Origin: a bacterium
GTDB taxonomy: Bacteria; Joyebacterota; Joyebacteria; Joyebacterales; Joyebacteraceae
Assembly: GCA_025782395.1 (NCBI GenBank)
Contig: JALGZD010000091.1
Span: 1-64,000, forward strand
DNA length: 64,000 nt
Direction: 5' to 3'
A program made the translations under genes and the position numbers. The notes below the pieces were generated by a model. The model worked only from the letters and a program-made list of their open reading frames with translations, was not told the origin of the DNA and did not search any database. This document shows positions 1-64,000 of this stretch, one piece after another; position 1 is the stretch's first letter, and each line of letters starts with the position of its first letter.

Positions 1-1
1 G

Positions 2-214
<213 letters not shown>

Positions 215-232
215 TCATGTTCAACGCCTACA

Positions 233-261
233 TATATAGCACGGCGGTACCTGGCGGTCAA
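233..261 (-). promoter_or_regulatory. Sigma-70-type promoter of the initiator tRNA
   Basis: On the minus strand, TTGACC (256-261) and TATATA (233-238) are separated by exactly 17 nt. They sit about 20 nt upstream of the mature tRNA 5' end. Confidence 0.75.
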
Positions 262-327
262 GGCGATTCGCACACCTTTCAGCACTGGGAGGGCCTTGAT
301 GACCGGCGCGCTGTCCCCGTGGGCGCC

Positions 328-1878
328 CTATGACTCCGTTTCCAGTGCCTCCACGAGTTCCTTCTCGATATCCTCCGGCTCGCCGAGCATGCCTGTTGCG
401 CGGAAGAGCATGCGGGACTTCTCTCTATCGATCCAGAGGCTCACTCTGTAGCTCGGCCAGTAGGTCCTGATGCAGAGTCCAAGCATGAAGAGCGTAACGG
501 CGATGTACAGAGGCGTCACGCCCGGGTCGTGTCGGTAGGAAAGGACGCTGGCCTCGTACGGGTTCTCGAGCATCAGCGTAACGCCTTCGATCTCGAGCGC
601 CTCGCCGGCCGAGAGGTCACCGAGCTCGATCGGCTCTTCCGGCACGGCGACCGCATCGGCAGCAGGCTCGGCGGTCGGGTGGTCCCCTTCGTCACCTGTA
701 TCCGCGATCACGTCGTCGGTCTCAGCCGCGGCGGCATCCTCGACCTCAGGTGTCTCAGCCGCCGGCTGCCACTTGAGCGGAACGTGCGGCACGACCGGAA
801 CGGGCTCGTGGTATTTCTGGAAGAGGGTCCCGACATACAGCGCACCGGGGAAGAACATCCCACCCACGGATTCGAGCGAGAACGGCACGTACGACTCTGC
901 GGTGATACGTTCGATCTCCTCGCCGTCGCTCAGAACAACGACATCGTATTGCTGCTCGTATGCCATCTGGTAGAACGTGAGCCCCGAGATACGGAGAGGC
1001 CGGTTCACCTCCACGATCAGCGACCTCGGTGCTGCTGTGGCGGGTCCGCCTCCCTCACGTGCAGTGAGATGGCTCAGCCAGTCCTTGGGGTAGTATCTCT
1101 CATCATGGAGTTCCCACTCGGTAACGAACTCATCGAGGGTGATTTCGACGTAGTGGTTCTCCCAGCCCAGGGTGTCACGTCGTGCTGCGGCGAATGGATG
1201 CAGGCTTCCTATGCTCCAGTCGGCAAGTCTGTTGCTGAACTTGAAGAGGCCCGTCTCGGTGCTGAGTGTCGCTACGGTCTGGGGCTCGCCCGGCCAGAGC
1301 GTTACATCACCCTCGAAGGAAAGGACGGCAGAAAGCATGAAACCGACGATGGCGATCGCCAGCGCCAGGTGGTAGAGCATACTCACTCCCTCCGGCCACG
1401 GCCCACGCCGCGCGGTGATCGCGTTTCCTGTGTCCGAGAGAATTCTGTACCGCTTCGCGGCGAGGACTTTCCGAGCATGCTCGATGCCACCGGAGTCCCC
1501 TCCTGTGCCTCCCGCCAGATCGACGGTCCCGGCGTTACTCGGGATCCGCGTGGGCGACCCCGCGCCCCTGCGCCCCGACAGCCTGACGATGCTGCCGACA
1601 ACGAGGTTAAGGAAGAGCAGCAGCCCCAGAATCAGGAAGTACTTGGTGTGGAAGAGGTTCAGGAGCCCCAGCTTCGAGAAGGCGAGGTACTTCGCCTCGC
1701 CCCACGATTCAATGTAGGTCTCTGCTCCGTATCCCTGGGGGAAGATCGAGCCGACCACCATTGTGATTCCCATCACGATGAGAAGCCAGACCGCGAGGCG
1801 CAGCCGCGACAGCTCACGGAACAACCAGCGCCAGGGCGTGCCCCAGGCCGAACGTGTCTTTCCCTTCTGTCCAGTCAT
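328..1878 (-). CDS. resB: Cytochrome c biogenesis protein ResB (Ccs1 type)
   Basis: 516 residues. ResB/Ccs1 works with CcsA/CcsB in system II cytochrome c maturation, carrying heme across the inner membrane and keeping apocytochrome cysteines reduced. The N-terminus has the family pattern: a first membrane segment (about residues 28-47, AVWLLIVMGITMVVGSIFPQ), a second near 80-98 and a third near 165-188. A large periplasmic domain follows, then a last membrane segment near 455-475. An acidic, Ala/Glu-rich insert near residue 385-425 looks like a lineage-specific linker. The start is ATG with GGGAG 7 nt upstream. It lies 12 bp downstream of the CcsB gene, so the two are co-transcribed. No cytochrome substrates are seen in the window. 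Confidence 0.9.
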   Translation of the reverse strand: MTGQKGKTRSAWGTPWRWLFRELSRLRLAVWLLIVMGITMVVGSIFPQGYGAETYIESWGEAKYLAFSKLGLLNLFHTKYFLILGLLLFLNLVVGSIVRLSGRRGAGSPTRIPSNAGTVDLAGGTGGDSGGIEHARKVLAAKRYRILSDTGNAITARRGPWPEGVSMLYHLALAIAIVGFMLSAVLSFEGDVTLWPGEPQTVATLSTETGLFKFSNRLADWSIGSLHPFAAARRDTLGWENHYVEITLDEFVTEWELHDERYYPKDWLSHLTAREGGGPATAAPRSLIVEVNRPLRISGLTFYQMAYEQQYDVVVLSDGEEIERITAESYVPFSLESVGGMFFPGALYVGTLFQKYHEPVPVVPHVPLKWQPAAETPEVEDAAAAETDDVIADTGDEGDHPTAEPAADAVAVPEEPIELGDLSAGEALEIEGVTLMLENPYEASVLSYRHDPGVTPLYIAVTLFMLGLCIRTYWPSYRVSLWIDREKSRMLFRATGMLGEPEDIEKELVEALETES

Positions 1879-1890
1879 GAGGTCTCCCTG

Positions 1891-2775
1891 CTATCCGTAG
1901 ACGTGAAGGCTCGGGATGCCGAAGAGCCTGGCGAGCCACGAGACGCCGATGAAAGTAGTTATCATACAAAGGAACGCCACAATCATGATAATCGAGGACG
2001 GAGCACCCTTCCACTTGGGTCGCACTCTCGCGTGAAGATAGAGAGCGAACGCGAACCAGGTGATAAGAGACCAGGTTTCTTTGGGATCCCACTGCCAGTA
2101 GACGCCCCACGCCTCGTTTGCCCAGGCCGCGCCGGACAGGATGCCGAACGTCAGCATCGGGAAGCCGAAGAGCACAAGCTGGTGGACGGAGCGGTGGAAT
2201 TTCGACAGGGTCTCTCTTGTGATTCCGTAGTCGCGCGTCGAGCCCATCTTCCACATCAGGATCTGCAGCAGATAGGATATCTCGACCGCGAATGCGACGA
2301 CGAAGATCGCGTACGATGCGAATGCAATCGCGACGTGCCACGGGAACCAGGTACTCTGCAGCGCAGGGTAGAGCGGCTTGATCGCCGGGTTCTGCCCAAA
2401 CAGCGCGTAGGCGACTGCGCCGCCTGCGACCAGAGCGACGAACAAACCCGGAAGACGGACTTTCCTGTGCCATTCAGTTATGAGGTAGGCGAGAACGGCC
2501 GTCCAGGCGAAGAACGAGAGGCTCTCATAGAGCGTCTGGAATGGGGGCCGGCCTCCTAGTACGACGCCCCGAAGGACTATCACCACGGTCTGGCAGACCG
2601 CGGCCGCCACGAGGGCCGTTGTGGCCCCTCCTCGCACGACGCGGATCTTCGGAAACACGAGGTGCAGAATGTAGAACAACACTGCCGCCACGTAGAACCA
2701 CAGTGAGGCCCACAGGAAGCTGTGCTGGACCGCGAGCCGCGCGACGTCTGCCTGTACCAGAATCTCAGGATCCAC
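1891..2775 (-). CDS. ccsB: Cytochrome c biogenesis protein CcsB/CcsA (heme handling, ResC family)
   Basis: 294 residues with about eight membrane segments. It carries the tryptophan-rich WWD-type heme-binding motif of the heme-handling protein family (WGVYWQWDPKETWSLITW, about residues 225-242) and flanking conserved histidines. It partners with ResB, encoded directly downstream, to deliver heme to apocytochromes. The start is GTG with GGAGG 4 nt upstream; that SD overlaps the end of the preceding secreted-protein gene. The length is typical for CcsB of system II. Confidence 0.93.
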   Translation of the reverse strand: MDPEILVQADVARLAVQHSFLWASLWFYVAAVLFYILHLVFPKIRVVRGGATTALVAAAVCQTVVIVLRGVVLGGRPPFQTLYESLSFFAWTAVLAYLITEWHRKVRLPGLFVALVAGGAVAYALFGQNPAIKPLYPALQSTWFPWHVAIAFASYAIFVVAFAVEISYLLQILMWKMGSTRDYGITRETLSKFHRSVHQLVLFGFPMLTFGILSGAAWANEAWGVYWQWDPKETWSLITWFAFALYLHARVRPKWKGAPSSIIMIVAFLCMITTFIGVSWLARLFGIPSLHVYG

Positions 2776-2786
2776 GATGCCTCCAT

Positions 2787-4316
2787 TCAGCGCAGGACGA
2801 CTACCTTCTTCTGATCGCTCACACGACCGTCCGAGAGCACCACAAAATAGACGCCGGACGCCACGCGCGCCCCCGCGTCATCCTTCACGTTCCATGTCTC
2901 TTCGTGTTCACCAGGTCCCCCGGTCCATAGTCTCCGGACCAGTCTTCCCGTGGTGCTGTAGATGCTGATCTGCCCCGCTCGTCTCTCGGCCATCGAGAAG
3001 CTCAGACGGAGTTCCGACGAGCACGGCTGTGGCCACGCGGAGTGAAGCGCGAGTGCTCCGAGCGGCCCGTCGTTCGGGATCCCCGTTCCCGAAGTCACTG
3101 ATGCCGGGGTGGTTTCGACTACCAGTGCCCCGTCGCTGAATGAGAAGTAGTACTCGTGATCGCCCGGTTCAAGGCCTATCTCCAGCTCGAATGCGACGCC
3201 CGCCGCATAGTCCCGATCGGGTCCGGGGCAATCCATGACGTGGGCGTCTCCATCGATCACGATATCTCTCACCGTCGCGAGGTGGCCGTCGGTATCGGTG
3301 TACGTGATCTCGAAGCGTATCAGTGTATCCGGGAACACTCCGGCCACCGGTTCAGCAAATGGGTCCGTGAGCCCCGGAGCAGTGTTCGCTCCCGGTGACA
3401 GCCCATCGGAACGCTGGTAGAAAGCGTATGTGTTCGTTTGATCGTTCGTCCATCTGGCTCCAGTGATGATCGATGTTGCCGTGCCGGCGCCCGCGCCATA
3501 GTAGCCGCTCGGGTTGTCCGGGCCGAAGTCCGGGTGCGCAACCAGGTCGGCAATGCTGCACCGCATGTGCAGCTCACCGCCGACGATGTCCGCTTCGATA
3601 TCACCGACGCGCACGAAGCTCGTGTCGCGACCGTCGATGGCGAAGAGCCCGGTTGAGACCAGGAGAGGAACATCGGCGTAGACCATGGCGAGCGCAATGC
3701 TGTCGGTTTGAGCGTCCGGGTTTCCGACCAGGGCCGAGTAGATGTACCAGGGGCCGAAGAACCCGCCCGATGTGGGCCAACTCCCCGTGGCGTTCGAGAG
3801 AGATGCATAGATGTAATCGTCCGAGTATCCGAACCGCGCGCCCGTGAGATCGAGGGCGTGCGTGTTGATGTTGACGGCATCTCCGGCCGGCTCATCAGCG
3901 GGGTCGACCATGAGGTTCACAGGCGGAGGAAAGACGTCGGCGTAGTTCTTCGGCGCGGTGAACGTCGCTGCGGAATCACTCGCGACCAGAAAATAGTAGA
4001 GAAGCTCTCCATCCGGCATCGGGTAGGTTGCCTCCCACGTGTCGGGGCTACCAGTGACGGCATCGAGCAGAGTATCCGTCCACGTTGCCTGAGCGTCGGT
4101 AGAGAAGAACACCGACGCATCGCCCGCTGTCACGGGCGGTAGATCGTCCATGATGTCGGCGTTGATGATGACATCGGAAAGCGGAACCGGAGCACTGGTC
4201 GCGATGTCATCGATGAGTGGGGGAGTGGCATCGCGTGTCAGTGTCATTGCCGGGAGCGCAAATGCAACGGCCAGAACAGCTACAGCAACAAGCGCATACG
4301 GGGTCGCCGATTTCAA
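2787..4316 (-). CDS. Secreted protein with C-terminal sorting-type domain
   Basis: 509 residues, function unknown. A signal peptide covers about residues 1-22 (LVAVAVLAVAFALPAM). The body is Asp/Thr-rich and beta-strand-like, without a recognised enzyme motif. A segment near 50-110 (asking for sums of strain, FSTDAQATW, YPMPDGELLYYFLVASD) resembles an Ig-like or fibronectin-type domain found in surface proteins. The last 80 residues form the FlgD-like Ig/T9SS-type module, with ISIYSTTGRLVRRL, ASGVYFVVLSDG and a basic end KKVVVLR. The start is TTG with AGGAG 6 nt upstream. It precedes ccsB/resB in the same direction but has no evident link to heme. Confidence 0.8.
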   Translation of the reverse strand: MKSATPYALVAVAVLAVAFALPAMTLTRDATPPLIDDIATSAPVPLSDVIINADIMDDLPPVTAGDASVFFSTDAQATWTDTLLDAVTGSPDTWEATYPMPDGELLYYFLVASDSAATFTAPKNYADVFPPPVNLMVDPADEPAGDAVNINTHALDLTGARFGYSDDYIYASLSNATGSWPTSGGFFGPWYIYSALVGNPDAQTDSIALAMVYADVPLLVSTGLFAIDGRDTSFVRVGDIEADIVGGELHMRCSIADLVAHPDFGPDNPSGYYGAGAGTATSIITGARWTNDQTNTYAFYQRSDGLSPGANTAPGLTDPFAEPVAGVFPDTLIRFEITYTDTDGHLATVRDIVIDGDAHVMDCPGPDRDYAAGVAFELEIGLEPGDHEYYFSFSDGALVVETTPASVTSGTGIPNDGPLGALALHSAWPQPCSSELRLSFSMAERRAGQISIYSTTGRLVRRLWTGGPGEHEETWNVKDDAGARVASGVYFVVLSDGRVSDQKKVVVLR

Positions 4317-4398
4317 AGGGGACTCCTGTTGTCGGGCAGGCGCACTGTACGTGCCCGCGCTGGTTTCTTCCCGTGGCCGCCGGTGGGCCTGAGGTCCT

Positions 4399-4803
4399 TC
4401 ACTCTCCGTCGGTCGCCTCTTCGCTGAGCCTGTATACTATTTCTCCATCCTTGATCATGCCACACTTCTCTCTGGCGACCTTCTCAATGGTCCAGGGGTC
4501 GTTCTCAAGATTGTCCCGGCGCTGGATCGTCGCTGCCCTTACCTCCTCGAGAACGTTGATCTCATCCTCGAGATCGGATCGCATGCTTCTGAGTCCGAGT
4601 ATAGCGAAGAAACCCGTATCTCCCATGACGGCAGCTACGACGAACCAGAGAGCGATCGCCCACGCGAGGAGACCAAGCACCTTTGCGGACGTCCCGCTCC
4701 CGTAGTCAGTGATGACCCTGCGCAGGAACCGAGGAGCTTTCTTTGCCCCGGCCGCAGGCCGCGCCGGCTTCTTGCGTCTGTTTACCCCGGAGGGATTGGG
4801 CAC
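4399..4803 (-). CDS. ftsB: Septum formation initiator, FtsB/DivIC family
   Basis: About 134 residues. It has a basic N-terminal cytoplasmic tail, one membrane segment (LLAWAIALWFVVAAVM) and a coiled coil (MRSDLEDEINVLEEVRAATIQRRDNL). The family end-motif NDPWTIEKVAREKCGMIKDGEIVYRL follows in pieces. FtsB/DivIC forms a trimer with FtsL and FtsQ/DivIB in the divisome. Its position downstream of enolase is the classical eno-ftsB linkage. GTG at 4803 has a GAGGGGG SD 6 nt upstream. A GTG five codons earlier (4818) is also open but has no good SD. Confidence 0.85.
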   Translation of the reverse strand: MPNPSGVNRRKKPARPAAGAKKAPRFLRRVITDYGSGTSAKVLGLLAWAIALWFVVAAVMGDTGFFAILGLRSMRSDLEDEINVLEEVRAATIQRRDNLENDPWTIEKVAREKCGMIKDGEIVYRLSEEATDGE

Positions 4804-4913
4804 GCCGGGCCCCCTCACGTGTTCCGTTCAGCTACCGTCCAGCTTTCGAGCGTGTTCCGCCGGACAACCATCCGGCCGTCGCGCATCTGTGTGCACCGGT
4901 TCTCGCCGCGCCG

Positions 4914-6304
<1,391 letters not shown>

Positions 6305-6383
6305 GTGGAAACGGCCATCCGGCGTAGTCTTAGTGCCCGTGTGCTGTGGTTCTCGGACGGTTGATGGAGGGTCAGGAATTGTC

Positions 6384-6413
6384 TTGACACGCTCGGTTGA
6401 GGGGTGGTAGCAT
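6384..6413 (+). promoter_or_regulatory. Sigma-70-type promoter of the HTH/M29-like gene
   Basis: TTGACA (6384-6389), 18 nt, TAGCAT (6408-6413). Together with the eno promoter it makes a divergent pair separated by about 80 bp. Confidence 0.65.
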
Positions 6414-6459
6414 AACCGCGCTGGAAAGTTAGACCGAGTTGTGACAATAGACAAGGCGC

Positions 6460-6504
6460 CCCGGGCTCGCCGCCCATCCCCAGGGAGGAATCTCCGAGCC
6501 CGGG
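6460..6504 (+). other. Inverted repeat in the 5' leader of the HTH/M29-like gene
   Basis: CCCGGGCTCG (6460-6469) pairs with CGAGCCCGGG (6495-6504) around a 25-nt loop that contains the SD-like GGGAGG. It lies between the promoter and the chosen start at 6552. It could be a leader hairpin or part of an operator; no known riboswitch is recognised. Confidence 0.35.
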
Positions 6505-6551
6505 CTCGCCCCGCAGGCGCCCCCCTACCGTTTCTGAGAGGATGCCGCAAG

Positions 6552-8069
6552 ATGGAGCAGGAAGGCCTTCAGAGAGAGCCGGTTGACCAGAGGTCACCGG
6601 AGCTCGATGTCACTGTGATAGAGCAGGAAGGTCAGATCAAAGCGCTGTCCAACCCGGAGAGGGTTCGTATTCTCACGCTGTTGATCGAACGCCCCGGCAC
6701 GGCCAAACAGGTCGCCGACTGGATCGGCGGAACGCGTGGCCGCGTCCACTACCACGTGAAGGAACTGGAGAAAGCCGGGCTCGTCCGGATAGTGGCGAAG
6801 GTCGAGAAGCGCGGTGTCATAGAGAAATACTATCGGGCGGTTGCGCGGAACTTCTATGTTGCCCGTGGCATTGGTGAGCACGCAGGACTCACAGGCGACG
6901 TCCGACGGATGATTTCCGAGAGCATGCTCGACTGGAGACGGAAGCAGATCCTTGAGGTTGACCAGGACGAGATCGCAATCAAGGTCGCACGCGACTGCCT
7001 CCAGATTGAAGTCGACGATGTCGTTCTGATCAAAGGCGAGTTCATACACCGTGACATCATGGAGCCTCTGAGTCGGGCGTTCGAGTCGCTCGGGGCGCAC
7101 TGTCTCGTGACGTTCGCCGACTGCTCGGACAACAGGTTTATCCTGAAGTGGAAGAGCGAACTCGCGGCCGTCATTGTGATCGAGGAGCCGGTCCGCTACC
7201 CCGGGGAAGAGAGCGGAACGATCGACCAGCAACTGCACGGCTCGAAGCGTCTCGAGTTCATGAAGGAGCTCGTTTCCAGCGGGATGGAGTATCTGTATGC
7301 GGGTGTCCCGGGATACCCGCTCGAGAACCCTGTCTGTCGCGGGCTCCTCGATGCGGGGAAGCGTATTATCTACATGGGATATCCCACACCCCAGAAGGCT
7401 GAGGTCATGGGTCTGGATTACAGGCATCTCCACGATGCCTGGTGGACCGCGCTCGACGTCGACTACCGGGCGCTTGCGGAGCGCTGCCGGGTATTGGGGG
7501 AACTGCTCGGTGGGAGTCGCGAAGTCAGAATCACGTCGCCGGGGGGCGGCGATCTCACGTTCCTGGTCGAGCGGCGGGAGATATTCCTCGACGACGGCAT
7601 CATCTCCGACTGGGAGGTGGAGCGCGGGCGTGGCTGGGGGCACCTTCCTGCCGGGAAGGTCATCGTCGCTCCCGTCGCAGGGACTGCGAACGGGACAATG
7701 CACTCGGAGATGACCGACTACTTCGGCGTCGCGATTCGCGACATCCGGATTGAGTTCAGAGATGGCGAGATCGTCTCGGCGACGGCAGGAGAGAACGAGG
7801 AGCTCCTCGATCTGGTTCTGTCGGAGAGCAGTGGCGACAGTGGAAAAGTTGGTGGCTTTGAGATTGGAGCGAATCCGGAGATCCGGAACCCGGTCGGCTA
7901 CACTGTCTGGGACAGCAAGTCGTACGGTGACGCGGCGCTCTGGATCGGAGACAACAGACTGATCGGCGGCGAGAACGAGGCCACGCTGTCGTGGGGCTTC
8001 ATGATCGTGCGACCGACGGTCTATCTGGACGGAAGGAAGATACTGGAGGAACGCGAGTTCGATATCTGA
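6552..8069 (+). CDS. ArsR-type HTH domain fused to a degenerate M29 aminopeptidase-like domain
   Basis: About 505 residues. Residues about 20-95 form a winged helix-turn-helix (IKALSNPERVRILTLLIERPG, RGRVHYHVKELEKAGLVR). The rest aligns by eye to M29 metallo-aminopeptidases (AmpS/PepS), including LPAGKVIVAPVAGTANGT, the FRDGEIVSATAG segment, EIGANPEIRN and PTVYLDGRKIL. The metal ligands of that family appear lost: LPxGE reads LPAGK, the Glu before GIGTN is replaced, GTxHIALG reads GDAALWIG, and HWD reads SWG. It is therefore probably a sensor or regulator that kept the fold for ligand binding, an inference. ATG 6552 was chosen because it begins the HTH-containing region. A GTG at 6441 is also open but has no SD. 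Confidence 0.7.
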   Translation: MEQEGLQREPVDQRSPELDVTVIEQEGQIKALSNPERVRILTLLIERPGTAKQVADWIGGTRGRVHYHVKELEKAGLVRIVAKVEKRGVIEKYYRAVARNFYVARGIGEHAGLTGDVRRMISESMLDWRRKQILEVDQDEIAIKVARDCLQIEVDDVVLIKGEFIHRDIMEPLSRAFESLGAHCLVTFADCSDNRFILKWKSELAAVIVIEEPVRYPGEESGTIDQQLHGSKRLEFMKELVSSGMEYLYAGVPGYPLENPVCRGLLDAGKRIIYMGYPTPQKAEVMGLDYRHLHDAWWTALDVDYRALAERCRVLGELLGGSREVRITSPGGGDLTFLVERREIFLDDGIISDWEVERGRGWGHLPAGKVIVAPVAGTANGTMHSEMTDYFGVAIRDIRIEFRDGEIVSATAGENEELLDLVLSESSGDSGKVGGFEIGANPEIRNPVGYTVWDSKSYGDAALWIGDNRLIGGENEATLSWGFMIVRPTVYLDGRKILEEREFDI

Positions 8070-8106
8070 CGTAAGTACCGGCGCCTAACGCCTGAATCGA
8101 CCGGTA

Positions 8107-8176
8107 CGGGCGCTGATGCCCGAAGAGACCGATTCGGGCGCTGACGCCCGAAGAGACCGATTCGGGTAGATGCCCG
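8107..8176 (+). repeat. 28-bp tandem repeat with internal hairpins
   Basis: Two full units (8107-8134, 8135-8162) and a shortened third (8163-8176). Each begins with a small hairpin CGGGCGCTGAYGCCCG and continues AAGAGACCGATT. A decayed copy may precede them near 8079-8106. It is non-coding and sits between the stop at 8069 and the strong hairpin at 8176-8205. Confidence 0.75.
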
Positions 8177-8205
8177 GGGCGCCGGGTGCGGGAGTCCGGC
8201 GCCCC
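8176..8205 (+). terminator. Strong GC hairpin, terminator-like
   Basis: GGGGCGCCGG (8176-8185) pairs perfectly with CCGGCGCCCC (8196-8205), with a 10-nt loop. No U-tract follows, so it may end transcription inefficiently or only stabilise the 3' end. Confidence 0.45.
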
Positions 8206-8273
8206 ACATTGCCTGGCCTAGAGGACAACGGCGGGGTCAACCTGCCGGCAATGCCCCTCAGGAGGAGTGCATC

Positions 8274-9920
8274 ATGCGGACACCGTCATCAATGGTGGGG
8301 GCCGTTGCCCTCGCTCTTCTCATCGCCCTTGTTGTCTCACTCCCAGCGCATGCAGCCGGCATCACCTCAGATGGCATCATCTCTCCACACACCTCCGGTC
8401 ACGCGGTCGCCGCTCTTCACGCTGTTCCAAGCGAGCGAGCATCCGCTGCCCGAACCGAGACACTCTGGATCTTCGATGCTGATTTCGAGGATGTGGTGAG
8501 TCCCGACAACCTCGGATGGACGTCTACGGATGTATCCGGAACACCTGGCCGCGATAACCACTGGCACAAGGACACGATCCGGATCAACGGATTCGAGCAC
8601 CTCGGCGACAGCACGTGGTGGTGCGGAAAGTATGATCCGTGCTGGGTGCAGCCGAGAGGATACGGGAACAACTGGGAGGAGCACCTCTCGAGGGACTTCC
8701 CTCTCTCTCTGTGGAGCGAGCCGGGAGATGTCGTGACCTTTGAGTGGGACCAGCGGTTCGCGATTGAGCAGGACTACGACTACGCGTACGTCGATGTGTC
8801 TGACGACGGCGGCAACTCGTGGAGCACCGTCGCGACCTACAGCAACCCGGGATTCGCCGGCACGCCCGGGTATAGTCAGGACTGGGACTCCGCAACGTAC
8901 GGCCACCCCATTCTCGACCTGCACGAGTATGCCGGGGCGGACGTGAGAATAAGATTCCGATTTGAGTCGGATTGTTGCTACTCGTCAGCGGACACGCCGA
9001 ACAACCCGCCATCGAACCCGGTGCTGGACGGCGCCTGGCAGCTGGACAACTTCGAGTGGAAGGTGGATTACGCCACCGTCTGGGCTGACGACTGCGAGGC
9101 CGCCGGCGACAACGGATGGTCGCACGATGACGTACCGCCGACGGGGCAGGTTGGCGTGACGTTCCGCAGGTCGCTCGAGACTGTGACCGGGGAACCGAAG
9201 TGGATGATGGTGGCATACGACGAAGCGACCGGGGTGATGCTGGACGGCGAGGCCGCTCAGCTCCTGAGTCCGCCGATCGACATCTTCGGTGCGAACAACC
9301 TCGTTGCCGAGTGGTTCGGGTGGATGGACCTTCCCGAGTGTTCCAACGACCGTGTGTTGCTGAACCCCGGGAGTGGGGGGATCGTCGAGTGCATTGACCC
9401 GTGGCAGTGGTGGGACTGGCCCGTTTGGGGGCCGTACTACGGGGGTCCACAGTACATCGCGGTGAGCGACGAGTGGATGGCCTACGCCGGGGAAGACTGG
9501 CTCTTGGTGGGTATAGATCTCAGGAACTACTCCCCTGAGGAGTATCCCGGTTGCCACGGCAAGGGATTCATGCTCGACCGCCTGCGCATCGGGATTCCGC
9601 TTGAGACGTCCGTATGGGATGATGACATCGTGGCGACCGCGCTTCGTTCTCCGCACCCGAACCCCTTCAACCCCACAGCGACAATCGAGTACAGCATCGC
9701 GTCCTCCGGTCACGTGGCACTCCGCGTCTTCAGTGCATCCGGCCGTGTCGTGCGGACGCTGGTCGATGACGATATCGACGCCGGCGAATACAAGGCGATC
9801 TGGAATGGACTGACCGACTCCGGCGACCGCGCCGCGAGTGGGGTCTACTTCGTCCGAATGAGTTCCGATGGCAGGAATGGCTGCTACAAGGAGGTGCGAA
9901 AGCTCGTGTTACTGAAGTAA
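8274..9920 (+). CDS. Secreted protein with MAM/InhA-like domains and C-terminal sorting domain
   Basis: 548 residues. The signal peptide is about 1-28 (ALLIALVVSLPAHAA). Residues about 70-260 and 265-430 look like two jelly-roll (MAM or immune-inhibitor-A-like) domains. They hold patterns such as EPGDVVTFEWDQRF, DYDYAYVDVSDDGGNSW and LDLHEYAGADVRIRFRF, typical of secreted-protease accessory domains. The last 85 residues are a FlgD-like Ig/T9SS-type sorting module (PHPNPFNPTATIEY, LRVFSASGRVVRTL, AASGVYFVRM, ending VLLK). No protease motif is seen, so it is a surface or secreted binding protein of unknown ligand. ATG has AGGAG 8 nt upstream. A terminator follows at 9993-10023. Confidence 0.8.
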   Translation: MRTPSSMVGAVALALLIALVVSLPAHAAGITSDGIISPHTSGHAVAALHAVPSERASAARTETLWIFDADFEDVVSPDNLGWTSTDVSGTPGRDNHWHKDTIRINGFEHLGDSTWWCGKYDPCWVQPRGYGNNWEEHLSRDFPLSLWSEPGDVVTFEWDQRFAIEQDYDYAYVDVSDDGGNSWSTVATYSNPGFAGTPGYSQDWDSATYGHPILDLHEYAGADVRIRFRFESDCCYSSADTPNNPPSNPVLDGAWQLDNFEWKVDYATVWADDCEAAGDNGWSHDDVPPTGQVGVTFRRSLETVTGEPKWMMVAYDEATGVMLDGEAAQLLSPPIDIFGANNLVAEWFGWMDLPECSNDRVLLNPGSGGIVECIDPWQWWDWPVWGPYYGGPQYIAVSDEWMAYAGEDWLLVGIDLRNYSPEEYPGCHGKGFMLDRLRIGIPLETSVWDDDIVATALRSPHPNPFNPTATIEYSIASSGHVALRVFSASGRVVRTLVDDDIDAGEYKAIWNGLTDSGDRAASGVYFVRMSSDGRNGCYKEVRKLVLLK

Positions 9921-9992
9921 GGGCAGGCCGCGGCGGGAGACTGCACGCGGAAACGGCCCGATAGCTGTAGCACAGGCAGCATTCCTGACTTA

Positions 9993-10023
9993 CGATAGGG
10001 GGGACGATGTGTCCCCCCTATCG
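9993..10023 (+). terminator. Rho-independent terminator
   Basis: A 13-bp perfect stem (9993-10005 with 10011-10023, G6/C6 core) and a 5-nt loop, followed by TTTCTTGG. It closes the secreted-protein gene at 8274-9920. Because it contains the ATG at 10007, that ATG is unlikely to start the next gene. Confidence 0.8.
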
Positions 10024-10048
10024 TTTCTTGGCACGAGAGGAGCATGCG

Positions 10049-10723
10049 GTGAACGACGAGCGACCTGCATCCCACGTCTTCTGGGAACGCTGCATGCGAG
10101 AGACCATCGCAGGCGGCATCCCCGAGAAGTGGGGGGAATCGATCTTTGATCGAGGCAATGAGCTCGCGCTCGAATTCCTGGACCTGCTGCCCGATGGGGG
10201 AGAAGTGCTGGACTTCGGATGCGGGATCGGCCGGAACGCACTCGAGCTCGCGAGACGCGGGTACCGCACTTCCATCTGCGACGTGGTCGATGAGGGTGTC
10301 CGCTACTGTGAAGCAAACGCGCGCGACGAGGGGCTTGGGAATCTCTCCAGCGTGGAATTCGATGGAAGCCGGATAGGACTGGGCGACGCCTGCATGGACG
10401 GAGTGCTCGCATGGAGCTGCCTCGACCACGTGACGCTCCCGCACTCCGAGGAACTGGCGACAGAGCTGGGGCGGATTGCGCGTCCGGGGGCTCTACTGCT
10501 CGTGGCGTTCGATGAGGACAAGAGTGACGACCCGGACTCCGAGAGCCGCATTCTGGAGGACGGCACACACCAGTACATCGGGGGCAAGCGCGAGGGGATG
10601 CTCTTCCGCCCGTACACAAACGAGGAGATACGCAGCCTCTTCGCGGACGACTGGGAGATCGTGCGATTCGTGGGAAAGGACCCGCTGGTCCCGAGGCGTG
10701 TGCTGTTCAGGCGATCGGGGTAA
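10049..10723 (+). CDS. Class I SAM-dependent methyltransferase
   Basis: About 224 residues. Motif I is VLDFGCGIGRNALELARRGY (near residue 50), an acidic motif II follows in ISICDVVDEGV-like form (TSICDVVDEGVRYC), and a motif IV-like WSCLDHVTLP is near 135. It transfers a methyl group from SAM to an unidentified substrate, probably a small molecule (UbiE/Tam-like fold). GTG at 10049 has GAGAGGAG 6 nt upstream. The upstream in-frame ATG at 10007 sits in a terminator loop. It stands alone between two terminators, so the context gives no hint of substrate. Confidence 0.8.
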   Translation: MNDERPASHVFWERCMRETIAGGIPEKWGESIFDRGNELALEFLDLLPDGGEVLDFGCGIGRNALELARRGYRTSICDVVDEGVRYCEANARDEGLGNLSSVEFDGSRIGLGDACMDGVLAWSCLDHVTLPHSEELATELGRIARPGALLLVAFDEDKSDDPDSESRILEDGTHQYIGGKREGMLFRPYTNEEIRSLFADDWEIVRFVGKDPLVPRRVLFRRSG

Positions 10724-10862
10724 CTGTTTCCCCGAATCCAATCCAGCCGCGCGGCATCAGAACTGCAGAACGATGAGGCAATGGACGTGGGAGCCTGATC
10801 AGCATCGATCCGCACCTCACCGTGAGACAGGTAGGACTGAGATACGACTTTCCGGAGGACAG

Positions 10863-11051
10863 ATGCCGATCTTCGAGTACATGTGCGACAGCTGCGGGGC
10901 GGTCTTCGAGGAGCTCGAGTCCGTCACCAACCGGGACAAGCCTCACGAGTGTCCGGTTTGCGGAAAGAAGAAGGGGCGAAGGATCGTTTCCACGTTCGCG
11001 ACGTCAAGTGGCAGCCGGGCTGCATCGTGCGGGAGCGGGGGATTCACCTGA
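10863..11051 (+). CDS. FmdB-family zinc-ribbon protein
   Basis: 62 residues. It has the FmdB start MPIFEYMCDSCGAVFE and a zinc ribbon with CDSC and CPVC pairs, then a Ser/Gly-rich C-terminus (SCGSGGF). The family occurs widely as a small putative regulatory protein of unknown role. ATG has GGAGG 5 nt upstream. A very strong terminator follows at 11113-11145. Confidence 0.88.
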   Translation: MPIFEYMCDSCGAVFEELESVTNRDKPHECPVCGKKKGRRIVSTFATSSGSRAASCGSGGFT

Positions 11052-11112
11052 GGCTAGCTTGAGGCGTCCGGTTCGGGCGGCCTGCTGCTGCCGTATGAGA
11101 AGCAAGTGTGCG

Positions 11113-11145
11113 AAACGCCCGGGGCATCGTGCCCGGGGCGTTTCT
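11113..11145 (+). terminator. Rho-independent terminator
   Basis: A 15-bp perfect stem (11113-11127 with 11131-11145) and a TCG loop. The right arm ends in GTTTC, supplying the U-rich part. It ends the fmdB-like transcript. Confidence 0.8.
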
Positions 11146-11286
11146 GGTGTGCGCCGGGCATGGTGTGCAGCTCCAGAGACAGCGCGGGTAATCTCTACAG
11201 GCGCGTGGTATACTAATAACGCCTTCCGCGGCCGTCGATCGCGGCGGTCGCCGACCGCGTTTTCGCACCCCCGAAAGGAGGTCGCC

Positions 11287-12645
11287 ATGCGACACAGCTA
11301 TCGGTTCCTTCTCTACCTCGCAGTGATCCTACTCCTATCTGCTCCCGCTTCAATCTGCCAGGCCAATCCCGGGTACTACGGTGTCTTCTGGTATGACGAC
11401 AACTCGGACGGCCCCGGTGACTGGACCCACGAGGATCTGACCGCGAGTGTAGAGTTAGAGTTTCACATCGATACCTATCTCGCCTTCGATGACCCACTCC
11501 ACGAGACGGACTACTCGTGGTGGTGCGGCACCTTCGACTATGACGCCGACGGTGGCTACGGGAACGGTTGGAATCAGCTGCTGAACCTGCCGCCGATCGT
11601 GGTCACCCAGACCACGGTAGAGAATATTTCTTGGGGCGCCATCAAGGCGCTCTACCGCGACTCGGAGAGAAGAGAGTCGCCAGGCAAGGAGAGAAGCGGA
11701 AGGCCTGCCGCATATCCCGTGCTCACGTTCGCCTACAGGTACGATTCTGAGCCCGGGTACGACTACACCTACGTTCAGGCGGAGAGCCTCGGTGTGTTCG
11801 TCAACCTCAATAACGGCTACGACGGATCGAGCAACGGGTGGCAGGATTATGGCGCCTACGGGTTCGAGCTCATGGAGTACGATGATCCGCTCATGCTGCG
11901 TTTCCGATTTGTCTCGGACGGGGCGTGGTCGGATGAGGATGGGGACTACAACTCAGTCGGTGGGGCCTTCCACGTCGACAACATCAAGGTCTACGACTTC
12001 TACGATGGAACCATCTACTTCTCTGATGATGTTCAGAATGGAAGCCTTTGTTCGCCTGGCGTGCCGGACGCCGCCGGTGACTACTGGCATCTCGTGGACG
12101 ACGTCTGCTCGTCGAACGTAATACCCTCGTGGTGGTGTGGCGATGACGCGGATACGAGCCTCATTCCCCCCAATCTTGCGAACGCCCTCTACACGCCGGG
12201 CATCGACATCAGCGGGGCATGGACCTGCACGGTCCGCTTCGCGCTTCATGCCGAGGTTCCGACAGTCGACAACGACTACTGGACGGACTGGGTAATCGTT
12301 GATGGCATCGCGTACCAGACTGGTGCATGGTGGGGTGACTTCGCTGGTTGCGCCGGCTTCGGTTCACCCGGTCTGAACGGTACTGACATCAGTGGGCTTC
12401 TGCCTGCAAGTGAGGCCAAGGTCATGTGGATCTTCCATACGACCGACAACGGCTGTGGTCCCGGGGCTGCGGGGGGCGCCGGCATCAACATAGACGATAC
12501 ATGGCTGGAGGGCTACTACACGCTGGGGGAGCCGGGACGAGCCGAACTCGAGGCCCTTGCTGATCGGAATCGGAGAGTCGCGGCGGCGAAGAGGAGCCTC
12601 AATCGTCGGCGTGTCTCAGAGCTCTCTCCGTACAGGAGGTTCTAG
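11287..12645 (+). CDS. Secreted protein, copy 1 of a tandem paralog pair
   Basis: 452 residues, function unknown. Signal peptide is about 1-28 (FLLYLAVILLLSAPASICQA). It holds two beta-rich segments with conserved motifs. The first has YRYDSEPGYDYTYVQAES and LNNGYDGSSNGWQDYG. The second has SWWCGDDADTSLIPPNL, AEVPTVDNDYWTDWV and TTDNGCGPGAAGGAG. The phrase SWGAIKALYR lies near residue 115. Many Asp/Tyr/Trp residues suggest a calcium- or carbohydrate-binding MAM-like fold, an inference. There is no sorting domain. ATG has AAAGGAGG 5 nt upstream. A -10-like TATACT lies at 11209-11214, but no clear -35. The next gene is its paralog. Confidence 0.8.
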   Translation: MRHSYRFLLYLAVILLLSAPASICQANPGYYGVFWYDDNSDGPGDWTHEDLTASVELEFHIDTYLAFDDPLHETDYSWWCGTFDYDADGGYGNGWNQLLNLPPIVVTQTTVENISWGAIKALYRDSERRESPGKERSGRPAAYPVLTFAYRYDSEPGYDYTYVQAESLGVFVNLNNGYDGSSNGWQDYGAYGFELMEYDDPLMLRFRFVSDGAWSDEDGDYNSVGGAFHVDNIKVYDFYDGTIYFSDDVQNGSLCSPGVPDAAGDYWHLVDDVCSSNVIPSWWCGDDADTSLIPPNLANALYTPGIDISGAWTCTVRFALHAEVPTVDNDYWTDWVIVDGIAYQTGAWWGDFAGCAGFGSPGLNGTDISGLLPASEAKVMWIFHTTDNGCGPGAAGGAGINIDDTWLEGYYTLGEPGRAELEALADRNRRVAAAKRSLNRRRVSELSPYRRF

Positions 12646-12707
12646 CGCAGCTGTGGATCGCTGCGGCCTACGACCGGGCTCGCGCTTATCCCGAAAGGAG
12701 GTTGCCA

Positions 12708-14078
12708 ATGCACCGCAGCTATCGGATTCTCCTTGGTCTCGTAGCGCTTCTACTTGCGTTGGCGCCGTCCTCGCACTGCGGCGCCGAGCCGGGATCGTAC
12801 CAGATAGTCTGGTACGACGATATGGAGGGCGATGTCAGCGGCTGGAGCCACTATGATCAGAGTACCTGGCTCCAAGCCAGCTTCCATCCGGACACCTACC
12901 TTGCCTTCGATGATCCGCTCTACGAGACCGACTATTCGTGGTGGGTCGGCCTGCTCGACCCGTCCCTCAGCGGCGGCGACGGTTACGGGAACGGCTGGTA
13001 TCAGTGGCTGAGGCTTCCTCCGGTTGATCTCACCCAGACTGTCGTGCAGAACATGTCGTGGGGCGCCATCAAGACGCTCTACCGCGAATCAGCGACCCCG
13101 GAGTCCCAGGGAAAATCGAGAGACGAAAGACCCACCGCTTACCCAGTACTGACGTTCGCGTACCGCTACGACTCCGAGCCTGACTACGACTGCACATACC
13201 TTCAGGCGCAGAGCGAAGGCGACTACGTCAACCTCAACAACGGATACAGCGGATCGAGTGGGGGCTGGCACGATCTTGGATTGTACGGCTATCTGGTGGG
13301 TGAGTACGACAATCCGCTTGTCGCCCGATTCCTGTTCACCTCGGATTCGGGGTGGTCTGACGAAGACGGTCTCTACGATTCGGACGGAGGCGCCTTTCAC
13401 GTCGACAACATCAAGGTGTTCGATTTCATCGGCGGAGGCGTCTACTTTTATGATGACGTCCAGGACGGGGGTCTTTGCACACCGGGCGGTCTGGGACTAC
13501 CAGGCGACCACTGGCACGTGGTGGAACGTGCCTGCCCCGCCTTCAGCGATCCTCGCTGCTGGTGGTGCGGAGATGATGCCGACACAAGTCTGGTCCCGCC
13601 GAATCTGATGGATATGCTCTGCTCGCCGGCGATCGACGTCGGCTACGCTGATGGGGCGTGCACGCTTTACATGGCGGTTCACGCAGAGGTGCCGACCGAC
13701 GACAACGACTACTGGACGCACTCCGTTCGGTTCGACGAGGGGATGTGGTACCAGATAGGAGCTTGGTGGGGTGACTTCGGGCAGTGCGATGGCTGGGGGG
13801 CCGCAGGTCTGAACGGCCACAGTCTCGATTCCTACCCGGGCTTCAGCACCTTCCAGATGGCAACCACCTTCTATACGACGGATGATGGCTGTGGCCCCGG
13901 CACAGCAGGAGGGGCAGGTGTCTTTCTCGACGATGTCTGGTTGTGCGCCACGATCACGTCTCGCGATGATGACAGGGTGCAGTGCCCGAACCCTGCTGCA
14001 GAGGAACGCCTCCGGGCGTTTCGGGCACTGCGGCATACGAGTTCCTCGATCCCCGAGTCGCCGTACGCGAAATTCTAG
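12708..14078 (+). CDS. Secreted protein, copy 2 of a tandem paralog pair
   Basis: 456 residues. It is a clear duplicate of the preceding gene, with the same signal peptide style, YRYDSEPDYDCTYLQAQS, LNNGYSGSSGGWHDLG, SWGAIKTLYRES, WWCGDDADTSLVPPNL and TTDDGCGPGTAGGAG. Even the ribosome-binding region (GAAAGGAGGT, then CC/CCA, ATG) is shared. ATG 12708 is used; a TTG two codons upstream is open but lacks spacing. Its stop codon shares the palindrome CTAG with the stop of the convergent gene on the other strand. Function is unknown. Confidence 0.8.
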   Translation: MHRSYRILLGLVALLLALAPSSHCGAEPGSYQIVWYDDMEGDVSGWSHYDQSTWLQASFHPDTYLAFDDPLYETDYSWWVGLLDPSLSGGDGYGNGWYQWLRLPPVDLTQTVVQNMSWGAIKTLYRESATPESQGKSRDERPTAYPVLTFAYRYDSEPDYDCTYLQAQSEGDYVNLNNGYSGSSGGWHDLGLYGYLVGEYDNPLVARFLFTSDSGWSDEDGLYDSDGGAFHVDNIKVFDFIGGGVYFYDDVQDGGLCTPGGLGLPGDHWHVVERACPAFSDPRCWWCGDDADTSLVPPNLMDMLCSPAIDVGYADGACTLYMAVHAEVPTDDNDYWTHSVRFDEGMWYQIGAWWGDFGQCDGWGAAGLNGHSLDSYPGFSTFQMATTFYTTDDGCGPGTAGGAGVFLDDVWLCATITSRDDDRVQCPNPAAEERLRAFRALRHTSSSIPESPYAKF

Positions 14079-14593
14079 CGCGGCTCCGGATCTGTTGCAT
14101 GTGGGTCAGGCGGCTCAGGTGCTGACGGCGGGGCAGGCCGCTCAAGCGGGGATTCGTGCGCCCCCGGATGCTGTAGCCCGCCGCGGACAACGTGATCGCC
14201 CATGATTTTCGCCTTCGGGTCGACCCACGTCGTGCCCCCATCCTCGATGAGATCTCCCTTGATGACGCCGTACACTTTGAGATCACCGCCGCGGTTCTGC
14301 ACGTCGCCCGCTACAGCTCCGCGGATCGTTGTCTCTCCACTCTCGATCAGAAGGTCGCCGCTGATAGCCCCGTCCACTGTGAGAGTCCCGGTCAGCTGAG
14401 TGGCATCTCCGGCGAGAGCTCCACGGAGTATGGTCTCTCCGCTCTCCATGATCAGGTCACCCGAGCAGGCGCCGTTGAGCCTGAGCCTGCCGCCCTCGAT
14501 TACTGCGATGTCTCCGACACACGATCCATTCATCGCCTGGTCGGTGTCGACAACCATGCCTCCGCTTATCATTCCGCTATGTGCGTGTTTCAT
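14075..14593 (-). CDS. Bactofilin-like polymer-forming repeat protein
   Basis: 172 residues. The middle is a run of short beta-helix repeats, such as NGACSGDLIMESGETILRG, AGDATQLTGTLTVDGAISG and AGDVQNRGGDLKVYGVIKG. This is typical of bactofilins and related polymer-forming proteins. The C-terminus is a Pro/Glu/His-rich tail (about 140-172). It lacks a signal peptide, so it is probably cytoplasmic or membrane-associated. It sits downstream of a SHOCT-like gene and a DUF2089 regulator with the same direction. That cassette occurs elsewhere in bacteria, so a shared envelope or cytoskeletal role is plausible. Confidence 0.7.
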   Translation of the reverse strand: MKHAHSGMISGGMVVDTDQAMNGSCVGDIAVIEGGRLRLNGACSGDLIMESGETILRGALAGDATQLTGTLTVDGAISGDLLIESGETTIRGAVAGDVQNRGGDLKVYGVIKGDLIEDGGTTWVDPKAKIMGDHVVRGGLQHPGAHESPLERPAPPSAPEPPDPHATDPEPR

Positions 14594-14675
14594 TCTGTCG
14601 ACTCCCGCTTCTGTCCGTTTAACCAGGGTGATCTCCTGAGCGCGCTTGCGACCCCGGAGGCACTGACATTCCCGG

Positions 14676-15266
14676 CTACTCCAGAGTGATGGTGACGTGC
14701 TCGCCGTCCTCCTTGTCGTGCACTTCCATGATCGTTCCGTCGAAATCAGGGTTCTGCGCCATCTTCAGAATCTTCTCGATGTCGATGTCGAGATTGTCAT
14801 CGAGCACTTCCTTGATCCCGTCCATGGACTCGTGCAACGCGTCACTGACGGTTGCCTCGACCCGGGCACCGAACTCATCACCCACATCCAAACCGTCCAT
14901 TGCGGCGTCGAATTTCTTCATCCCTGCGCGGAAGTCCCGCCGCGCACGCGCCTTGGCAGCGCGAGCCTTCGCCTTGGCCTCTCTGAGTCTCGTGTGGACT
15001 TCTCTGCGATGGCCGTTCGAGACGCGGAAGCCTGACATGTGGGGCGCGAACTTGAACCCGAACCTGAGAAGAGCGAGGGGGATCTTGACGTCCACCTTCT
15101 TCTCGCCGTTCTCGTCGACTTTGATGTGCAGCCACTTGCGTCTGGTCTGCCGCTCGTTTGGCTTCGACTCGGCCCTGTCGAGTGCAGCTATGAGTCTGTT
15201 CGCCTCGTCGGCGGTGATCTTCCCGTTCTCGAGAAGCTTCAGTATTCTCAGAGTCTCTTCTTTCAT
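14676..15266 (-). CDS. SHOCT-like domain protein (YvlB/LiaX-type N-terminus)
   Basis: 196 residues. The N-terminus EETLRILKLLENGKITADEANRLIAALD is the SHOCT-like domain seen in YvlB/LiaX-like stress proteins. A basic region KARAAKARARRDFRAGMKKFDAAMDG follows, then an acidic end. An internal stretch (KKVDVKIPLALLRFGFKFAPHM) recalls the IPL..LR segment of that family. ATG at 15266 lies downstream of AAGGAG; upstream in-frame codons belong to the intergenic region. It lies between DUF2089 and the bactofilin-like gene. Confidence 0.75.
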   Translation of the reverse strand: MKEETLRILKLLENGKITADEANRLIAALDRAESKPNERQTRRKWLHIKVDENGEKKVDVKIPLALLRFGFKFAPHMSGFRVSNGHRREVHTRLREAKAKARAAKARARRDFRAGMKKFDAAMDGLDVGDEFGARVEATVSDALHESMDGIKEVLDDNLDIDIEKILKMAQNPDFDGTIMEVHDKEDGEHVTITLE

Positions 15267-15447
15267 CCCTTCCGTCTCCTTCTCTGAGGTCTGTGTCGTG
15301 ATCCGGGTCAGCGGGACCGCGTGCGTGGCAACCGAGCGAGCTGCCGGGTGGCGATCCTTGGGTCGGGCGGATTTGTGGCGCTGTGTCTGTGAGCCACGTA
15401 GTGGAGCAACGTTCGGCCACAAGTCCGGGGTAGGGCAGACGGCGGCG

Positions 15448-15822
15448 CTAATCGGCCGCGTCATCCAGTTTCCGTACGAACTCGTCCGCATCGATCTCTC
15501 CTCGTTCGAGCCTTGCCAGGAGCTCCTCTCTGAACTCCGGATCCACATCCGGCTCGGGTGTGAAGCCCAGTTTCCTGACGATCTCATCGAGCCTGCTTCG
15601 AACCGTGGGGTAGGAGATGCCGAACTCGCGCTCCAGCTCCTTGAGGTTGCCGCGCGACTTGAGAAAGATCTTCACTATCTGAAGCTGCTCCCCGGTCAGG
15701 ACCGCGAAGGCGCACGTCTCGAACCTCCCACGGATCGTGAGTTCGCAGGAGGGGCACTCCAGCTCGCGAATGACGAGTTCCCCGCTGCAGACGGGGCAGG
15801 CTTCTGGTGACCGATGAATCAT
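15448..15822 (-). CDS. DUF2089 zinc-ribbon/HTH regulator
   Basis: 124 residues. It has an N-terminal zinc ribbon (CPVC near residue 8-11, CPSC near 24-27), then a helix-turn-helix (LKELEREFGISYPTVRSRLDEIVRKLG). A short acidic helix ends it (ELLARLERGEIDADEFVRKLDD). DUF2089 proteins are predicted transcription factors. ATG at 15822 has AGGAGGTG at optimal spacing. A promoter lies at 15876-15904. It is the first gene of a probable operon with the SHOCT-like and bactofilin-like genes, which it may autoregulate. Confidence 0.85.
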   Translation of the reverse strand: MIHRSPEACPVCSGELVIRELECPSCELTIRGRFETCAFAVLTGEQLQIVKIFLKSRGNLKELEREFGISYPTVRSRLDEIVRKLGFTPEPDVDPEFREELLARLERGEIDADEFVRKLDDAAD

Positions 15823-15875
15823 ATTCACCTCCTGGGGGCTCCTGGACATTGACAATGTGAAGGCCGATATGAGTA

Positions 15876-15904
15876 ATCTTAAACCCCCGACTCAGTAATG
15901 TCAA
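15876..15904 (-). promoter_or_regulatory. Sigma-70-type promoter of the DUF2089 operon
   Basis: On the minus strand, TTGACA (15899-15904), 17 nt, TAAGAT (15876-15881). It lies about 55 nt upstream of the DUF2089 start. Confidence 0.75.
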
Positions 15905-15953
15905 GGTGTTTCTCCATGTTTGTGAAGGCACGGATGTGGAATGTTGGGTGGTG

Positions 15954-16709
15954 CTAGGCTGGGCGAGAGCTTCCCGTCTTGCCTGCTTCCCAAGGACGCC
16001 AGAGGTCGGTCCAGCCGCGTTGGTCCGGGGGCGGCGGGGCGGACCCCGGGTCGTACCTTGAGAGAAGGGAGCGGTGGCCGGTGGTGAGGAGGACGGCGGT
16101 CAAGGCACCGGCAATGGCCAACAGGCCGATTCCGGTCATGGCGCAGATCACGGTGACCGAGATGTTCTGGACGGTGATGCCGACGGTAAAGGCGGGGTTG
16201 TGGAGCGTCAAAACGGCTGATTTTCTGAAGAGCGAACGGACGCTTCTTTCTCCGCTGATCAGGAGGGGGAAAAGGTGAGCGTGGATGAGAACCCAGAAGG
16301 CGGTGGCCCACACGATGAGGCCTGCGAACAGCATCCCCGGAATCGACGCGTGCCCACCAAGGTGGCTGTAGAAGTCGACGTTGATCCAGAGGATGACGGC
16401 AATCGCCGCGTCGACGAGGCCGATCAACGACGCGGGTTTGAAGAAGAGGCGGAAGCCTCCAATGAGGTCGCGAAGGGATGGATCCTCGCGGCGAGCGATC
16501 TTGGCCGTGAGGTGAAAGAGCCCGGCAGTGGCCGCAGGTGCGGTGACAATCGGGAGTGAGAGGAGGATCCACAGGAGGTTGGCGAGGATCAGGAGGCCGA
16601 TATGATCGTAGCTCAGCCAGAAGAACTGTCTGAACGCCGGGCGGAGGAGGTCGGCGGCCGTGGGCGCAGCCGAACGGTCACGATTACTGATGGGCGGCTC
16701 AGTGAGCAT
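15954..16709 (-). CDS. DUF624/YesL-type integral membrane protein
   Basis: About 251 residues with five or six membrane segments. Examples are LLILANLLWILLSLPIVTAPAA, LIGLVDAAIAVILWINV, FAGLIVWATAFWVLIHAHLFPLL and TGIGLLAIAGALTAVLL. The segment LRPAFRQFFWLSYDH and LSLPIVTAPAATAGLFHLT match the DUF624 pattern. Its role is unknown; in firmicutes such genes accompany sugar uptake, but no sugar genes are here. ATG 16709 has a weak AGAGGA 8 nt upstream. Confidence 0.7.
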   Translation of the reverse strand: MLTEPPISNRDRSAAPTAADLLRPAFRQFFWLSYDHIGLLILANLLWILLSLPIVTAPAATAGLFHLTAKIARREDPSLRDLIGGFRLFFKPASLIGLVDAAIAVILWINVDFYSHLGGHASIPGMLFAGLIVWATAFWVLIHAHLFPLLISGERSVRSLFRKSAVLTLHNPAFTVGITVQNISVTVICAMTGIGLLAIAGALTAVLLTTGHRSLLSRYDPGSAPPPPDQRGWTDLWRPWEAGKTGSSRPA

Positions 16710-17011
16710 TGGAGCGTTCCTCTTGCGGTATCGACGGGCTCCTCCGGACAGGCATTGATGACCATCGGGTCGATGGTAGCCGCGCGCAGAGGGTTCTGCA
16801 AGGGCGGAGGCGGGGCGCCGCTGGGGGGGCGGGGGTCTGGCGCTTGTCTCAGGCATGCTTCATGCATTCATCCTTGCGATGAGACGGTGTATGATCGCAT
16901 GAGCAGCTATATATTGGAGAGACTCCGGAAAGTGGATTAGCCGTGTGCCCGTAGGTGGATCCGGGGGCCGGCACTTTGCTCGCCGCAGGATGATTCACGA
17001 GGAGGAATACG
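16710..17011. other. Intergenic region between divergent DUF624 and VWA genes
   Basis: About 300 bp, GC-rich near 16800-16840. A -10-like TATGAT sits at about 16890 on the + strand, without a good -35. A dyad GCATG/CATGC lies near 16855-16866. I see no gene or RNA here. The SD for the next gene is GAGGAGG at about 17000. Confidence 0.4.
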
Positions 17012-18385
17012 ATGAGACTCGGGATGCGATTCCGGTTGAGCGCGACGTTTCTTGCAGCGTGTGTGCTGACAGCCACGGTGGGAACTGTGGTGGGGACTTC
17101 GGCACTTGCTGCGGGGCACGGTGGCGCTGACTACGTGCTCTTGGTGGACTGCACGGGAACGATGCAGTACGCAGACAGAGGGACGGCGACGCTTGATGCC
17201 CTTGAGAGCTTCGTGACATCGCTCAACGAGGGGGATCGCGTCACGGTCTACGGGTACGGTGAGGAGCCGTTCCCGGCTCTGGCGGACTACCCGGTGACGA
17301 TCGGCTCGGCTGCTACGGGGAAGGCGATAGCCGAGGCGCTCCGGCTGCCGTTCACGGCCAACCGCACCGACATCACACGCGGGCTCGAGCTCGCATGGCA
17401 GGAGCGGGCGGAGGTATTCTCTCGCGCCCTCTCCGGCGGGCGTGCAGCACCTGGCGGGAGCGCGTATGCCATTCTCCTGACCGACGGCAAGCTCGTTCCT
17501 ATGTACGACGACTACGCGCAGTATAGTGAGATCTACCACGAGAGCAGAGCGCGGCTCCGTCAGCTCGGAAGGTTGTTCGCTGACGCCGGGATTCCCATTT
17601 ACTCGGTGGGTCTCGGTAGGGCTGAGAAGGTCGACGGCGAGCTTCTGACCCAGGTGTGCGAGTCGAGCGGAGGCGTGTACCGTCACGCCGTGAGCAGCGA
17701 TGATCTCATAGGCGTGTTCGCGAGTCTGATGGACGATGTGATCGCCCCGCCCTCTGCCGTGATCGCAGTCGGGAGTACGACGTCCGGTTCGGAGGGCATA
17801 GCCTCCGCTGTCACCACTGACACCGGGAAGAACGATGAGATGGGTGAGGAAGAGGGGTGCGTTGGCGTCGTCATGGAGACGGCGTCCGCATCGACGCCCG
17901 GACGAACGAGCAACAGGAAGAGTGAATTGTCCCAGTTGTTCGGCCACCTCGGTCCTCAGGCCTACCATGCGATCATCGGAGTGCTGGGCGTCATGATGGG
18001 ATTTGTCGCGATCGGCATCCACAAGAGACAGTCCTGGACGAACGCCTTCACGAAGCCGCTCCTTCAGAAGGAGATCCGGGTCAAGGGGTACCTCCGTCGG
18101 ATCCTTCCGGATGGAGTTATGGCGGCTCACAGTAACATCCCGATTGAGAATCCCGGGCTTCCGATGCTTGAGGTGGGCATGGGGACGGACTACGCCTCGG
18201 AGCTCCACGAGACTCTCATCGAGTTGGACGGAACAACCGACGGCTCACCGCCTCTGCTGAAGGTCGTGAAGGGGTCCGTTCGGGTGAGCGGGGAGCTCGT
18301 TGAGAACGTGAGAGCACTGGTCGATGGTGATATCATCGAGTGTGAGGGAAAGGCGTACAAATATCTGAGGGGACAGCGTCGGTAG
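17012..18385 (+). CDS. VWA-domain protein with central membrane segment and FHA-like C-terminus
   Basis: 457 residues. The signal peptide is about 1-33. Residues about 40-250 form a von Willebrand A domain (YVLLVDCTGTMQYAD, LTDGKLVPMYDD). The MIDAS motif reads DCTGT, where the canonical form is DxSxS, so metal binding may be altered. A membrane segment lies near 312-330 (AYHAIIGVLGVMMGFVAIGI). The C-terminal domain (about 340-457) has an FHA-like order (IRVKGYLRRI, then SVRVSGELVENVRALVDGDIIECEG). Such proteins often act in envelope surveillance. Start ATG has GAGGAGG 7 nt upstream. Confidence 0.7.
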   Translation: MRLGMRFRLSATFLAACVLTATVGTVVGTSALAAGHGGADYVLLVDCTGTMQYADRGTATLDALESFVTSLNEGDRVTVYGYGEEPFPALADYPVTIGSAATGKAIAEALRLPFTANRTDITRGLELAWQERAEVFSRALSGGRAAPGGSAYAILLTDGKLVPMYDDYAQYSEIYHESRARLRQLGRLFADAGIPIYSVGLGRAEKVDGELLTQVCESSGGVYRHAVSSDDLIGVFASLMDDVIAPPSAVIAVGSTTSGSEGIASAVTTDTGKNDEMGEEEGCVGVVMETASASTPGRTSNRKSELSQLFGHLGPQAYHAIIGVLGVMMGFVAIGIHKRQSWTNAFTKPLLQKEIRVKGYLRRILPDGVMAAHSNIPIENPGLPMLEVGMGTDYASELHETLIELDGTTDGSPPLLKVVKGSVRVSGELVENVRALVDGDIIECEGKAYKYLRGQRR

Positions 18386-18425
18386 GCACGCTCGTCCCGA
18401 AACAACACTGCGTCGAAGTCCCCAG

Positions 18426-20909
18426 CTAGTCCACGAACTGTCCGGTGACCGCCCTGAACTGCACCATGTCGGTCAGGCTGCCTCCACCTATGTCAAGCAT
18501 CCGCCAGAGCCCGAGTTTGATCGAGACCTCTTCCATGATGAGATCCATGATGTCCTTGGGAGTCCTGTAGAGAACCAGGGTCGCATCCGCCGGGGTAGTC
18601 CCGATGGACTCGCATGCATAGGCAACGGCGTCGGTCAGCCCACCGAGCTCGTCGATGAGCTTGAGTTCGAGCGCCTGGTTGCCGGTGTAGACGCGCCCCT
18701 CCGCCACCTTGCGAAGTTCATCCTTGTCGATCCCGCGTCCATCGACGATCCGGTCGAGGAACTCCTCATACATCCACTGGATATAGTCGTTGGCAACCTC
18801 GTTCTCGTCATCTGTGAACCTGCGTGTCGAAGACCAGGCGTCGGCAAACTCGCTGCTCTTGAAAGTCTCGTGTGTAGCGTCGATTTTCCCGTAGAGCCCT
18901 GCAAGCGACGCCTTCATCATGACGACACCGATACTGCCCGTGATCGTGAGGGGGTCGGCGAAGATCCTCTCTGCCGCACACGCGATGTAGTAGCCGCCGG
19001 AGCCTGCGAGATCGCCCATCGAGACGATGAACGGCTTTTTCTCTGCGAGCTTCTTTGTCTCGGCCCAGATGATGTCCGACGCGAGCGCGCTTCCGCCACC
19101 GCTGTCGACGCGTAGCACGACCGCTTTGATCGAGTCGTCATTGCGCGCTCGGCGGAGCTGCTTCACCAGCGTCTCCGAGCCTATCGACTCGCGGCCCCAG
19201 ATCGGATCATTGCCGCTCTTACCGACACCGATTCCGCCGTACGCTCCGATGATCACGACCTTAGGCCCGTAGCTCCAGTCGTAGGTTTTCTTCGTCCAAC
19301 CCGAGACGTCGACGGTCGATATCTCCTCCGGCTCATCCGGCAGATCACCACCGGCGAGTTCCAGTGCGGTCGCCTTTGCATCGGCGTAGAAGCCGAGGAC
19401 GTCGATGAGGCCCGCGGTGAGCGCGTCCGGCGGAGTGTACGGGCGCCCGTCGGCGAGTGCCTCCATCTCATCGTAGGTCATGTCGCGCCCGCCGGCCATC
19501 GCGGTCACCGTCTCCCGAAAGTTGTCGTCGATCATCGACTGGACTTCCTCGCGCTGGACATCGGTCAGAGGTCCCGCACCTATCGAGTGGAAGGTGCTCT
19601 TGTACTTCCCGGCCGAGATGTAGTCCCATTCAACGCCGAGTTTCTCGGTGGTTCCGGTGTAGCGCATGATGTTGACGTACTGCCCGAGTCCGTCGATGCC
19701 TGCGATCCTCGGCATGACTATGACGTCGGCCGCAGAGGCCAGGTAGTACTCCGGCGTCCCGGCGCCGTACTCGAGGAATGCCACAAAGCGTGTACCATGT
19801 TTCTCGCCGGCCGAGACGATTGCGTCCCGGAGCTCCTGGACGAGTGCGCTCGGTCCGCCCATGAACCCTGAGCCGAGCGGTTTGATATTGAGAAGAACAC
19901 ACTCGACCGAGGAGTCTTCCGCGGCTCTCCGTATGTCGCGTATCAACCGCTGGACTCCTCCGCGCGGCTTGCCTAAGAGGCTCCAGCGCGACCCGTAGTC
20001 GTTGAGCGGCCCGGAGATCTCGATCTCGGCCAGCTGTTCTCCCGGCTTGAGAATCGTGCGCAGTCGCTGAGTCGAATTCCCGAACTCGACCGTGTAGATG
20101 CTCTCGGATGTGCCCTTGTGGCTTCTCGTCGAGGCGCCGCCGCCGAAGTGGGTCGTGTTGAACCAAAGACCGAAGCTGGTCTCCTGCTCCCGCTCGTCGC
20201 CGGATGTGAACGACTGGACAGAACCCCTCAGCACGACACCGTCTATGATCTCGGCCTCCAGTCCTCCGGTGTAGACGGTGTCCTCGATATCCTGTTTGTC
20301 GGCAACACTTGCGTCGGCCATGAGAGTCAGGCGGTTGCCTATCGGGCGGACGGCCAGCCCTGCCGTGTACGTGATGGGAGCCGCGATCTCGCCGAAGATC
20401 CTGGGTTCGGAGAGATTGGTGACCGTGCCGCCCAGGGAGAGGAAATCGGCGGGACGATACATGATGCCGACATCCCAGGTACCCGTCTTGAGCGCGTCTC
20501 CAAAGTGGGGGCGGAACCAGCGGTAGTCGAATCCGATCGCGAGTTTGCGGAACTCGCCGAGTGCCATCCCGACGACGAATGTGTCGAAGGCATCATCGCC
20601 TGGAAGGAAGACCGAACCGTCTTTCCCGGCGGTCGCCTCCCACATCTGGCTACGCGAATATCCGAAGCCTACGCCCGGTCCCTTCAGAGCGAGTCTGCAG
20701 TCGGAGAATTGCTCGCCGACCATCGTGTACGACGAGTAGCATCCGGACTCGTTGTACATGCCAAGCCCCGCAGGGTTTACGAAGATGGCCGTAGCATCAT
20801 CGTTCAGGGCGACCGAACTCGCGCCCCTCAACCAGTTGTCCGACAGTAGCGTCGCCGACGCCGTGACAGAGAACAGAACAACAAACAATACAACCAGCAG
20901 AAAACGCAT
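18426..20909 (-). CDS. sppA: SppA-type S49 protease fused to an N-terminal outer-membrane barrel-like domain
   Basis: 827 residues. After a signal peptide (about 1-20), residues 21-285 look like a PorV/FadL-like barrel (RGASSVALNDDATAIFVNPAGLG, alternating strands, GRAIGFDYRWF-type turns). Residues 295-820 are a tandem signal-peptide-peptidase core of the 67K type. The catalytic dyad is present: Lys437 in SAGKYKS and Ser637 in MGDLAGSGGYY. The family motifs VDSGGGSALASDIIW and DPLTITGSIGV also occur. SppA normally degrades signal peptides in the inner membrane. Here the barrel would place it at the outer membrane, an unusual layout. ATG 20909 has GGAGG 5 nt upstream. It is the last gene of a rlmN-led group. 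Confidence 0.85.
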   Translation of the reverse strand: MRFLLVVLFVVLFSVTASATLLSDNWLRGASSVALNDDATAIFVNPAGLGMYNESGCYSSYTMVGEQFSDCRLALKGPGVGFGYSRSQMWEATAGKDGSVFLPGDDAFDTFVVGMALGEFRKLAIGFDYRWFRPHFGDALKTGTWDVGIMYRPADFLSLGGTVTNLSEPRIFGEIAAPITYTAGLAVRPIGNRLTLMADASVADKQDIEDTVYTGGLEAEIIDGVVLRGSVQSFTSGDEREQETSFGLWFNTTHFGGGASTRSHKGTSESIYTVEFGNSTQRLRTILKPGEQLAEIEISGPLNDYGSRWSLLGKPRGGVQRLIRDIRRAAEDSSVECVLLNIKPLGSGFMGGPSALVQELRDAIVSAGEKHGTRFVAFLEYGAGTPEYYLASAADVIVMPRIAGIDGLGQYVNIMRYTGTTEKLGVEWDYISAGKYKSTFHSIGAGPLTDVQREEVQSMIDDNFRETVTAMAGGRDMTYDEMEALADGRPYTPPDALTAGLIDVLGFYADAKATALELAGGDLPDEPEEISTVDVSGWTKKTYDWSYGPKVVIIGAYGGIGVGKSGNDPIWGRESIGSETLVKQLRRARNDDSIKAVVLRVDSGGGSALASDIIWAETKKLAEKKPFIVSMGDLAGSGGYYIACAAERIFADPLTITGSIGVVMMKASLAGLYGKIDATHETFKSSEFADAWSSTRRFTDDENEVANDYIQWMYEEFLDRIVDGRGIDKDELRKVAEGRVYTGNQALELKLIDELGGLTDAVAYACESIGTTPADATLVLYRTPKDIMDLIMEEVSIKLGLWRMLDIGGGSLTDMVQFRAVTGQFVD

Positions 20910-21003
20910 CGCTGCCTCCGTGAATCGTCGCCGCGCATGGCCTTGAGTTGAATGCGGGTTGCCGCGTGCGCTGTGTCTTTCCCCAGTCGTACGCGCTTCC
21001 GCC

Positions 21004-22209
21004 CTAGAAGACCGTTTCCAGACGGAGGATGACCCTGATGTCGGCGTCCTCAGTCGTGGTCGGTCTTGCCACATCTATTCTCATATCGCCGGCGCCGGGC
21101 GCGTCCAGCCTGACACCGATGCCGACGTCGTAATTCATTTCATCGGAACTGTACTCGACAGGCGCCGTGCCGAACCAGGCGCGGCCGGCATCGGCGAAGT
21201 AGATGATCTCGAGATCCTCGATCATATGAACGCCGTACTCCACGGATGCGAAGAACAGGTGTTTCCCCTCGAACTCATTGTAGTCGTAACCTCTCAGGTT
21301 CCCCATGCCGCCGAGATGAAAGAGCTTGTGCGAGGGGAAGTCGGTTCCGTTTGCGAGTCCCCAGGACACTCTCAGGTTCAGAGTCTGGGTGGGAGAGAGC
21401 CGCAAGTAGCGGTGAGTCTCAAGGAACGTCTTCCGGTAGTCGTAGTCCCCGCCGGTCATGCCGCCGGCGTACTCGGCAAGAAGCACTGCTTTCCAGCCGG
21501 TGTTCTCGATCGGATCGTGGTTGTCGTACATGATCGTGCCCGTGAAGTTCTTGAGCACGCCTTCATACTCCTCCCGGCCGTCGAGAACGCCGCGTTCCAG
21601 AGGTGGGTTATCCGACCAGTCGGCGTCCGAGCGGAAGGCGCTCCAGACATGCTGCCTGGTTTCGAGCGAGGAGAGCTCGTCGTTCGCATACTCCACGCGG
21701 ATCGATTTCCCGGGAGCGAACTCGTGTTCGGCGAAGATCGTGAAGCCTTCGCGCTGGAAGTAGTTGCGGAACTCCTGACGGAAAAAGAAGGCCAGGAGGT
21801 TGTTTTCAATAGTGGTGATCATTTCCATATCTTCGCGGCTCCAGGCCGACCGGTCGTAGAACGATACACCCAGTGAGAACGAGTCGGAAGAAAAGAGCGG
21901 CTGCTCGACCGAGATGAAATAGTAATTGTCTGCTCTGGCAGACGGCCAGCCTCGACTCGCCACCAGCCGTGGGTGCATGCTCGCACGGCGTTCGTACTCT
22001 ATTCCCATGTAAGAGAGCAGGCCGTCCACCCGGTTGTAGTAGACATCGACTTTCGGCTGGAACCCCTCACCGTCGTTCAATTCAAGGAACTCCGACGCGG
22101 TCGCCGATATGAAGGCGCCGTCGTCGCTGGATTCCTCTCCCGCAGCAGGTGGAGGCGCGGTGAAAGCAAGCAGGGCTGCTATCAATGGGATTACTGTGAA
22201 ACGTAGCAT
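21004..22209 (-). CDS. Omp85/BamA-type surface antigen barrel without POTRA domains
   Basis: 401 residues. Signal peptide about 1-23 (TVIPLIAALLAFTAPPPAAG). The rest is a 16-strand-like barrel with amphipathic strands. It holds the Omp85 signature LFHLGGMGNLRGYDYNEF and ends in a strand with terminal phenylalanine (ILRLETVF). The length leaves no room for POTRA repeats, so it is a short Omp85 (TamA/patatin-linked type) rather than BamA. It lies between the secreted 257-residue protein and the sppA fusion and may be co-transcribed. ATG 22209 has AAGAGG 7 nt upstream. Confidence 0.8.
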   Translation of the reverse strand: MLRFTVIPLIAALLAFTAPPPAAGEESSDDGAFISATASEFLELNDGEGFQPKVDVYYNRVDGLLSYMGIEYERRASMHPRLVASRGWPSARADNYYFISVEQPLFSSDSFSLGVSFYDRSAWSREDMEMITTIENNLLAFFFRQEFRNYFQREGFTIFAEHEFAPGKSIRVEYANDELSSLETRQHVWSAFRSDADWSDNPPLERGVLDGREEYEGVLKNFTGTIMYDNHDPIENTGWKAVLLAEYAGGMTGGDYDYRKTFLETHRYLRLSPTQTLNLRVSWGLANGTDFPSHKLFHLGGMGNLRGYDYNEFEGKHLFFASVEYGVHMIEDLEIIYFADAGRAWFGTAPVEYSSDEMNYDVGIGVRLDAPGAGDMRIDVARPTTTEDADIRVILRLETVF

Positions 22210-22328
22210 GACGCATCCTCTTGAGGGCACGGTCGTAGACAGCCGATTCAGGAAACCAGACAGCGCATCATCGATGAGCGGATGACGCGTTCTGTCAATG
22301 AGACAACACCCGTACGGCGGAGGTTTCA

Positions 22329-23102
22329 CTAGTTGCGAGTTACGATAGTATCAGTGAAGGCGTCGTTGCTGCAACGACGAACGTAGAGGGACTCGATCTC
22401 CGGAAACGTAAGGAAAACGTCGCCCGCAAGACGCTGAGTCAACGCTGCCAGTCGACTCTCTTCCTCCATGTCTACCTCTCCCGTGAAAAGATACTCCATG
22501 TAGAGGTTCGGTCCGTCGCCGGCGAGGCCGAGGATGCGCTGAGGGCTCAGGAGGGGACTGGAGCCTGTTTCCTCCTCGAAGGCCTTGAGGCGCGTCCGTA
22601 GTCGCTGATCGAACTCAAGATCGACGACCCGACGCGAGAGGCCCGTGAGACAGATTCTGTTGAGGCTGAGCGCGTTGCAGAGCGCGCGCGGTCCCCGCTC
22701 CCACACATTCCCCCCGGCCGTGTGGTAGAAGGCCTCGTAGTCGTCGTTCATTCCCAGCAGATAGGCCGGGACGCTGTCCGAGACGTATGGAGTAATCCTC
22801 ATCTCACCCTCCCAGTCGGGAGGCATCAGCCAGATCCGGTAGAAGGAATAGTAGTGGAATCCGTCGGGGTGGTAGAAGCGGGTTGAGGTGTCCTCGACCA
22901 TGACATAGATGCCGTCGGCCGGCCCGGACCAGCCGATCGGAACCCTGGCTGTGTCGACTTCGACCACGCGCCACATCGCAGGGATGATGTCCTCGACCTG
23001 CGCAATGAGGCTCTGGAGACCCGTTGCCGCAGGCGCGGTCGCTCCCGCCGCGGTCGCGGCGAGCAGAACAACCGCCAGTATCGTCACTTCGAGTTTTCTC
23101 AT
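22329..23102 (-). CDS. Secreted protein of unknown function
   Basis: 257 residues. The signal peptide is about 1-20 (LEVTILAVVLLAATAAGA). The mature part has alternating hydrophobic strands (YVMVEDTSTRFYHPDGFHYYSFYRIWLMPPDW). No enzyme motif is recognised. Its ATG overlaps the TGA stop of rlmN by the ATGA pattern, so translation is coupled. It may be a beta-sandwich in the envelope. Confidence 0.75.
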   Translation of the reverse strand: MRKLEVTILAVVLLAATAAGATAPAATGLQSLIAQVEDIIPAMWRVVEVDTARVPIGWSGPADGIYVMVEDTSTRFYHPDGFHYYSFYRIWLMPPDWEGEMRITPYVSDSVPAYLLGMNDDYEAFYHTAGGNVWERGPRALCNALSLNRICLTGLSRRVVDLEFDQRLRTRLKAFEEETGSSPLLSPQRILGLAGDGPNLYMEYLFTGEVDMEEESRLAALTQRLAGDVFLTFPEIESLYVRRCSNDAFTDTIVTRN

Positions 23103-24142
23103 TCGATGTCCGGAAGCACACACAATTGTCCGCAGCCCGCCGCAATGTCGCTTCCATGGCTTATCCTCCGGACGACCGTGGGACACTGCTGCTTGAGGCG
23201 CGCGGCGAAATCCGCGAACGACTCATCATCGGGGGACGCGTACGCTGCACCCTCAATCTCATTGTAGCAGATGAGGTTGATCCTGGCCAACAGGTCTCGC
23301 GCGATCCCACCCAGGATAGTGGCCATCTCCGGCGAATCGTTGACGCCCTTCAACAGGACGTACTCGATCGTTACCAGTCTCCCGACGGTCGTGGTGAAGT
23401 ACTTGAGGGCGTCCAGCAGCTCGTCCAGGGGATAGCGCTCGGCAATCGGCATGAGATGCGCACGGAGCTCCTGGGTAGGGGCATTGAGTGAGACCGCAAG
23501 ATTGATCTGGAGGCCCTCGCCGGCAAGCTGTCTGATGCCCGGCACGATTCCGACCGTCGAGACCGTCATCCGGCGCGCTCCGATCGCGAGTCCCCACGGC
23601 GCATTGGCGATCCGAATCGCCTTCATTAGAGAACGGTAGTTGTCGAGCGGCTCGCCCATTCCCATGAAGACCAGATTGTTGAGTCTGACAGGCGCCAGGC
23701 GCCGCCGCAGCTGGAGTATCTGCTCGACTATCTCGCCGGGAGAGAGGTTGCGCTTGAATCCCATCGCGCCGGTTGCGCAGAAGCGACACCCAAAGCGACA
23801 ACCTACCTGGGTCGAGATACAGCCGGTATGCCGTTCGTCGTCGGTCAGAATGACCGTCTCGATCCGCGCACCATCCGGGTACTCAAGCAGGAGCTTCTCG
23901 GTGTCGTCGATGGCCGACCGCTCGGCGCGCACGACCTTGGAGCGCGCCATGGTTACCTTGGAGTCGAGAGCCGCCTTCAACTCCCTTGAGAGGTTCTTCA
24001 TCTCAGAGAGGTCCTGGACGCCCTTGGCGAAGAGCCATCCAGCCATCTGGTCGGCGCGGTAGCGCGGCTGACCCAGTTCGGCGACCAACTCTTCGAGCTC
24101 CGACAGGAGCATACCCTTCAGGTCGGGAACACGGTTTTTCAC
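23099..24142 (-). CDS. rlmN: 23S rRNA (adenine2503-C2)-methyltransferase RlmN
   Basis: About 347 residues. RlmN is a radical SAM enzyme that methylates A2503 of 23S rRNA and A37 of some tRNAs. The 4Fe-4S motif CRFGCRFC is present (CxxxCxxC). The two catalytic cysteines are in HTGCISTQ and DIAAGCGQL. The FMGMGEPLDNY motif of the family is also seen. GTG at 24142 has AAGGA 7 nt upstream and gives the normal length; the longer upstream frame has no support. It is the first gene of a minus-strand group that continues into envelope genes. Confidence 0.95.
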   Translation of the reverse strand: MKNRVPDLKGMLLSELEELVAELGQPRYRADQMAGWLFAKGVQDLSEMKNLSRELKAALDSKVTMARSKVVRAERSAIDDTEKLLLEYPDGARIETVILTDDERHTGCISTQVGCRFGCRFCATGAMGFKRNLSPGEIVEQILQLRRRLAPVRLNNLVFMGMGEPLDNYRSLMKAIRIANAPWGLAIGARRMTVSTVGIVPGIRQLAGEGLQINLAVSLNAPTQELRAHLMPIAERYPLDELLDALKYFTTTVGRLVTIEYVLLKGVNDSPEMATILGGIARDLLARINLICYNEIEGAAYASPDDESFADFAARLKQQCPTVVRRISHGSDIAAGCGQLCVLPDIE

Positions 24143-24235
24143 TACCTCATCCTTGTGATCGTGTCTCACGGCGCGGTGCACACGTGTCTCTGAAGTCCTC
24201 CCGCGCGGGTATCCAGACTCACCTCTATCATACAC

Positions 24236-24273
24236 CCCGATGTGTGTTTCTGGATATATCCCGATGTGTGTTT
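24236..24273. promoter_or_regulatory. Direct repeats, possible operator for the ArsR regulator
   Basis: Two copies of CCCGATGTGTGTTT (24236-24249 and 24260-24273) lie 24 bp apart, about two helical turns. A -10-like TATGAT for rlmN is next to the first (24227-24232, minus strand). They sit between divergent rlmN and the arsR-type gene, about 110 bp from the latter. Binding by that regulator is an inference. Confidence 0.45.
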
Positions 24274-24349
24274 GTGGAAGCTGTGGCCGGTCTGCGGCGC
24301 GCCGGGCGCGAAAGGCGTCTCGGGGAGACACCGGAACCGGCGGTGGGCC

Positions 24350-24377
24350 TTGACTGCCGGCGTGCTGGATGTTAGCT
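24350..24377 (+). promoter_or_regulatory. Candidate promoter of the ArsR gene giving a near-leaderless start
   Basis: TTGACT (24350-24355), 16 nt, TTAGCT (24372-24377). The ATG at 24385 is only 7 nt after the -10, and no SD precedes it. Both support a leaderless mRNA, but the -10 is weak. Confidence 0.35.
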
Positions 24378-24384
24378 CTTGTCC

Positions 24385-24795
24385 ATGACACGACTTGCCG
24401 ACATCATATGCGAGCTGGGAGACGCGACGAGGTTGCGTGTCCTTTTCGCAATCCTCGATGCGCGGAAGAACGTCTCGCAGATCGTTGCCGAGCTGAAGCT
24501 CACGCAGCCGCAGGTTTCCTACCATCTCAGAAAGCTGAAGGATGCCGGGCTCGCCGTCGAAGAGAAAGACGGGCGCTGGGTCTGGTACCAGGTGAACTGG
24601 GTGACATCGGATGCGCGTGTGCGGGAGCTGCTGGATCTCCTGGCGAGATGGTCGGGGGAGGCGCACGAAGTGGGGCCCGTCGTCGCGCGCGAGCATCCTG
24701 TCGTCGGACGCGAGCATCCTGAGGAGGCTGTGCGTCCTTCCGTCGAGCGTCCTCTGAGGACGGAGCGGGACGAGCTGGACGATTTTCTGCTCTGA
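24385..24795 (+). CDS. ArsR-family HTH transcriptional regulator
   Basis: 136 residues. An N-terminal winged HTH covers residues about 1-75 (LGDATRLRVLFAILDA, LKLTQPQVSYHLRKLKDAGL, then wing KDGRWVWYQV). The C-terminus has an imperfect repeat (REHPVVGREHPEE) and an acidic end (ERDELDDFLL). No obvious metal-binding Cys pair is present, so the signal is unknown. No SD precedes ATG 24385. Confidence 0.75.
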   Translation: MTRLADIICELGDATRLRVLFAILDARKNVSQIVAELKLTQPQVSYHLRKLKDAGLAVEEKDGRWVWYQVNWVTSDARVRELLDLLARWSGEAHEVGPVVAREHPVVGREHPEEAVRPSVERPLRTERDELDDFLL

Positions 24796-24861
24796 ATGGT
24801 GTGGCAGGTCGGCTGCGGGATTTGTATTCCTGAATTGGTCTCGCCAAACACGGGATTTCAG

Positions 24862-24891
24862 TTGACAGTACGGCCTCCCAAGCGCTAGAAT
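24862..24891 (+). promoter_or_regulatory. Sigma-70-type promoter of the small acidic secreted protein
   Basis: TTGACA (24862-24867), 18 nt, TAGAAT (24886-24891). It is about 150 nt upstream of the ATG at 25038, leaving a long leader. Confidence 0.65.
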
Positions 24892-25037
24892 TCAAGTGGA
24901 TTCGTGAGATCTGTACTGGATTCCCCCCATGTAGCGTCAACCCGCCGCCGGCGGGGCACGCCGACGCATACCCTACGGCGACGAGAAATGCTGTAGCAGG
25001 ACAAGACCACTCCTCAGAAACCACAGGGAGGTAACCT

Positions 25038-25388
25038 ATGCACATGAAATGGGTGTTCACCCTGCTTGTGGTCCTCGCGCTGGGTTCGCTACTCGTTGCG
25101 GGAGCCGCGAACTCAGCGATTCGGACGGAAGGTCCGTCCGGCAGCTCTCAGGTGCACAGTTCGATCACGTACAGGGATGGTGATGGGGAACTTGGTGGTG
25201 ACGATGATCGTTGGGGCAACGCGACGCCAGGCGAACCGGAGGAGATTCCGGATCCGGAGACTCCGGGTGAGGCCGGCGACGCGGGAGACGATGCTGACGG
25301 ACAGACTGAGAAGCAGTTCGTTGCTCTGAACGAGCTGTGGAGCATGCGGATGCGGATGATTCTGAGCTGGATGTTCAGGATCCTCTGA
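25038..25388 (+). CDS. Small secreted acidic protein of unknown function
   Basis: 116 residues. It has a signal-like N-terminus (FTLLVVLALGSLLVAGAANSA), then a low-complexity region rich in Asp/Glu/Gly/Pro (about 50-95). It ends in a Met/Arg-rich amphipathic tail (MRMRMILSWMFRIL). GGGAGG lies 6 nt before the ATG, which is followed by another ATG two codons later. No homologue is recognised. It lies 50 bp upstream of the TPR/AAA+ regulator and is probably co-transcribed. Confidence 0.6.
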   Translation: MHMKWVFTLLVVLALGSLLVAGAANSAIRTEGPSGSSQVHSSITYRDGDGELGGDDDRWGNATPGEPEEIPDPETPGEAGDAGDDADGQTEKQFVALNELWSMRMRMILSWMFRIL

Positions 25389-25438
25389 GTGTTCTGATGT
25401 TCATCCGAATCCCCTGACCTCAGCGCGGGGACAGGACC

Positions 25439-28400
25439 ATGAGCGACAAGAGAAACGACAATGCGCCGGAACGCGAGATGTTGAAAGCGTTCAAGGAAGC
25501 GCTCGAATCGCAGAGCGGCAGAGACGCCGCAGTCGCGGCCGTGCGCCTGGGCGATGTCTATCTCGAGTCCGACAGTTACACTGACGCGCTGAGCTATTTT
25601 GAACGGACCGAGGCCGGTGAGCTTCGCGAGAAGCTCACCGACGCCGAGGCTGCTGGTCTCCTGGTGAGCATCGCGAAGTGCTACCTCGGTCTCGGCAGCT
25701 ACGATGATGCCAGGCGCTACTGCGCGAAGCTGGACGATCTCGATCTCGGAGAAGATGATGATGGATCAGCGTGGGCCGAAGCGAACGTCGTGCTCGCCCG
25801 CGTTGAGATCGAGAGCGGTCGTTACGATGACGCGCTGCGTGCGGCCCGGAAGGGCTACGAGATTCTGAGAACGAGGCCTGACAGCCCGCTTCTGGCGGAG
25901 GCAGGCAAGGTTCTTGGCATCGCGAACGCCGAACTGGGCGACATCAAAGCGGCCCGCGACTACTTCACCGACTACCTGGTGACGCAGAAACGTCTTGGTA
26001 ATGAGGCTGGACTCGCTTCCGCCTACAACAACCTCGGCGTCCTGGCCAAGCGGTCGGGTGACTTCCACGGGGCGCTTGAGTACATCGAAAGCGCTCTCAC
26101 TATCGACCGGAAGCTCGGTCACACGATGGCAATCGCCGATCGTCTCACCAACCTCGGTATCATCCTCTACAAGCTTTCCCGCTGGAGCGAGGCGGAAGAG
26201 AAGCTCAACGAAGCGCGCAAGCTCTATGGGCGGATCGGCGCGACTCGTGGCCTCGTGGCCGCAGAGTCAGCGCTGGGCAACATCTTCCGCGTGCGGCGCG
26301 AGTGGGGTGAGGCACAGAAGCTTTTCCAGAACGCTCTCTCCGCAAGCCAGGAGAAGGGGTACCTGAGGGCCGAAGCTCTGGCTCTGGAGTTCATCGGCCA
26401 CCTGGAGATGGACCGTGGTGAGCACGAGAAGGCGCTGAGGAGACTGAATCGAGCGCTCGGATGTGCGTACAGGCTTTCGTCGAACAGCGATGTTGTCGGT
26501 GAGGTCCTGAGGCGGCGCGCCGAGGTCTACATGGAACTCGGGCGGCTCGACGAGGCCGAGCGTGATTGCTCCGACGGCATCAAGCTCACGCGCGAGATCA
26601 ACGATAGCCTCGAAGAGGGCGCGACCCTCCGCGTGCTGGCCAGCGTCTGCTACGCCAAGGGTGAGCGGACGGCTGCCGAGGTCCTCATCCACAGGGCCGA
26701 AGAGATACTGCGTCGCATTGGGGAATCGTTCGAGCTGGCAAGGGCAGCGCTCGCGGATGGCATCGGTCTCAGGGAATCGTGGACCGGGGACGAACCGCCG
26801 ATCGACCTTATCGAGGCCAGACTGTCGTCCGCGGCCGCGATTTTTGCACGCATCGGCCTCCCGAACTGGGTGGCGCGATGTGAGTTCGAACGCGGGAAGG
26901 CGCTCAAGGTGAGTGGACTGCCCGATCGCGCACGAAGATGGTTGGAGAGCGCAAGACTCAGGTTCGAGGCGGCACACGACAGCCACGGTCTCGCCGAGAT
27001 CGACGCCGCACTCGTGGAACTGGATGTGGTTCTGGCAGACGCGGGAATCGCGCGCCGGGGCCGATACGCACTGATTGCTGAAGGCTACAGATTCCTTGAG
27101 ACGGCCGAACCGAGCCCCGACGATCTCCATGGCTTCGCCGGAGAGCTGGCGGGCGCTCTGTCCGTCGACCGACTGGTCCTCTTTCAGGTCGTCGACGGAG
27201 GGACGCCGTCTGTGGCGACGTCTGTCGACAGGACGGGGAGAGGTGTCTCGGACGTGTGCCGCTTCGTGCGCACGACCGTTTCGAAGCGGGGGCACTCGCG
27301 TCCTCTCGTTGTCAGCAATGGGCACTCCAACGGCGCTTTCACTCCACCGGAAGTGGGCGCGCTCGTGCTGATACCGGCGGAAGTCGGTCTCGACCGCGAA
27401 CGAGTCTACCTTGTGTACGCAGACCGCTCCCGGACCGACAGATCCGTTGCTTTCACGCAGAGCGACGTGGAGTTTGTCGATGCGGCCGGCCGGATCCTGG
27501 GCCTCACGCACTCTCGCGTCGGTGGGGCCATCGGGGGGCGCTCGACCGGGGAGGAGGCCGACAAGCTCCGCGACTCCGCGGAAACGATCGGGATTATCAC
27601 CCGAAGCCCCGAGATGATCCAGATACTCGCGACTGTCGAGCAGCTGAAGAACAGCCGCGTGCCGGTTCTCATACGTGGTGAATCAGGCGTGGGCAAGGAA
27701 CTGATCGCGAAGGCCATCCACTCCGGCAGCAGGACGGCGGCCGGGAGGTTCGTGGCTCTGAATTCCGGCGCCATCGCTCCGAATCTCCAGGAGAGCGAGC
27801 TCTTCGGCCACGTCCGGGGTGCCTTCACGGATGCCGACCGCGATCGTGAGGGTCTAATCGAAGCTGCGGTCGATGGAACACTCTTCCTCGATGAGATAGG
27901 GGAGATGAGCCGGGAGCTTCAGGTGAAGCTCCTGAGGTTCCTCCAGAACGGGGAATTCCGGCGGGTAGGAGAAAGCGTTGCGAGGACCAGCAACGCCCGC
28001 GTCATCTCTGCTACGAACAAGGACCTTCGGAAAGAGGTCGAGAACGGTGGATTCAGGCGGGATCTCTTCTACAGGCTCTGCACCATTACAATTGAAGTCC
28101 CTCCACTCAGGGAGCGCCCGGAGGACATCCCGGCTCTGACGGATCACTTCCTTGAGCACTACGCGAAGCGCGAGGGAAAGACGATCCCAGGGTTCAGCCG
28201 GGAAGTGAAAGAGCTCTTTCTCAGGTACGGATGGCGGGGGAACAACGTGCGGGAGCTGGAGAACGAGGTCCGTCGCGGTGTCGCCCTGACCAGGAGCGGC
28301 GAGACCGTCGGCATCGACAAGATGAGTCCGGAACTCAGGACTCGTGTCGATGTGGGACCCGGTACCGAGTTCGATGAGAGTTGTCCCCGGTCGCTCAAGG

Positions 28401-28540
28401 ATGAGGTCAGCATGCTGGAGCGAAGCAGGATCCTTGAGGCGCTGGATCGCACGGGATGGAATAAGCAGCAGGCAGCTCAGATCCTGGGCGTGTCACGTAC
28501 CGGCCTGCATGCGAAAATGAAGAAGTATGGAATCGGGTAG
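25439..28540 (+). CDS. TPR-GAF-AAA+ (sigma-54-interacting type)-Fis transcriptional regulator
   Basis: 1033 residues. Residues about 15-500 are many tetratricopeptide repeats (LASAYNNLGVLAKRSGDFHG style). A GAF-like domain follows near 545-700. The AAA+ core has Walker A GESGVGKE (near 747), Walker B GTLFLDEIGEM and FRRDLFYRL. The Fis-type HTH is at the end (NKQQAAQILGVSRTGLHAKM). In the L1 loop the sigma-54-contact motif GAFTGA reads GAFTDA (near 794). That change occurs in some relatives and raises doubt about sigma-54 dependence. It is a one-component regulator with no receiver domain. A terminator follows at 28611-28633. Confidence 0.88.
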   Translation: MSDKRNDNAPEREMLKAFKEALESQSGRDAAVAAVRLGDVYLESDSYTDALSYFERTEAGELREKLTDAEAAGLLVSIAKCYLGLGSYDDARRYCAKLDDLDLGEDDDGSAWAEANVVLARVEIESGRYDDALRAARKGYEILRTRPDSPLLAEAGKVLGIANAELGDIKAARDYFTDYLVTQKRLGNEAGLASAYNNLGVLAKRSGDFHGALEYIESALTIDRKLGHTMAIADRLTNLGIILYKLSRWSEAEEKLNEARKLYGRIGATRGLVAAESALGNIFRVRREWGEAQKLFQNALSASQEKGYLRAEALALEFIGHLEMDRGEHEKALRRLNRALGCAYRLSSNSDVVGEVLRRRAEVYMELGRLDEAERDCSDGIKLTREINDSLEEGATLRVLASVCYAKGERTAAEVLIHRAEEILRRIGESFELARAALADGIGLRESWTGDEPPIDLIEARLSSAAAIFARIGLPNWVARCEFERGKALKVSGLPDRARRWLESARLRFEAAHDSHGLAEIDAALVELDVVLADAGIARRGRYALIAEGYRFLETAEPSPDDLHGFAGELAGALSVDRLVLFQVVDGGTPSVATSVDRTGRGVSDVCRFVRTTVSKRGHSRPLVVSNGHSNGAFTPPEVGALVLIPAEVGLDRERVYLVYADRSRTDRSVAFTQSDVEFVDAAGRILGLTHSRVGGAIGGRSTGEEADKLRDSAETIGIITRSPEMIQILATVEQLKNSRVPVLIRGESGVGKELIAKAIHSGSRTAAGRFVALNSGAIAPNLQESELFGHVRGAFTDADRDREGLIEAAVDGTLFLDEIGEMSRELQVKLLRFLQNGEFRRVGESVARTSNARVISATNKDLRKEVENGGFRRDLFYRLCTITIEVPPLRERPEDIPALTDHFLEHYAKREGKTIPGFSREVKELFLRYGWRGNNVRELENEVRRGVALTRSGETVGIDKMSPELRTRVDVGPGTEFDESCPRSLKDEVSMLERSRILEALDRTGWNKQQAAQILGVSRTGLHAKMKKYGIG

Positions 28541-28610
28541 CGGCGCTGTGGGCGGGACGGCGCGAGCCTCCCGTTGAAGCGGCAGCAACGTCATGACGAC
28601 GCTCTCAGAC

Positions 28611-28633
28611 CGGGCCGGAAGCGGCCCGTTTTT
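28611..28633 (+). terminator. Rho-independent terminator of the regulator gene
   Basis: CGGGCCG (28611-28617) pairs with CGGCCCG (28622-28628), with a 4-nt loop GAAG, followed directly by TTTTTC. Confidence 0.85.
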
Positions 28634-28974
28634 CATTGCCCCTTCACACTACCCAGCCGGCGGCATCAGCGCCGGCGGCTTCTCGGCAGGCGCCCGCGCG
28701 TCTCCAGCAGGCTCTCGTGTACCGTCGAATCTTTGACAGGGCGTCACAAACGTGACACTCGCGTAACCACTGTTCTAGAGCGAAGTTACCACCAGATTTC
28801 TCCAGATTGACCGTGTCGCGTCAAGAACCTGCCACCGTTCGCTAATCTGAGCATCCGTCATCTAAATTGCGAGTCGCGTAACTTGCGGTCAGTGAGTGTG
28901 TTAGGGGCACTGCGCCGGTGCGCGATTGGAGAGCCGATCGGCACAAATTGGCACAATGTCTGCCCTTAAGGAGG

Positions 28975-29175
28975 TTAGAACTTTGACAAAAAAGAATTGG
29001 AAGGGGGTGTGGCCTTGAGTGAAATTATCAGGGGGGCGAGTCCGGTCGCTCTATGGCCCTCGCCCCCTTCCAGAAAAGACAGGCTCTCCGGATTCATCAG
29101 GAGATGATGTGAAACAGAGGGAATGGCCATGCCGAGCGCGGCGAGAGTTAAGATAATAATGGTGATCCTGCTCAT
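28975..29175 (-). CDS. Possible small secreted peptide (weak)
   Basis: 66 residues. It starts MSRITIIILTLAALGMAI, which looks like a signal or membrane helix. A Gly/Ser-containing segment LEGGEGHRATG follows. GAGG lies 8 nt upstream of ATG 29175. No homologue is recognised. It may be a chance frame, but it is the only reasonable small gene in the gap and lies next to the peptide locus. Confidence 0.3.
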   Translation of the reverse strand: MSRITIIILTLAALGMAIPSVSHHLLMNPESLSFLEGGEGHRATGLAPLIISLKATPPSNSFLSKF

Positions 29176-29490
29176 CGGAATAGCCTCGCCGTTCCTCGGC
29201 TGAATATGAACAGCTATCGAATCTCCTGGCACCTGGTGGTAGCTGCAGAGAATAGAGAAGAAAGGCTGGCGACAGCAAGGAGTGACACCGACGAAGCAAC
29301 ACCAACTGCTCTCCACCCGGATTCCATCCGAACGGCGACCTTGGTCAGAAGCATCCTCCTCCCAGGATGGGATCCAGCCCACGAGGCCGGCAGGCGCGAA
29401 CGATCTTCCACAATCCGCCTGCCGGCTGTTCTACGCTCGGGAGCCATAGTGCAATGTAGTGTGTAATCCAAGTAGACAGCTGCGACAGAG

Positions 29491-29514
29491 CGGCGTGGTC
29501 ATGAGGCCACGCCG
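29491..29514 (+). terminator. Terminator-like hairpin within the gene-poor region
   Basis: CGGCGTGG (29491-29498) pairs with CCACGCCG (29507-29514), with an 8-nt loop, then TTTATGTGTTG. Nothing obvious upstream needs it on the + strand. Confidence 0.6.
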
Positions 29515-29689
29515 TTTATGTGTTGTGCCCGTTTGCGCTGCCTGCGATGGAGTTGACGCATGCTCCACACGAATTGGTCGGTAACTTGCTTCTACCAGGC
29601 TTCCCCGGGAGCGCGGCCGGTCTGTGGTCAGCGGCGACGCCGGCTCCGAATCGCGGATTTCAGTCCCCTGTCCTCAACGCCTGATCGTC

Positions 29690-29773
29690 GGATCTTCCCC
29701 AACGGGTCATTCCAGTCGGATCTTCCCCAACGGGTCATTCCAGTCGGATCTTCCCCAATGGGTCATTCCAACA
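29690..29773 (+). repeat. 28-bp tandem repeat, three copies
   Basis: Units at 29690-29717, 29718-29745 and 29746-29773 (last one diverged at its 3' end). The core is GGATCTTCCCCAACGGGTCA. The repeat is 35 bp before the chosen start of the radical SAM fusion. It could be regulatory, or could be an in-frame N-terminal extension of that protein. Confidence 0.85.
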
Positions 29774-29806
29774 GTGCGATCATCCAGCACGCAAAGCCGA
29801 TTCGAC

Positions 29807-32173
29807 ATGCGAGAGGAGCTGCGCGATGTCGCGGCCGGCTTCGAGTCGTCCGTCAGTCGGCTTCGGTCGAACGGCACGATGAAGGGCGCGATGTCCGACA
29901 GGGGCATCAGACCGACCAACATCGCCGTCGCGCTTCCATTCCTTCTGATCGAAGGCATCCGGTTCGAAGGCGACCGGGATGCGGCGAGAGCGATGTCTCT
30001 GGGGAACGCATTCGCTACGGCGCATTTCCTCTCCCAGGATGAGCTTCTGGACGGCACAAGGGACGCCGGTCCGAGGGCGCTTGGGTTCTGCGACAGGTGT
30101 CTGTCCGAGTTCGTTCGCCTGTACGCCGAACTCGTCCCCCGGGAGAGCGAGTTCTGGCAGCACTACGACCGCTTCATGGACGAGTACTTCGCCAGCCTCG
30201 AGTGGGAGCTGTCCGTTCACGACGAAGATGGAGGTGTCAGGGCTGTCGGGGATGATGAGCTCGACGGGACGCTTCTCCTTCTGGGAAGGAAGATGTCGCC
30301 ACTCAAGGTCACGGCCGCTGCGGTAGCCGCGCTTGGGGGGCGGCCGGATCTGCTTCCAGCTATGGAGCGGCTGATCGAGGAGTACCATGCCGGCTACCAG
30401 CTGGCTGATGACCTGGTCGATCTTCACGAGGATCTGGCAGCAGGCCGTCCGTCGGCAACTGTGTGGATGCTCCTTCGGTGGAGCGGCCGCACGGAGCTTC
30501 CAGAAAGGCTCTCGGCGAGAGGTCTTCTCAGGATGGCGGTCGAGTCAGGCGCACTGCAGAGAGTCACCGGGACAATGGAGTCATGCTACGCGCAGGCGCT
30601 CAGCACGGCTGATGATCTTCCTTGTCCAGAGCTCGCTGAGTTTATGAGCACTGTGCTTCGCAACGCGGTCCTCGGCAACACCCGAATGACGCGCCGCCTC
30701 TCACTTGAGGCGCTTGCCGCCGGGAGCAGTCCGGCAAGTGGGGGAGACCAGGACGGCCGGGAACCACACGATTCAATCGAGCCCGCGATCCTTGCGGCGC
30801 GCGAGCTGCATACGTTCAGCGTGGACGGAAAAGAGCTCGCGTTCGATCCCGCGTCCGGTTTCTTCTTTGAAGCAGACACCGTCGCGGCAGATACCATCAG
30901 GTGGCTCAGGAGAAGCGCGCCCGCGACCGACCGAGCGGTCCTCGAGCTCAATCACGGCGCCACCTCAGTTCGAACCGCCATCTCCGAAGTAGCAGGACTG
31001 ACGCCGGGCAGGAAGCCCTGTCGAGACGGGACGCGGGCCGGGGAGATCGAGATCTCCATCAAGTCGTTGGCGCTCAACGTGAGCAGCGCCTGCAACCTCT
31101 CGTGTACCTACTGTTACCTCGGAGCAATGTCAGGTTCTCAGACGGGCGCCGGACGTCGTAGAGAGAACGCGGCAGGTGAGACCATGGCGGAAGATGTCGC
31201 TTTCAGGGCCATTGATCTCCTGATACGCGAGTCGTTCGGAGAGCCGGAGATATCGATGGTCTTCTTCGGCGGAGAGCCACTTCTCGCGACGGACATGCTC
31301 CGTCCAGTCGTTCGCTACGCGAGAGAGCGCGCCACCGAGGTGGGGCGGAAGATCCGCTTCCACATGACAACGAACGGAACACTGCTTACGCCCGGCACCG
31401 CCAGACTTCTTGCCGAGCTCGGCATTGACGTCATGGTCAGCATGGACGGCTGCGAAGAGGATCACGACGCCAACCGGCGCTTCCGCAACGGCAAGGGATC
31501 GTACGCGCATATCGTCCGCAATCTGATGGAGCTGCCTCCCGGTTTCGGCGTGGGGGTCCGGGCGACCGTGACGGAGTCGTCGCGACCTCTGACCGAGCTT
31601 GTGGCGCATCTTGCAGGGCTCGGTTTTTCCACCGTGCACCTGGCTCCGGTGAGCGGTACAAGTATGAGCAGAGAGTTCGCGGAGCGGCTCTGTTCTGAAT
31701 TCGAAGCGCTTGCTATAACGGAACGTGACGCACTTCTGAGAGGTTCGCGCCCGTCGGTGAGCAGTTTCACCGAGCCGATGGCGCTCCTGGCGCGGGGGTC
31801 TCGCCGCGATTCTCCGTGTGGTGCCGGGGCGCGCTATCTCTCCGTTGCGACGGACGGGACACTCTACCTCTGCCACAGATTCGCAGGTGACGATCGCTTC
31901 GCCGTCGGACACGTGGCAGCCGGCATCGACCGTGGGGCGATCACGTCGCTGCTCAAGAGGCTGCGAGCAGCATCGTCCGCTTGTCTGGATTGCTGGGCAC
32001 GTGACCTGTGCGGGGGGCCGTGCCATCATGATCTTGAGACGATGCCGGGAGAATCGGTGGGGCATGATGCGGTGCGATGCTCCGTCAGGAGGAGGATCAT
32101 CGAGCTTTCGATGTGGTTGTACGCGGAGCTGCCCGAGGAGCAGAGGAATCGCCTGCGGACGAGCGCGAAGTAA
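29807..32173 (+). CDS. Fusion of isoprenoid-synthase-like domain and radical SAM-SPASM peptide maturase
   Basis: About 788 residues. Residues 1-300 look like a class 1 isoprenoid (trans-prenyltransferase) fold. The first Asp motif is degenerate (QDELLDG, near 78) and the second is YQLADDLVDLHEDLAAGRPS (near 198). Residues about 320-415 contain a leader-recognition-like segment (LHTFSVDGKELAFDPASGFFF), as in SCIFF/QhpD-type maturases. The radical SAM core starts CNLSCTYC (near 430) with FFGGEPLL. It ends in a SPASM domain with cysteines in SPCGAGA, LYLCHR, CLDCWARDLCGGPC and RCSV. Such enzymes modify peptides. Two Cys-rich peptides follow. Start is uncertain: ATG 29807 has no clear SD, and the frame stays open to 29624. 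Confidence 0.85.
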   Translation: MREELRDVAAGFESSVSRLRSNGTMKGAMSDRGIRPTNIAVALPFLLIEGIRFEGDRDAARAMSLGNAFATAHFLSQDELLDGTRDAGPRALGFCDRCLSEFVRLYAELVPRESEFWQHYDRFMDEYFASLEWELSVHDEDGGVRAVGDDELDGTLLLLGRKMSPLKVTAAAVAALGGRPDLLPAMERLIEEYHAGYQLADDLVDLHEDLAAGRPSATVWMLLRWSGRTELPERLSARGLLRMAVESGALQRVTGTMESCYAQALSTADDLPCPELAEFMSTVLRNAVLGNTRMTRRLSLEALAAGSSPASGGDQDGREPHDSIEPAILAARELHTFSVDGKELAFDPASGFFFEADTVAADTIRWLRRSAPATDRAVLELNHGATSVRTAISEVAGLTPGRKPCRDGTRAGEIEISIKSLALNVSSACNLSCTYCYLGAMSGSQTGAGRRRENAAGETMAEDVAFRAIDLLIRESFGEPEISMVFFGGEPLLATDMLRPVVRYARERATEVGRKIRFHMTTNGTLLTPGTARLLAELGIDVMVSMDGCEEDHDANRRFRNGKGSYAHIVRNLMELPPGFGVGVRATVTESSRPLTELVAHLAGLGFSTVHLAPVSGTSMSREFAERLCSEFEALAITERDALLRGSRPSVSSFTEPMALLARGSRRDSPCGAGARYLSVATDGTLYLCHRFAGDDRFAVGHVAAGIDRGAITSLLKRLRAASSACLDCWARDLCGGPCHHDLETMPGESVGHDAVRCSVRRRIIELSMWLYAELPEEQRNRLRTSAK

Positions 32174-32183
32174 GACTGACAGC

Positions 32184-32309
32184 GAGGCAAGGGTGCGGGA
32201 TTGTCCGCGGGTGGAAGCGGGCGGAGAGGCAAGGGTGCGCGACCGTCCGCAGGTGGAAGCGGGCGGAGAGGCAAGGGTGTGGGACCGTCCGCGGGTGGAA
32301 GCGGGCGGC
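32184..32309 (+). repeat. 42-bp tandem repeat, three copies
   Basis: Units at 32184-32225, 32226-32267 and 32268-32309. Each begins GAGGCAAGGGTG and ends GGTGGAAGCGGGCGG. Each can form a small CCGC/GCGG hairpin. The repeat fills the space between the maturase stop and the first precursor peptide. The unit is a multiple of three and the frame is open, but translation is not supported. It may tune expression of peptide relative to enzyme. Confidence 0.85.
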
Positions 32310-32335
32310 GAAGCGGATGTGCGGGAGAGGGGGTG

Positions 32336-32521
32336 ATGGGGTTGAAGCACATGAAGCTGGCGAACGGCATCAGAGGGGCGGCCGAAGTCGCGGCGCAGTC
32401 GGAGGTGAGTGACCTGTGTTTCGTCGACTACTCGCAGTGTCCTTCGTCGGATCTCTGCTGGATTGTGGATGCCGGGTGCGGATGCGAGCAGCATGACAAC
32501 TGCTTTGTTGATACGGGGTAG
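32336..32521 (+). CDS. RiPP precursor peptide A, Cys/Asp-rich
   Basis: 61 residues. The leader is KHMKLANG at residues 4-11, then Ala/Ser/Glu-rich. The core (27-61) has Cys at 28, 35, 41, 48, 50 and 56, each followed by Asp: C28-D31, C35-D39, C41-D45, C50-D54 and C56-D59. This CX2D/CX3D spacing resembles ranthipeptide precursors. No signal peptide, as expected for a cytosolic substrate of a radical SAM enzyme. SD AGAGGGGG precedes ATG 32336; ATG 32351 is also possible but has no SD. It lies directly downstream of the maturase. Confidence 0.8.
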   Translation: MGLKHMKLANGIRGAAEVAAQSEVSDLCFVDYSQCPSSDLCWIVDAGCGCEQHDNCFVDTG

Positions 32522-32559
32522 GTGTGGTGGGCAGTCGCGTACGGGAAGGAGATCAAGGA

Positions 32560-32727
32560 ATGAATCATCTCAGGCTGGCGAACAGCGGTTCGGATTCGTC
32601 CGGCGCAGCACCGGATTCGCTCCTGTGCTACATTTTCGTTGACTGGGGAGACTGCGGTTCTGTCGACCAGTGTGGGTTTGACTTCGGCAGCTGCGGCGGG
32701 AGAGACGTCTGTCTCGTCGACTACTAG
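32560..32727 (+). CDS. RiPP precursor peptide B, Cys/Asp-rich
   Basis: 55 residues. The leader motif NHLRLANS (2-9) matches KHMKLANG of peptide A. The core has Cys at 23, 32, 38, 45 and 51, each followed by Asp: C23-D28 (CX4D), C32-D36 and C45-D49 (CX3D), C38-D41 and C51-D54 (CX2D). It ends CLVDY, where peptide A ends CFVDTG. AAGGAG lies 8 nt before ATG. Gene order is maturase, A, B, then propeller protein and ABC exporter. A second, diverged substrate in the same locus argues these are real precursors. Confidence 0.8.
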   Translation: MNHLRLANSGSDSSGAAPDSLLCYIFVDWGDCGSVDQCGFDFGSCGGRDVCLVDY

Positions 32728-32736
32728 GAGGAAGAG

Positions 32737-34209
32737 ATGAGAGCCGTGGGTGGGTGTTCTGCGGGGGGCGTAGAGAGGCGATCGACGTGGGTCATCACCG
32801 TCGCTGCAATCCTGTGCGCTGGGGCACTCACCGCGGCGCAGGTTGATGCCGGCGTGGGTGCATCCTCCGCCGCAGCGGGGCTTGGTGGCGTGGAGGTTCG
32901 CTCAATAGGGAGCGTTGCTGATTCGACGGTTGCCGGCACAGTAAGGATAGATGAATTGTGGGTGACAAGCCTTGACGTTTCGGGGGCGAACATCGCCGAC
33001 GCGCTTCTTGCGGATCTCGACGGAGATGGAGTCCGCGAGATCCTCGTGACAATGGGAAGGGGGAGGGAACTCACGACGGTGGTCGCTCTCGAGCCGGAAT
33101 CCGGCACTGAACTCTGGCGTGTCGTCTACACGAGTGCGGCCAGCGCGCTCACGTCCGATCTCTTCGCGTCCCCGGGAGAGGAGGTCATGACGTGCTTCGG
33201 GCACAGGGTCCTGGTTCAGAGCGGCGCAAGGGGCAAGACCCTCGCCGAGCGCGAGCTTCCAGGGAAGGGTCGTGGCATCGGCGTTGTGCGAACGACATCC
33301 GGAGAACTGCTCATCGTTCTGACTGTCCGCGGCGACGAGAGCGACGACCTCGTGGCTTTGGAACTTCCCGGACTGGTCGAGCGCTGGAGAAGAACGGCTC
33401 GACACGACGGCAGCGTGTTTGGGGACGGGTTGTCGAAACTCATATGCGCCGACGTCGACGGGGACGGCGCGTCGGAAATCCTGGTTGTGGAGAACGCAAA
33501 CATCCTCAGATGTGTGTCATCGGCCGGCGAGGATCTCTGGAGCTCGGAGCTGGGAAAGAAGAGTCGCATGCATCCCGAGGGTGTCGCCAGTAATCTGCCC
33601 GTTGTCGCAGACCTGACGGGCGATGGATACAACGAGGTCGCCATCGGTTGCTTCGCCGGCGCACTTATTACCCTCGATGGGGAGACCGGTGATGAATTGG
33701 TTCGCATGCGGTTCGGCAACGAATACCACAGGGAAGTGATCGCAAAGAGACAACTGCCGCGTTTCATCAGGAACATGATCGCTGGAACGGGGGAACCGAT
33801 AGGCGAAATGGCGTCCGTCGACGTGGATGGCTCAAGCGGCAGTGAACTCGTCTTTGGCTGCAGTGACGGCCTGTTGTACGCGGTGGCGCCCAAGTGGGAG
33901 AAGCGTGTCTGGGAACTCGACCTCGGGGGTGATGTCTACGATGCGCCGGTGCCCGTCGAACTGGCGCACGTTGGATTGGACGGAGGCGTCGTACCGTGTC
34001 TCGTGGCATGGCATGAGCGACGCGTCGCAGTGCTGGCGCGCGGGACAGGCGAAGAGATTGTCGCTCTTCCTGATGATGTGGGGGCGTCTTGTGTGCTCGT
34101 ATGCGATGTGAACGGCGACGGCAAGGACGACCTCATCGTTGTCAGCGCGAGCACTCAGAACGTCAGGGCGCTGGAGTTTCGCACGGTGGTGGACGAGGGG
34201 AAACGATGA
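32737..34209 (+). CDS. Secreted FG-GAP/VCBS-type beta-propeller protein of the RiPP locus
   Basis: 490 residues. The signal peptide is about 15-38 (STWVITVAAILCAGALTAAQ). The rest is a propeller with repeated calcium-loop motifs: ADLDGDGVREI, CADVDGDGASEI, ADLTGDGYNEV, VDVDGSSGSEL and CDVNGDGKDDL. There are also PQQ-like blades (LITLDGETGDEL). Such proteins bind partners or surfaces. No protease motif is seen. AGGAGG lies 7 nt before ATG, 9 bp after peptide B, so they are one transcript. It may bind the product outside the cytoplasm or help export, an inference. Confidence 0.82.
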   Translation: MRAVGGCSAGGVERRSTWVITVAAILCAGALTAAQVDAGVGASSAAAGLGGVEVRSIGSVADSTVAGTVRIDELWVTSLDVSGANIADALLADLDGDGVREILVTMGRGRELTTVVALEPESGTELWRVVYTSAASALTSDLFASPGEEVMTCFGHRVLVQSGARGKTLAERELPGKGRGIGVVRTTSGELLIVLTVRGDESDDLVALELPGLVERWRRTARHDGSVFGDGLSKLICADVDGDGASEILVVENANILRCVSSAGEDLWSSELGKKSRMHPEGVASNLPVVADLTGDGYNEVAIGCFAGALITLDGETGDELVRMRFGNEYHREVIAKRQLPRFIRNMIAGTGEPIGEMASVDVDGSSGSELVFGCSDGLLYAVAPKWEKRVWELDLGGDVYDAPVPVELAHVGLDGGVVPCLVAWHERRVAVLARGTGEEIVALPDDVGASCVLVCDVNGDGKDDLIVVSASTQNVRALEFRTVVDEGKR

Positions 34210-34246
34210 GGAGCGCAGGATTCGTCGAATCGGCAGAGAGGAAGCG

Positions 34247-34963
34247 ATGAAGATCGTGGAGTTCTCCGATGTCGGAAAGCAATTCCGGCGTCGCGGCCAG
34301 CGGCTGGATGCACTGAGAGACCTCAGCTTCACGGCGGCGCCGGGCGAAGCGATCGCTCTCGTCGGTCCAAACGGAGCCGGGAAGAGCACGGCGCTCCGTA
34401 TCGCAGCCGGCCTCCTGATACCATCGGGCGGCCGCGCCGTTGTCTGCGGCTTTGACGTGAGGCATGCGGCGACGCACGTTCGACGCCGTGTAGGGGTCTC
34501 GCTCGGTGCCGAACGCTCGTTCTACGTAAGGCTGACGGCAAAGATGAACCTTGCGTTCTTCGGGCGTCTCGCCGGGCTTCGGGGCAGGGAGTTGTCTTCG
34601 GCCGTGGACTGCGTGGCGGACGAACTGGATCTCGGACCGTGGCTGAATATGCGCGCTGGGCGACTGTCCAGGGGGACGGGCGCGCGGCTGGCCGTGGCGA
34701 GAGCTTTCCTCGGGGCCCCGTCGCTTCTTCTTCTCGATGAGCCGTTTGCCTCTCTGGACATTACCGGGCGCGCTCTCGTGTGTTGCGCGATCGAGCGGAG
34801 GCTCCGCGACGGGTGCGCTCTCGTGATGGCGACTCACAGAATGGAGGAATCGCGCTTCTGCGAACAGATCGTCGAGTTGCCGTCACCCGTGTCCGATCCC
34901 ATCTCGTCGTCCGGGATGTCGGGGCAGCGACGGTCCGCCCAGCCGTCAACGGGGCACGCGTGA
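34247..34963 (+). CDS. ABC transporter ATP-binding protein of the RiPP locus
   Basis: About 238 residues. Walker A is GPNGAGKST (near residue 43), Walker B LLLLDEPFASLD and the H-loop ATHRMEE. The signature reads LSRGTGARLAVARA; the canonical form is LSGGQ, so it is diverged but recognisable. It pairs with the permease that starts at its stop (TGATG overlap). ATG 34247 has AGAGGAAG upstream; the 36-codon upstream extension has no SD. It is an ABC-2-type exporter subunit, probably moving the modified peptides. Confidence 0.85.
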   Translation: MKIVEFSDVGKQFRRRGQRLDALRDLSFTAAPGEAIALVGPNGAGKSTALRIAAGLLIPSGGRAVVCGFDVRHAATHVRRRVGVSLGAERSFYVRLTAKMNLAFFGRLAGLRGRELSSAVDCVADELDLGPWLNMRAGRLSRGTGARLAVARAFLGAPSLLLLDEPFASLDITGRALVCCAIERRLRDGCALVMATHRMEESRFCEQIVELPSPVSDPISSSGMSGQRRSAQPSTGHA

Positions 34964-35775
34964 TGTCACGGGACGTCATCAACCTCCTCTGGGCGTTTGT
35001 CGTGAGGAGTGCCGCAACGTACGCAAGCTACCGGTCTAAACTGTTCCTGGGATTTGCATCACTTCTCCTGTCCGCTATCACGTTCCTGTTTGTGGGAAGG
35101 GCCGTAGAACTGGCGGGGTCCGGTTTCGAGGACGAAGTGGGGATGACCTACACGGCCTTCGCACTCATCGGCGTGATTGTGCACGGTGTTGCTGCTTCCG
35201 GGTTGCATGCTTTCCGCAAGACCGTCAGGCGGGAACAATTACAGGGCACGTTCGAGCAACTCGTGTCGAGCGGCAGGCCCGTCATATTGCTCGTGCTCCT
35301 TGCGGGGCTGTCGGAGATCATCATCGCGCAGGGCGTGGCGCTCGGACTGGCAGTGGTTGTTGTAGGCCTCCTGGGTGTGACGATTCCGGTTACGCTCACG
35401 GCGCTGGCGGCAGTGGCCCTCTATTCTCTGACGATGTGTGGGATCGGGTTCATCTCGGCCGGGCTTACGATGGTTTTCAAGGAGGGAGAGCCGGTGTCGT
35501 GGGCGTTCGGAGCACTCTCGGGGTTGCTGGGCGGTGTCTACTTCCCGCTCTCGCTCCTCCCGGTCTGGTTGCGGAGAGTGGCGTGGATGCTTCCGACATC
35601 GCACGTTCTTGCGGTGGTCCGCGCCGGATTCCGCGGGCCGGCTCACGATGTCGACGCCGCCACTCACCTCATCTTTCTCCTCATTGCGGCGGCTGTCTCA
35701 GTGGTAGTGGGTATCGTTGTCCTCAGGCGTGGTTGCGATCACGCCAGGGTCACCGGGACGCTCCGAGAGTACTGA
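34963..35775 (+). CDS. ABC-2-type transporter permease of the RiPP locus
   Basis: 270 residues with about six membrane segments (LFLGFASLLLSAITFLFVG, YTAFALIGVIVHGVA, VLLAGLSEIIIAQGVALGL and later ones). The ABC-2 motif near the end reads FPLSLLPVWLRRVAWMLPTSH. Its ATG overlaps the TGA of the ATPase gene. Together they form a complete exporter without an attached peptidase domain, so leader removal needs another protease. Confidence 0.85.
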   Translation: MSRDVINLLWAFVVRSAATYASYRSKLFLGFASLLLSAITFLFVGRAVELAGSGFEDEVGMTYTAFALIGVIVHGVAASGLHAFRKTVRREQLQGTFEQLVSSGRPVILLVLLAGLSEIIIAQGVALGLAVVVVGLLGVTIPVTLTALAAVALYSLTMCGIGFISAGLTMVFKEGEPVSWAFGALSGLLGGVYFPLSLLPVWLRRVAWMLPTSHVLAVVRAGFRGPAHDVDAATHLIFLLIAAAVSVVVGIVVLRRGCDHARVTGTLREY

Positions 35776-35961
35776 TACACTCTCTCGCTTGAGCGGCACC
35801 GGCTGTCCGCGCCTCGCGCTCGCCGCGATTGTTCTTGCTCTCCTCAGCTTTCGTGGTGTCTAATCAGATACAGCCTTGCCACACTCTGCGACGGCGGCAT
35901 GTCCGCCGTCGTGAGCGGTGTGTGAACGAACCGAGAGACCATCCGCCGGGAGTCCGGCTGC

Positions 35962-37809
35962 TTGAAAAGGTTCCGAGACACATACATCCCCATCACATCG
36001 ATCATCGTCGCCATCTTCATTGTCGCGGCTGTGGTCGTGTTTACGTCGATGCGCGACATTGATAGAGGGCGGCGACATGTGGCGGACGGCCTGGAGCGCA
36101 AGGCCGGCGCCATGCTCATGTTTCTGAGTACCGATCTCAGGACCGAACTCGTCTCGCCACGATGGCAACTGTCGCGTCTTGAGTTCTTCCTCTCCGAGGC
36201 TGCCAACCGCGGCCAGGCTGAGTACCTGGCCCTTCTCGATTTCGATGGAACCGTCGTCGCGCACAGCGATACCACGATGGTCGGCGCGCCTCACATCGGC
36301 TGGTTGCCGGGGGAAGGCGAGCCCGATGCGCCGCCCATCCGCAGGCGGCGCGTTACCATCGACGGGCACGCCCTCCAGCAGTACGTGACGGCCTTCGATA
36401 TACATCCAGCAATACTCTGCGAGAGGCCGCCACGAAGGTTCGGTCACAGGATGAGGCCACGCTGCGACGTGGAGGCCGTCGCCGAACGCCTGTCCGAGCT
36501 TCTGGAAAGGCCGATCAACGTATCGCATCCAATACGCCTCTACGGTGTCGTGGCGCTCGACCCCACGGAGATAGAGAGGACGTTCCTTCTCTCCCGCAAT
36601 CGCACTATCCTCCTCGGCGTGATCCTGATTATCGTCGGCGGAGCTGCCATCTACTTCCTCTTTGTGATGTCCGCATACCGATCGACGCAGACGACGCTTG
36701 CGAACATGCGCACGTATACGGACAACGTCATCGAGAGCATGGCGAACGGGCTGATATCCGTCGACGCCGACAGTCGCGTTGTGACCGTCAACTCCCGGGC
36801 GCGTACCCTGTTCGGATTGGGTGACGCGAAGGTCGCCGGCCGAGGCCTTGTCGATGTAGCCGGTCTCGAGCCGGGCCCCGAGCGGGCGGGAGTGGATCTG
36901 GTGCTTCGGGGTGAGAAGAACATTGTTGAAGTGGAGGCGACAGCCATCGTCGCGGGCGAGGAGATCCCTGTCTCGGTCAGCGCATCGCTGCTCCGGGACG
37001 AGGACGGCGAGCGAGCGGGAACGGTTCTGCTCTACCAGGACCTGCGCGAGATCGAGGCGCTCAAGGCCGAGCTGGAGCGAGGACGTCACCTGGCTTCCCT
37101 TGGCAGGCTGGCGGCCGGCGTGGCTCACGAGGTGCGGAATCCTCTCAGCTCGATCAAAGGATTTGCGCAGTTCCTCCGCAGCAAGTTCAACCCGGGCTCC
37201 AAGGAGGAGCGATACTCCGACATCATGATCGAAGAGGTTGAGCGACTCGATCGAGTCGTGCAGGAGCTGCTTGACTTCGCAAAGCCTGTCGTCGCCGAGA
37301 TCCGTCCGAGCGACACCAACGCAATCGTTGAAGAGGCGCTCTCGCTCATGTCGGAGGACGCGGATTTCAAAAACGTCAGAATCGTCACCGAACTGTCCGA
37401 TGGGTTGCCGCGCATCCTTGCGGATCCGAGACAGGTGCGCCAGGCGCTCCTCAACGTGCTCCTGAACGGGGTGGAGGCGATGGAGGACGGCGGGACGCTG
37501 AGGGTGAAGACGGGAATCGTTGTTCCCGAGGACGGCACAATCCCGGCGATCGCAAGCGAACGACCGGAGCAGGTCGTCATCGATATCACAGATACCGGTG
37601 AGGGGATGAACGAGCAGGCACTCGCGAAGCTGTTCGAACCGTTCTACACAACGAAACCGACTGGAACCGGTCTTGGATTGACGATAGTCTCGCGACTCGT
37701 GGAGCAGAACGCCGGGCACATCCATGTTGTGAGCGCAGAGGGGAAGGGAACCACGTTCTCCATGGTGTTCAGAACATCGCCCGGGGAATCGGGCACAGGT
37801 TCGCGTTAG
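35962..37809 (+). CDS. Membrane sensor histidine kinase (NtrB/ZraS type)
   Basis: 615 residues. Two membrane segments (about 9-29 and 212-234) flank a periplasmic domain of about 180 residues. A PAS domain follows (about 255-360, IESMANGLISVDADSRVVTVN). The HisKA H-box is GVAHEVRNPLSSIKGFAQF, with His about 389. The ATPase has N-box LLNVLLNGVEAM, DTGEGM and GTGLGLTIV. It would phosphorylate the response regulator encoded 71 bp downstream. TTG at 35962 lies 9 nt after GGGAG. The cysteines in the sensor region (near 155-170, ILCERPPRR and RPRCD) could bind metal. Confidence 0.9.
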   Translation: MKRFRDTYIPITSIIVAIFIVAAVVVFTSMRDIDRGRRHVADGLERKAGAMLMFLSTDLRTELVSPRWQLSRLEFFLSEAANRGQAEYLALLDFDGTVVAHSDTTMVGAPHIGWLPGEGEPDAPPIRRRRVTIDGHALQQYVTAFDIHPAILCERPPRRFGHRMRPRCDVEAVAERLSELLERPINVSHPIRLYGVVALDPTEIERTFLLSRNRTILLGVILIIVGGAAIYFLFVMSAYRSTQTTLANMRTYTDNVIESMANGLISVDADSRVVTVNSRARTLFGLGDAKVAGRGLVDVAGLEPGPERAGVDLVLRGEKNIVEVEATAIVAGEEIPVSVSASLLRDEDGERAGTVLLYQDLREIEALKAELERGRHLASLGRLAAGVAHEVRNPLSSIKGFAQFLRSKFNPGSKEERYSDIMIEEVERLDRVVQELLDFAKPVVAEIRPSDTNAIVEEALSLMSEDADFKNVRIVTELSDGLPRILADPRQVRQALLNVLLNGVEAMEDGGTLRVKTGIVVPEDGTIPAIASERPEQVVIDITDTGEGMNEQALAKLFEPFYTTKPTGTGLGLTIVSRLVEQNAGHIHVVSAEGKGTTFSMVFRTSPGESGTGSR

Positions 37810-37880
37810 CGGCTGCCCTGTCAGGGCAGCATGCAGTGTCAGGGTAGTGAGCATCCGAGCGTATCGGGGAGCATGTTTGG

Positions 37881-39221
37881 ATGATGGAGAACCACCTCAG
37901 AATCCTTGTGGTCGATGACCAGTCGAGTGTACGTGAGCTTCTTAAGGCCGTGCTCGAGAGCGATGGTCATGAGGTAGAGGTCGCGCCCGAGGGAGAGAGC
38001 GGCGTCGAGAAGCTGGCCGACGGGTTTCACGACCTGGTCATCATGGATATCCGGATGCCGGGCATCAGCGGCATTGAGGCCCTGGGACGCATGAAGAAAG
38101 CGAGCCCGGACTGCGGCGTCGTCATGATGACCGCCTACGCGTCGGTCGAGACTGCGGTCGAGGCCATGAAGCTCGGGGCATTCGACTACATCACGAAGCC
38201 GATAGACATCGATGAAGTCCATTCGGTCGTCTCGAGATTCGCCGACGAGTCGTCCCGGGTACCCGAGGAGAAGCCGCCCGAGATCGAGCCCTCGAGCGAT
38301 ATCGTCGGGGCGAGCGTCGCGATACGAGAGGTGTTGGAGCTGGCTCGCCGCGTCGCCACGAGCGATGCCGCGGTTCTCATCCTCGGCGAGAGCGGGACGG
38401 GCAAGGAGCTTATAGCGCACGAGGTACACCGGGCGAGCCCACGCGAACACAAGCCGTTTGTGGCCGTGAACTGTTCGGCCATTCCTGGAGGTCTTCTCGA
38501 GAGCGAGCTCTTCGGTCACGAGAAGGGTGCTTTCACCGGTGCGGGTCGGCAGAAGCGTGGGCGATTCGAGCTGGCGGCGGGCGGGACCATCTTCCTGGAC
38601 GAGATCGGTGACATGTCGTCCGAGCTGCAGGCCAAGCTGCTCCGATTCCTGCAGGATCACACCCTTCAGCGCGTGGGCGGATCGGTCGACATCACTGTCG
38701 ACGTCCGCATAGTGGCCGCGACCAATCGGGATCTGGACGCGGCGGTCGCCGACGGCAGCTTCCGTGAAGACCTGTACTTCCGACTCAACGTTGTGACAAT
38801 CGCGATACCACCGCTTCGGGATCGCAAGGAGGACATACCGCTCCTCGTGGAGCATTTCCTCAAGAAGCACGCCGAGAAAGGCAGAAAGCCGAAGAGGATG
38901 TCACCCAAGGCGATGCGGGTCATGATGAACTACGACTGGCCCGGGAACGTCCGGGAGCTCGAGAACGCCATACACCGTGCCGTGGTTCTCTCTCGTGGCG
39001 AGACAGTATTCCCCGAGCAGCTTCCGGCAAAGCTTCAGTCGGTTCCAGACTCCGAGGTCGACAGAGAGAAGACGGGTATGACGATCCGCGAAATGGAGCG
39101 TGACATCATCATCAAAACCCTCGCGCAGACCGAGGGCAACAGAACTCACGCGGCGAAGATTCTGGGCATCTCGCGCAGAACTCTCCAGAACAAGATCAAA
39201 GAGTACGAGATCGAATCCTGA
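37881..39221 (+). CDS. Sigma-54-dependent response regulator (NtrC/ZraR type)
   Basis: 446 residues. The receiver domain has phospho-acceptor Asp56 (VIMDIRMPG). The AAA+ domain has Walker A GESGTGKE (near 168), an intact sigma-54 contact GAFTGA (near 216), [11 protein letters not shown] and [13 protein letters not shown] Fis HTH ends it ([20 protein letters not shown]). Unlike the TPR regulator upstream, its GAFTGA is canonical. It probably activates the sigma-54 promoter at 39402-39417. Confidence 0.93.
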
Positions 39222-39223
39222 TC

Positions 39224-39326
39224 GCGCAGATTCTGCGCACCTTCCAGCCGTTCTACCTCCCCCAAATGGGCAGTTCCTTCACGCCAGGGTTTTTCCGAAG
39301 CCGCCAACGCGCCTCTCATCTGAGAG
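39224..39326 (+). promoter_or_regulatory. Two dyads, candidate enhancer sites for the response regulator
   Basis: GCGCAGATTCTGCGC (39224-39238) and CTCTCATCTGAGAG (39313-39326) are palindromes that lie 80-190 bp upstream of the sigma-54 promoter, a normal distance for activator binding. They are not alike in sequence, so at most one may be the real site; the first may instead be a terminator stem. Confidence 0.3.
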
Positions 39327-39401
39327 AGTCAATCGTGTAACGTCCTGTTCTATCAGGTTTTATGTCGAGCAGACGAAAGCCGCACACTGTTCCGGCACGA
39401 T

Positions 39402-39417
39402 TGGCACCTCGGTTGCT
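39402..39417 (+). promoter_or_regulatory. Sigma-54 promoter
   Basis: TGGCAC, 5 nt (CTCGG), TTGCT matches the consensus TGGCACN5TTGCW at every defined position. It lies about 135 nt before the ZraP-like gene and downstream of a sigma-54 activator gene. Confidence 0.85.
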
Positions 39418-39550
39418 GTAAAGAGGTGTGTGAGAGCTCCTCCGGCCGGTATTCTGAGACGTCGTGCGGCTGACCGTGCCGGCCGGAAGGGCAGACAAGC
39501 AGCAGAAGAACCCGGGAGGCAAGACCTCCCACTTCCGAGAGGGGAAGAAG

Positions 39551-40084
39551 ATGAAAAGGAAGAAGATCCTCGTGATTGCGGTGCTCGCCCTCGCGATGAC
39601 TACAATGGCCGCCGCGCCGGCGATCGCGGGTAGAGGTGGACGGGGCGGAGCCATGGGCGGCGGCATGCGCGGGGGGCCGGCGATGGGGCGCGGCGCGATG
39701 CCCACGTTCACCGAGGAGCAGCAGGAGAAGATACAGGAGATCCGGAGCAGCTTCGATGAGGACCGTGTTGAGCTCGCCAACCGGATCAAGGTGATGCATC
39801 TCGAGATGCGGGAGCTCATCACGGGCGACAACCCCGACTTTGGGAAGCTCGAGCGGATGATCGACGACATCTCCAAAGAGCGCGCGGAGATGATGAAGAT
39901 AGGGATCCGTCAGCACGTTGCGGTTCGGAAGATCCTGACCGACGACCAGAAGGTGTTGTTTGACCAAAGCTTCGGGATGCGGATGAGTCATGCCGGTATG
40001 GTTGGTAGCATGGGTGGTCCTGGAGTAATGGGCGGCAGGCCTGGTGGTGGGAGGATGGGCGGTCGCGGTGGAATGGGAATCTAG
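39551..40084 (+). CDS. Spy/ZraP-like periplasmic protein, Gly/Met-rich
   Basis: 177 residues. Signal peptide about 1-26 (VLALAMTTMAAAPAIAG). The middle has helical LTxxQ-like elements (FTEEQQEKIQEIRSSFDEDRVELANRIKV and ILTDDQKVLFDQ) typical of the Spy/CpxP/ZraP family. Both ends are Gly/Met/Arg-rich (GGRGGAMGGGMRGGP; GGPGVMGGRPGGGRMG), which suggests metal or surface binding. It probably acts as a periplasmic chaperone or metal buffer that feeds back on the sensor, as ZraP does. ATG follows GAGAGGGGAAGAAG. Confidence 0.82.
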   Translation: MKRKKILVIAVLALAMTTMAAAPAIAGRGGRGGAMGGGMRGGPAMGRGAMPTFTEEQQEKIQEIRSSFDEDRVELANRIKVMHLEMRELITGDNPDFGKLERMIDDISKERAEMMKIGIRQHVAVRKILTDDQKVLFDQSFGMRMSHAGMVGSMGGPGVMGGRPGGGRMGGRGGMGI

Positions 40085-40180
40085 GAAGTCACTCGCTTCG
40101 AGCGAGTGAACCGGCGCGAGTCGCACCGCAAGGGTTGCCGCAGTAGACGGCGGCAAGGGCGGCTCGCTCCCCCCGAAACG

Positions 40181-40217
40181 GCGGGTGGTCTCCACGGGAG
40201 AGGCCGCCCGCTTTCCT
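40181..40217 (+). terminator. Terminator downstream of the ZraP-like gene
   Basis: An imperfect GC stem (40181-40192 with 40198-40211), followed by TTTCCTCTTG. A second hairpin (TCACTCGCT at 40089-40097 with AGCGAGTGA at 40101-40109) precedes it directly after the stop. Confidence 0.6.
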
Positions 40218-40305
40218 CTTGTATGCCTCTTGGCCGGCTGCCTATACTGCCGGACGAACCGTGTCCGTGCGGGACTCGTGGACATTCGAACGCGGGAGGC
40301 ACGAG

Positions 40306-41631
40306 ATGTTCGAGCGCGTCTTCAGGCTTGGTGACAACGGCACCACCGTCAGAGCTGAGTTCATCGGTGGTGCGACGACGTTCATGGCGATGGCCTACAT
40401 CATCTTCGTCAATCCGGCGATACTCTCCGCAGCCGGGGGAGCGGGAATGGACTTCCGCGCCGTCATGGCGGCGACGTGTGTGAGTTCGGCCCTGGCCTCC
40501 CTGCTGATGGCTTTCCTGGCCAACTACCCGATTGCTCTCGCCCCCGGCATGGGGCTCAACGCCTATTTCAGCTTCCTCATCTGCGGCAAAATGGGTGTGC
40601 CCTGGGAGGTCGCCCTCGGCATCGTGTTCATCTCCGGCGTCGTCTTCACGGTACTAACCCTGGTCAGAGTCAGGGAGATGATCATGAACGCGATACCGGA
40701 CGCGATCAAGCTGGGCGCGGCGGCCGGTATCGGCCTTTTCATCGCGTTCCTCGGTCTTAAGGACGCCGGCATCATCCAGTCTGATCCTGCCTCGCTCATG
40801 ACGCTCGGAGACCTCCACAGTCCGCCTGCCCTTCTTGCCCTCTTCGGGCTTGTAGTAACGTCGGCACTTATGGCGGCCAAGGTCAAAGGCGCGATCTTCT
40901 GGGGGATTCTCGTAACGGGCGTGGCCGGGATCGTGACGGGGCTGGTCCGGTTCTCCGGCGTTTTCGCCGTGCCTGATCTCTCGCCGACCTTCATGAGAAT
41001 GAAGCCGCTGGCCGCACTCCGGCTTGAGTACTTGACACCCATCTTCGTTCTTCTCTTCTTCGACATGTTCGACACGGTCGGCACGCTGGTCGGCGTGGGG
41101 ACGCGAGCCGGGTTCATGAGGGACGGTAAGCTGCCGCGCGCCTCGCAGGCACTGCTGTCGGATTCGGTCGGTACGATGATTGGTGCAGCGCTGGGGACAT
41201 CAACTACGACAAGCTTCGTGGAAAGCGCGGCCGGCGTGAGCGCAGGAGCGCGTACCGGCCTTGCAAACGTTTTCACCGCGGGTCTCTTCCTTGCGGCTCT
41301 CTTCTTCGCCCCGCTCGCGCAGATGTTCGGAGGCGGATACGAGACCGCGGCCGGTGCGTTCCTGTATCCTGTGACGGCGCCGGCGCTCATCATAGTCGGT
41401 TGTCTCATGATCAGGAGCGTGAGCGGGATAGATTGGGACGATTACTCAGATGCCATTCCTGCGTTCCTCACGATGATCATCATGCCACTGACCTCGAGCA
41501 TCGCGCACGGCCTGGCCATCGGTTTCATCAGCTATCCGCTGATCAAGATGCTTTCAGGGAAGGCAAGAGACATCCACTGGCTGGTTTATCTCCTTGCTGC
41601 TCTCTTCGTCCTGCGCTATATACTTATCTAG
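40306..41631 (+). CDS. NCS2-family adenine/guanine/hypoxanthine permease (AzgA/PbuG type)
   Basis: 441 residues with about 12-14 membrane segments. Family motifs are EFIGGATTFMAMAYIIFVNP, ALAPGMGLNAYF, GLFIAFLGLKDAGII, FFDMFDTVGTLVGV and GTSTTTSFVESAAGVSAGARTGL. It imports purines with protons. ATG 40306 has GGGAGG 7 nt upstream; an upstream in-frame extension (to 40219) has no support. A strong terminator follows. Confidence 0.93.
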   Translation: MFERVFRLGDNGTTVRAEFIGGATTFMAMAYIIFVNPAILSAAGGAGMDFRAVMAATCVSSALASLLMAFLANYPIALAPGMGLNAYFSFLICGKMGVPWEVALGIVFISGVVFTVLTLVRVREMIMNAIPDAIKLGAAAGIGLFIAFLGLKDAGIIQSDPASLMTLGDLHSPPALLALFGLVVTSALMAAKVKGAIFWGILVTGVAGIVTGLVRFSGVFAVPDLSPTFMRMKPLAALRLEYLTPIFVLLFFDMFDTVGTLVGVGTRAGFMRDGKLPRASQALLSDSVGTMIGAALGTSTTTSFVESAAGVSAGARTGLANVFTAGLFLAALFFAPLAQMFGGGYETAAGAFLYPVTAPALIIVGCLMIRSVSGIDWDDYSDAIPAFLTMIIMPLTSSIAHGLAIGFISYPLIKMLSGKARDIHWLVYLLAALFVLRYILI

Positions 41632-41653
41632 GGGTGGCTCCTGTCTGTCAACC

Positions 41654-41684
41654 AGAGGGCGGGCCTCAGCGCCCGCCCTCTTTC
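41654..41684 (+). terminator. Rho-independent terminator of the purine permease
   Basis: An 11-bp perfect stem (41654-41664 with 41671-41681) and a 6-nt loop, followed by TTCTACTG. Confidence 0.85.
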
Positions 41685-41739
41685 TACTGTTTCTGGAAGT
41701 GCTGCCCGCTTTCCTTCCGATCTCCCGGAGTCGGATCTC

Positions 41740-42414
41740 ATGTGGGTTCAGGCTGTCACAGACGCGAAGCGTGCGATCGGACGACCGGCACGAGCCCTGG
41801 TTCTGACGCTCACGCTTGTCCTTCTCACCATCATGCCCGGCACAGCCCACGCTGGTCTCAGCGGTTTCGTGCCTTCATCGCGGAAAGGTGCGGGAGAAGT
41901 CTGGGTCGAGTTCCCCAGATTCACCGAGCCGTTTGGTGATGACTATGTGGGGGACTACGCCCTCACGAACGGCTGGGGTTTTGGTCTGGGCGTGTCTTTC
42001 GGTCTCGCCGACAAGCTCTGTCTTGAAGGGCGCTCCCTTCAGACCAATCACACCATCGAAGATGCCGAGTGGGACCTCGATCTGGCGTACGTCGGTTTGA
42101 AGTACTGCATGGTCCGGGACAGCCCCTTTCAGCCGTTCCTGAGTGCCGGCTACGTCCGTCAGAACCTGGAGACCGACCTGTCCTGCGTGGAGGAGAACGA
42201 GTACGTCCGGCTGACCGGTCATGGAATCCTCGCGTCGGCCGGAATGGACTACTTCCGAAACAACAAGTTCTTCATCACGCTTCGTGTCGAATACGCATTT
42301 GTTGACTACTCGTATGGGGTCTTCGGAACAGAGGAACAGGATCTGGCGGAATCGTTCGACGGGCGCGTGCTCTCTGCTTCCATCGGCCTCGGGTACAGAG
42401 CGCCGATCTGGTAG
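41740..42414 (+). CDS. Outer-membrane beta-barrel protein (small porin-like)
   Basis: 224 residues. Signal peptide about 1-38 (ALVLTLTLVLLTIMPGTAHA). The rest has alternating strands (NGWGFGLGVSFGLADKLCLEG, FQPFLSAGYVRQN, FFITLRVEYAFVDYSY) and ends in an aromatic residue (GYRAPIW), as needed for barrel insertion. It is an 8-strand OmpW/OmpA-like barrel by size. The substrate is unknown. ATG has GGAG 9 nt upstream. Confidence 0.75.
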   Translation: MWVQAVTDAKRAIGRPARALVLTLTLVLLTIMPGTAHAGLSGFVPSSRKGAGEVWVEFPRFTEPFGDDYVGDYALTNGWGFGLGVSFGLADKLCLEGRSLQTNHTIEDAEWDLDLAYVGLKYCMVRDSPFQPFLSAGYVRQNLETDLSCVEENEYVRLTGHGILASAGMDYFRNNKFFITLRVEYAFVDYSYGVFGTEEQDLAESFDGRVLSASIGLGYRAPIW

Positions 42415-42532
42415 GAAGAAAAACGGGAAAAGCGGCCTTCTACCGAGACGGAGATGCACATCCCCAGGCGCTACAATCCCAGTCAAAGACAGATGTCTGC
42501 ACGATATGAGTTCTCTACGGTGGAGGTGGCGC

Positions 42533-42988
42533 GTGTACGAGGTCAAGGCAACCTGGAAGGGCGGCTTCAAGTTCCTTGGTATCGACGGAGGTGGCCGTGA
42601 GCTGAGAATGGACGCCAGCGTAGGAGCCGGCGGAGAAGGTGATGGTTACCGCCCGTCCGAGCTGCCGCTCCTGGGATTGGCCGGCTGCACGGGGATCGAC
42701 ACTTTAGAGATTCTCCAGAAGATGCGCCAACCTGTCGAAGGGCTCGATGTGCGTGTAGTGGCGGCGCCAAACGATGGGTATCCCGCGCGCTACACGCGGA
42801 TCGAAGTGCAGTACACTGTGCTTGGGAAAGGCCTCTCGATGGAGAAGGTCGAGAGGGCCGTCAAGCTCTCCGAGGACAAGTACTGCACCGTCGGGCAAAC
42901 GCTTGCCAACGGAACGGAGATGATCCATACGATCAAGCTCGTTGAGGAACAGGTCGGGTCGACGGGCGGCGTAAGGAGCGATTTATGA
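42533..42988 (+). CDS. OsmC/Ohr-family protein
   Basis: About 151 residues. It has OsmC features: VKATWKGGFKFLGID, DGYRPSELPLLGLAGCTGIDTLEILQKM (with the conserved Cys) and a C-terminal HTIKLVEE. The second conserved Cys is in LSEDKYCTVGQTL. The family detoxifies organic hydroperoxides or acts in thiol stress. GTG at 42533 lies 6 nt after GGAGG; upstream ATG extension lacks SD. It overlaps tldD by the ATGA pattern. Confidence 0.85.
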   Translation: MYEVKATWKGGFKFLGIDGGGRELRMDASVGAGGEGDGYRPSELPLLGLAGCTGIDTLEILQKMRQPVEGLDVRVVAAPNDGYPARYTRIEVQYTVLGKGLSMEKVERAVKLSEDKYCTVGQTLANGTEMIHTIKLVEEQVGSTGGVRSDL

Positions 42989-44355
42989 AATCCCGCATAG
43001 AACAGGTGATGAAGAGGTTCGCCGACAAGTGCGACTACCTTGAGGTTCACTTCGAAGAGACCGAGGAATCCCGCATCGGCTTCAACGGTCCGCGACTGTC
43101 GGATCTCGGCCGCCGAATGGATTTCGGTGGCAACGTGCGCGCTCTCCACAAGGGTGGGTGGGGCTTTGCGTCATTCAACAGCGTGGATCGCCTCGAGGAG
43201 TTCGCGCAGTACGCGGTCGATCAGGCCAGGACCGTGGGCAAGGAAACGAGCCGGCTTGCCGAGGTTGAGCCGGTGGTGGTCGACGTCCCAGCGGATCTCA
43301 AGAGCGACCCCCGCAATGTGTCCCTCGAGAAGAAGGTCGAGATATTGCGGGCGTACAACGAGCGCGCACTCGACTTCGGCGACGGCATCACCAGCACGGT
43401 GGTTACATACTTCGACCGCTTCCGTAGATTCTGGTTCGGCAACAGCGAAGGCAGTCTCATCTATCAGGAACGCGGCGACATCGGCGGTCGAGTGAGCCCA
43501 GTGGCAACGCACGACGGCGACACTCAGAGCTACAACGTCGGCTTCGGCGGGAGCGACGACTTCAGCGTCGTCAAGGGACTCGAAGCAGAGATCGACGAAG
43601 CCTGTGAAGTGGCACTGGGCAAACTGGACGCACCGAAGATCAAGGGCGGGGAGTACACGGTGATCCTCGACCCGCGACTCGCCGGCGTTTTCGTCCACGA
43701 GGCCTTCGGACATCTGTCCGAGGGCGACAACGTGTACGAGGATGAGAATCTCCAGAAGGTCATGAAGCTCGGGAGGAGGTTCGGCGGGAGCTTTCTCAAC
43801 GTCTACGATACCGGGCTGGACAAGGGGCTGCGCGGTCACCTGGTCTATGATGACGAGGGCGTGGCGACCGAGAAGACGTACCTGATCCGGGAAGGCGAGC
43901 TGGTCGGAAGGCTCCACTCGCGCGAGACCGCCGGCAAGATGGGGGAGAAGCCGACGGGGAATGCGCGCTGTTTCGACTACCGCTTTGCTCCCATTCCACG
44001 GATGCGGAATACGTGTATCGCTGCAGGAGAAGCCACATTCGACGAGATGATTGCCGGTATTGACTATGGCGTCTACTGCATCTCGGCGTCAGGCGGGCAG
44101 ACGAACGGCGAGATGTTCACGTTTACGGCCGCCAACGCCCGGATGATCCGCGATGGGAAGCCGGCGGAGCAAGTGCGGGACGTGACACTTACCGGAAATG
44201 TCTTCACCACTCTTGAGAACATCGATCTCCTCGCGAACGATCTTGCGACACACGACGGCGGCGGAGGATGCGGCAAGGCGGGGCAGTTCCCACTGCCCGT
44301 TACCCATGGTTCCCCGCACGTCAGGATTCGGAACGTCGTGATTGGAGGTGAGTGA
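42985..44355 (+). CDS. tldD: TldD metalloprotease subunit
   Basis: 456 residues. The catalytic zinc site is HEAFGH (His238 and His242) with flanking SEGDNVYED. TldD forms a heterodimer with TldE/PmbA and cuts unfolded peptides. In some organisms it removes the leader of modified peptides (microcin B17) or degrades CcdA. Family segments VSLEKKVEILRAYNE and ARTVGKETSRLAEV are seen. Its ATG overlaps the osmC-like stop. About 8 kb downstream of a RiPP locus that lacks its own leader protease. Confidence 0.93.
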   Translation: MKSRIEQVMKRFADKCDYLEVHFEETEESRIGFNGPRLSDLGRRMDFGGNVRALHKGGWGFASFNSVDRLEEFAQYAVDQARTVGKETSRLAEVEPVVVDVPADLKSDPRNVSLEKKVEILRAYNERALDFGDGITSTVVTYFDRFRRFWFGNSEGSLIYQERGDIGGRVSPVATHDGDTQSYNVGFGGSDDFSVVKGLEAEIDEACEVALGKLDAPKIKGGEYTVILDPRLAGVFVHEAFGHLSEGDNVYEDENLQKVMKLGRRFGGSFLNVYDTGLDKGLRGHLVYDDEGVATEKTYLIREGELVGRLHSRETAGKMGEKPTGNARCFDYRFAPIPRMRNTCIAAGEATFDEMIAGIDYGVYCISASGGQTNGEMFTFTAANARMIRDGKPAEQVRDVTLTGNVFTTLENIDLLANDLATHDGGGGCGKAGQFPLPVTHGSPHVRIRNVVIGGE

Positions 44356-44356
44356 G

Positions 44357-45703
44357 GTGAAGAGGATCATCGATAGAGCTCTCAGTAGAGGAGCCGCCAG
44401 GGCCGAGGTCTTCTACCTGAACTCTCTCCAGACAGAGGTCAGCTACGAGGCGGGGCGACTCAAGGAGTTGGCCAATACCGAGGAGACAGGTGTTGCTTTG
44501 AGGCTGGTCAAGGATGGGAAACTGGGCTTCGCCACGACAACAAAGCTCACCGACCTGGATCGGCTTGTGGACGATGCGCTCGAGACGGCATCATGCGGTG
44601 ACGATATGGAATTCGAATTCGCTGTTGCCGGCGATCTGCCCGACACGCGGTTTTTTGACAAGGCCGTCGCCGAGCTCTCCGTCGACGAGATGATGAAGCA
44701 CTCGGAAGCAGGCATCGCGCACCTGCTCGACTACGAGAAGAAGATCAACGCAGGGTCTGGCACGACCCGCGAGATGCAGACCATCCGTCTCTCCAACTCG
44801 GACGGCGTCGATGCGGAGTTCGAGCGGACTCAGTATAGGTTCTATGTGCTTGGACGGCTTGTCGAGGGCACGAACATGCTTGACGCGAGCGCCTATTTTG
44901 GCGGCACGGCGCTGGATGTCGATTTCGACCGCTTGTACGAGACCGCTGTGGACAAGTTCAGAAGGGCACGGACGAATGCAGATCTGGCCACCGGTCCGAC
45001 TACCGTCATCCTCACGCCCAGAGCCGTAGCCGATATCATGCTTACCCTGAACTTCGGTGTCAGTGGAGCCTACATCGAGCAGGGCATCTCTCCTCTGGTC
45101 GGAAAACTGGGGGAACGCATCTTCGATGAGAGGATAACGATCCGGGATGACGGCCTGAGACCCGGTGGGTACAGGTCGGCGCCCTTTGACGATGAGGGCG
45201 TTCCGATGCAGACGACGACGCTCGTGGAGTCAGGTGTGCTCAAGAGTTATCTGACAGATCTCCGAACGGCACGCAAGCTGAACCACGCGGACACAGGCAA
45301 CGGCCTCAAGGCGAAACGTCTCATCGGCACAAAGGAGCTGGGCAAGGCTCCGGCGCCGGAGATAACCAACTGGGTGATGGAAGGTGGGGAGAAATCGCAC
45401 GAGGAGCTCCTGTCCAAGGTCGGGAGCGGCGTGCTCGTGGACAGCATCATGGGTCTCTTGATGTCCAATCTCATCGCCGGGGAATTCTGCGGGAATCTTG
45501 CGTACGGACTCAAGATCGAAAATGGCAAGACGACCGGGCGTGTGAAGGACGCTATGATCTCCGGCAACATCTACAAGCTTCTCAAGAGGAACATCGTCGC
45601 GCTGTCCGAGGACGTCGAACTCACAGGACTTCTCGGCGGTATCGGAACTCACTGGTACCCGTACGTGGTCCTGAGGGACGTGACGATCGCGACGAAGTCG
45701 TAA
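44357..45703 (+). CDS. tldE: TldE/PmbA, partner of TldD
   Basis: About 448 residues. It matches PmbA/TldE in length and in LSNSDGVDAEFERTQYRFYV, ILTPRAVADIMLTLNFG and LLMSNLIAGEFCGNLAYGLKIENG. It lacks the HExxxH motif, as usual for this non-catalytic half. GTG 44357 lies 8 nt after GGAGG; TTG 44342 is also open. The two genes are separated by one base. Confidence 0.92.
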   Translation: MKRIIDRALSRGAARAEVFYLNSLQTEVSYEAGRLKELANTEETGVALRLVKDGKLGFATTTKLTDLDRLVDDALETASCGDDMEFEFAVAGDLPDTRFFDKAVAELSVDEMMKHSEAGIAHLLDYEKKINAGSGTTREMQTIRLSNSDGVDAEFERTQYRFYVLGRLVEGTNMLDASAYFGGTALDVDFDRLYETAVDKFRRARTNADLATGPTTVILTPRAVADIMLTLNFGVSGAYIEQGISPLVGKLGERIFDERITIRDDGLRPGGYRSAPFDDEGVPMQTTTLVESGVLKSYLTDLRTARKLNHADTGNGLKAKRLIGTKELGKAPAPEITNWVMEGGEKSHEELLSKVGSGVLVDSIMGLLMSNLIAGEFCGNLAYGLKIENGKTTGRVKDAMISGNIYKLLKRNIVALSEDVELTGLLGGIGTHWYPYVVLRDVTIATKS

Positions 45704-45802
45704 GTGGGCGCGTGGGCGCGCCCGATTGGGCAGTGGGCGCGTGGGCGCGCCCGATTAGGCAGTGGGCGCGTGGGCGCGCCCGATTAGGCAGTGGGCGCGT
45801 GG
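45704..45802 (+). repeat. 29-bp tandem repeat with GGGCGCGCCC palindrome
   Basis: Three full units (45704-45732, 45733-45761, 45762-45790) and a partial fourth (45791-45802). Units differ by one base (GATTGGG/GATTAGG). Each contains the palindrome GGGCGCGCCC. It starts right after the tldE stop and ends before the next SD. Confidence 0.9.
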
Positions 45803-45815
45803 ACAGGAGGTAGAT

Positions 45816-47708
45816 ATGCGGCGAGGAGTGGCGATCTTCTTTATCCTGGCGCTCATCACCCTGGCGAGTGTCTGCAACGGCCAGGCTGAGGCCAAGAGCT
45901 ACCACGTATCCGATGTGGACATAGACGTTACCGTCAGGCCGGACGGAAGCTTCGAGTTCCGCGAGGCGCGCACCTTCAATTTCAGCGGCGATTTCACCTA
46001 CGCTTTCTTCCAGGTCGAGAAGAAGTCATCCTCGGGGGATGACGTCGATATCACCGACGTCATGGTGGCGGAGAACGGTGTTGCATACACCCCGGGCTCT
46101 CCCAGGGTCCTTGATGATGAGCGGCCTCCAGGGACTTGCTACGTCTACTACGATTACAAGTCCCGCTATGCCTACGCCAAGTGGTTCTACCGTGCGAACG
46201 ACGAACGGCGAACCTTCGATATCTCGTACACGGTTCACGATGCGGTCGTCGTCCACGACGACTTCGCCGTGCTCTACTGGAAGTTCGTGGGCGAGGACTG
46301 GGACATCCGGACAGATCGTGTCACGGGGCGCATCCACTTTCCACCCGGCGGCGACAAGGACCGTCTACGGGCGTGGCTTCACGCGAACCTGACAAGCGAG
46401 TACACGATCGAGGATGAAAGGACCGTCAGCTTCCGGGTCAACGACTTGAGACCGGGCAGATTCGTGGAACTCCGTATTCTCTTTCCGCCCGAGCTTGTTC
46501 CGAATGCGACCCGGCGGGAGCGGGGCCCGATATGGGATACGACCCTCAATGAAGAGAAGCTTCTCGTCGATGAGGCCAATCGCATCAGAGTCGAGGCACA
46601 GCAGTATGTGGCCGCTCGAGCGGCCCGGGCCCGGGCAGGGCTTTTCGCGGCTATCATCGTGTCCCTTCTCGCGCTGGGTGCGTGGACCGTCATTTTCCGG
46701 AAGTACGGGCGCGAACACAAGGTAGAGTTCGAAGGCGACTACTTCCGCGAGCTCCCGTCCGAGCGCCCGCCGGCCGAGGTCGGCTACCTCTACCATTCCG
46801 GCGAGGTCAACGCGGGTGACATGGTCGCGACTATTCTCGATCTGGCGAAGCGTGGGTACATCACGATCACTGAGACCGTCGAGGAAAAATACGGACCCCT
46901 CGATCTCCTGGGCGGCGGCAAGGACTACGTCCTCGAGTGGGTGAAGAAGGACATCTCAGCTCTGAATTCGTACGAGTCGAACCTGGTGCTCTTCCTGTTC
47001 AGCGCGGCGTGCGTTGCCGGTGACAAGTTGTCGTTGAATGCCTTCAAGAAAGAGGCGCAGGCGCACTCGAGCAGATTCCAGAGCTGGTTCAGGAAGTGGA
47101 AGAAGCGCATCGTCAAGAGATCACAGGCCGAGGGAATTCTCGAACGCAAGAGCACGGTCATGTCATATGTCTGTGTCGCGATCGGTGGTGTCACTATACT
47201 GACGGGTTTCGCGATCGCAGCCATCGCGCAAACCCCATACGCGCTCATCTCGTTCATCTCCGGCTTCGCGATCATGCTTCTCTCAATGCTCGTCAAACGC
47301 AGGTCGCTCGAGGCAGGACTGGAATTCAGGAAATGGCACGCGCTGCGGCGGTACCTTCTTCACTTCTCGACGCTGGATGAAATGCCTCCGCAGTCGCTCA
47401 CGCTCTGGGAGCACTTCCTGGTCTACGCAACAACTCTCGGTGTCGCCAAGGAGGTTCTGAAGCAGCTCGAGCCGTTCCTTCCCAATATGGAGGACGCGGC
47501 CGGTCGGAGCTTCGCGCACGGATGGTACTATGGCGCCGCTGTGAGCAGCCTTGGGGACAGCATGGGTGGGATTTCCGGCCTTACTGAGGGGCTCTCGAGC
47601 ATGGTCTCGGTTGCAGGAAGCGCGATGAGCTCGGCGAGCGGAACCGGCGGAGGTGGGACCGGCGGTGGTGGCGGCGGCGGCGGTGGTGGTGGCGGCGGAG
47701 CCGGCTAG
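45816..47708 (+). CDS. DUF2207 membrane protein with Gly-rich tail
   Basis: 630 residues. Signal peptide about 1-25. The DUF2207 domain follows (YHVSDVDIDVTVRPDGSFEFREART, LYWKFVGEDWDIRTDRVTG). Membrane segments lie near 285-303 (AGLFAAIIVSLLALGAWTVIF) and near 448-490. A cytoplasmic region holds GYLYHSGEVNAGDMVATILDLAKRG. It ends in a run of glycines, which is common in this family. Its function is unknown. ATG 45816 has AGGAGG 7 nt upstream. It heads the group with archease, rtcB and polX. Confidence 0.88.
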   Translation: MRRGVAIFFILALITLASVCNGQAEAKSYHVSDVDIDVTVRPDGSFEFREARTFNFSGDFTYAFFQVEKKSSSGDDVDITDVMVAENGVAYTPGSPRVLDDERPPGTCYVYYDYKSRYAYAKWFYRANDERRTFDISYTVHDAVVVHDDFAVLYWKFVGEDWDIRTDRVTGRIHFPPGGDKDRLRAWLHANLTSEYTIEDERTVSFRVNDLRPGRFVELRILFPPELVPNATRRERGPIWDTTLNEEKLLVDEANRIRVEAQQYVAARAARARAGLFAAIIVSLLALGAWTVIFRKYGREHKVEFEGDYFRELPSERPPAEVGYLYHSGEVNAGDMVATILDLAKRGYITITETVEEKYGPLDLLGGGKDYVLEWVKKDISALNSYESNLVLFLFSAACVAGDKLSLNAFKKEAQAHSSRFQSWFRKWKKRIVKRSQAEGILERKSTVMSYVCVAIGGVTILTGFAIAAIAQTPYALISFISGFAIMLLSMLVKRRSLEAGLEFRKWHALRRYLLHFSTLDEMPPQSLTLWEHFLVYATTLGVAKEVLKQLEPFLPNMEDAAGRSFAHGWYYGAAVSSLGDSMGGISGLTEGLSSMVSVAGSAMSSASGTGGGGTGGGGGGGGGGGGGAG

Positions 47709-47713
47709 CAGCT

Positions 47714-48148
47714 ATGGGAGAGCGCCCTCACTACACTGAGATAGATCACACGGCCGATGTGGGAGTGGAACTTCGTGCGCACGATCTGGTATCGGCGTTC
47801 GAGCGCGCCGGTGCGTGCATGTTCGACCTTATCTGCCCTCTCGACGAGATCGGCTCCGGGTGGTCGCGTCGGGTGACGGTGGAAGGAAGGTCAGGAGATC
47901 TCGAACACCTGATGATCAGATGGCTCTCCGAGCTGCTCTACCTGTTCACTTCAGAGCAGGTTCTTCTCTCCCGGTTTGAGATCGAGGAGCTCGACGTCGG
48001 TGGGCGCATCGTGGCGGTGGTCCATGGTGAGAAGATGGACGCGGCCCGCCACGCGGTGCGGGTCGAGATCAAAGCAGCCACCTATCATTCGCTTCGCGTC
48101 GATGAGACGCCGGAGGGTTGGGTGGTTCGCGTTATCTTCGATACGTGA
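47714..48148 (+). CDS. Archease, activator of RtcB
   Basis: 144 residues. Hallmarks are HYTEIDHTADVGVELRAHDL, RSGDLEHLMIRWLSELLYLF and the C-terminal EIKAATYHSLRVDE. Archease speeds up RNA ligation by RtcB and helps its guanylation. It is encoded 5 bp after the DUF2207 gene and just before rtcB. Confidence 0.93.
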   Translation: MGERPHYTEIDHTADVGVELRAHDLVSAFERAGACMFDLICPLDEIGSGWSRRVTVEGRSGDLEHLMIRWLSELLYLFTSEQVLLSRFEIEELDVGGRIVAVVHGEKMDAARHAVRVEIKAATYHSLRVDETPEGWVVRVIFDT

Positions 48149-48159
48149 TTGGAGCGGGC

Positions 48160-49647
48160 ATGTCTTCCGGTAGCAGGGACAAAAGCAAGAGCCGTTCGAC
48201 CTCGCGCGGCGATCTGACGGAGGTCGCCGACTGCGTGTGGGAGATAGCTCGAGCGGGAGGAATGCGCGTTCCGGGACGCATCTACGCGGACGAGAAGCTC
48301 CTGCCGCAGATCTTGAGCGACAAAGGCCTCGAGCAGGTCGTCAACGTCGCGCATCTTCCCGGCGTGGTCCGTTACTCTCTCGCGATGCCCGATATCCACT
48401 GGGGCTACGGTTTTCCCATAGGCGGTGTCGCGGCCACCGATCCATCCGAGGGCGGTGTCGTGTCGCCGGGTGGTGTCGGTTACGACATCAATTGCGGGGT
48501 CCGACTTGTGGCGAGCACGATGCGGCGAGAGGATGTTGAGGGTCACATTCCCGAACTCGTCAGTGCGCTCTTTCGCGATGTGCCGTGTGGTCTCGGTTCC
48601 AGCGGAGCCATCGGGAGGCTTTCCCAAAGGGATGTTCGTGACGTGATGGCCGAGGGCGCCCGGTGGGCGGTGACACGGGGCTACGGTACAGAGACCGATC
48701 TGGACCACACCGAAGGGGGCGGCTGTCTTTCTTCGGCCGATCCGTCGATGGTCGGCAAGCGCGCAGTCGAGCGCGGGCGGTCACAGGTGGGGACGCTGGG
48801 GTCCGGCAATCATTTCATGGAGATAGGTTTCGTCGACGAAGTCTACGACGAGGCGCGGGCGAGTACCTTCGGGCTCGCGCTTGGCAGAGTGACCTTGATG
48901 ATTCACTCGGGGTCACGCGGACTCGGGTATCAGGTCTGCGACGACTACCTCAATGTGATGCAGGACGCGGTTCGGAAGTACGGGATCGATCTTCCGGATC
49001 GTCAGCTCGCGTGCGCTCCGGTCGAGTCGCCGGAGGGCAAGCGCTATCTCTCGGCCATGGCCTGCGCCGCCAACTACGCGTGGGCGAATCGACAGGTGAT
49101 GATGGTCCTCGCGAAGCGGTCGATCGGGAGAGTGATGAAAGCGAGCGAGGCGGAGTTGGGGCTGAGGCTTGTCTATGACGTCTGCCACAACATCGCCAAG
49201 ATGGAACGTCACAAAGTGAGCGACCGGGAAGAGCTCCTCTGCGTCCACCGGAAGGGAGCGACGAGAGCATTTCCGGGCGACCACGATGAGGTGCCGGACT
49301 GCTACCGGTCGGCGGGGCAGCCGGTACTCATTCCGGGAGACATGGGAACCCACTCGTTTGTCTCCGCCGGAACCCACACCGCGCTGGATGAGACCTTCGG
49401 CAGCTGCTGTCACGGAGCGGGCCGGGTGATGTCGAGGACCAAAGCCAGGAAGGCGGCGCACGGCAGGAACCTCGCCGACGAGCTCAGACGGATGGGCGTC
49501 TACGTGACGGCCGATGGTAAGGCAACGCTTGCCGAGGAGATGCCGTCGGCGTACAAGAACGTCTCCGACGTCGTCGATGTCATGGACCGGACCGGCATCG
49601 CGCGGAAAGTCGTCCGACTGAAGCCCCTGGGTGTTGTCAAAGGTTAA
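48160..49647 (+). CDS. rtcB: RNA-splicing ligase RtcB
   Basis: 495 residues. It joins 2',3'-cyclic phosphate and 5'-OH RNA ends using GTP and manganese. The metal ligands Asp109 and Cys112 are in GGVGYDINCGVR. The GTP-binding region has LGSGNHFMEI and IHSGSRGLGYQ. The catalytic His is in SCCHGAGRVMSR. ATG 48160 has GGAG 7 nt upstream. With archease directly upstream, the pair acts in RNA repair or tRNA maturation. Confidence 0.95.
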   Translation: MSSGSRDKSKSRSTSRGDLTEVADCVWEIARAGGMRVPGRIYADEKLLPQILSDKGLEQVVNVAHLPGVVRYSLAMPDIHWGYGFPIGGVAATDPSEGGVVSPGGVGYDINCGVRLVASTMRREDVEGHIPELVSALFRDVPCGLGSSGAIGRLSQRDVRDVMAEGARWAVTRGYGTETDLDHTEGGGCLSSADPSMVGKRAVERGRSQVGTLGSGNHFMEIGFVDEVYDEARASTFGLALGRVTLMIHSGSRGLGYQVCDDYLNVMQDAVRKYGIDLPDRQLACAPVESPEGKRYLSAMACAANYAWANRQVMMVLAKRSIGRVMKASEAELGLRLVYDVCHNIAKMERHKVSDREELLCVHRKGATRAFPGDHDEVPDCYRSAGQPVLIPGDMGTHSFVSAGTHTALDETFGSCCHGAGRVMSRTKARKAAHGRNLADELRRMGVYVTADGKATLAEEMPSAYKNVSDVVDVMDRTGIARKVVRLKPLGVVKG

Positions 49648-49653
49648 GTCCTG

Positions 49654-51360
49654 ATGAAGAACCGCGAGATCGCACATCTCTTCGAATCACTCGCAAACAT
49701 CCTGGAGATCCAGGGCGCGAATCAGTTCCGCGTGAATGCGTATCGCCGCGTGGCCCGTGCTCTGGAGGAGCTCACGGTCGACGTGGCCGGCCTCGTCGAA
49801 TCCGGTGAGATCACGGAGATCTCCGGCATCGGCAAGGGCACGGCGGCGGCAATCTCCGAGTTCCTCGAGACTGGAACGATCGAGGGCTACGAGGAGGCGA
49901 AGGCGAAGATCCCTAAAGGGCTTCTGGAGCTTCTCGCCATATCCGGTCTCGGTCCCAAGACGGTCGGTCGAGTCTGGCGCGAGCTGAACATCCGGTCCCT
50001 GAAAGAACTCAAGCGAAGACTTCACAGCGAGAAGCTGCTGGCGCTCCCCGGTATGGGGGAGAAGAAGATCGAGAGAATTCAAGCGGGGATCCGCGCGTAC
50101 GAGTCCGGTGCAGGGCGGATGCTTCTCGGTACTGCGATTTCGCTCGCTGAGATGGTGAAAGCCGAGATGCAGAAGGTCCCCGGTGTGACCGAGGTCAGCG
50201 TGGCCGGCTCAATGCGGCGCTGGAAGGAGACCATTGGGGATGTCGACGTCCTTGTCACAGGAGGAAGCCCGGAGGCAGCTATCGACGCCTTCACTTCAAT
50301 GCCTGGTGTGAAGGAAGTGCTGGCGTCGGGATCGACCAAGGCGAGCGTCAGAATCGAGGAGGCGTTTCAGGTCGACGTCCGCGTTGTGTCGAAGAGCGAA
50401 TGGGGAGCCGCCCTCATGTACTTCACCGGCTCAAAGGAGCACAACGTCCGGTTGCGGGCCCTCGCAAGGGAACGGGGTCTCAGGCTCAACGAGTATGGTC
50501 TCTTCAAGGGCGACGGGAAGCTGTCCTCACGCACCGAGAGAGCCGTCTACCGCAAGCTTGGGATGGCGTGGGTGCCTCCCGAGCTCCGGGAGGACCGCGG
50601 TGAGGTCGAGGCGTCCCTCGAGGGAAGGCTGCCGCGTCTCGTCGAGATGGAGGACATCCGAGGGGACTTGCACATGCACTCCGTGTGGAGCGATGGGGGC
50701 TCGACGATCGAAGAGGTGGCCCGGGCGGCAAAGGCGCGAGGGTACGAGTACATCGTTGTCAGCGACCACTCGAGATCGCTCAGAATAGCCAACGGTCTGT
50801 CGATCGAGAAGCTGGAGCAGCAAGCTGAGGAGATCGACGATGTCAACCGCCGGGTCAGAGGCATTAAGGTTCTCAAAGGAACTGAGGCCGACATCCTTTC
50901 GGATGGATCGGTGGACTATCCTGACGAGGTCCTCGAACGACTGGACGTTGTTGTCGCATCGATCCACTCAGGTTTTCAGCAGCCAAGTGACAGAATCACT
51001 GGTCGGATCATCACGGCGATGAAGAACCCGCACGTTGACATCATCGGGCACCCTACCGGGCGGGTGATCGGCCGACGGGAGGCCTACGGTGTCGACATGG
51101 AGCGGGTGATGGAGGCCGCAGCGGAGACCGGGACCGCTCTTGAGATCAACTGCCACGACGAGCGCATCGACCTGAACGACGTGCACGCCAGGCAAGCAGC
51201 CGAGATGGGGGTGAAGCTTTCGCTAGGCACGGATTCGCACGATGTCAGCCAGATGTGGGAGATCGTCATAGGCGTCCATACTGCCCGGAGAGGCTGGCTC
51301 GGTCCTGAATCGCTCCTCAACACTCTTACCCTTGAGGCCCTGCTATCGGTGTTTTCCTGA
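49654..51360 (+). CDS. polX: DNA polymerase/3'-5' exonuclease PolX
   Basis: 568 residues. An N-terminal helix-hairpin-helix region (GANQFRVNAYRRVARAL, ITEISGIGKGTAAAI) is followed by the polymerase beta palm with GSMRRWKETIGDVDVLV, which holds the catalytic aspartates. The C-terminal PHP domain (DLHMHSVWSDGG, from about residue 333) gives exonuclease activity with metal ligands His/His/Asp. It repairs short DNA gaps. It starts 6 bp after rtcB. Confidence 0.95.
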   Translation: MKNREIAHLFESLANILEIQGANQFRVNAYRRVARALEELTVDVAGLVESGEITEISGIGKGTAAAISEFLETGTIEGYEEAKAKIPKGLLELLAISGLGPKTVGRVWRELNIRSLKELKRRLHSEKLLALPGMGEKKIERIQAGIRAYESGAGRMLLGTAISLAEMVKAEMQKVPGVTEVSVAGSMRRWKETIGDVDVLVTGGSPEAAIDAFTSMPGVKEVLASGSTKASVRIEEAFQVDVRVVSKSEWGAALMYFTGSKEHNVRLRALARERGLRLNEYGLFKGDGKLSSRTERAVYRKLGMAWVPPELREDRGEVEASLEGRLPRLVEMEDIRGDLHMHSVWSDGGSTIEEVARAAKARGYEYIVVSDHSRSLRIANGLSIEKLEQQAEEIDDVNRRVRGIKVLKGTEADILSDGSVDYPDEVLERLDVVVASIHSGFQQPSDRITGRIITAMKNPHVDIIGHPTGRVIGRREAYGVDMERVMEAAAETGTALEINCHDERIDLNDVHARQAAEMGVKLSLGTDSHDVSQMWEIVIGVHTARRGWLGPESLLNTLTLEALLSVFS

Positions 51361-51525
51361 TGCGTGGACGCTGCAGAGGGGGGCTGACCGGCTCCTAATC
51401 GTACAAGGGTCCCCGCCAGGCAGGATTCTTGCAATACACCTAACGATTGTGGTATGGTGAACAATGTGTCAAGAGTCGCTCAACGCGTGTTCCTTATCTG
51501 GAGAAGGAGTGCATGGTGATGATAA

Positions 51526-51554
51526 TTGACACGTCGTGGTATCTGTGCTATTCT
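51526..51554 (+). promoter_or_regulatory. Sigma-70-type promoter of the secreted protein
   Basis: TTGACA (51526-51531), 17 nt, TATTCT (51549-51554). It is about 55 nt upstream of the gene at 51609. Confidence 0.75.
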
Positions 51555-51608
51555 TAGAGTAGTGAGAGACACGGCCAGACATAATCGTCCCCAACCCAGA
51601 GGTGTATC

Positions 51609-52238
51609 ATGAAGAAGCTCCGGCGATTGATTATTGGAGGCACCGTGCTTCTGCTCGGTGCAGGGCTAACGGTGCCGGCGCTTGCCGCGGTCAGCTGTGG
51701 CGCCGTCGGTGAGGTCTATGAGACGAATGAGGGAACCTACACGTATACGATGATGCTGACCTGGGATTTCGGGGGCGCGGCGACGCCCGACCGGATCGGT
51801 CTCAGTATCGAGCACCTGATGGGCTGCGACTTCTACGATCCTCAGAATCCCGTGCAGCAGGACTACATCATCGTTCACGACGGCTACTCGCAGGCTGACG
51901 GCGAGTGCTACGATACCTCAGGTGAGCCGGTGGATGACATAGTGTGGGTGGGGGGGCTTGCCATGGATGACCCGGACTGCTGGATGCCGGTACTGCACCT
52001 GTATTGGGAGAACACCGGTTCGACCATCGACTGCATTCCGATGACGAGCGACTCCGGCACTTTCTCGTTCACTTCGTACGGCACTCCAATTGACTCGCAG
52101 GTCTACTACGGGGCGATCGTCATCAAGGCAGGCGAGTACTGCATCGTATGCGACTATGAAGGGCCTCTTCCCGACTGCAACAACTGGGCGCCGATCGAGG
52201 AGCGTCACTGGGGTCTGATCAAGTCGCTGTACAAGTAG
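51609..52238 (+). CDS. Secreted protein ending in a WGxIKxLYK motif
   Basis: 209 residues, function unknown. Signal peptide about 1-27 (LLLGAGLTVPALAA). The body is Cys-rich (about 8 cysteines) and beta-like (YTYTMMLTWDFGG, DYIIVHDGYSQ). The C-terminus HWGLIKSLYK matches SWGAIKALYR and SWGAIKTLYR inside the paralogs at 11287 and 12708. It has its own promoter and a terminator at 52270-52301, so it is a single-gene unit. Confidence 0.78.
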   Translation: MKKLRRLIIGGTVLLLGAGLTVPALAAVSCGAVGEVYETNEGTYTYTMMLTWDFGGAATPDRIGLSIEHLMGCDFYDPQNPVQQDYIIVHDGYSQADGECYDTSGEPVDDIVWVGGLAMDDPDCWMPVLHLYWENTGSTIDCIPMTSDSGTFSFTSYGTPIDSQVYYGAIVIKAGEYCIVCDYEGPLPDCNNWAPIEERHWGLIKSLYK

Positions 52239-52269
52239 CTCGGACGTGTACCGAGAACCGATCTTGAAA

Positions 52270-52301
52270 GAAGGGATGTCCCGGCGCCGGGGCATCCCTT
52301 C
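52270..52301 (+). terminator. Terminator hairpin between convergent genes
   Basis: GAAGGGATGTCCCGG (52270-52284) pairs with CCGGGGCATCCCTTC (52287-52301), with one G-U pair. It serves the + strand and, because CATCTTG follows, can also act in reverse for htpX. Confidence 0.7.
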
Positions 52302-52332
52302 ATCTTGTTATGCCTGTGGTGCGAGCGTGCGC

Positions 52333-53223
52333 CTACATCTCCCTGAGCAACGCAACCCTCTGTTCCATCGGAGGGTGGGTTGAGAAGAGCTTGTTGAACG
52401 CGCCCCTCTGTCCCTTGAGAGGGTTGGAGATGTAGAGGTGGGCGGTCGCCTTGTTCGCAACCTCCAGCGGCTCCCGGTCGGACGCTATCTTCTCGAGTGC
52501 GCTCGCCAGCCCTTCCGGGTAGCGCGTCAGAAGCGCGCCGTTCGCGTCGGCCAGAAACTCGCGTCTTCTCGATATGGCGAGCTTGATGAGCTGAGCGATG
52601 AGTGGTGAGAGAATCGCGAGCACGAGCGCTACAATGAGAAGGACCACTCCCACCTGACCTCCGCCCGACGAGCTCCTTTTCCTGCGTCCACCCCACAAGA
52701 AGCTCCTCAGCATCCAGTCGCTCACGAGCGCGACGGTGCCGACCATGACAACGGTGAGTGTCATGAGGAGGGTGTCGTAGTTCGCGATGTGAGACATCTC
52801 GTGGCCGATGACGCCCTCAAGTTCGAGACGGTTGAGCTTCTGCAGAAGCCCCGTCGTCACGGCTATCGCGGCATGCTCGGGGTTGCGTCCGGTGGCGAAC
52901 GCATTCGGGGCTGTGTCGTCTATGATGTAAAGCTTCGGGGTCGGTATTCCGGCGGCGATGGCGAGTCCCTCTACCGAGTGGTAGAGATGAGGATGGTCTT
53001 CCTTCTCAGCCTGCTTCGCCCGGCTGATGGCGAGAATCATCCTGTCGCTGTTGTAGTAGCTGCCCCATGCGGCACCGCCTGCGATGACGGCGGCCAGTAC
53101 CGGCGCTGCGGGACCCCAGACGGTTGTCCTGCCGAAAAGCCAGCCGAGGAACACTACAAAGACGACGAACAACCCGACCAGAAAGCCCGACTTCACCTTG
53201 TTGCTGCTTATCTGCTCCCACAT
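52333..53223 (-). CDS. htpX: Heat-shock membrane metalloprotease HtpX (M48)
   Basis: 296 residues. Zinc motif is HEMSHIANYD (HExxH), with the third ligand in REFLADANGALLTRYPEG. It has N-terminal membrane segments (FLVGLFVVFVVFLGWLFG, AAPVLAAVIAGGAAWGSYY) and two more near 150-200. It degrades misfolded membrane proteins. The order lemA, small membrane gene, htpX on the minus strand suggests one operon from the promoter at 54136-54165. Confidence 0.93.
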   Translation of the reverse strand: MWEQISSNKVKSGFLVGLFVVFVVFLGWLFGRTTVWGPAAPVLAAVIAGGAAWGSYYNSDRMILAISRAKQAEKEDHPHLYHSVEGLAIAAGIPTPKLYIIDDTAPNAFATGRNPEHAAIAVTTGLLQKLNRLELEGVIGHEMSHIANYDTLLMTLTVVMVGTVALVSDWMLRSFLWGGRRKRSSSGGGQVGVVLLIVALVLAILSPLIAQLIKLAISRRREFLADANGALLTRYPEGLASALEKIASDREPLEVANKATAHLYISNPLKGQRGAFNKLFSTHPPMEQRVALLREM

Positions 53224-53337
53224 CTTTTGTTACTCCACCAAGGGCGGCTCCCTCACCGAGGCAACCGCCCTTGTTGCTGGAACCTCCGGAATGCGCAGTC
53301 TTGAAGGTGCCGGCTGCAAGGCACCCTGGTCATTTCC

Positions 53338-53511
53338 CTACCAGAGGGGGAAGAGCGTCGTGATGCACGCAAGTACCAGGAGCACTGCAGGAATGACCAG
53401 ATTGGGCGGGCTGCCGCCCGCGACCAGCCTCTTCCTTCCCCAGAAGAGCGCAAGTCCGGCGAAAAGGTAGACGATCGCAAGAACTACCTTCACAACGGCG
53501 AAGAGCGCCAT
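53338..53511 (-). CDS. Small two-segment membrane protein between lemA and htpX
   Basis: 57 residues: MALFAVVKVVLAIVYLF start, then GLALFWGRKRL, then a second hydrophobic stretch NLVIPAVLLVLACIT and end LFPLW. GGAGG lies 5 nt before ATG 53511. No homologue is recognised. Its place between lemA and htpX and its good SD make it a real gene despite its size. Confidence 0.7.
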   Translation of the reverse strand: MALFAVVKVVLAIVYLFAGLALFWGRKRLVAGGSPPNLVIPAVLLVLACITTLFPLW

Positions 53512-53544
53512 GCGGACCTCCGTATTGCTGAAAGGGTACCCGAC

Positions 53545-54087
53545 CTAGAACTTGACCTCAACAGGTCCCTTCTCTGCTTCCTCGATCTCGAAGTACTCCC
53601 GCTCCTTGAAGTTGAACATGCCGGCGATGACGTTCGATGGGAACATCTCGCGCTTGTTGTCGTATTTCAGGACCGTGTCATTGTAGAATTGCCTCGAGTA
53701 CAGAATCTTGCTCTCGACTCCGGAGAGCTCCTCCTGGAGCATCATGAAGTTCTGGTTGGCCTTGAGCTCCGGGTACGCCTCCGCGACGGCGAACAGGGTT
53801 TTGAGAGCTCCGGTCAGCATGTTGTTCGCCTCGGCGTTGGCGCCGACCGTCTTCGCGTTCTGGAGCGCCGAGCGGGCCTCGGTCACCTTCTGGAAGACGT
53901 CTTTCTCGTGGCCGGCATAGCCCTTGACGGTCTCCACGAGATTCGGGATGAGGTCCACGCGCCGCTTGAGCTGCACATCGATCTGGGACCAGGCGTTCTC
54001 AATCCGGTTCCGAAACTGGATCAGCGAGTTGTATGTGATGACGACCCAGGCGACAATGATGACGATCAGAGCGAGAATAATAATCAT
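53545..54087 (-). CDS. lemA: LemA-family membrane protein
   Basis: About 180 residues. It has an N-terminal membrane segment ([17 protein letters not shown]) and the LemA helical core ([55 protein letters not shown]). LemA-type proteins often sit next to M48 proteases and TPM/DUF2207-type genes. GGGAG lies 5 nt before ATG 54087. Confidence 0.93.
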
Positions 54088-54135
54088 GGATATCTCCCTT
54101 CGGAACTGCTGCTTCCAAACGTAGCTGTAGAGCCA

Positions 54136-54165
54136 CTTATAGCTGCTGGAGCGCCCGTGCGTCAA
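54136..54165 (-). promoter_or_regulatory. Sigma-70-type promoter of the lemA-htpX operon
   Basis: On the minus strand, TTGACG (54160-54165), 18 nt, TATAAG (54136-54141). It is about 50 nt upstream of the LemA start. Confidence 0.7.
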
Positions 54166-54276
54166 GGGGTTACGGAGAGGTTGCATCATTGACAGTTGCT
54201 CGCCCATCTCTTACGATGCCGTTTGGTCGGTCGCGATGCACGGATGATGGCCTGCCGGCCGCGAATGGAGAGCACG

Positions 54277-54672
54277 GTGATCAAGAGTTTCTCACTACGA
54301 ACACCGAAGCGCACATGCCTCATCGACATCACGGGCGATGTCGCTGACGCTGTCCGCGATCTCGGTGTCGCCGACGGCACCGTCACCGTGTACACACCAC
54401 ACACCACCGCCGCCGTGACTATCAATGAGAGCGCCGATCCGGACGTGGCGCGGGACATCGATCTTACTCTCCGCAAGTTGATTCCACACGCGGGCGACTA
54501 TCGTCATACCGAGGGAAACTCGGATGCTCACATCAAGTCATCGCTTCTTGGATGTTCAGAAACCGTGTTGATTTCTGACGGGAAGCTTGTGCTGGGTACG
54601 TGGCAGGGTGTATTCTTCTGTGAATTCGATGGACCGAGAATGCGAAAAGTATTCGTGGCAAGCTCGGGCTGA
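54277..54672 (+). CDS. yjbQ: YjbQ family protein (UPF0047)
   Basis: About 131 residues. Family patterns are YTPHTTAAVTINESADPDV, LIPHAGDYRHTEGNSDAHIKSSLLG and LGTWQGVFFCEFDGPR. The conserved histidines suggest a metal-bound active site; a thiamin-phosphate synthase activity has been proposed for relatives. GTG 54277 lies 6 nt after GGAG. It is divergent from lemA. Confidence 0.9.
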   Translation: MIKSFSLRTPKRTCLIDITGDVADAVRDLGVADGTVTVYTPHTTAAVTINESADPDVARDIDLTLRKLIPHAGDYRHTEGNSDAHIKSSLLGCSETVLISDGKLVLGTWQGVFFCEFDGPRMRKVFVASSG

Positions 54673-54702
54673 TTGTCGAAGTCGAGAACAGGGAGGTCCA
54701 CA

Positions 54703-55314
54703 ATGAAGTTTGCCCGGATAGCGATCATTGGACTGACGGTCCTGGCCTTCGCGGCGACGGTGGCGCAGGCGGACGAGGTCACCGACGCCATCAGCACCGC
54801 CCAGAGCGCGTACGGGAGCGGGAACTACAAGGAAGCAAGCACACAGCTTCAGACGGCACTCGTCGGCGTCAATCAGAAGCTCATCGACATGATTGTGGAC
54901 CACCTTCCCGACGCGCCGTCCGGATGGACCGCCGAGGATCCTGAAGGAATGGACGCATCGGCCATGGGTGCGGGTTTCTTCGCGGCCCTTGTCGTCTCGA
55001 GAAGCTACTACCCTCCGAACGGGTCAAGCATCGAGATCGTGATCGCCGCGAACTCGCCGCTTCTGGCGACATATCACATGTTCATCTCCAATCCGATGAT
55101 GGCGGCGATGGCCGGACAGAGCGGGATGAAGAAGGTAAGTGTATGCGGGTACGACGCCATGGAGCAGTTCGACGACGGAACCTACGACCTGAACATCCTG
55201 GCAGGTAGTGCAACACTGATATCAGTGAGCGGTGACAAAGAGGACGACATCGACTACATTCGTCAGCTTGCGAACCTCATCGACTGTGAAGGGATAGTGA
55301 GCGTGGTTGAATAG
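54703..55314 (+). CDS. Periplasmic protein of unknown function
   Basis: 203 residues. The signal peptide is about 1-23 (IAIIGLTVLAFAATVAQA). A helical segment (DAISTAQSAYGSGNYKEASTQLQTAL) resembles one TPR, followed by a mixed alpha/beta domain that includes LLATYHMFISNPMM and a CGYDAMEQFDDG stretch. GGAGG lies 6 nt before the ATG. It lies 30 bp after yjbQ. Confidence 0.75.
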   Translation: MKFARIAIIGLTVLAFAATVAQADEVTDAISTAQSAYGSGNYKEASTQLQTALVGVNQKLIDMIVDHLPDAPSGWTAEDPEGMDASAMGAGFFAALVVSRSYYPPNGSSIEIVIAANSPLLATYHMFISNPMMAAMAGQSGMKKVSVCGYDAMEQFDDGTYDLNILAGSATLISVSGDKEDDIDYIRQLANLIDCEGIVSVVE

Positions 55315-55459
55315 CGCGTGAGGGACTCAGCCGGCGGTGCTGTGCACAGCCGCTGATGAGACCGGCACGCGACACGATGTGCTGTGATCGCATCGCAGCA
55401 GAGACGGGCAGCTACGAGATTCAGCCGAGTTGCCCGTTTCAGTATCAGGAGCCTCGCTG

Positions 55460-56455
55460 TCATCGGCGGGGCTTCGTCCGCTTCCAGATGAGCCACGCGG
55501 CCAGCAGGGCCAGTGCGATGAGCGTGGCGAACCCACCCTCGGGACCGTAGATGCCCCCGGCGAGACGTGACTTAGGCTCCAGTTCGACGACCTCGAGGAT
55601 TCCGTGGAACGGAAGACCGCTCACGGGAAGCGAGTAGGCGAATCCCAGAAGGAAATTCCATCCGAAATGAAATCCTATCGGGAGCCAGAGCGAGCGGCTT
55701 CTGAAATAGAGGGAGCAGAGAAGCGCGCCGATGACCCACGTGTTCACGAGACCGAGAAAACCGGCGCCGGGGTTCGTCATGTGGAGGATGGCGAAGATGA
55801 GCGATGAGACGATGACGGCTATGAACGGCCCGGTTTTTTCGGTCAGTCTCTGGAGTATGTAGCCGCGGAACATCAGTTCTTCGTAGATGCCTACTGAGAT
55901 GAGCGCGACGATCGCCATCAGAAGGTAGGGGATCAGAGCATGGTCGGGTGGCGCCGGTCGCTGGAACCCGACGACGGCGATACCACCGGAAGCGAGCGAG
56001 ATCAGGAACACAACCCCCAGAAGGAGTGCCGCAAGACCGAGGCCTCTGCCGAAATCGAGACGCCAACCCGAAGTGAGTCCGATCCCGAGGCTCGAGAACG
56101 GGCGCCGGTCGAAGAGGCGAACGAACGCCCACGTGTAGAGGATGCTGTAGACCCCAACGAGGGTTATCAGGGGGAAGAAGAGGGGGCCAAGGAGCTCCAG
56201 GATCTTCTCCGGGTCTATGCCGGCGGTGGCAAGATCGATCGATGGCGGTTCTATCAGGCCCGTTGCAACGAGAGTCGCAAACAGAATGCTCACGAACACC
56301 GTGAGCACGATGCCCACAAGGATGTAGCCGGCGATGTAGAAAACGATACTCGTCACTGGGCCGAATCGGGGAAGCGGTGCCGACCGGGTTTCCTGGCCTG
56401 CTTCGCCGGATGTGGTGTCTACGCCGGCGCCTGCTATCCAGGTCTCTCGTGTCAT
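55460..56455 (-). CDS. CPBP-family intramembrane protease
   Basis: About 331 residues with about seven membrane segments. The first CPBP (Abi) motif EExxxR is ISVGIYEELMFRGYILQRL; the second reads SLIFAILHMTNPG (HxxN type), and the third WVIGALLCSLYFRSRSLWLPIGFHFGWN. CPBP proteases cut membrane-bound peptides; relatives cut prenylated proteins or act in bacteriocin immunity. ATG 56455 has GGAGG 6 nt upstream. Confidence 0.9.
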   Translation of the reverse strand: MTRETWIAGAGVDTTSGEAGQETRSAPLPRFGPVTSIVFYIAGYILVGIVLTVFVSILFATLVATGLIEPPSIDLATAGIDPEKILELLGPLFFPLITLVGVYSILYTWAFVRLFDRRPFSSLGIGLTSGWRLDFGRGLGLAALLLGVVFLISLASGGIAVVGFQRPAPPDHALIPYLLMAIVALISVGIYEELMFRGYILQRLTEKTGPFIAVIVSSLIFAILHMTNPGAGFLGLVNTWVIGALLCSLYFRSRSLWLPIGFHFGWNFLLGFAYSLPVSGLPFHGILEVVELEPKSRLAGGIYGPEGGFATLIALALLAAWLIWKRTKPRR

Positions 56456-57080
56456 GCCCTGCCTCCGTAGGGGTGGGAGCGGAATTCCGCACATTGTTGC
56501 ATGGGGCAAGCTGACCGTCAAGTTCCACGTGGCGGCAATCCACCGGGGGGCAATCCACCGGGGGCAATCCACCTGGCGGCAATTCATGCGGCCGGCGGGT
56601 GTGACTTGGGCGGCCTGAACTGTGCACGGAGTTGACGCCCCCGCGCCGCGGTCAGTCAGGTGCGACCGATATCTCCATCAGACCACGGCACAATCGCCTT
56701 ACCGGCAGGCAGTTGGCGGCAATCGGGAGATGGTGCCGGGCGTCGGCAGCGGTTGGCACGTCCCTTGTTACATAAGTCCGTCAAGCGCTTGTGTCTTGTA
56801 CGAGACAGGGCAGGGAGCTGGGCGGGGTTGATCTGAATAGGGGCAGACTTTCCCCGTCCCAGCACCTGCCGAATGACCACGGAGGATGCGCCGCGAGGCG
56901 AAATCGCTCTGGTGCGGCCGAAGGTGGCGCCGCGAGGCAGAAGCGCCTTGCGTCGCGCGAAGGCGTTGATTAGACTGGCTACAGCGTCGTCATATGATGC
57001 TGCGGCTCGTTACGCATATACACTGGAATGAGTCCGCCTTCTCAGCAGTGCATGTGGGACTCTTCGTCCAGGAGGAATCC
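56456..57080. other. Gene-poor region upstream of the PorV-like gene
   Basis: About 625 bp. It contains three copies of GGCAATCCACC (56534-56544, 56549-56559, 56563-56573) and a near-sigma-54 element TGGCAC, 5 nt, TTGTT (56754-56769; consensus has TTGC). A GC-rich direct repeat GCGCCGCGAGGC lies at about 56889-56940. No gene is supported. Confidence 0.4.
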
Positions 57081-57992
57081 ATGAAGTGCTTCCTCGTCGT
57101 TCTATTCGCACTCAGTTGCCTGACACTGCCGGCACCATCGCTTGCCGAGGACGGCTCTGCCGGACTGGCTTTTCTCAAGCTGGGTGTCGGCGCGAGAGCC
57201 ATCGCAATGGGCGATGCCTACACAGCCGTGGGCGGTGATGCGGCGTCAATCTACTGGAACCCGGCAGGCACTGTGTCGGTCGATGGAACGGACGTTGGTC
57301 TCATGCACGCCGAGTGGTTCCAGGGCATCCGCTATGAGTTCGTGGGCGCGGTGAGGTCGGACGGTTCCCAGGGGTTCGGGCTGAGCGTGGTCGGTCTCTA
57401 CATGGACGATCTCGAGCGGAGGGAAGGACCGACATCGGAGCCGATCGGCCATTTCGGCGTCTTCGACTTCGCATTCACCGGCAACTACTCCAGGCGATTG
57501 ACCGAGTCGTTCGACGTGGGCGGATCAGTCAAGTATCTGCACCAGAAGATAGACGCCGAGCTCGCTCGCGGTGTTGCAGTCGATCTCGGTGCCATCTACC
57601 GTTTGCCGATGGTGACGGGTCTCAGTGCCGGCGTGAGCGTCCAGAATCTCGGTCCCCAGATGAGCTTCATCGAGGACAAGTTCGACCTGCCGGTTCTGTA
57701 CAAGGTGGGAGCGGCGTACGGTGCGCCTGTGCCCGCGCTTAGTGGGGATCTGCTGGTCACCGGTGACGTGGTCTTGCCGAACGACGGGGATGCGAAGGTC
57801 CACGTCGGCATCGAGTTCGAGTACTCGGAGATGTTTGCGCTCAGGGCCGGCTACCGTACGGGGTGGGATAACCAGAACATCTCGGTCGGCTTCGGGACCA
57901 AGGTTCGCGGCGTCCGCATCGACTATGCTTACGTTCCGTTCTATAGTGACTTGGGCGACACACACCGCGTCTCGCTGGGCTTCTCGCTCTAG
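57081..57992 (+). CDS. PorV/PorQ-family outer-membrane protein
   Basis: 303 residues. The signal peptide is about 1-22. Family hallmark is LKLGVGARAIAMGDAYTAVGGDAASIYWNPAG. The rest is a beta-barrel (GFGLSVVGLYMDDL, FDVGGSVKYLHQK, GVSVQNLGPQMSF) ending HRVSLGFSL. PorV partners with type IX sorting; proteins with matching C-terminal domains are in this window (2787, 8274). ATG has AGGAGG 6 nt upstream. A terminator follows at 58059-58083. Confidence 0.85.
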   Translation: MKCFLVVLFALSCLTLPAPSLAEDGSAGLAFLKLGVGARAIAMGDAYTAVGGDAASIYWNPAGTVSVDGTDVGLMHAEWFQGIRYEFVGAVRSDGSQGFGLSVVGLYMDDLERREGPTSEPIGHFGVFDFAFTGNYSRRLTESFDVGGSVKYLHQKIDAELARGVAVDLGAIYRLPMVTGLSAGVSVQNLGPQMSFIEDKFDLPVLYKVGAAYGAPVPALSGDLLVTGDVVLPNDGDAKVHVGIEFEYSEMFALRAGYRTGWDNQNISVGFGTKVRGVRIDYAYVPFYSDLGDTHRVSLGFSL

Positions 57993-58058
57993 CGCGAGGC
58001 GGTGGGCGGCTCGAACGCCGCTGCCGAGATTGTGCCGAGAGACATACTGTGACAACAC

Positions 58059-58083
58059 GAGGGCCCTTGGTGCAGGGGCCCTC
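58059..58083 (+). terminator. Terminator of the PorV-like gene
   Basis: GAGGGCCC (58059-58066) pairs with GGGCCCTC (58076-58083), with a 9-nt loop. It lies between the convergent PorV-like and lpxH genes. Confidence 0.6.
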
Positions 58084-58138
58084 ACTCTCTCTAGTGGGTT
58101 GGACCAGTGGGTTGGAAGCCGGGCGTTGTGTGACTTCT

Positions 58139-58948
58139 CTAAGGCGTGTCAGGACCGGCCGGGTCGGTCGGTACGAGACCGCCCTTCTCCCAGCGGAGCA
58201 TGTGGAAACCGTCTGCGTCGAGTTCGACGACGGCACGATTGATCATCCAGTCGCCGACAATGACGGCGGTCCCACCGTTGTGTTTCCACAGTCGCGGGGC
58301 ATGGACGTGCCCGACGATGGCGGCGTCGAATCCCTCATCAAGCTTGTCGAACAGGAACTGCCTCATCGGTGGAATGGCGCGGTCTATCCGGGCCTGGCCG
58401 ATGGTCGAAAGGTCGGAGACCCAGCGTGCGATTGCGAAGCCGACTGAAGGGGAGAGAAACCGAAACGCTGCAATTGCCGGCCCGCTCCGAATGATGGTCT
58501 TGAGCACGCGATAGCTCCAGTCCCCGCTGGGGAGGCCATCGCCGTGCGCGATGAAGAGCTTTCTCTCGAAATGCGTCACGGTGATCGGATCCCTCGAGAC
58601 AACGGCGTGTGTGCGGCGTTCGAACTCACTTCCGGCCCAGTAGTCGTGATTGCCTCCGAGGAAGGTAATGAAGGTGCCGGATTCCGCCAGCGCGGAGAGC
58701 GCGTTCAGAACAGGAAGATGCTGGAGAGGGGTTGCCGCTCGGAACTCGAACCAGAAATCGAACAGATCACCGGCGAGATAGAGCTCGGAAGCCCGGCCAC
58801 GAAGGTAATCGAGGAGATCGCAAAGGGCGCTTTCCTTCGCTTGATCAGTGGTCTTGTCCTCGCCCCCGAGATGAGCGTCTGCGATGAAGAAGACGCTCCT
58901 GCCGGACGTCAGAGGGTAAGAAGGTGGCATGCTGCTTGCTTTAGCCAT
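58139..58948 (-). CDS. lpxH: UDP-2,3-diacylglucosamine hydrolase LpxH-type metallophosphoesterase
   Basis: 269 residues. Metallophosphoesterase motifs are FFIADAHLGG, LAGDLFDFWFE, FLGGNHDYW, IAHGDGLP and VGHVHAPR. LpxH cuts UDP-diacylglucosamine to give lipid X in lipid A synthesis; its presence shows an LPS outer membrane. The size is above the E. coli LpxH (240) owing to an internal helical insert. Start ATG 58948 has a weak SD; ATG six codons later is possible. Confidence 0.85.
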   Translation of the reverse strand: MAKASSMPPSYPLTSGRSVFFIADAHLGGEDKTTDQAKESALCDLLDYLRGRASELYLAGDLFDFWFEFRAATPLQHLPVLNALSALAESGTFITFLGGNHDYWAGSEFERRTHAVVSRDPITVTHFERKLFIAHGDGLPSGDWSYRVLKTIIRSGPAIAAFRFLSPSVGFAIARWVSDLSTIGQARIDRAIPPMRQFLFDKLDEGFDAAIVGHVHAPRLWKHNGGTAVIVGDWMINRAVVELDADGFHMLRWEKGGLVPTDPAGPDTP

Positions 58949-59202
58949 GACAGTTTGCCTGAATGTTGCATCGGCACCCGTGAAACTCTTCTCCAGGGCG
59001 ATTCGCGCCTACCGAAACCGCTTGACCAGAGGCAGCGGAATATCTAGAATCACATCCAATTCTGCAGGAGCAGGCGGTCGTTTTGGGTGTTTTTGCGTCG
59101 AAACGCACTTGGAATCCGTCTGTTCGAGAACCTGCAAGCACAAACATAGCGTGCCGGCGTGAGGCCGGCAAGCAAGAACCGAACGGTTCGGAGGACGCAC
59201 AG

Positions 59203-59592
59203 ATGTCGAAGTTCTGGGATGATGTCAAGAATGCGATCGTTGATGGCTATGTCTACGCAGCGGACAGGGCTGAGGAGCTGACTCAGATAGGTCGTGCAAA
59301 GATGGATATCCTGAGCACGAACCGGAGAATCGCCAATACCATGTCCGAACTCGGTGGCATCGTATTCGAGTTCTACGATGACGGGAAGGCGAGCGACATC
59401 CTCGAAGATGCGGGCATCCTGAGTGCCATCGAACAGATAAAGGATGAGCGCAAGGAACTCGAGCGCCTGAGAGCTGAGATCGCGGAGATCAAGGAGACAC
59501 GTGAGGCTGAGTCGACGGATGCTGAGTCGACGGATGCTGGGTCGACGGATGCTGGGTCGACGGATGAAGCCGGCTCCCAGGAGCGGGGATAA
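59203..59592 (+). CDS. Coiled-coil protein with AESTD repeat tail
   Basis: 129 residues. The N-terminal part (FWDDVKNAIVDGYVYAADRAEELTQIGRAKMDI) is helical and similar in style to phage shock or YtxH-type helical proteins. A coiled coil (QIKDERKELERLRAEIAEIKETRE) follows. The tail has four 15-bp repeats coding for AESTD/AGSTD (59506-59565). GGAGG lies 8 nt before ATG. No homologue is recognised. Confidence 0.7.
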   Translation: MSKFWDDVKNAIVDGYVYAADRAEELTQIGRAKMDILSTNRRIANTMSELGGIVFEFYDDGKASDILEDAGILSAIEQIKDERKELERLRAEIAEIKETREAESTDAESTDAGSTDAGSTDEAGSQERG

Positions 59593-59712
59593 GTTCTGGA
59601 ACGTCTGTCTGAGACCAGCGCGTCGGTTCAACGACTGGCGTCTGTGATTGTCCAATAGGAAAGCGTGTGGGGCAATCGGCATCCGGTGCGTGACATAAGA
59701 GGGTGGCAGGGT

Positions 59713-61194
59713 ATGAGAGAATCCAACGGGTGGATCATAGGCAGCATTTTGCTTGTTCTTGTGGGCGTGCTCGGTGGAGTCATCATCACCGCGAGCTCGA
59801 ATCTGGCGCCGGTATCCAGTGCACGGGAATCACGGCTGAACGACGTCAACGTGCGTGGGCTGGCTGTCGCGGCAGTCGGCGAGAGTCCGTTTGTGGCGGT
59901 CGTTGAAGAGGTGATGCCGGCCGTGGTCAGTGTCGACACCAGGAGAACCATCAGGCGGAGTATCGACCCGTTCAACGACATGTTCCAAAGGTTCTTCGGG
60001 GAAGCCCCGGGGAGGGGTTCGGAGCCGCAGTACCGGGAATACGAAATTCCGGGGTCGGCATCCGGGTTCATATTTGACAGCGACGGGTACATTCTCACGA
60101 ACAATCACGTTGTGGAGGGAGCCGACGAGATCGTGGTGACTCTTCACGACGGACGGGAATTCTCCGCCATGGTCGTGGGAGAGGACCCGAGCACAGACAT
60201 CGCGGTCATCAGAATCGAGGGCGACGATCTGCCGTTCGTCAGACTGGGTGACTCAGACAGAATACGGGTCGGAAGCTGGGCGATTGCCATAGGGAATCCG
60301 CTTGATCTCGAGGGCACCGTTACAGTGGGAGTCGTCAGCGCCGTGGGGAGAGTCGACCTTCAGATCCATGGAGGCGCGCCTATCTACCAGGACTTCATCC
60401 AGACCGACGCTTCCATCAATTTCGGCAACAGCGGAGGACCGCTCTGCAATGTCAGGGGCGAGGTCATCGGTATCAACGCGGCAACGAATGCGGCGGCCGA
60501 GGGAATCGGATTCGCGATCCCGATCAATCTTGCAAGTGAAGTCGCGGCTGCGCTCATGGCGGAAGGCAAGGTCATCCGCGGGTATCTTGGCATCGTGCCG
60601 CAGGACATAACGAACGATCTTGCGGAGGCGATCGGGCTCAAGAGCACGGACGGAGTTCTTGTCGCCAGCGTCGAGCCGGGTACGCCGGCAGCTGATGCCG
60701 GGCTCAAGGCAGGCGATGTAGTAAAGAGTTTCGCGGGGATCACAATCGAAGGCGCCACGCAGTTCAGACGCGTCGTCGCCGGCGTGGTACCGGGAAAGAA
60801 GGTAGAGATCGAGATAGTCCGGGCCGGGCGCACGAAGACGCTGGCGGCGGAGCTGGCGGAGAGGCCGGGTGAGCAGATAGCCTCGGCCGAGGAGCTGGCT
60901 GATGAGCAGACGTGGTTTGGGCTGGAGGTCGTGGATCTGGACAATCCTCTTGCCAGGCAGCTCGAGCTCGAGACCGATCACGGGGCGCTCATCGTGGACG
61001 TGGAGAGGGGAAGCGCAGGCGACCGCGCGGGCCTCGAGATCGGTGACGTCATTGTTCGCATCGGCAGCACGGATATCAGGGACGTGAAGGAGTACCGCGC
61101 GGCCATGAAGGAGCACGAGGGGCGCGGGAAGGCCCTGGCGCTTGTTGTGCAGCGCGGCGCACACACCTACTTCGTGGCTGTGAAGTCGGGATAG
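59713..61194 (+). CDS. HtrA/DegP-family periplasmic serine protease
   Basis: 493 residues. It has a membrane anchor or signal (WIIGSILLVLVGVLGGVIIT), then a trypsin-like domain. The catalytic triad is His132 (TNNHVVEG), Asp162 (STDIAVIR) and Ser240 (NFGNSGGPL). Two PDZ domains follow (about 300-390, GYLGIVPQD; and 400-490, GLEVVDLDN). It degrades or refolds damaged envelope proteins. ATG 59713 is chosen; the longer frame to 59665 has no SD. It is followed by the sigma factor gene. Confidence 0.93.
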   Translation: MRESNGWIIGSILLVLVGVLGGVIITASSNLAPVSSARESRLNDVNVRGLAVAAVGESPFVAVVEEVMPAVVSVDTRRTIRRSIDPFNDMFQRFFGEAPGRGSEPQYREYEIPGSASGFIFDSDGYILTNNHVVEGADEIVVTLHDGREFSAMVVGEDPSTDIAVIRIEGDDLPFVRLGDSDRIRVGSWAIAIGNPLDLEGTVTVGVVSAVGRVDLQIHGGAPIYQDFIQTDASINFGNSGGPLCNVRGEVIGINAATNAAAEGIGFAIPINLASEVAAALMAEGKVIRGYLGIVPQDITNDLAEAIGLKSTDGVLVASVEPGTPAADAGLKAGDVVKSFAGITIEGATQFRRVVAGVVPGKKVEIEIVRAGRTKTLAAELAERPGEQIASAEELADEQTWFGLEVVDLDNPLARQLELETDHGALIVDVERGSAGDRAGLEIGDVIVRIGSTDIRDVKEYRAAMKEHEGRGKALALVVQRGAHTYFVAVKSG

Positions 61195-61358
61195 TGGGAT
61201 CTGGTGGAGAGCCAGAGATCCATGCGGAGACCGGAGAGAATCCGGAACCCATTCTCTTCCGGGAGCATCAGAGATAGATGAGTTGCAGGACCGGGGCGTG
61301 CCCGGATGGGGTAAGGACCCCGTAAGCATTTCAGGGACTTTGGAGGTAGTAGAACAAG

Positions 61359-62213
61359 ATGCCGTACTATGGAGAACCAGCAGAGGAAGATAAGAGCCTG
61401 GAGCTCTATCTTCGAGAGATCGCCAAGACCCCGCTTCTGACTCGTGAGCAGGAGCAGGAACTAGGCAGACTGATCCTCAAGGGCGATCAGAACGCTCGCG
61501 ATGCGCTCGTGCAGGCGAACCTGCGCTTCGTCGTGAGTGTAGCAAAGAGGTACGCCCGGAAGACGGACGCTCCGATCATGGATGTCATAAACCAGGGCAA
61601 CCTTGGGCTTATCGAAGCGGCGAATCGCTTTGATGCCGAGCGTGGACGCAAGTTCATCACTTACGCGGTCTGGTGGATCCGCCACGCCATCCTCAAGGGC
61701 ATGGCCGAACAGTCGGGGGCCATGAGACTTCCCCTCAACAAGACCGGTGCCATACGCAGGATGTGGCGGACGCTCGAGCGTCTGCGTCATGAGACCGGAC
61801 GGGAGCCGACCGACCAGGAGATCGCGGACGAGATGGGTCTTAAGCCTCATGCTATTGCGGATCTCAAGGAGCTCTCAATCAGCAGCCTCTCACTCGACGC
61901 GCCGCTTCCACTTGATGAGAATCTGAGCCTCGGTGACATGGTTGCCGATCCGGCAGACGATCCGGCGGAGGACCTGCTCTACTATGAGTCGCTTGGGCAG
62001 GAAGTCGACTTCGCCTTCAACGTGCTGACTGCGAGGGAGTCGCTGATCCTCAAGCACTACTTCGGACTTGACGGAGAGAAGAAGAAGACGCTCGAAGAGG
62101 TCGGCGTCATGATAGGTCTGACGCGCGAGCGCATTCGTCAGATCAAGGAAGAGGCGCTCTCGAAGCTCAGGAGCGCGCCTCGGGCAGAAGAACTCCTGGT
62201 CTACCTGCACTAG
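61359..62213 (+). CDS. rpoD: Primary-type RNA polymerase sigma factor (RpoD/SigA family)
   Basis: 284 residues. It has regions 1.2 to 4.2: SLELYLREIAKTPLLTREQEQELG, NLRFVVSVAKRYA, MDVINQGNLGLIEAANRFD, KFITYAVWWIRHAILKGM (region 2.3/2.4), then region 3 and 4.2 (TLEEVGVMIGLTRERIRQIKEEAL). Region 1.1 is missing and it is short, as in group 2 or some lineage-specific principal factors. So it may be RpoS/HrdB-like rather than the housekeeping factor. ATG follows GGAGG by 12 nt. Confidence 0.9.
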   Translation: MPYYGEPAEEDKSLELYLREIAKTPLLTREQEQELGRLILKGDQNARDALVQANLRFVVSVAKRYARKTDAPIMDVINQGNLGLIEAANRFDAERGRKFITYAVWWIRHAILKGMAEQSGAMRLPLNKTGAIRRMWRTLERLRHETGREPTDQEIADEMGLKPHAIADLKELSISSLSLDAPLPLDENLSLGDMVADPADDPAEDLLYYESLGQEVDFAFNVLTARESLILKHYFGLDGEKKKTLEEVGVMIGLTRERIRQIKEEALSKLRSAPRAEELLVYLH

Positions 62214-62518
62214 AAGCGCTCTGTCATCGTCCGCAGTCGGCGGTCTGAGCCACGTACAGTACCTGCGCCCACTACCCGAAAGGATGGTGGGCGCATATCG
62301 TCAGGCCGATGCGCGGACCCGCAATCTGCTTGACTGGACACCGGGCTCTCCATACCATCAGCGACAGGCCCCGCTGCCAAGGGCCAGGCAGACCCTGATA
62401 TCCGCCGGATTTCCCTGAAAGCGGAGCAAACGGGGAACGGTCTCTGCTGTCTATATATGCAGAGGCAGTAGCCGGAACGGACAAGCCCGGCCATGAGGCC
62501 GAAACGGAGCCCCCACTT
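62214..62518. other. Intergenic region with a terminator-like hairpin
   Basis: About 305 bp. GCGCCCAC (62265-62272) pairs with GTGGGCGC (62287-62294); it may end the sigma factor gene. A -10-like TATATA lies at 62452-62457 without a clear -35. I see no gene. A structured RNA was considered and rejected. Confidence 0.4.
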
Positions 62519-63826
62519 ATGATATGCGCCAACCGTCTTGTGGCGGTCGCAGCCATGCTCACGCTGGTCCTCGTCGGGGGGTGCGCGAATGTGGAACATG
62601 CCACGTTCGTCACGCGGGTCCTTCCCAACGGCGTCACCATAGTCGCCAGTGAGAATCGTGGGTCCGACATGGTCTCAGTGCATCTCTGGGTCCGTGACGG
62701 AGCTTTGTATGAATCTGCCGATGAGGCCGGAACGGCAGCTCTTCTTCGGAGCGTCATGGTGTCCTCCGCACGGAACCCGATCCTTGACGAGAAGGCGCAG
62801 GCATTCATGGACGCCGGTGGTGTAGTAATGGCGAGCCTGTCGCACGATTTCGTTTACTACGTCACAACCTGCCATGCCGGACACTTCGAGGAAGCCGCGG
62901 AGCTCCTCCACATGGGTACGACCGATACGATCTTGAGTGACGAGGACGTTGAGAGCGCGAAGCAGGGTCTCCTCACCTCACTGGACAGGTACAGCACAAG
63001 TCCGAGAGAACAGACGTATCTCGCTTGTATGAAGAGCATGATGGGGAACCATCCCTACACCCGGCTCCCATACGGGTCCGTGGATGTCATCACAGCGCTG
63101 ACCTCCGACGATCTGCGCGGAAGACACCGCAAGGCGTACGTCGGCCGAAACATGATCATCTCGGTCGCCGGGAACGTCGACGCCACGCACGCGGCCGACG
63201 TTATTGAGTCACTCTTCGGTGACCTGCCGGAAGGCGAGTCGGCGCAGCCGGCGGCGGAGGCGATCGTCTGGCACGACCAGAGCAGTATCGACGTTCTTCG
63301 CGGACAGGGAATCCCTCCATATATCATCGTCGGATTTCCGGCGCCGAGCGCTTCAGATGAGGACGTGGCTGCGATGGACCTCCTCCTGATGCTGCTGGGA
63401 AGAGGAAGAGCATCACGGCTCGAGCGCGCTCTCATCTTGGACGAAGAGCTGGCGGTCAGTGTCAACGCAGGGTGGGGGACGAAGCGACAGCCAAACCCAA
63501 TCATGGCCTGGGTAGATGTGGGCGACCACGATGTGGATGCAGCCAGAGAGGCTGCGGTTGATGCGTTTCTGTCGCTTGCAGATGATCCGATAGACGAAGA
63601 TGATGTGGCCCGTGCGCGGATCGCGCTTCTGACCGAGGTGGCTGAAGCCAGAAGCGGGATGGCCGAGCGTGCGTCCTACCAGGGCTACTGGGCCGTCGTG
63701 AGCGGTATCGGCTTTGTAGATGACTACACGGCCAGGATCAATGAGCTGACTCGGGAGGACCTCGAGCGCGTGGCGAAGAAGTACTTCCGCCGGAACAGCC
63801 AGTCGGTCGCCATTGCTCTGCCGTAG
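62519..63826 (+). CDS. M16-family peptidase-like lipoprotein, zinc site missing
   Basis: 435 residues. It has a lipobox (LVLVGGC, Cys22). The M16 fold is clear: RVLPNGVTIVASENRGSDMVSVHLWVRDGALYE, GTAALLRSVM, then AYVGRNMIISVAGNVD and SRLERALILDEE. At the zinc motif where GxxHxxEH is expected, it reads GTAALLRSVMV, so it cannot be catalytic. It probably pairs with the M16 protein encoded 33 bp downstream, as in active/inactive heterodimers. SD is weak (GGAG about 10 nt upstream). Confidence 0.85.
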   Translation: MICANRLVAVAAMLTLVLVGGCANVEHATFVTRVLPNGVTIVASENRGSDMVSVHLWVRDGALYESADEAGTAALLRSVMVSSARNPILDEKAQAFMDAGGVVMASLSHDFVYYVTTCHAGHFEEAAELLHMGTTDTILSDEDVESAKQGLLTSLDRYSTSPREQTYLACMKSMMGNHPYTRLPYGSVDVITALTSDDLRGRHRKAYVGRNMIISVAGNVDATHAADVIESLFGDLPEGESAQPAAEAIVWHDQSSIDVLRGQGIPPYIIVGFPAPSASDEDVAAMDLLLMLLGRGRASRLERALILDEELAVSVNAGWGTKRQPNPIMAWVDVGDHDVDAAREAAVDAFLSLADDPIDEDDVARARIALLTEVAEARSGMAERASYQGYWAVVSGIGFVDDYTARINELTREDLERVAKKYFRRNSQSVAIALP

Positions 63827-63859
63827 GGTCGGGGTAGCGCGCGACACCGAAGGACGGAT

Positions 63860-64000
63860 GTGAAGACGATGCGACAGAAGACACGCACAGTGAAACTCGC
63901 CGCCGCCGCGATTGTCGCCCTTGTGGTAGTGGCCGCTGTTGCCGTGGCGGACACGCGTCAGGTCCAGCTTGACAGCGGTCTGACGCTCATCGCCGTGGCC
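63860..64000 (+). CDS. Second M16-like peptidase (3' truncated by window end)
   Basis: 47 codons visible. Signal-like N-terminus (KLAAAAIVALVVVAAVAVAD), then RQVQLDSGLTLIAVA, which matches the M16 start segment (LPNGVTIVA) of the preceding gene. GTG 63860 lies 5-6 nt after GAAGGA; ATG 63869 is also possible. The zinc motif, if present, is outside the window. Confidence 0.7.
   Translation, partial: MKTMRQKTRTVKLAAAAIVALVVVAAVAVADTRQVQLDSGLTLIAVA

Follow-up and report, generated by a model that had tools for sequence, protein, structure and literature searches.

A candidate RiPP operon built around a radical SAM-SPASM maturase fused to an isoprenoid-synthase-like domain

Gene content and conservation of the locus

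The locus covers positions 29807-35775 of the window, the 64,000-nucleotide stretch analyzed here, and includes six genes in the same orientation (Table 1). They encode a fused synthase, two small precursor peptides (A and B), a secreted beta-propeller protein and the two components of an ABC exporter. This arrangement, with its coordinates and domains, agrees with an earlier sequence-only reading of the region, as do the short or overlapping junctions it described: 38 nt separate the two precursor genes, 9 nt precursor B from the propeller gene and 37 nt the latter from the ATPase gene, which itself shares 1 nt with the permease gene (TGATG). The 162 nt between the maturase and precursor A genes contain a 42-bp sequence present as three tandem copies. 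The start of the maturase gene is uncertain. The reading frame is open as far upstream as a start codon at 29624, its first, and no clear RBS is visible at 29807, the approximate position from which homology begins. No peptidase gene for leader removal occurs within the operon.

Table 1. Features of the locus and its downstream neighbors
Feature	Position	Strand	Basis or remark
Fused synthase gene	29807..32173	+	domain and fold searches
Trans-isoprenyl-diphosphate-synthase-like domain, probable Trp prenyltransferase	residues 1-~310		
First Asp-rich motif (FARM), Q77-D78-x3-D82	30035..30052	+	DDxxD D1 and D5 invariant
Second Asp-rich motif (SARM), H194..Y197-Q198-x2-D201-D202-x2-D205-x3-D209	30386..30433	+	alignment
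N-region of maturase family	residues ~333-417		
Radical SAM + SPASM	residues ~418-777		
Radical SAM CxxxCxxC (C429, C433, C436)	31091..31114	+	motif in alignment
SPASM Cys (C671, C689, C726, C729, C735, C739, C758)	31817..32080	+	all invariant
Precursor A gene, 61 aa	32336..32521	+	ORF, conservation, core pattern
Precursor B gene, 55 aa	32560..32727	+	ORF, conservation, core pattern
Secreted FG-GAP/PQQ-like beta-propeller gene	32737..34209	+	profile match, signal-peptide-like N-terminus
ABC exporter ATPase gene (DrrA-like)	34247..34963	+	ABC_tran 1.3e-22
ABC-2 type permease gene	34963..35775	+	ABC2_membrane 3.4e-9
Histidine kinase gene	35962-37809		downstream of operon
Sigma54 regulator gene	37881-39221		downstream of operon

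The maturase is present in all 20 genomes compared (8 genera), and the order of the whole gene set is kept in every related genome with a sufficient contig (8 genera). The small peptides, whose absence next to related maturases would have counted against the sequence-only reading by its own criterion, are found in 19 of the 20 genomes, with two to three of them (up to three paralogues) beside the fused enzyme. In the genome studied here, precursors are confined to this locus: no orphan precursor was found elsewhere in it, the C217 match being weak. The peptide-like match in G049, which has neither the leader nor the C-D pattern, is attributed to chance. Outside the phylum, no close relative of the synthase (P0001) was found, the matches being to its radical SAM half only, with 29-34% identity. 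Inheritance of the operon throughout the phylum at a syntenic place weakly suggests a core envelope or communication role rather than that of a sporadic bacteriocin. If the reading is right, an entire candidate phylum would count a RiPP among its conserved genes, while such clusters are usually patchy.

Precursor peptides and the radical SAM/SPASM half

The precursors share a conserved N-terminal leader, MKHLRLANG, which reads MGLKHMKLANG... in A and MNHLRLANS... in B. It is followed by a core of five C-x(2-4)-D modules, CFVD/CPSSD/CWIVD/CEQHD/CFVD and CYIFVD/CGSVD/CGFD/CGGRD/CLVD respectively, each core including one Trp. All 40 core peptides aligned exhibit five such modules, and the ten corresponding Cys and Asp columns are the invariant ones. 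Shuffling the core 100,000 times produced five pairs of this type only 17 times for A and 6 times for B. Within the genus, dN is 0.02-0.10 for a dS of 0.16-0.74. Both short ORFs are genuine genes under constraint.

The C-terminal half of the synthase carries a radical SAM domain (PF04055, 7.8e-17) whose CxxxCxxC motif, together with the seven SPASM cysteines, is invariant across aligned relatives. The best families are QhpD (TIGR03906, 2.9e-76, residues 333-777) and PapB (NF047865, 6e-76). However, the scores of 257 and 255.8 bits lie below the respective curated cut-offs of 453 and 340 bits, and this half remains under the cut-off of every named maturase; it is thus a PapB relative rather than PapB. 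Its fold is that of the SCIFF maturase CteB (5wgg), whose substrate is a six-Cys peptide rather than one with C-xn-D modules. It belongs to the QhpD/PapB/CteB branch of radical SAM-SPASM maturases. Both QhpD and PapB make Cys-Asp/Glu thioethers. The chemistry of QhpD is described in PMC8326336, and PapB tolerates Cys-Xn-Asp spacings of n = 0-6 (PMC9413430). The freyrasin system (PapA-PapB) resembles the present locus in its maturase branch, its repeated C-xn-D modules and its short Cys-rich precursor. However, PapA has six C-x3-D modules instead of five with x2, x3 or x4 spacing, and the short LANG leader, the fused N-terminal domain and the single Trp are particular to our locus. The sequence-only proposal of a RiPP operon whose peptides are cross-linked between Cys and Asp and then exported is supported, the chemistry itself being predicted from sequence.

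Cys and Asp could also serve as metal ligands in unmodified peptides, as the restriction of the invariant columns to these two residues would allow. That the peptides invariably accompany a PapB/QhpD-like maturase whose SPASM region is intact makes this extremely improbable. Another possibility is that the peptides are not free natural products but cross-linked, QhpC-like small subunits docked on the secreted propeller to form an enzyme. QHNDH, the quinohemoprotein amine dehydrogenase for which QhpD is the maturase, has a Cys-Asp/Glu-linked small subunit and a propeller subunit, and QhpD is the best-scoring radical SAM family. However, the cytochrome, FAD monooxygenase and subtilisin partners of QHNDH are absent from the operon: no gene for a diheme cytochrome subunit, a monooxygenase or a protease was found within the six-gene set or directly beside it. 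The propeller is FG-GAP/PQQ-like with a profile matching no QHNDH subunit in PDB, up to three paralogous peptides occur per genome, and the isoprenoid-synthase-like domain would be left unexplained. We consider such a complex improbable.

The isoprenoid-synthase-like half and its relatives

A fold search with the predicted model of the N-terminal domain retrieved polyprenyl diphosphate synthases, bearing out the earlier guess of an isoprenoid-synthase-like domain. The best TM-score (target) is 0.73 to MoeN5, with 0.64 to Ord1, a Trp farnesyltransferase (PMC13290415). D78, D82, K167, Q198, D201, D202, D205 and D209 are invariant over the 8 genera, and relatives outside the phylum keep almost all of them. 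Alignment with these outside relatives assigns D78 and D82 to D1 and D5 of the FARM, ruling out a QDxxxD motif that has lost its first Asp. Loss of D1 or D5 abolishes ComQ activity (PMC5331326), and Q198 occupies the position of a Gln upstream of the SARM to which a role in recognizing indole has been ascribed (PMC13290415). On the other side, conservation does not extend to the second FARM Asp, and an RRG motif after it is absent. ComQ, a trans-IDS-like Trp prenyltransferase of the small precursor ComX that likewise keeps D1 and D5, requires ND or GD in its pseudo-SARM (PMC5331326). The SARM is here DDLxD (DDxxD type), so membership of the ComQ family was rejected; ComQ-ComX moreover involves neither a fusion nor thioethers. 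This motif is a weaker argument against prenyl transfer than it appears, since relatives linked to NHLP peptides with a Trp keep DD too.

These relatives occur in 207 of the 250 genomes of one outside family, where all 30 inspected adjoin an NHLP peptide that has Trp at or near its C-terminal end. This recalls PalQ/PalX, a Paenibacillus RiPP system of C-terminal Trp prenylation whose enzyme is of the same isoprene-synthase superfamily but stands alone and requires a terminal Trp, whereas here the domain is fused to a radical SAM enzyme and the Trp is internal. In a further relative, G073, the domain is fused to a squalene-hopene-cyclase-like domain. This architecture matches that of ChrPC, a bifunctional (P-C) RiPP prenyltransferase-cyclase which, like our synthase, joins a trans-IDS-like P domain to a second modifying domain, a terpene cyclase instead of a radical SAM maturase. 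The G073 gene is accompanied by genes for a 55-aa peptide ending EWRVDWYF, an ABC ATPase, an FG-GAP propeller, an ABC permease and a RiPP-type M50 protease; the domain was found in none of 244 further genomes of that phylum. The resemblance to PalQ, ComQ and ChrPC is one of fold, motif and neighborhood, not of their own sequences. Counting against prenyl transfer, the NHLP-type peptides next to one outside relative, G374, lack Trp, and G374 itself resembles terpene synthases. If the prenyltransferase assignment is correct, a large group of NHLP-linked isoprenoid-synthase-like proteins would be tied to other RiPP systems.

Trp is the sole residue whose count does not vary among the cores, being one in 40 of 40, although few independent events underlie this (A, B/C and two replacements), making the rule suggestive rather than statistical proof. 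Where the usual Trp is absent (G016 A peptides and G004 C), a replacement Trp occurs in D-W-C. An ordinary ranthipeptide pathway, in which the radical SAM half makes the Cys-Asp thioethers, a dead or non-prenylating N-terminal domain serves dimerization or peptide binding and the Trp serves packing, would fit the lost second FARM Asp and the fact that ordinary ranthipeptide maturases function without such a domain. It accounts poorly for the eight invariant residues, for relatives adjoining Trp-ended precursors and for a Trp that changes position but not number, and appears unlikely. The comparative evidence instead designates the N-terminal domain, as modeled, as a probable Trp prenyltransferase. 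Two polyprenyl synthases encoded in the same genome could supply the prenyl donor.

Proposed pathway and neighboring regulators

The locus is thus likely to be a RiPP operon in which one fused enzyme would carry out both Cys-Asp thioether formation and Trp prenylation before ABC-2 export. The maturase would hold the leader while its radical SAM/SPASM half, in the manner of PapB/QhpD, joins Cys-S to Asp-Cbeta once in each module, giving as many as five thioethers. The trans-IDS-like half would use an allylic diphosphate to prenylate the single Trp of the core, as do PalQ, ComQ and the P domain of ChrPC. The lipidated, cross-linked peptide would leave the cell by the ABC-2 transporter and the secreted propeller would act outside, where it may, as the sequence-only reading proposed, bind the product. 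On balance we lean towards a broader reading in which a radical SAM thioether maker and a class-I-terpenoid-type Trp prenyltransferase in one chain yield a prenylated poly-thioether peptide, a core, vertically inherited trait of this uncultured phylum, with G073 illustrating a portable module of prenyltransferase domain, propeller and ABC-2 exporter joined to varied modifying domains. Two separately known peptide chemistries would then be joined in one enzyme, predicting a lipidated poly-thioether RiPP from a radical SAM enzyme, a product type unreported in the literature searched. We would regard this as a new hybrid between ranthipeptide-type and Trp-prenylated RiPPs, not as an entirely new class. 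Neither a maturase-isoprenoid-synthase fusion of this kind nor an exported peptide both cross-linked and lipid-tagged was found described in that literature. The RiPP operon and the novelty of its gene set proposed from sequence are supported, but that proposal offered no explanation for the constant Trp or for the isoprenoid-synthase half, so that it is borne out in part.

The histidine kinase and sigma54 regulator encoded downstream could in principle sense a prenylated peptide, following the ComQ/ComX/ComP/ComA gene logic (PMC4008528), and both hold their position in most genomes. However, synteny with other genera is also high around the locus and throughout the window, so that this adjacency carries little information and the pair was set aside as evidence for a peptide receptor; quorum sensing of this type is very unlikely. 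Upstream of the operon, a strict sigma54 promoter pattern was found in 0 of 20 loci in the interval that follows the TPR-sigma54 activator. A distance of 1.9 kb separates the kinase from the locus in G006, and the kinase/regulator pair adjoins a Spy/ZraP-like gene that has a sigma54-like site.

Conservation of the operon

The window belongs to a 2.9-Mb draft genome; the closest relatives that carry a name are MAGs designated Candidatus Eisenbacteria. The six genes placed on one strand by the sequence-only reading were all recovered on the + strand, with unchanged coordinates. They encode a fused maturase, two small precursor peptides (A and B), a propeller that has FG-GAP and PQQ-like repeats as well as an N-terminus resembling a signal peptide, and an exporter composed of an ABC ATPase and an ABC-2 permease. 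A complete or partial maturase occurs in 20/20 family genomes examined, which are also all the phylum genomes examined. The check named beforehand, conservation of the small peptides beside related maturases, gave a positive outcome: peptides accompany the maturase in 19 of these 20 genomes; in the remaining genome, which is 57% complete, the contig stops within the maturase. The gene order in the related genomes compared is constant (maturase, A, B, sometimes a third peptide C, propeller, ATPase and permease). Within the genus, the peptides show dN of 0.02-0.10 and dS of 0.16-0.74; no further copies were found outside this locus in their own genome. Judged from sequence, peptides A and B are real genes. 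The locus is almost certainly a RiPP operon. Tandem repeats lie just 5' of the maturase start (28 bp x3, 29687-29770) and between maturase and peptide A (42 bp x3, 32184-32308).

Coordinates of the maturase, its precursor peptides and a related cluster outside the phylum
Feature	Position	Length	Strand	Remark
Maturase	start 29807 (ATG)	788 aa	+	start uncertain, open frame begins further upstream
Peptide A	32336-32521	61 aa	+	
Peptide B	32560-32727	55 aa	+	
Apparent RiPP cluster of G073	L119 3996-10452			short Trp-ended peptide, fusion, ABC, FG-GAP propeller, M50 protease

Precursor cores and the radical SAM half

When the A, B and C peptides are aligned, ten columns are invariant, all Cys or Asp and alternating (C28 D31 C35 D39 C41 D45 C50 D54 C56 D59), and an Asn of the leader is almost invariant. 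With small variations, the spacing is Cx2D, Cx3D, Cx3D, Cx3D, Cx2D in class A and Cx4D, Cx3D, Cx2D, Cx3D, Cx2D in classes B and C. Five C-x2-4-D pairs arise by chance in 17 (A) and 6 (B) per 100,000 shuffles. PapB accepts Cys-Xn-Asp substrates with n = 0-6 (PMC9413430). Maturase residues 333-777 match best QhpD (2.9e-76) and PapB (6e-76), both below curated cut-offs, and a profile of 17 members matches CteB (5wgg) at 3.9e-80. This radical SAM half very probably forms Cys-Asp thioethers. The locus does not qualify as a QHNDH system, which is matured by QhpD: the partner genes are missing from the six genes and their immediate neighbours.

Exactly one Trp is present in 40/40 cores, a constancy seen for no other residue, although the few independent Trp events make this rule suggestive only. 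It follows the third Cys in A and the first paired Asp in B. The usual Trp is missing in two lineages (G016 A copies and G004 C), where it occurs in D-W-C instead. G016 carries the operon in two copies with A-type peptides only, each with the displaced Trp (L045, L049, L050).

The N-terminal domain and its relatives

Residues 1-~320 of the window maturase have no match to a Pfam family. An AlphaFold model from the N-domain alignment (mean pLDDT 88.8) was compared with the PDB using Foldseek; the best matches include polyprenyl, geranylgeranyl, octaprenyl and farnesyl diphosphate synthases and related prenyltransferases, which bears out the isoprenoid-synthase-like fold proposed earlier. The SARM (second Asp-rich motif) region aligns with that of a GGPP synthase (profile search of PDB, E 0.005). 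A Gln upstream of the SARM is also common among ordinary synthases and is therefore not diagnostic alone. Such a Gln, just N-terminal to the motif like Q198 here, is implicated in indole recognition by Trp prenyltransferases (PMC13290415). TM (target) reaches 0.73 for MoeN5; for the Trp farnesyltransferase Ord1 (PMC13290415) it is 0.64. Invariant residues include D78, D82, K167, Q198, D201, D202, D205 and D209, of which D78 and D82 are D1 and D5 of the first Asp-rich motif (FARM); in ComQ, loss of D1 or D5 of this motif abolishes function (PMC5331326). By its SARM, the domain does not qualify as ComQ itself under the criterion of PMC5331326. The characterised trans-IDS-like prenyltransferases all act on Trp, according to a review (PMC13290415), and Trp prenylation is the probable activity of the N-terminal half.

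Searching 386 genomes with the N-domain profile yielded four homologues outside the phylum (G071, G345, G374 and G073). The G071 and G345 proteins stand alone (311-315 aa) and adjoin NHLP-leader precursors that score above the TIGR03793 cut-off and end in GSW and CGPWRD. A stand-alone isoprenoid-synthase-like protein is found in 207/250 genomes of the G071 family. It adjoins an NHLP peptide with Trp among the last 15 residues in 30/30 inspected loci, the best-scoring of the family, which come from few genera and are thus not 30 independent cases. The peptides in L125-L154 fall into two types, with either GSW/GIW or CGPWR[STD] at their end. This pairing agrees with the published description of PalQ/PalX (PMC10853753). 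The G374 protein resembles terpene synthases and adjoins an Os1348-type NHLP peptide without Trp. In G073, the domain is part of a 693-aa fusion with a squalene-hopene-cyclase-like domain, an architecture corresponding to that of ChrPC (PMC13290415). A 55-aa peptide ending EWRVDWYF lies 5' of the fusion; on its 3' side come an ABC ATPase, an FG-GAP propeller, an ABC-2 permease and a daptide/epipeptide-type M50 protease. These RiPP-precursor neighbours place the N-domain in a RiPP-associated family, and the G073 gene set indicates that its combination with propeller and ABC-2 exporter recurs with another partner domain.

Predicted pathway and surroundings of the operon

Under the favoured mechanism, the precursor leader would be bound first; the radical SAM half would install up to five Cys-Asp thioethers and the N-terminal half a prenyl group on the single core Trp. 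The modified peptide would then be exported and may act together with the propeller outside the cell. Taken as a whole, a RiPP operon with both Cys-Asp thioethers and Trp prenylation is on balance likely, as predicted from genes and models. A full-text search of part of the literature found no fusion of radical SAM or SPASM with a prenyltransferase or polyprenyl synthase in RiPPs. Prenylated lanthipeptides are already described (PMC12715784), so prenyl plus thioether is not new as such; new here are the radical SAM fusion and the Cys-Asp scaffold. We classify the locus as a predicted hybrid in which one polypeptide would combine ranthipeptide-type with Trp-prenylated RiPP biosynthesis.

A TPR and sigma54-activator protein (25439-28540), kept in all relatives, precedes the maturase; the gap of about 1 kb has a similar length among relatives and holds no recognisable sigma54 site. 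A strict search pattern found a sigma54-type promoter 5' of the operon in 0/20 loci. The histidine kinase and regulator 3' of the operon are reminiscent of ComP/ComA, but other genera share the gene order over a large part of the window (about 18-57 kb). Adjacency to the operon therefore carries little weight, and a quorum-sensing role for the pair is improbable. The region 35962-40084 encodes this pair, an NtrBC/Zra-type kinase and sigma54 regulator, and then a heavy-metal-resistance protein of the Spy/ZraP-like kind. An exact sigma54-like site stands at 39402. A kinase/regulator pair beside such a gene and site is an arrangement shared with Zra systems.
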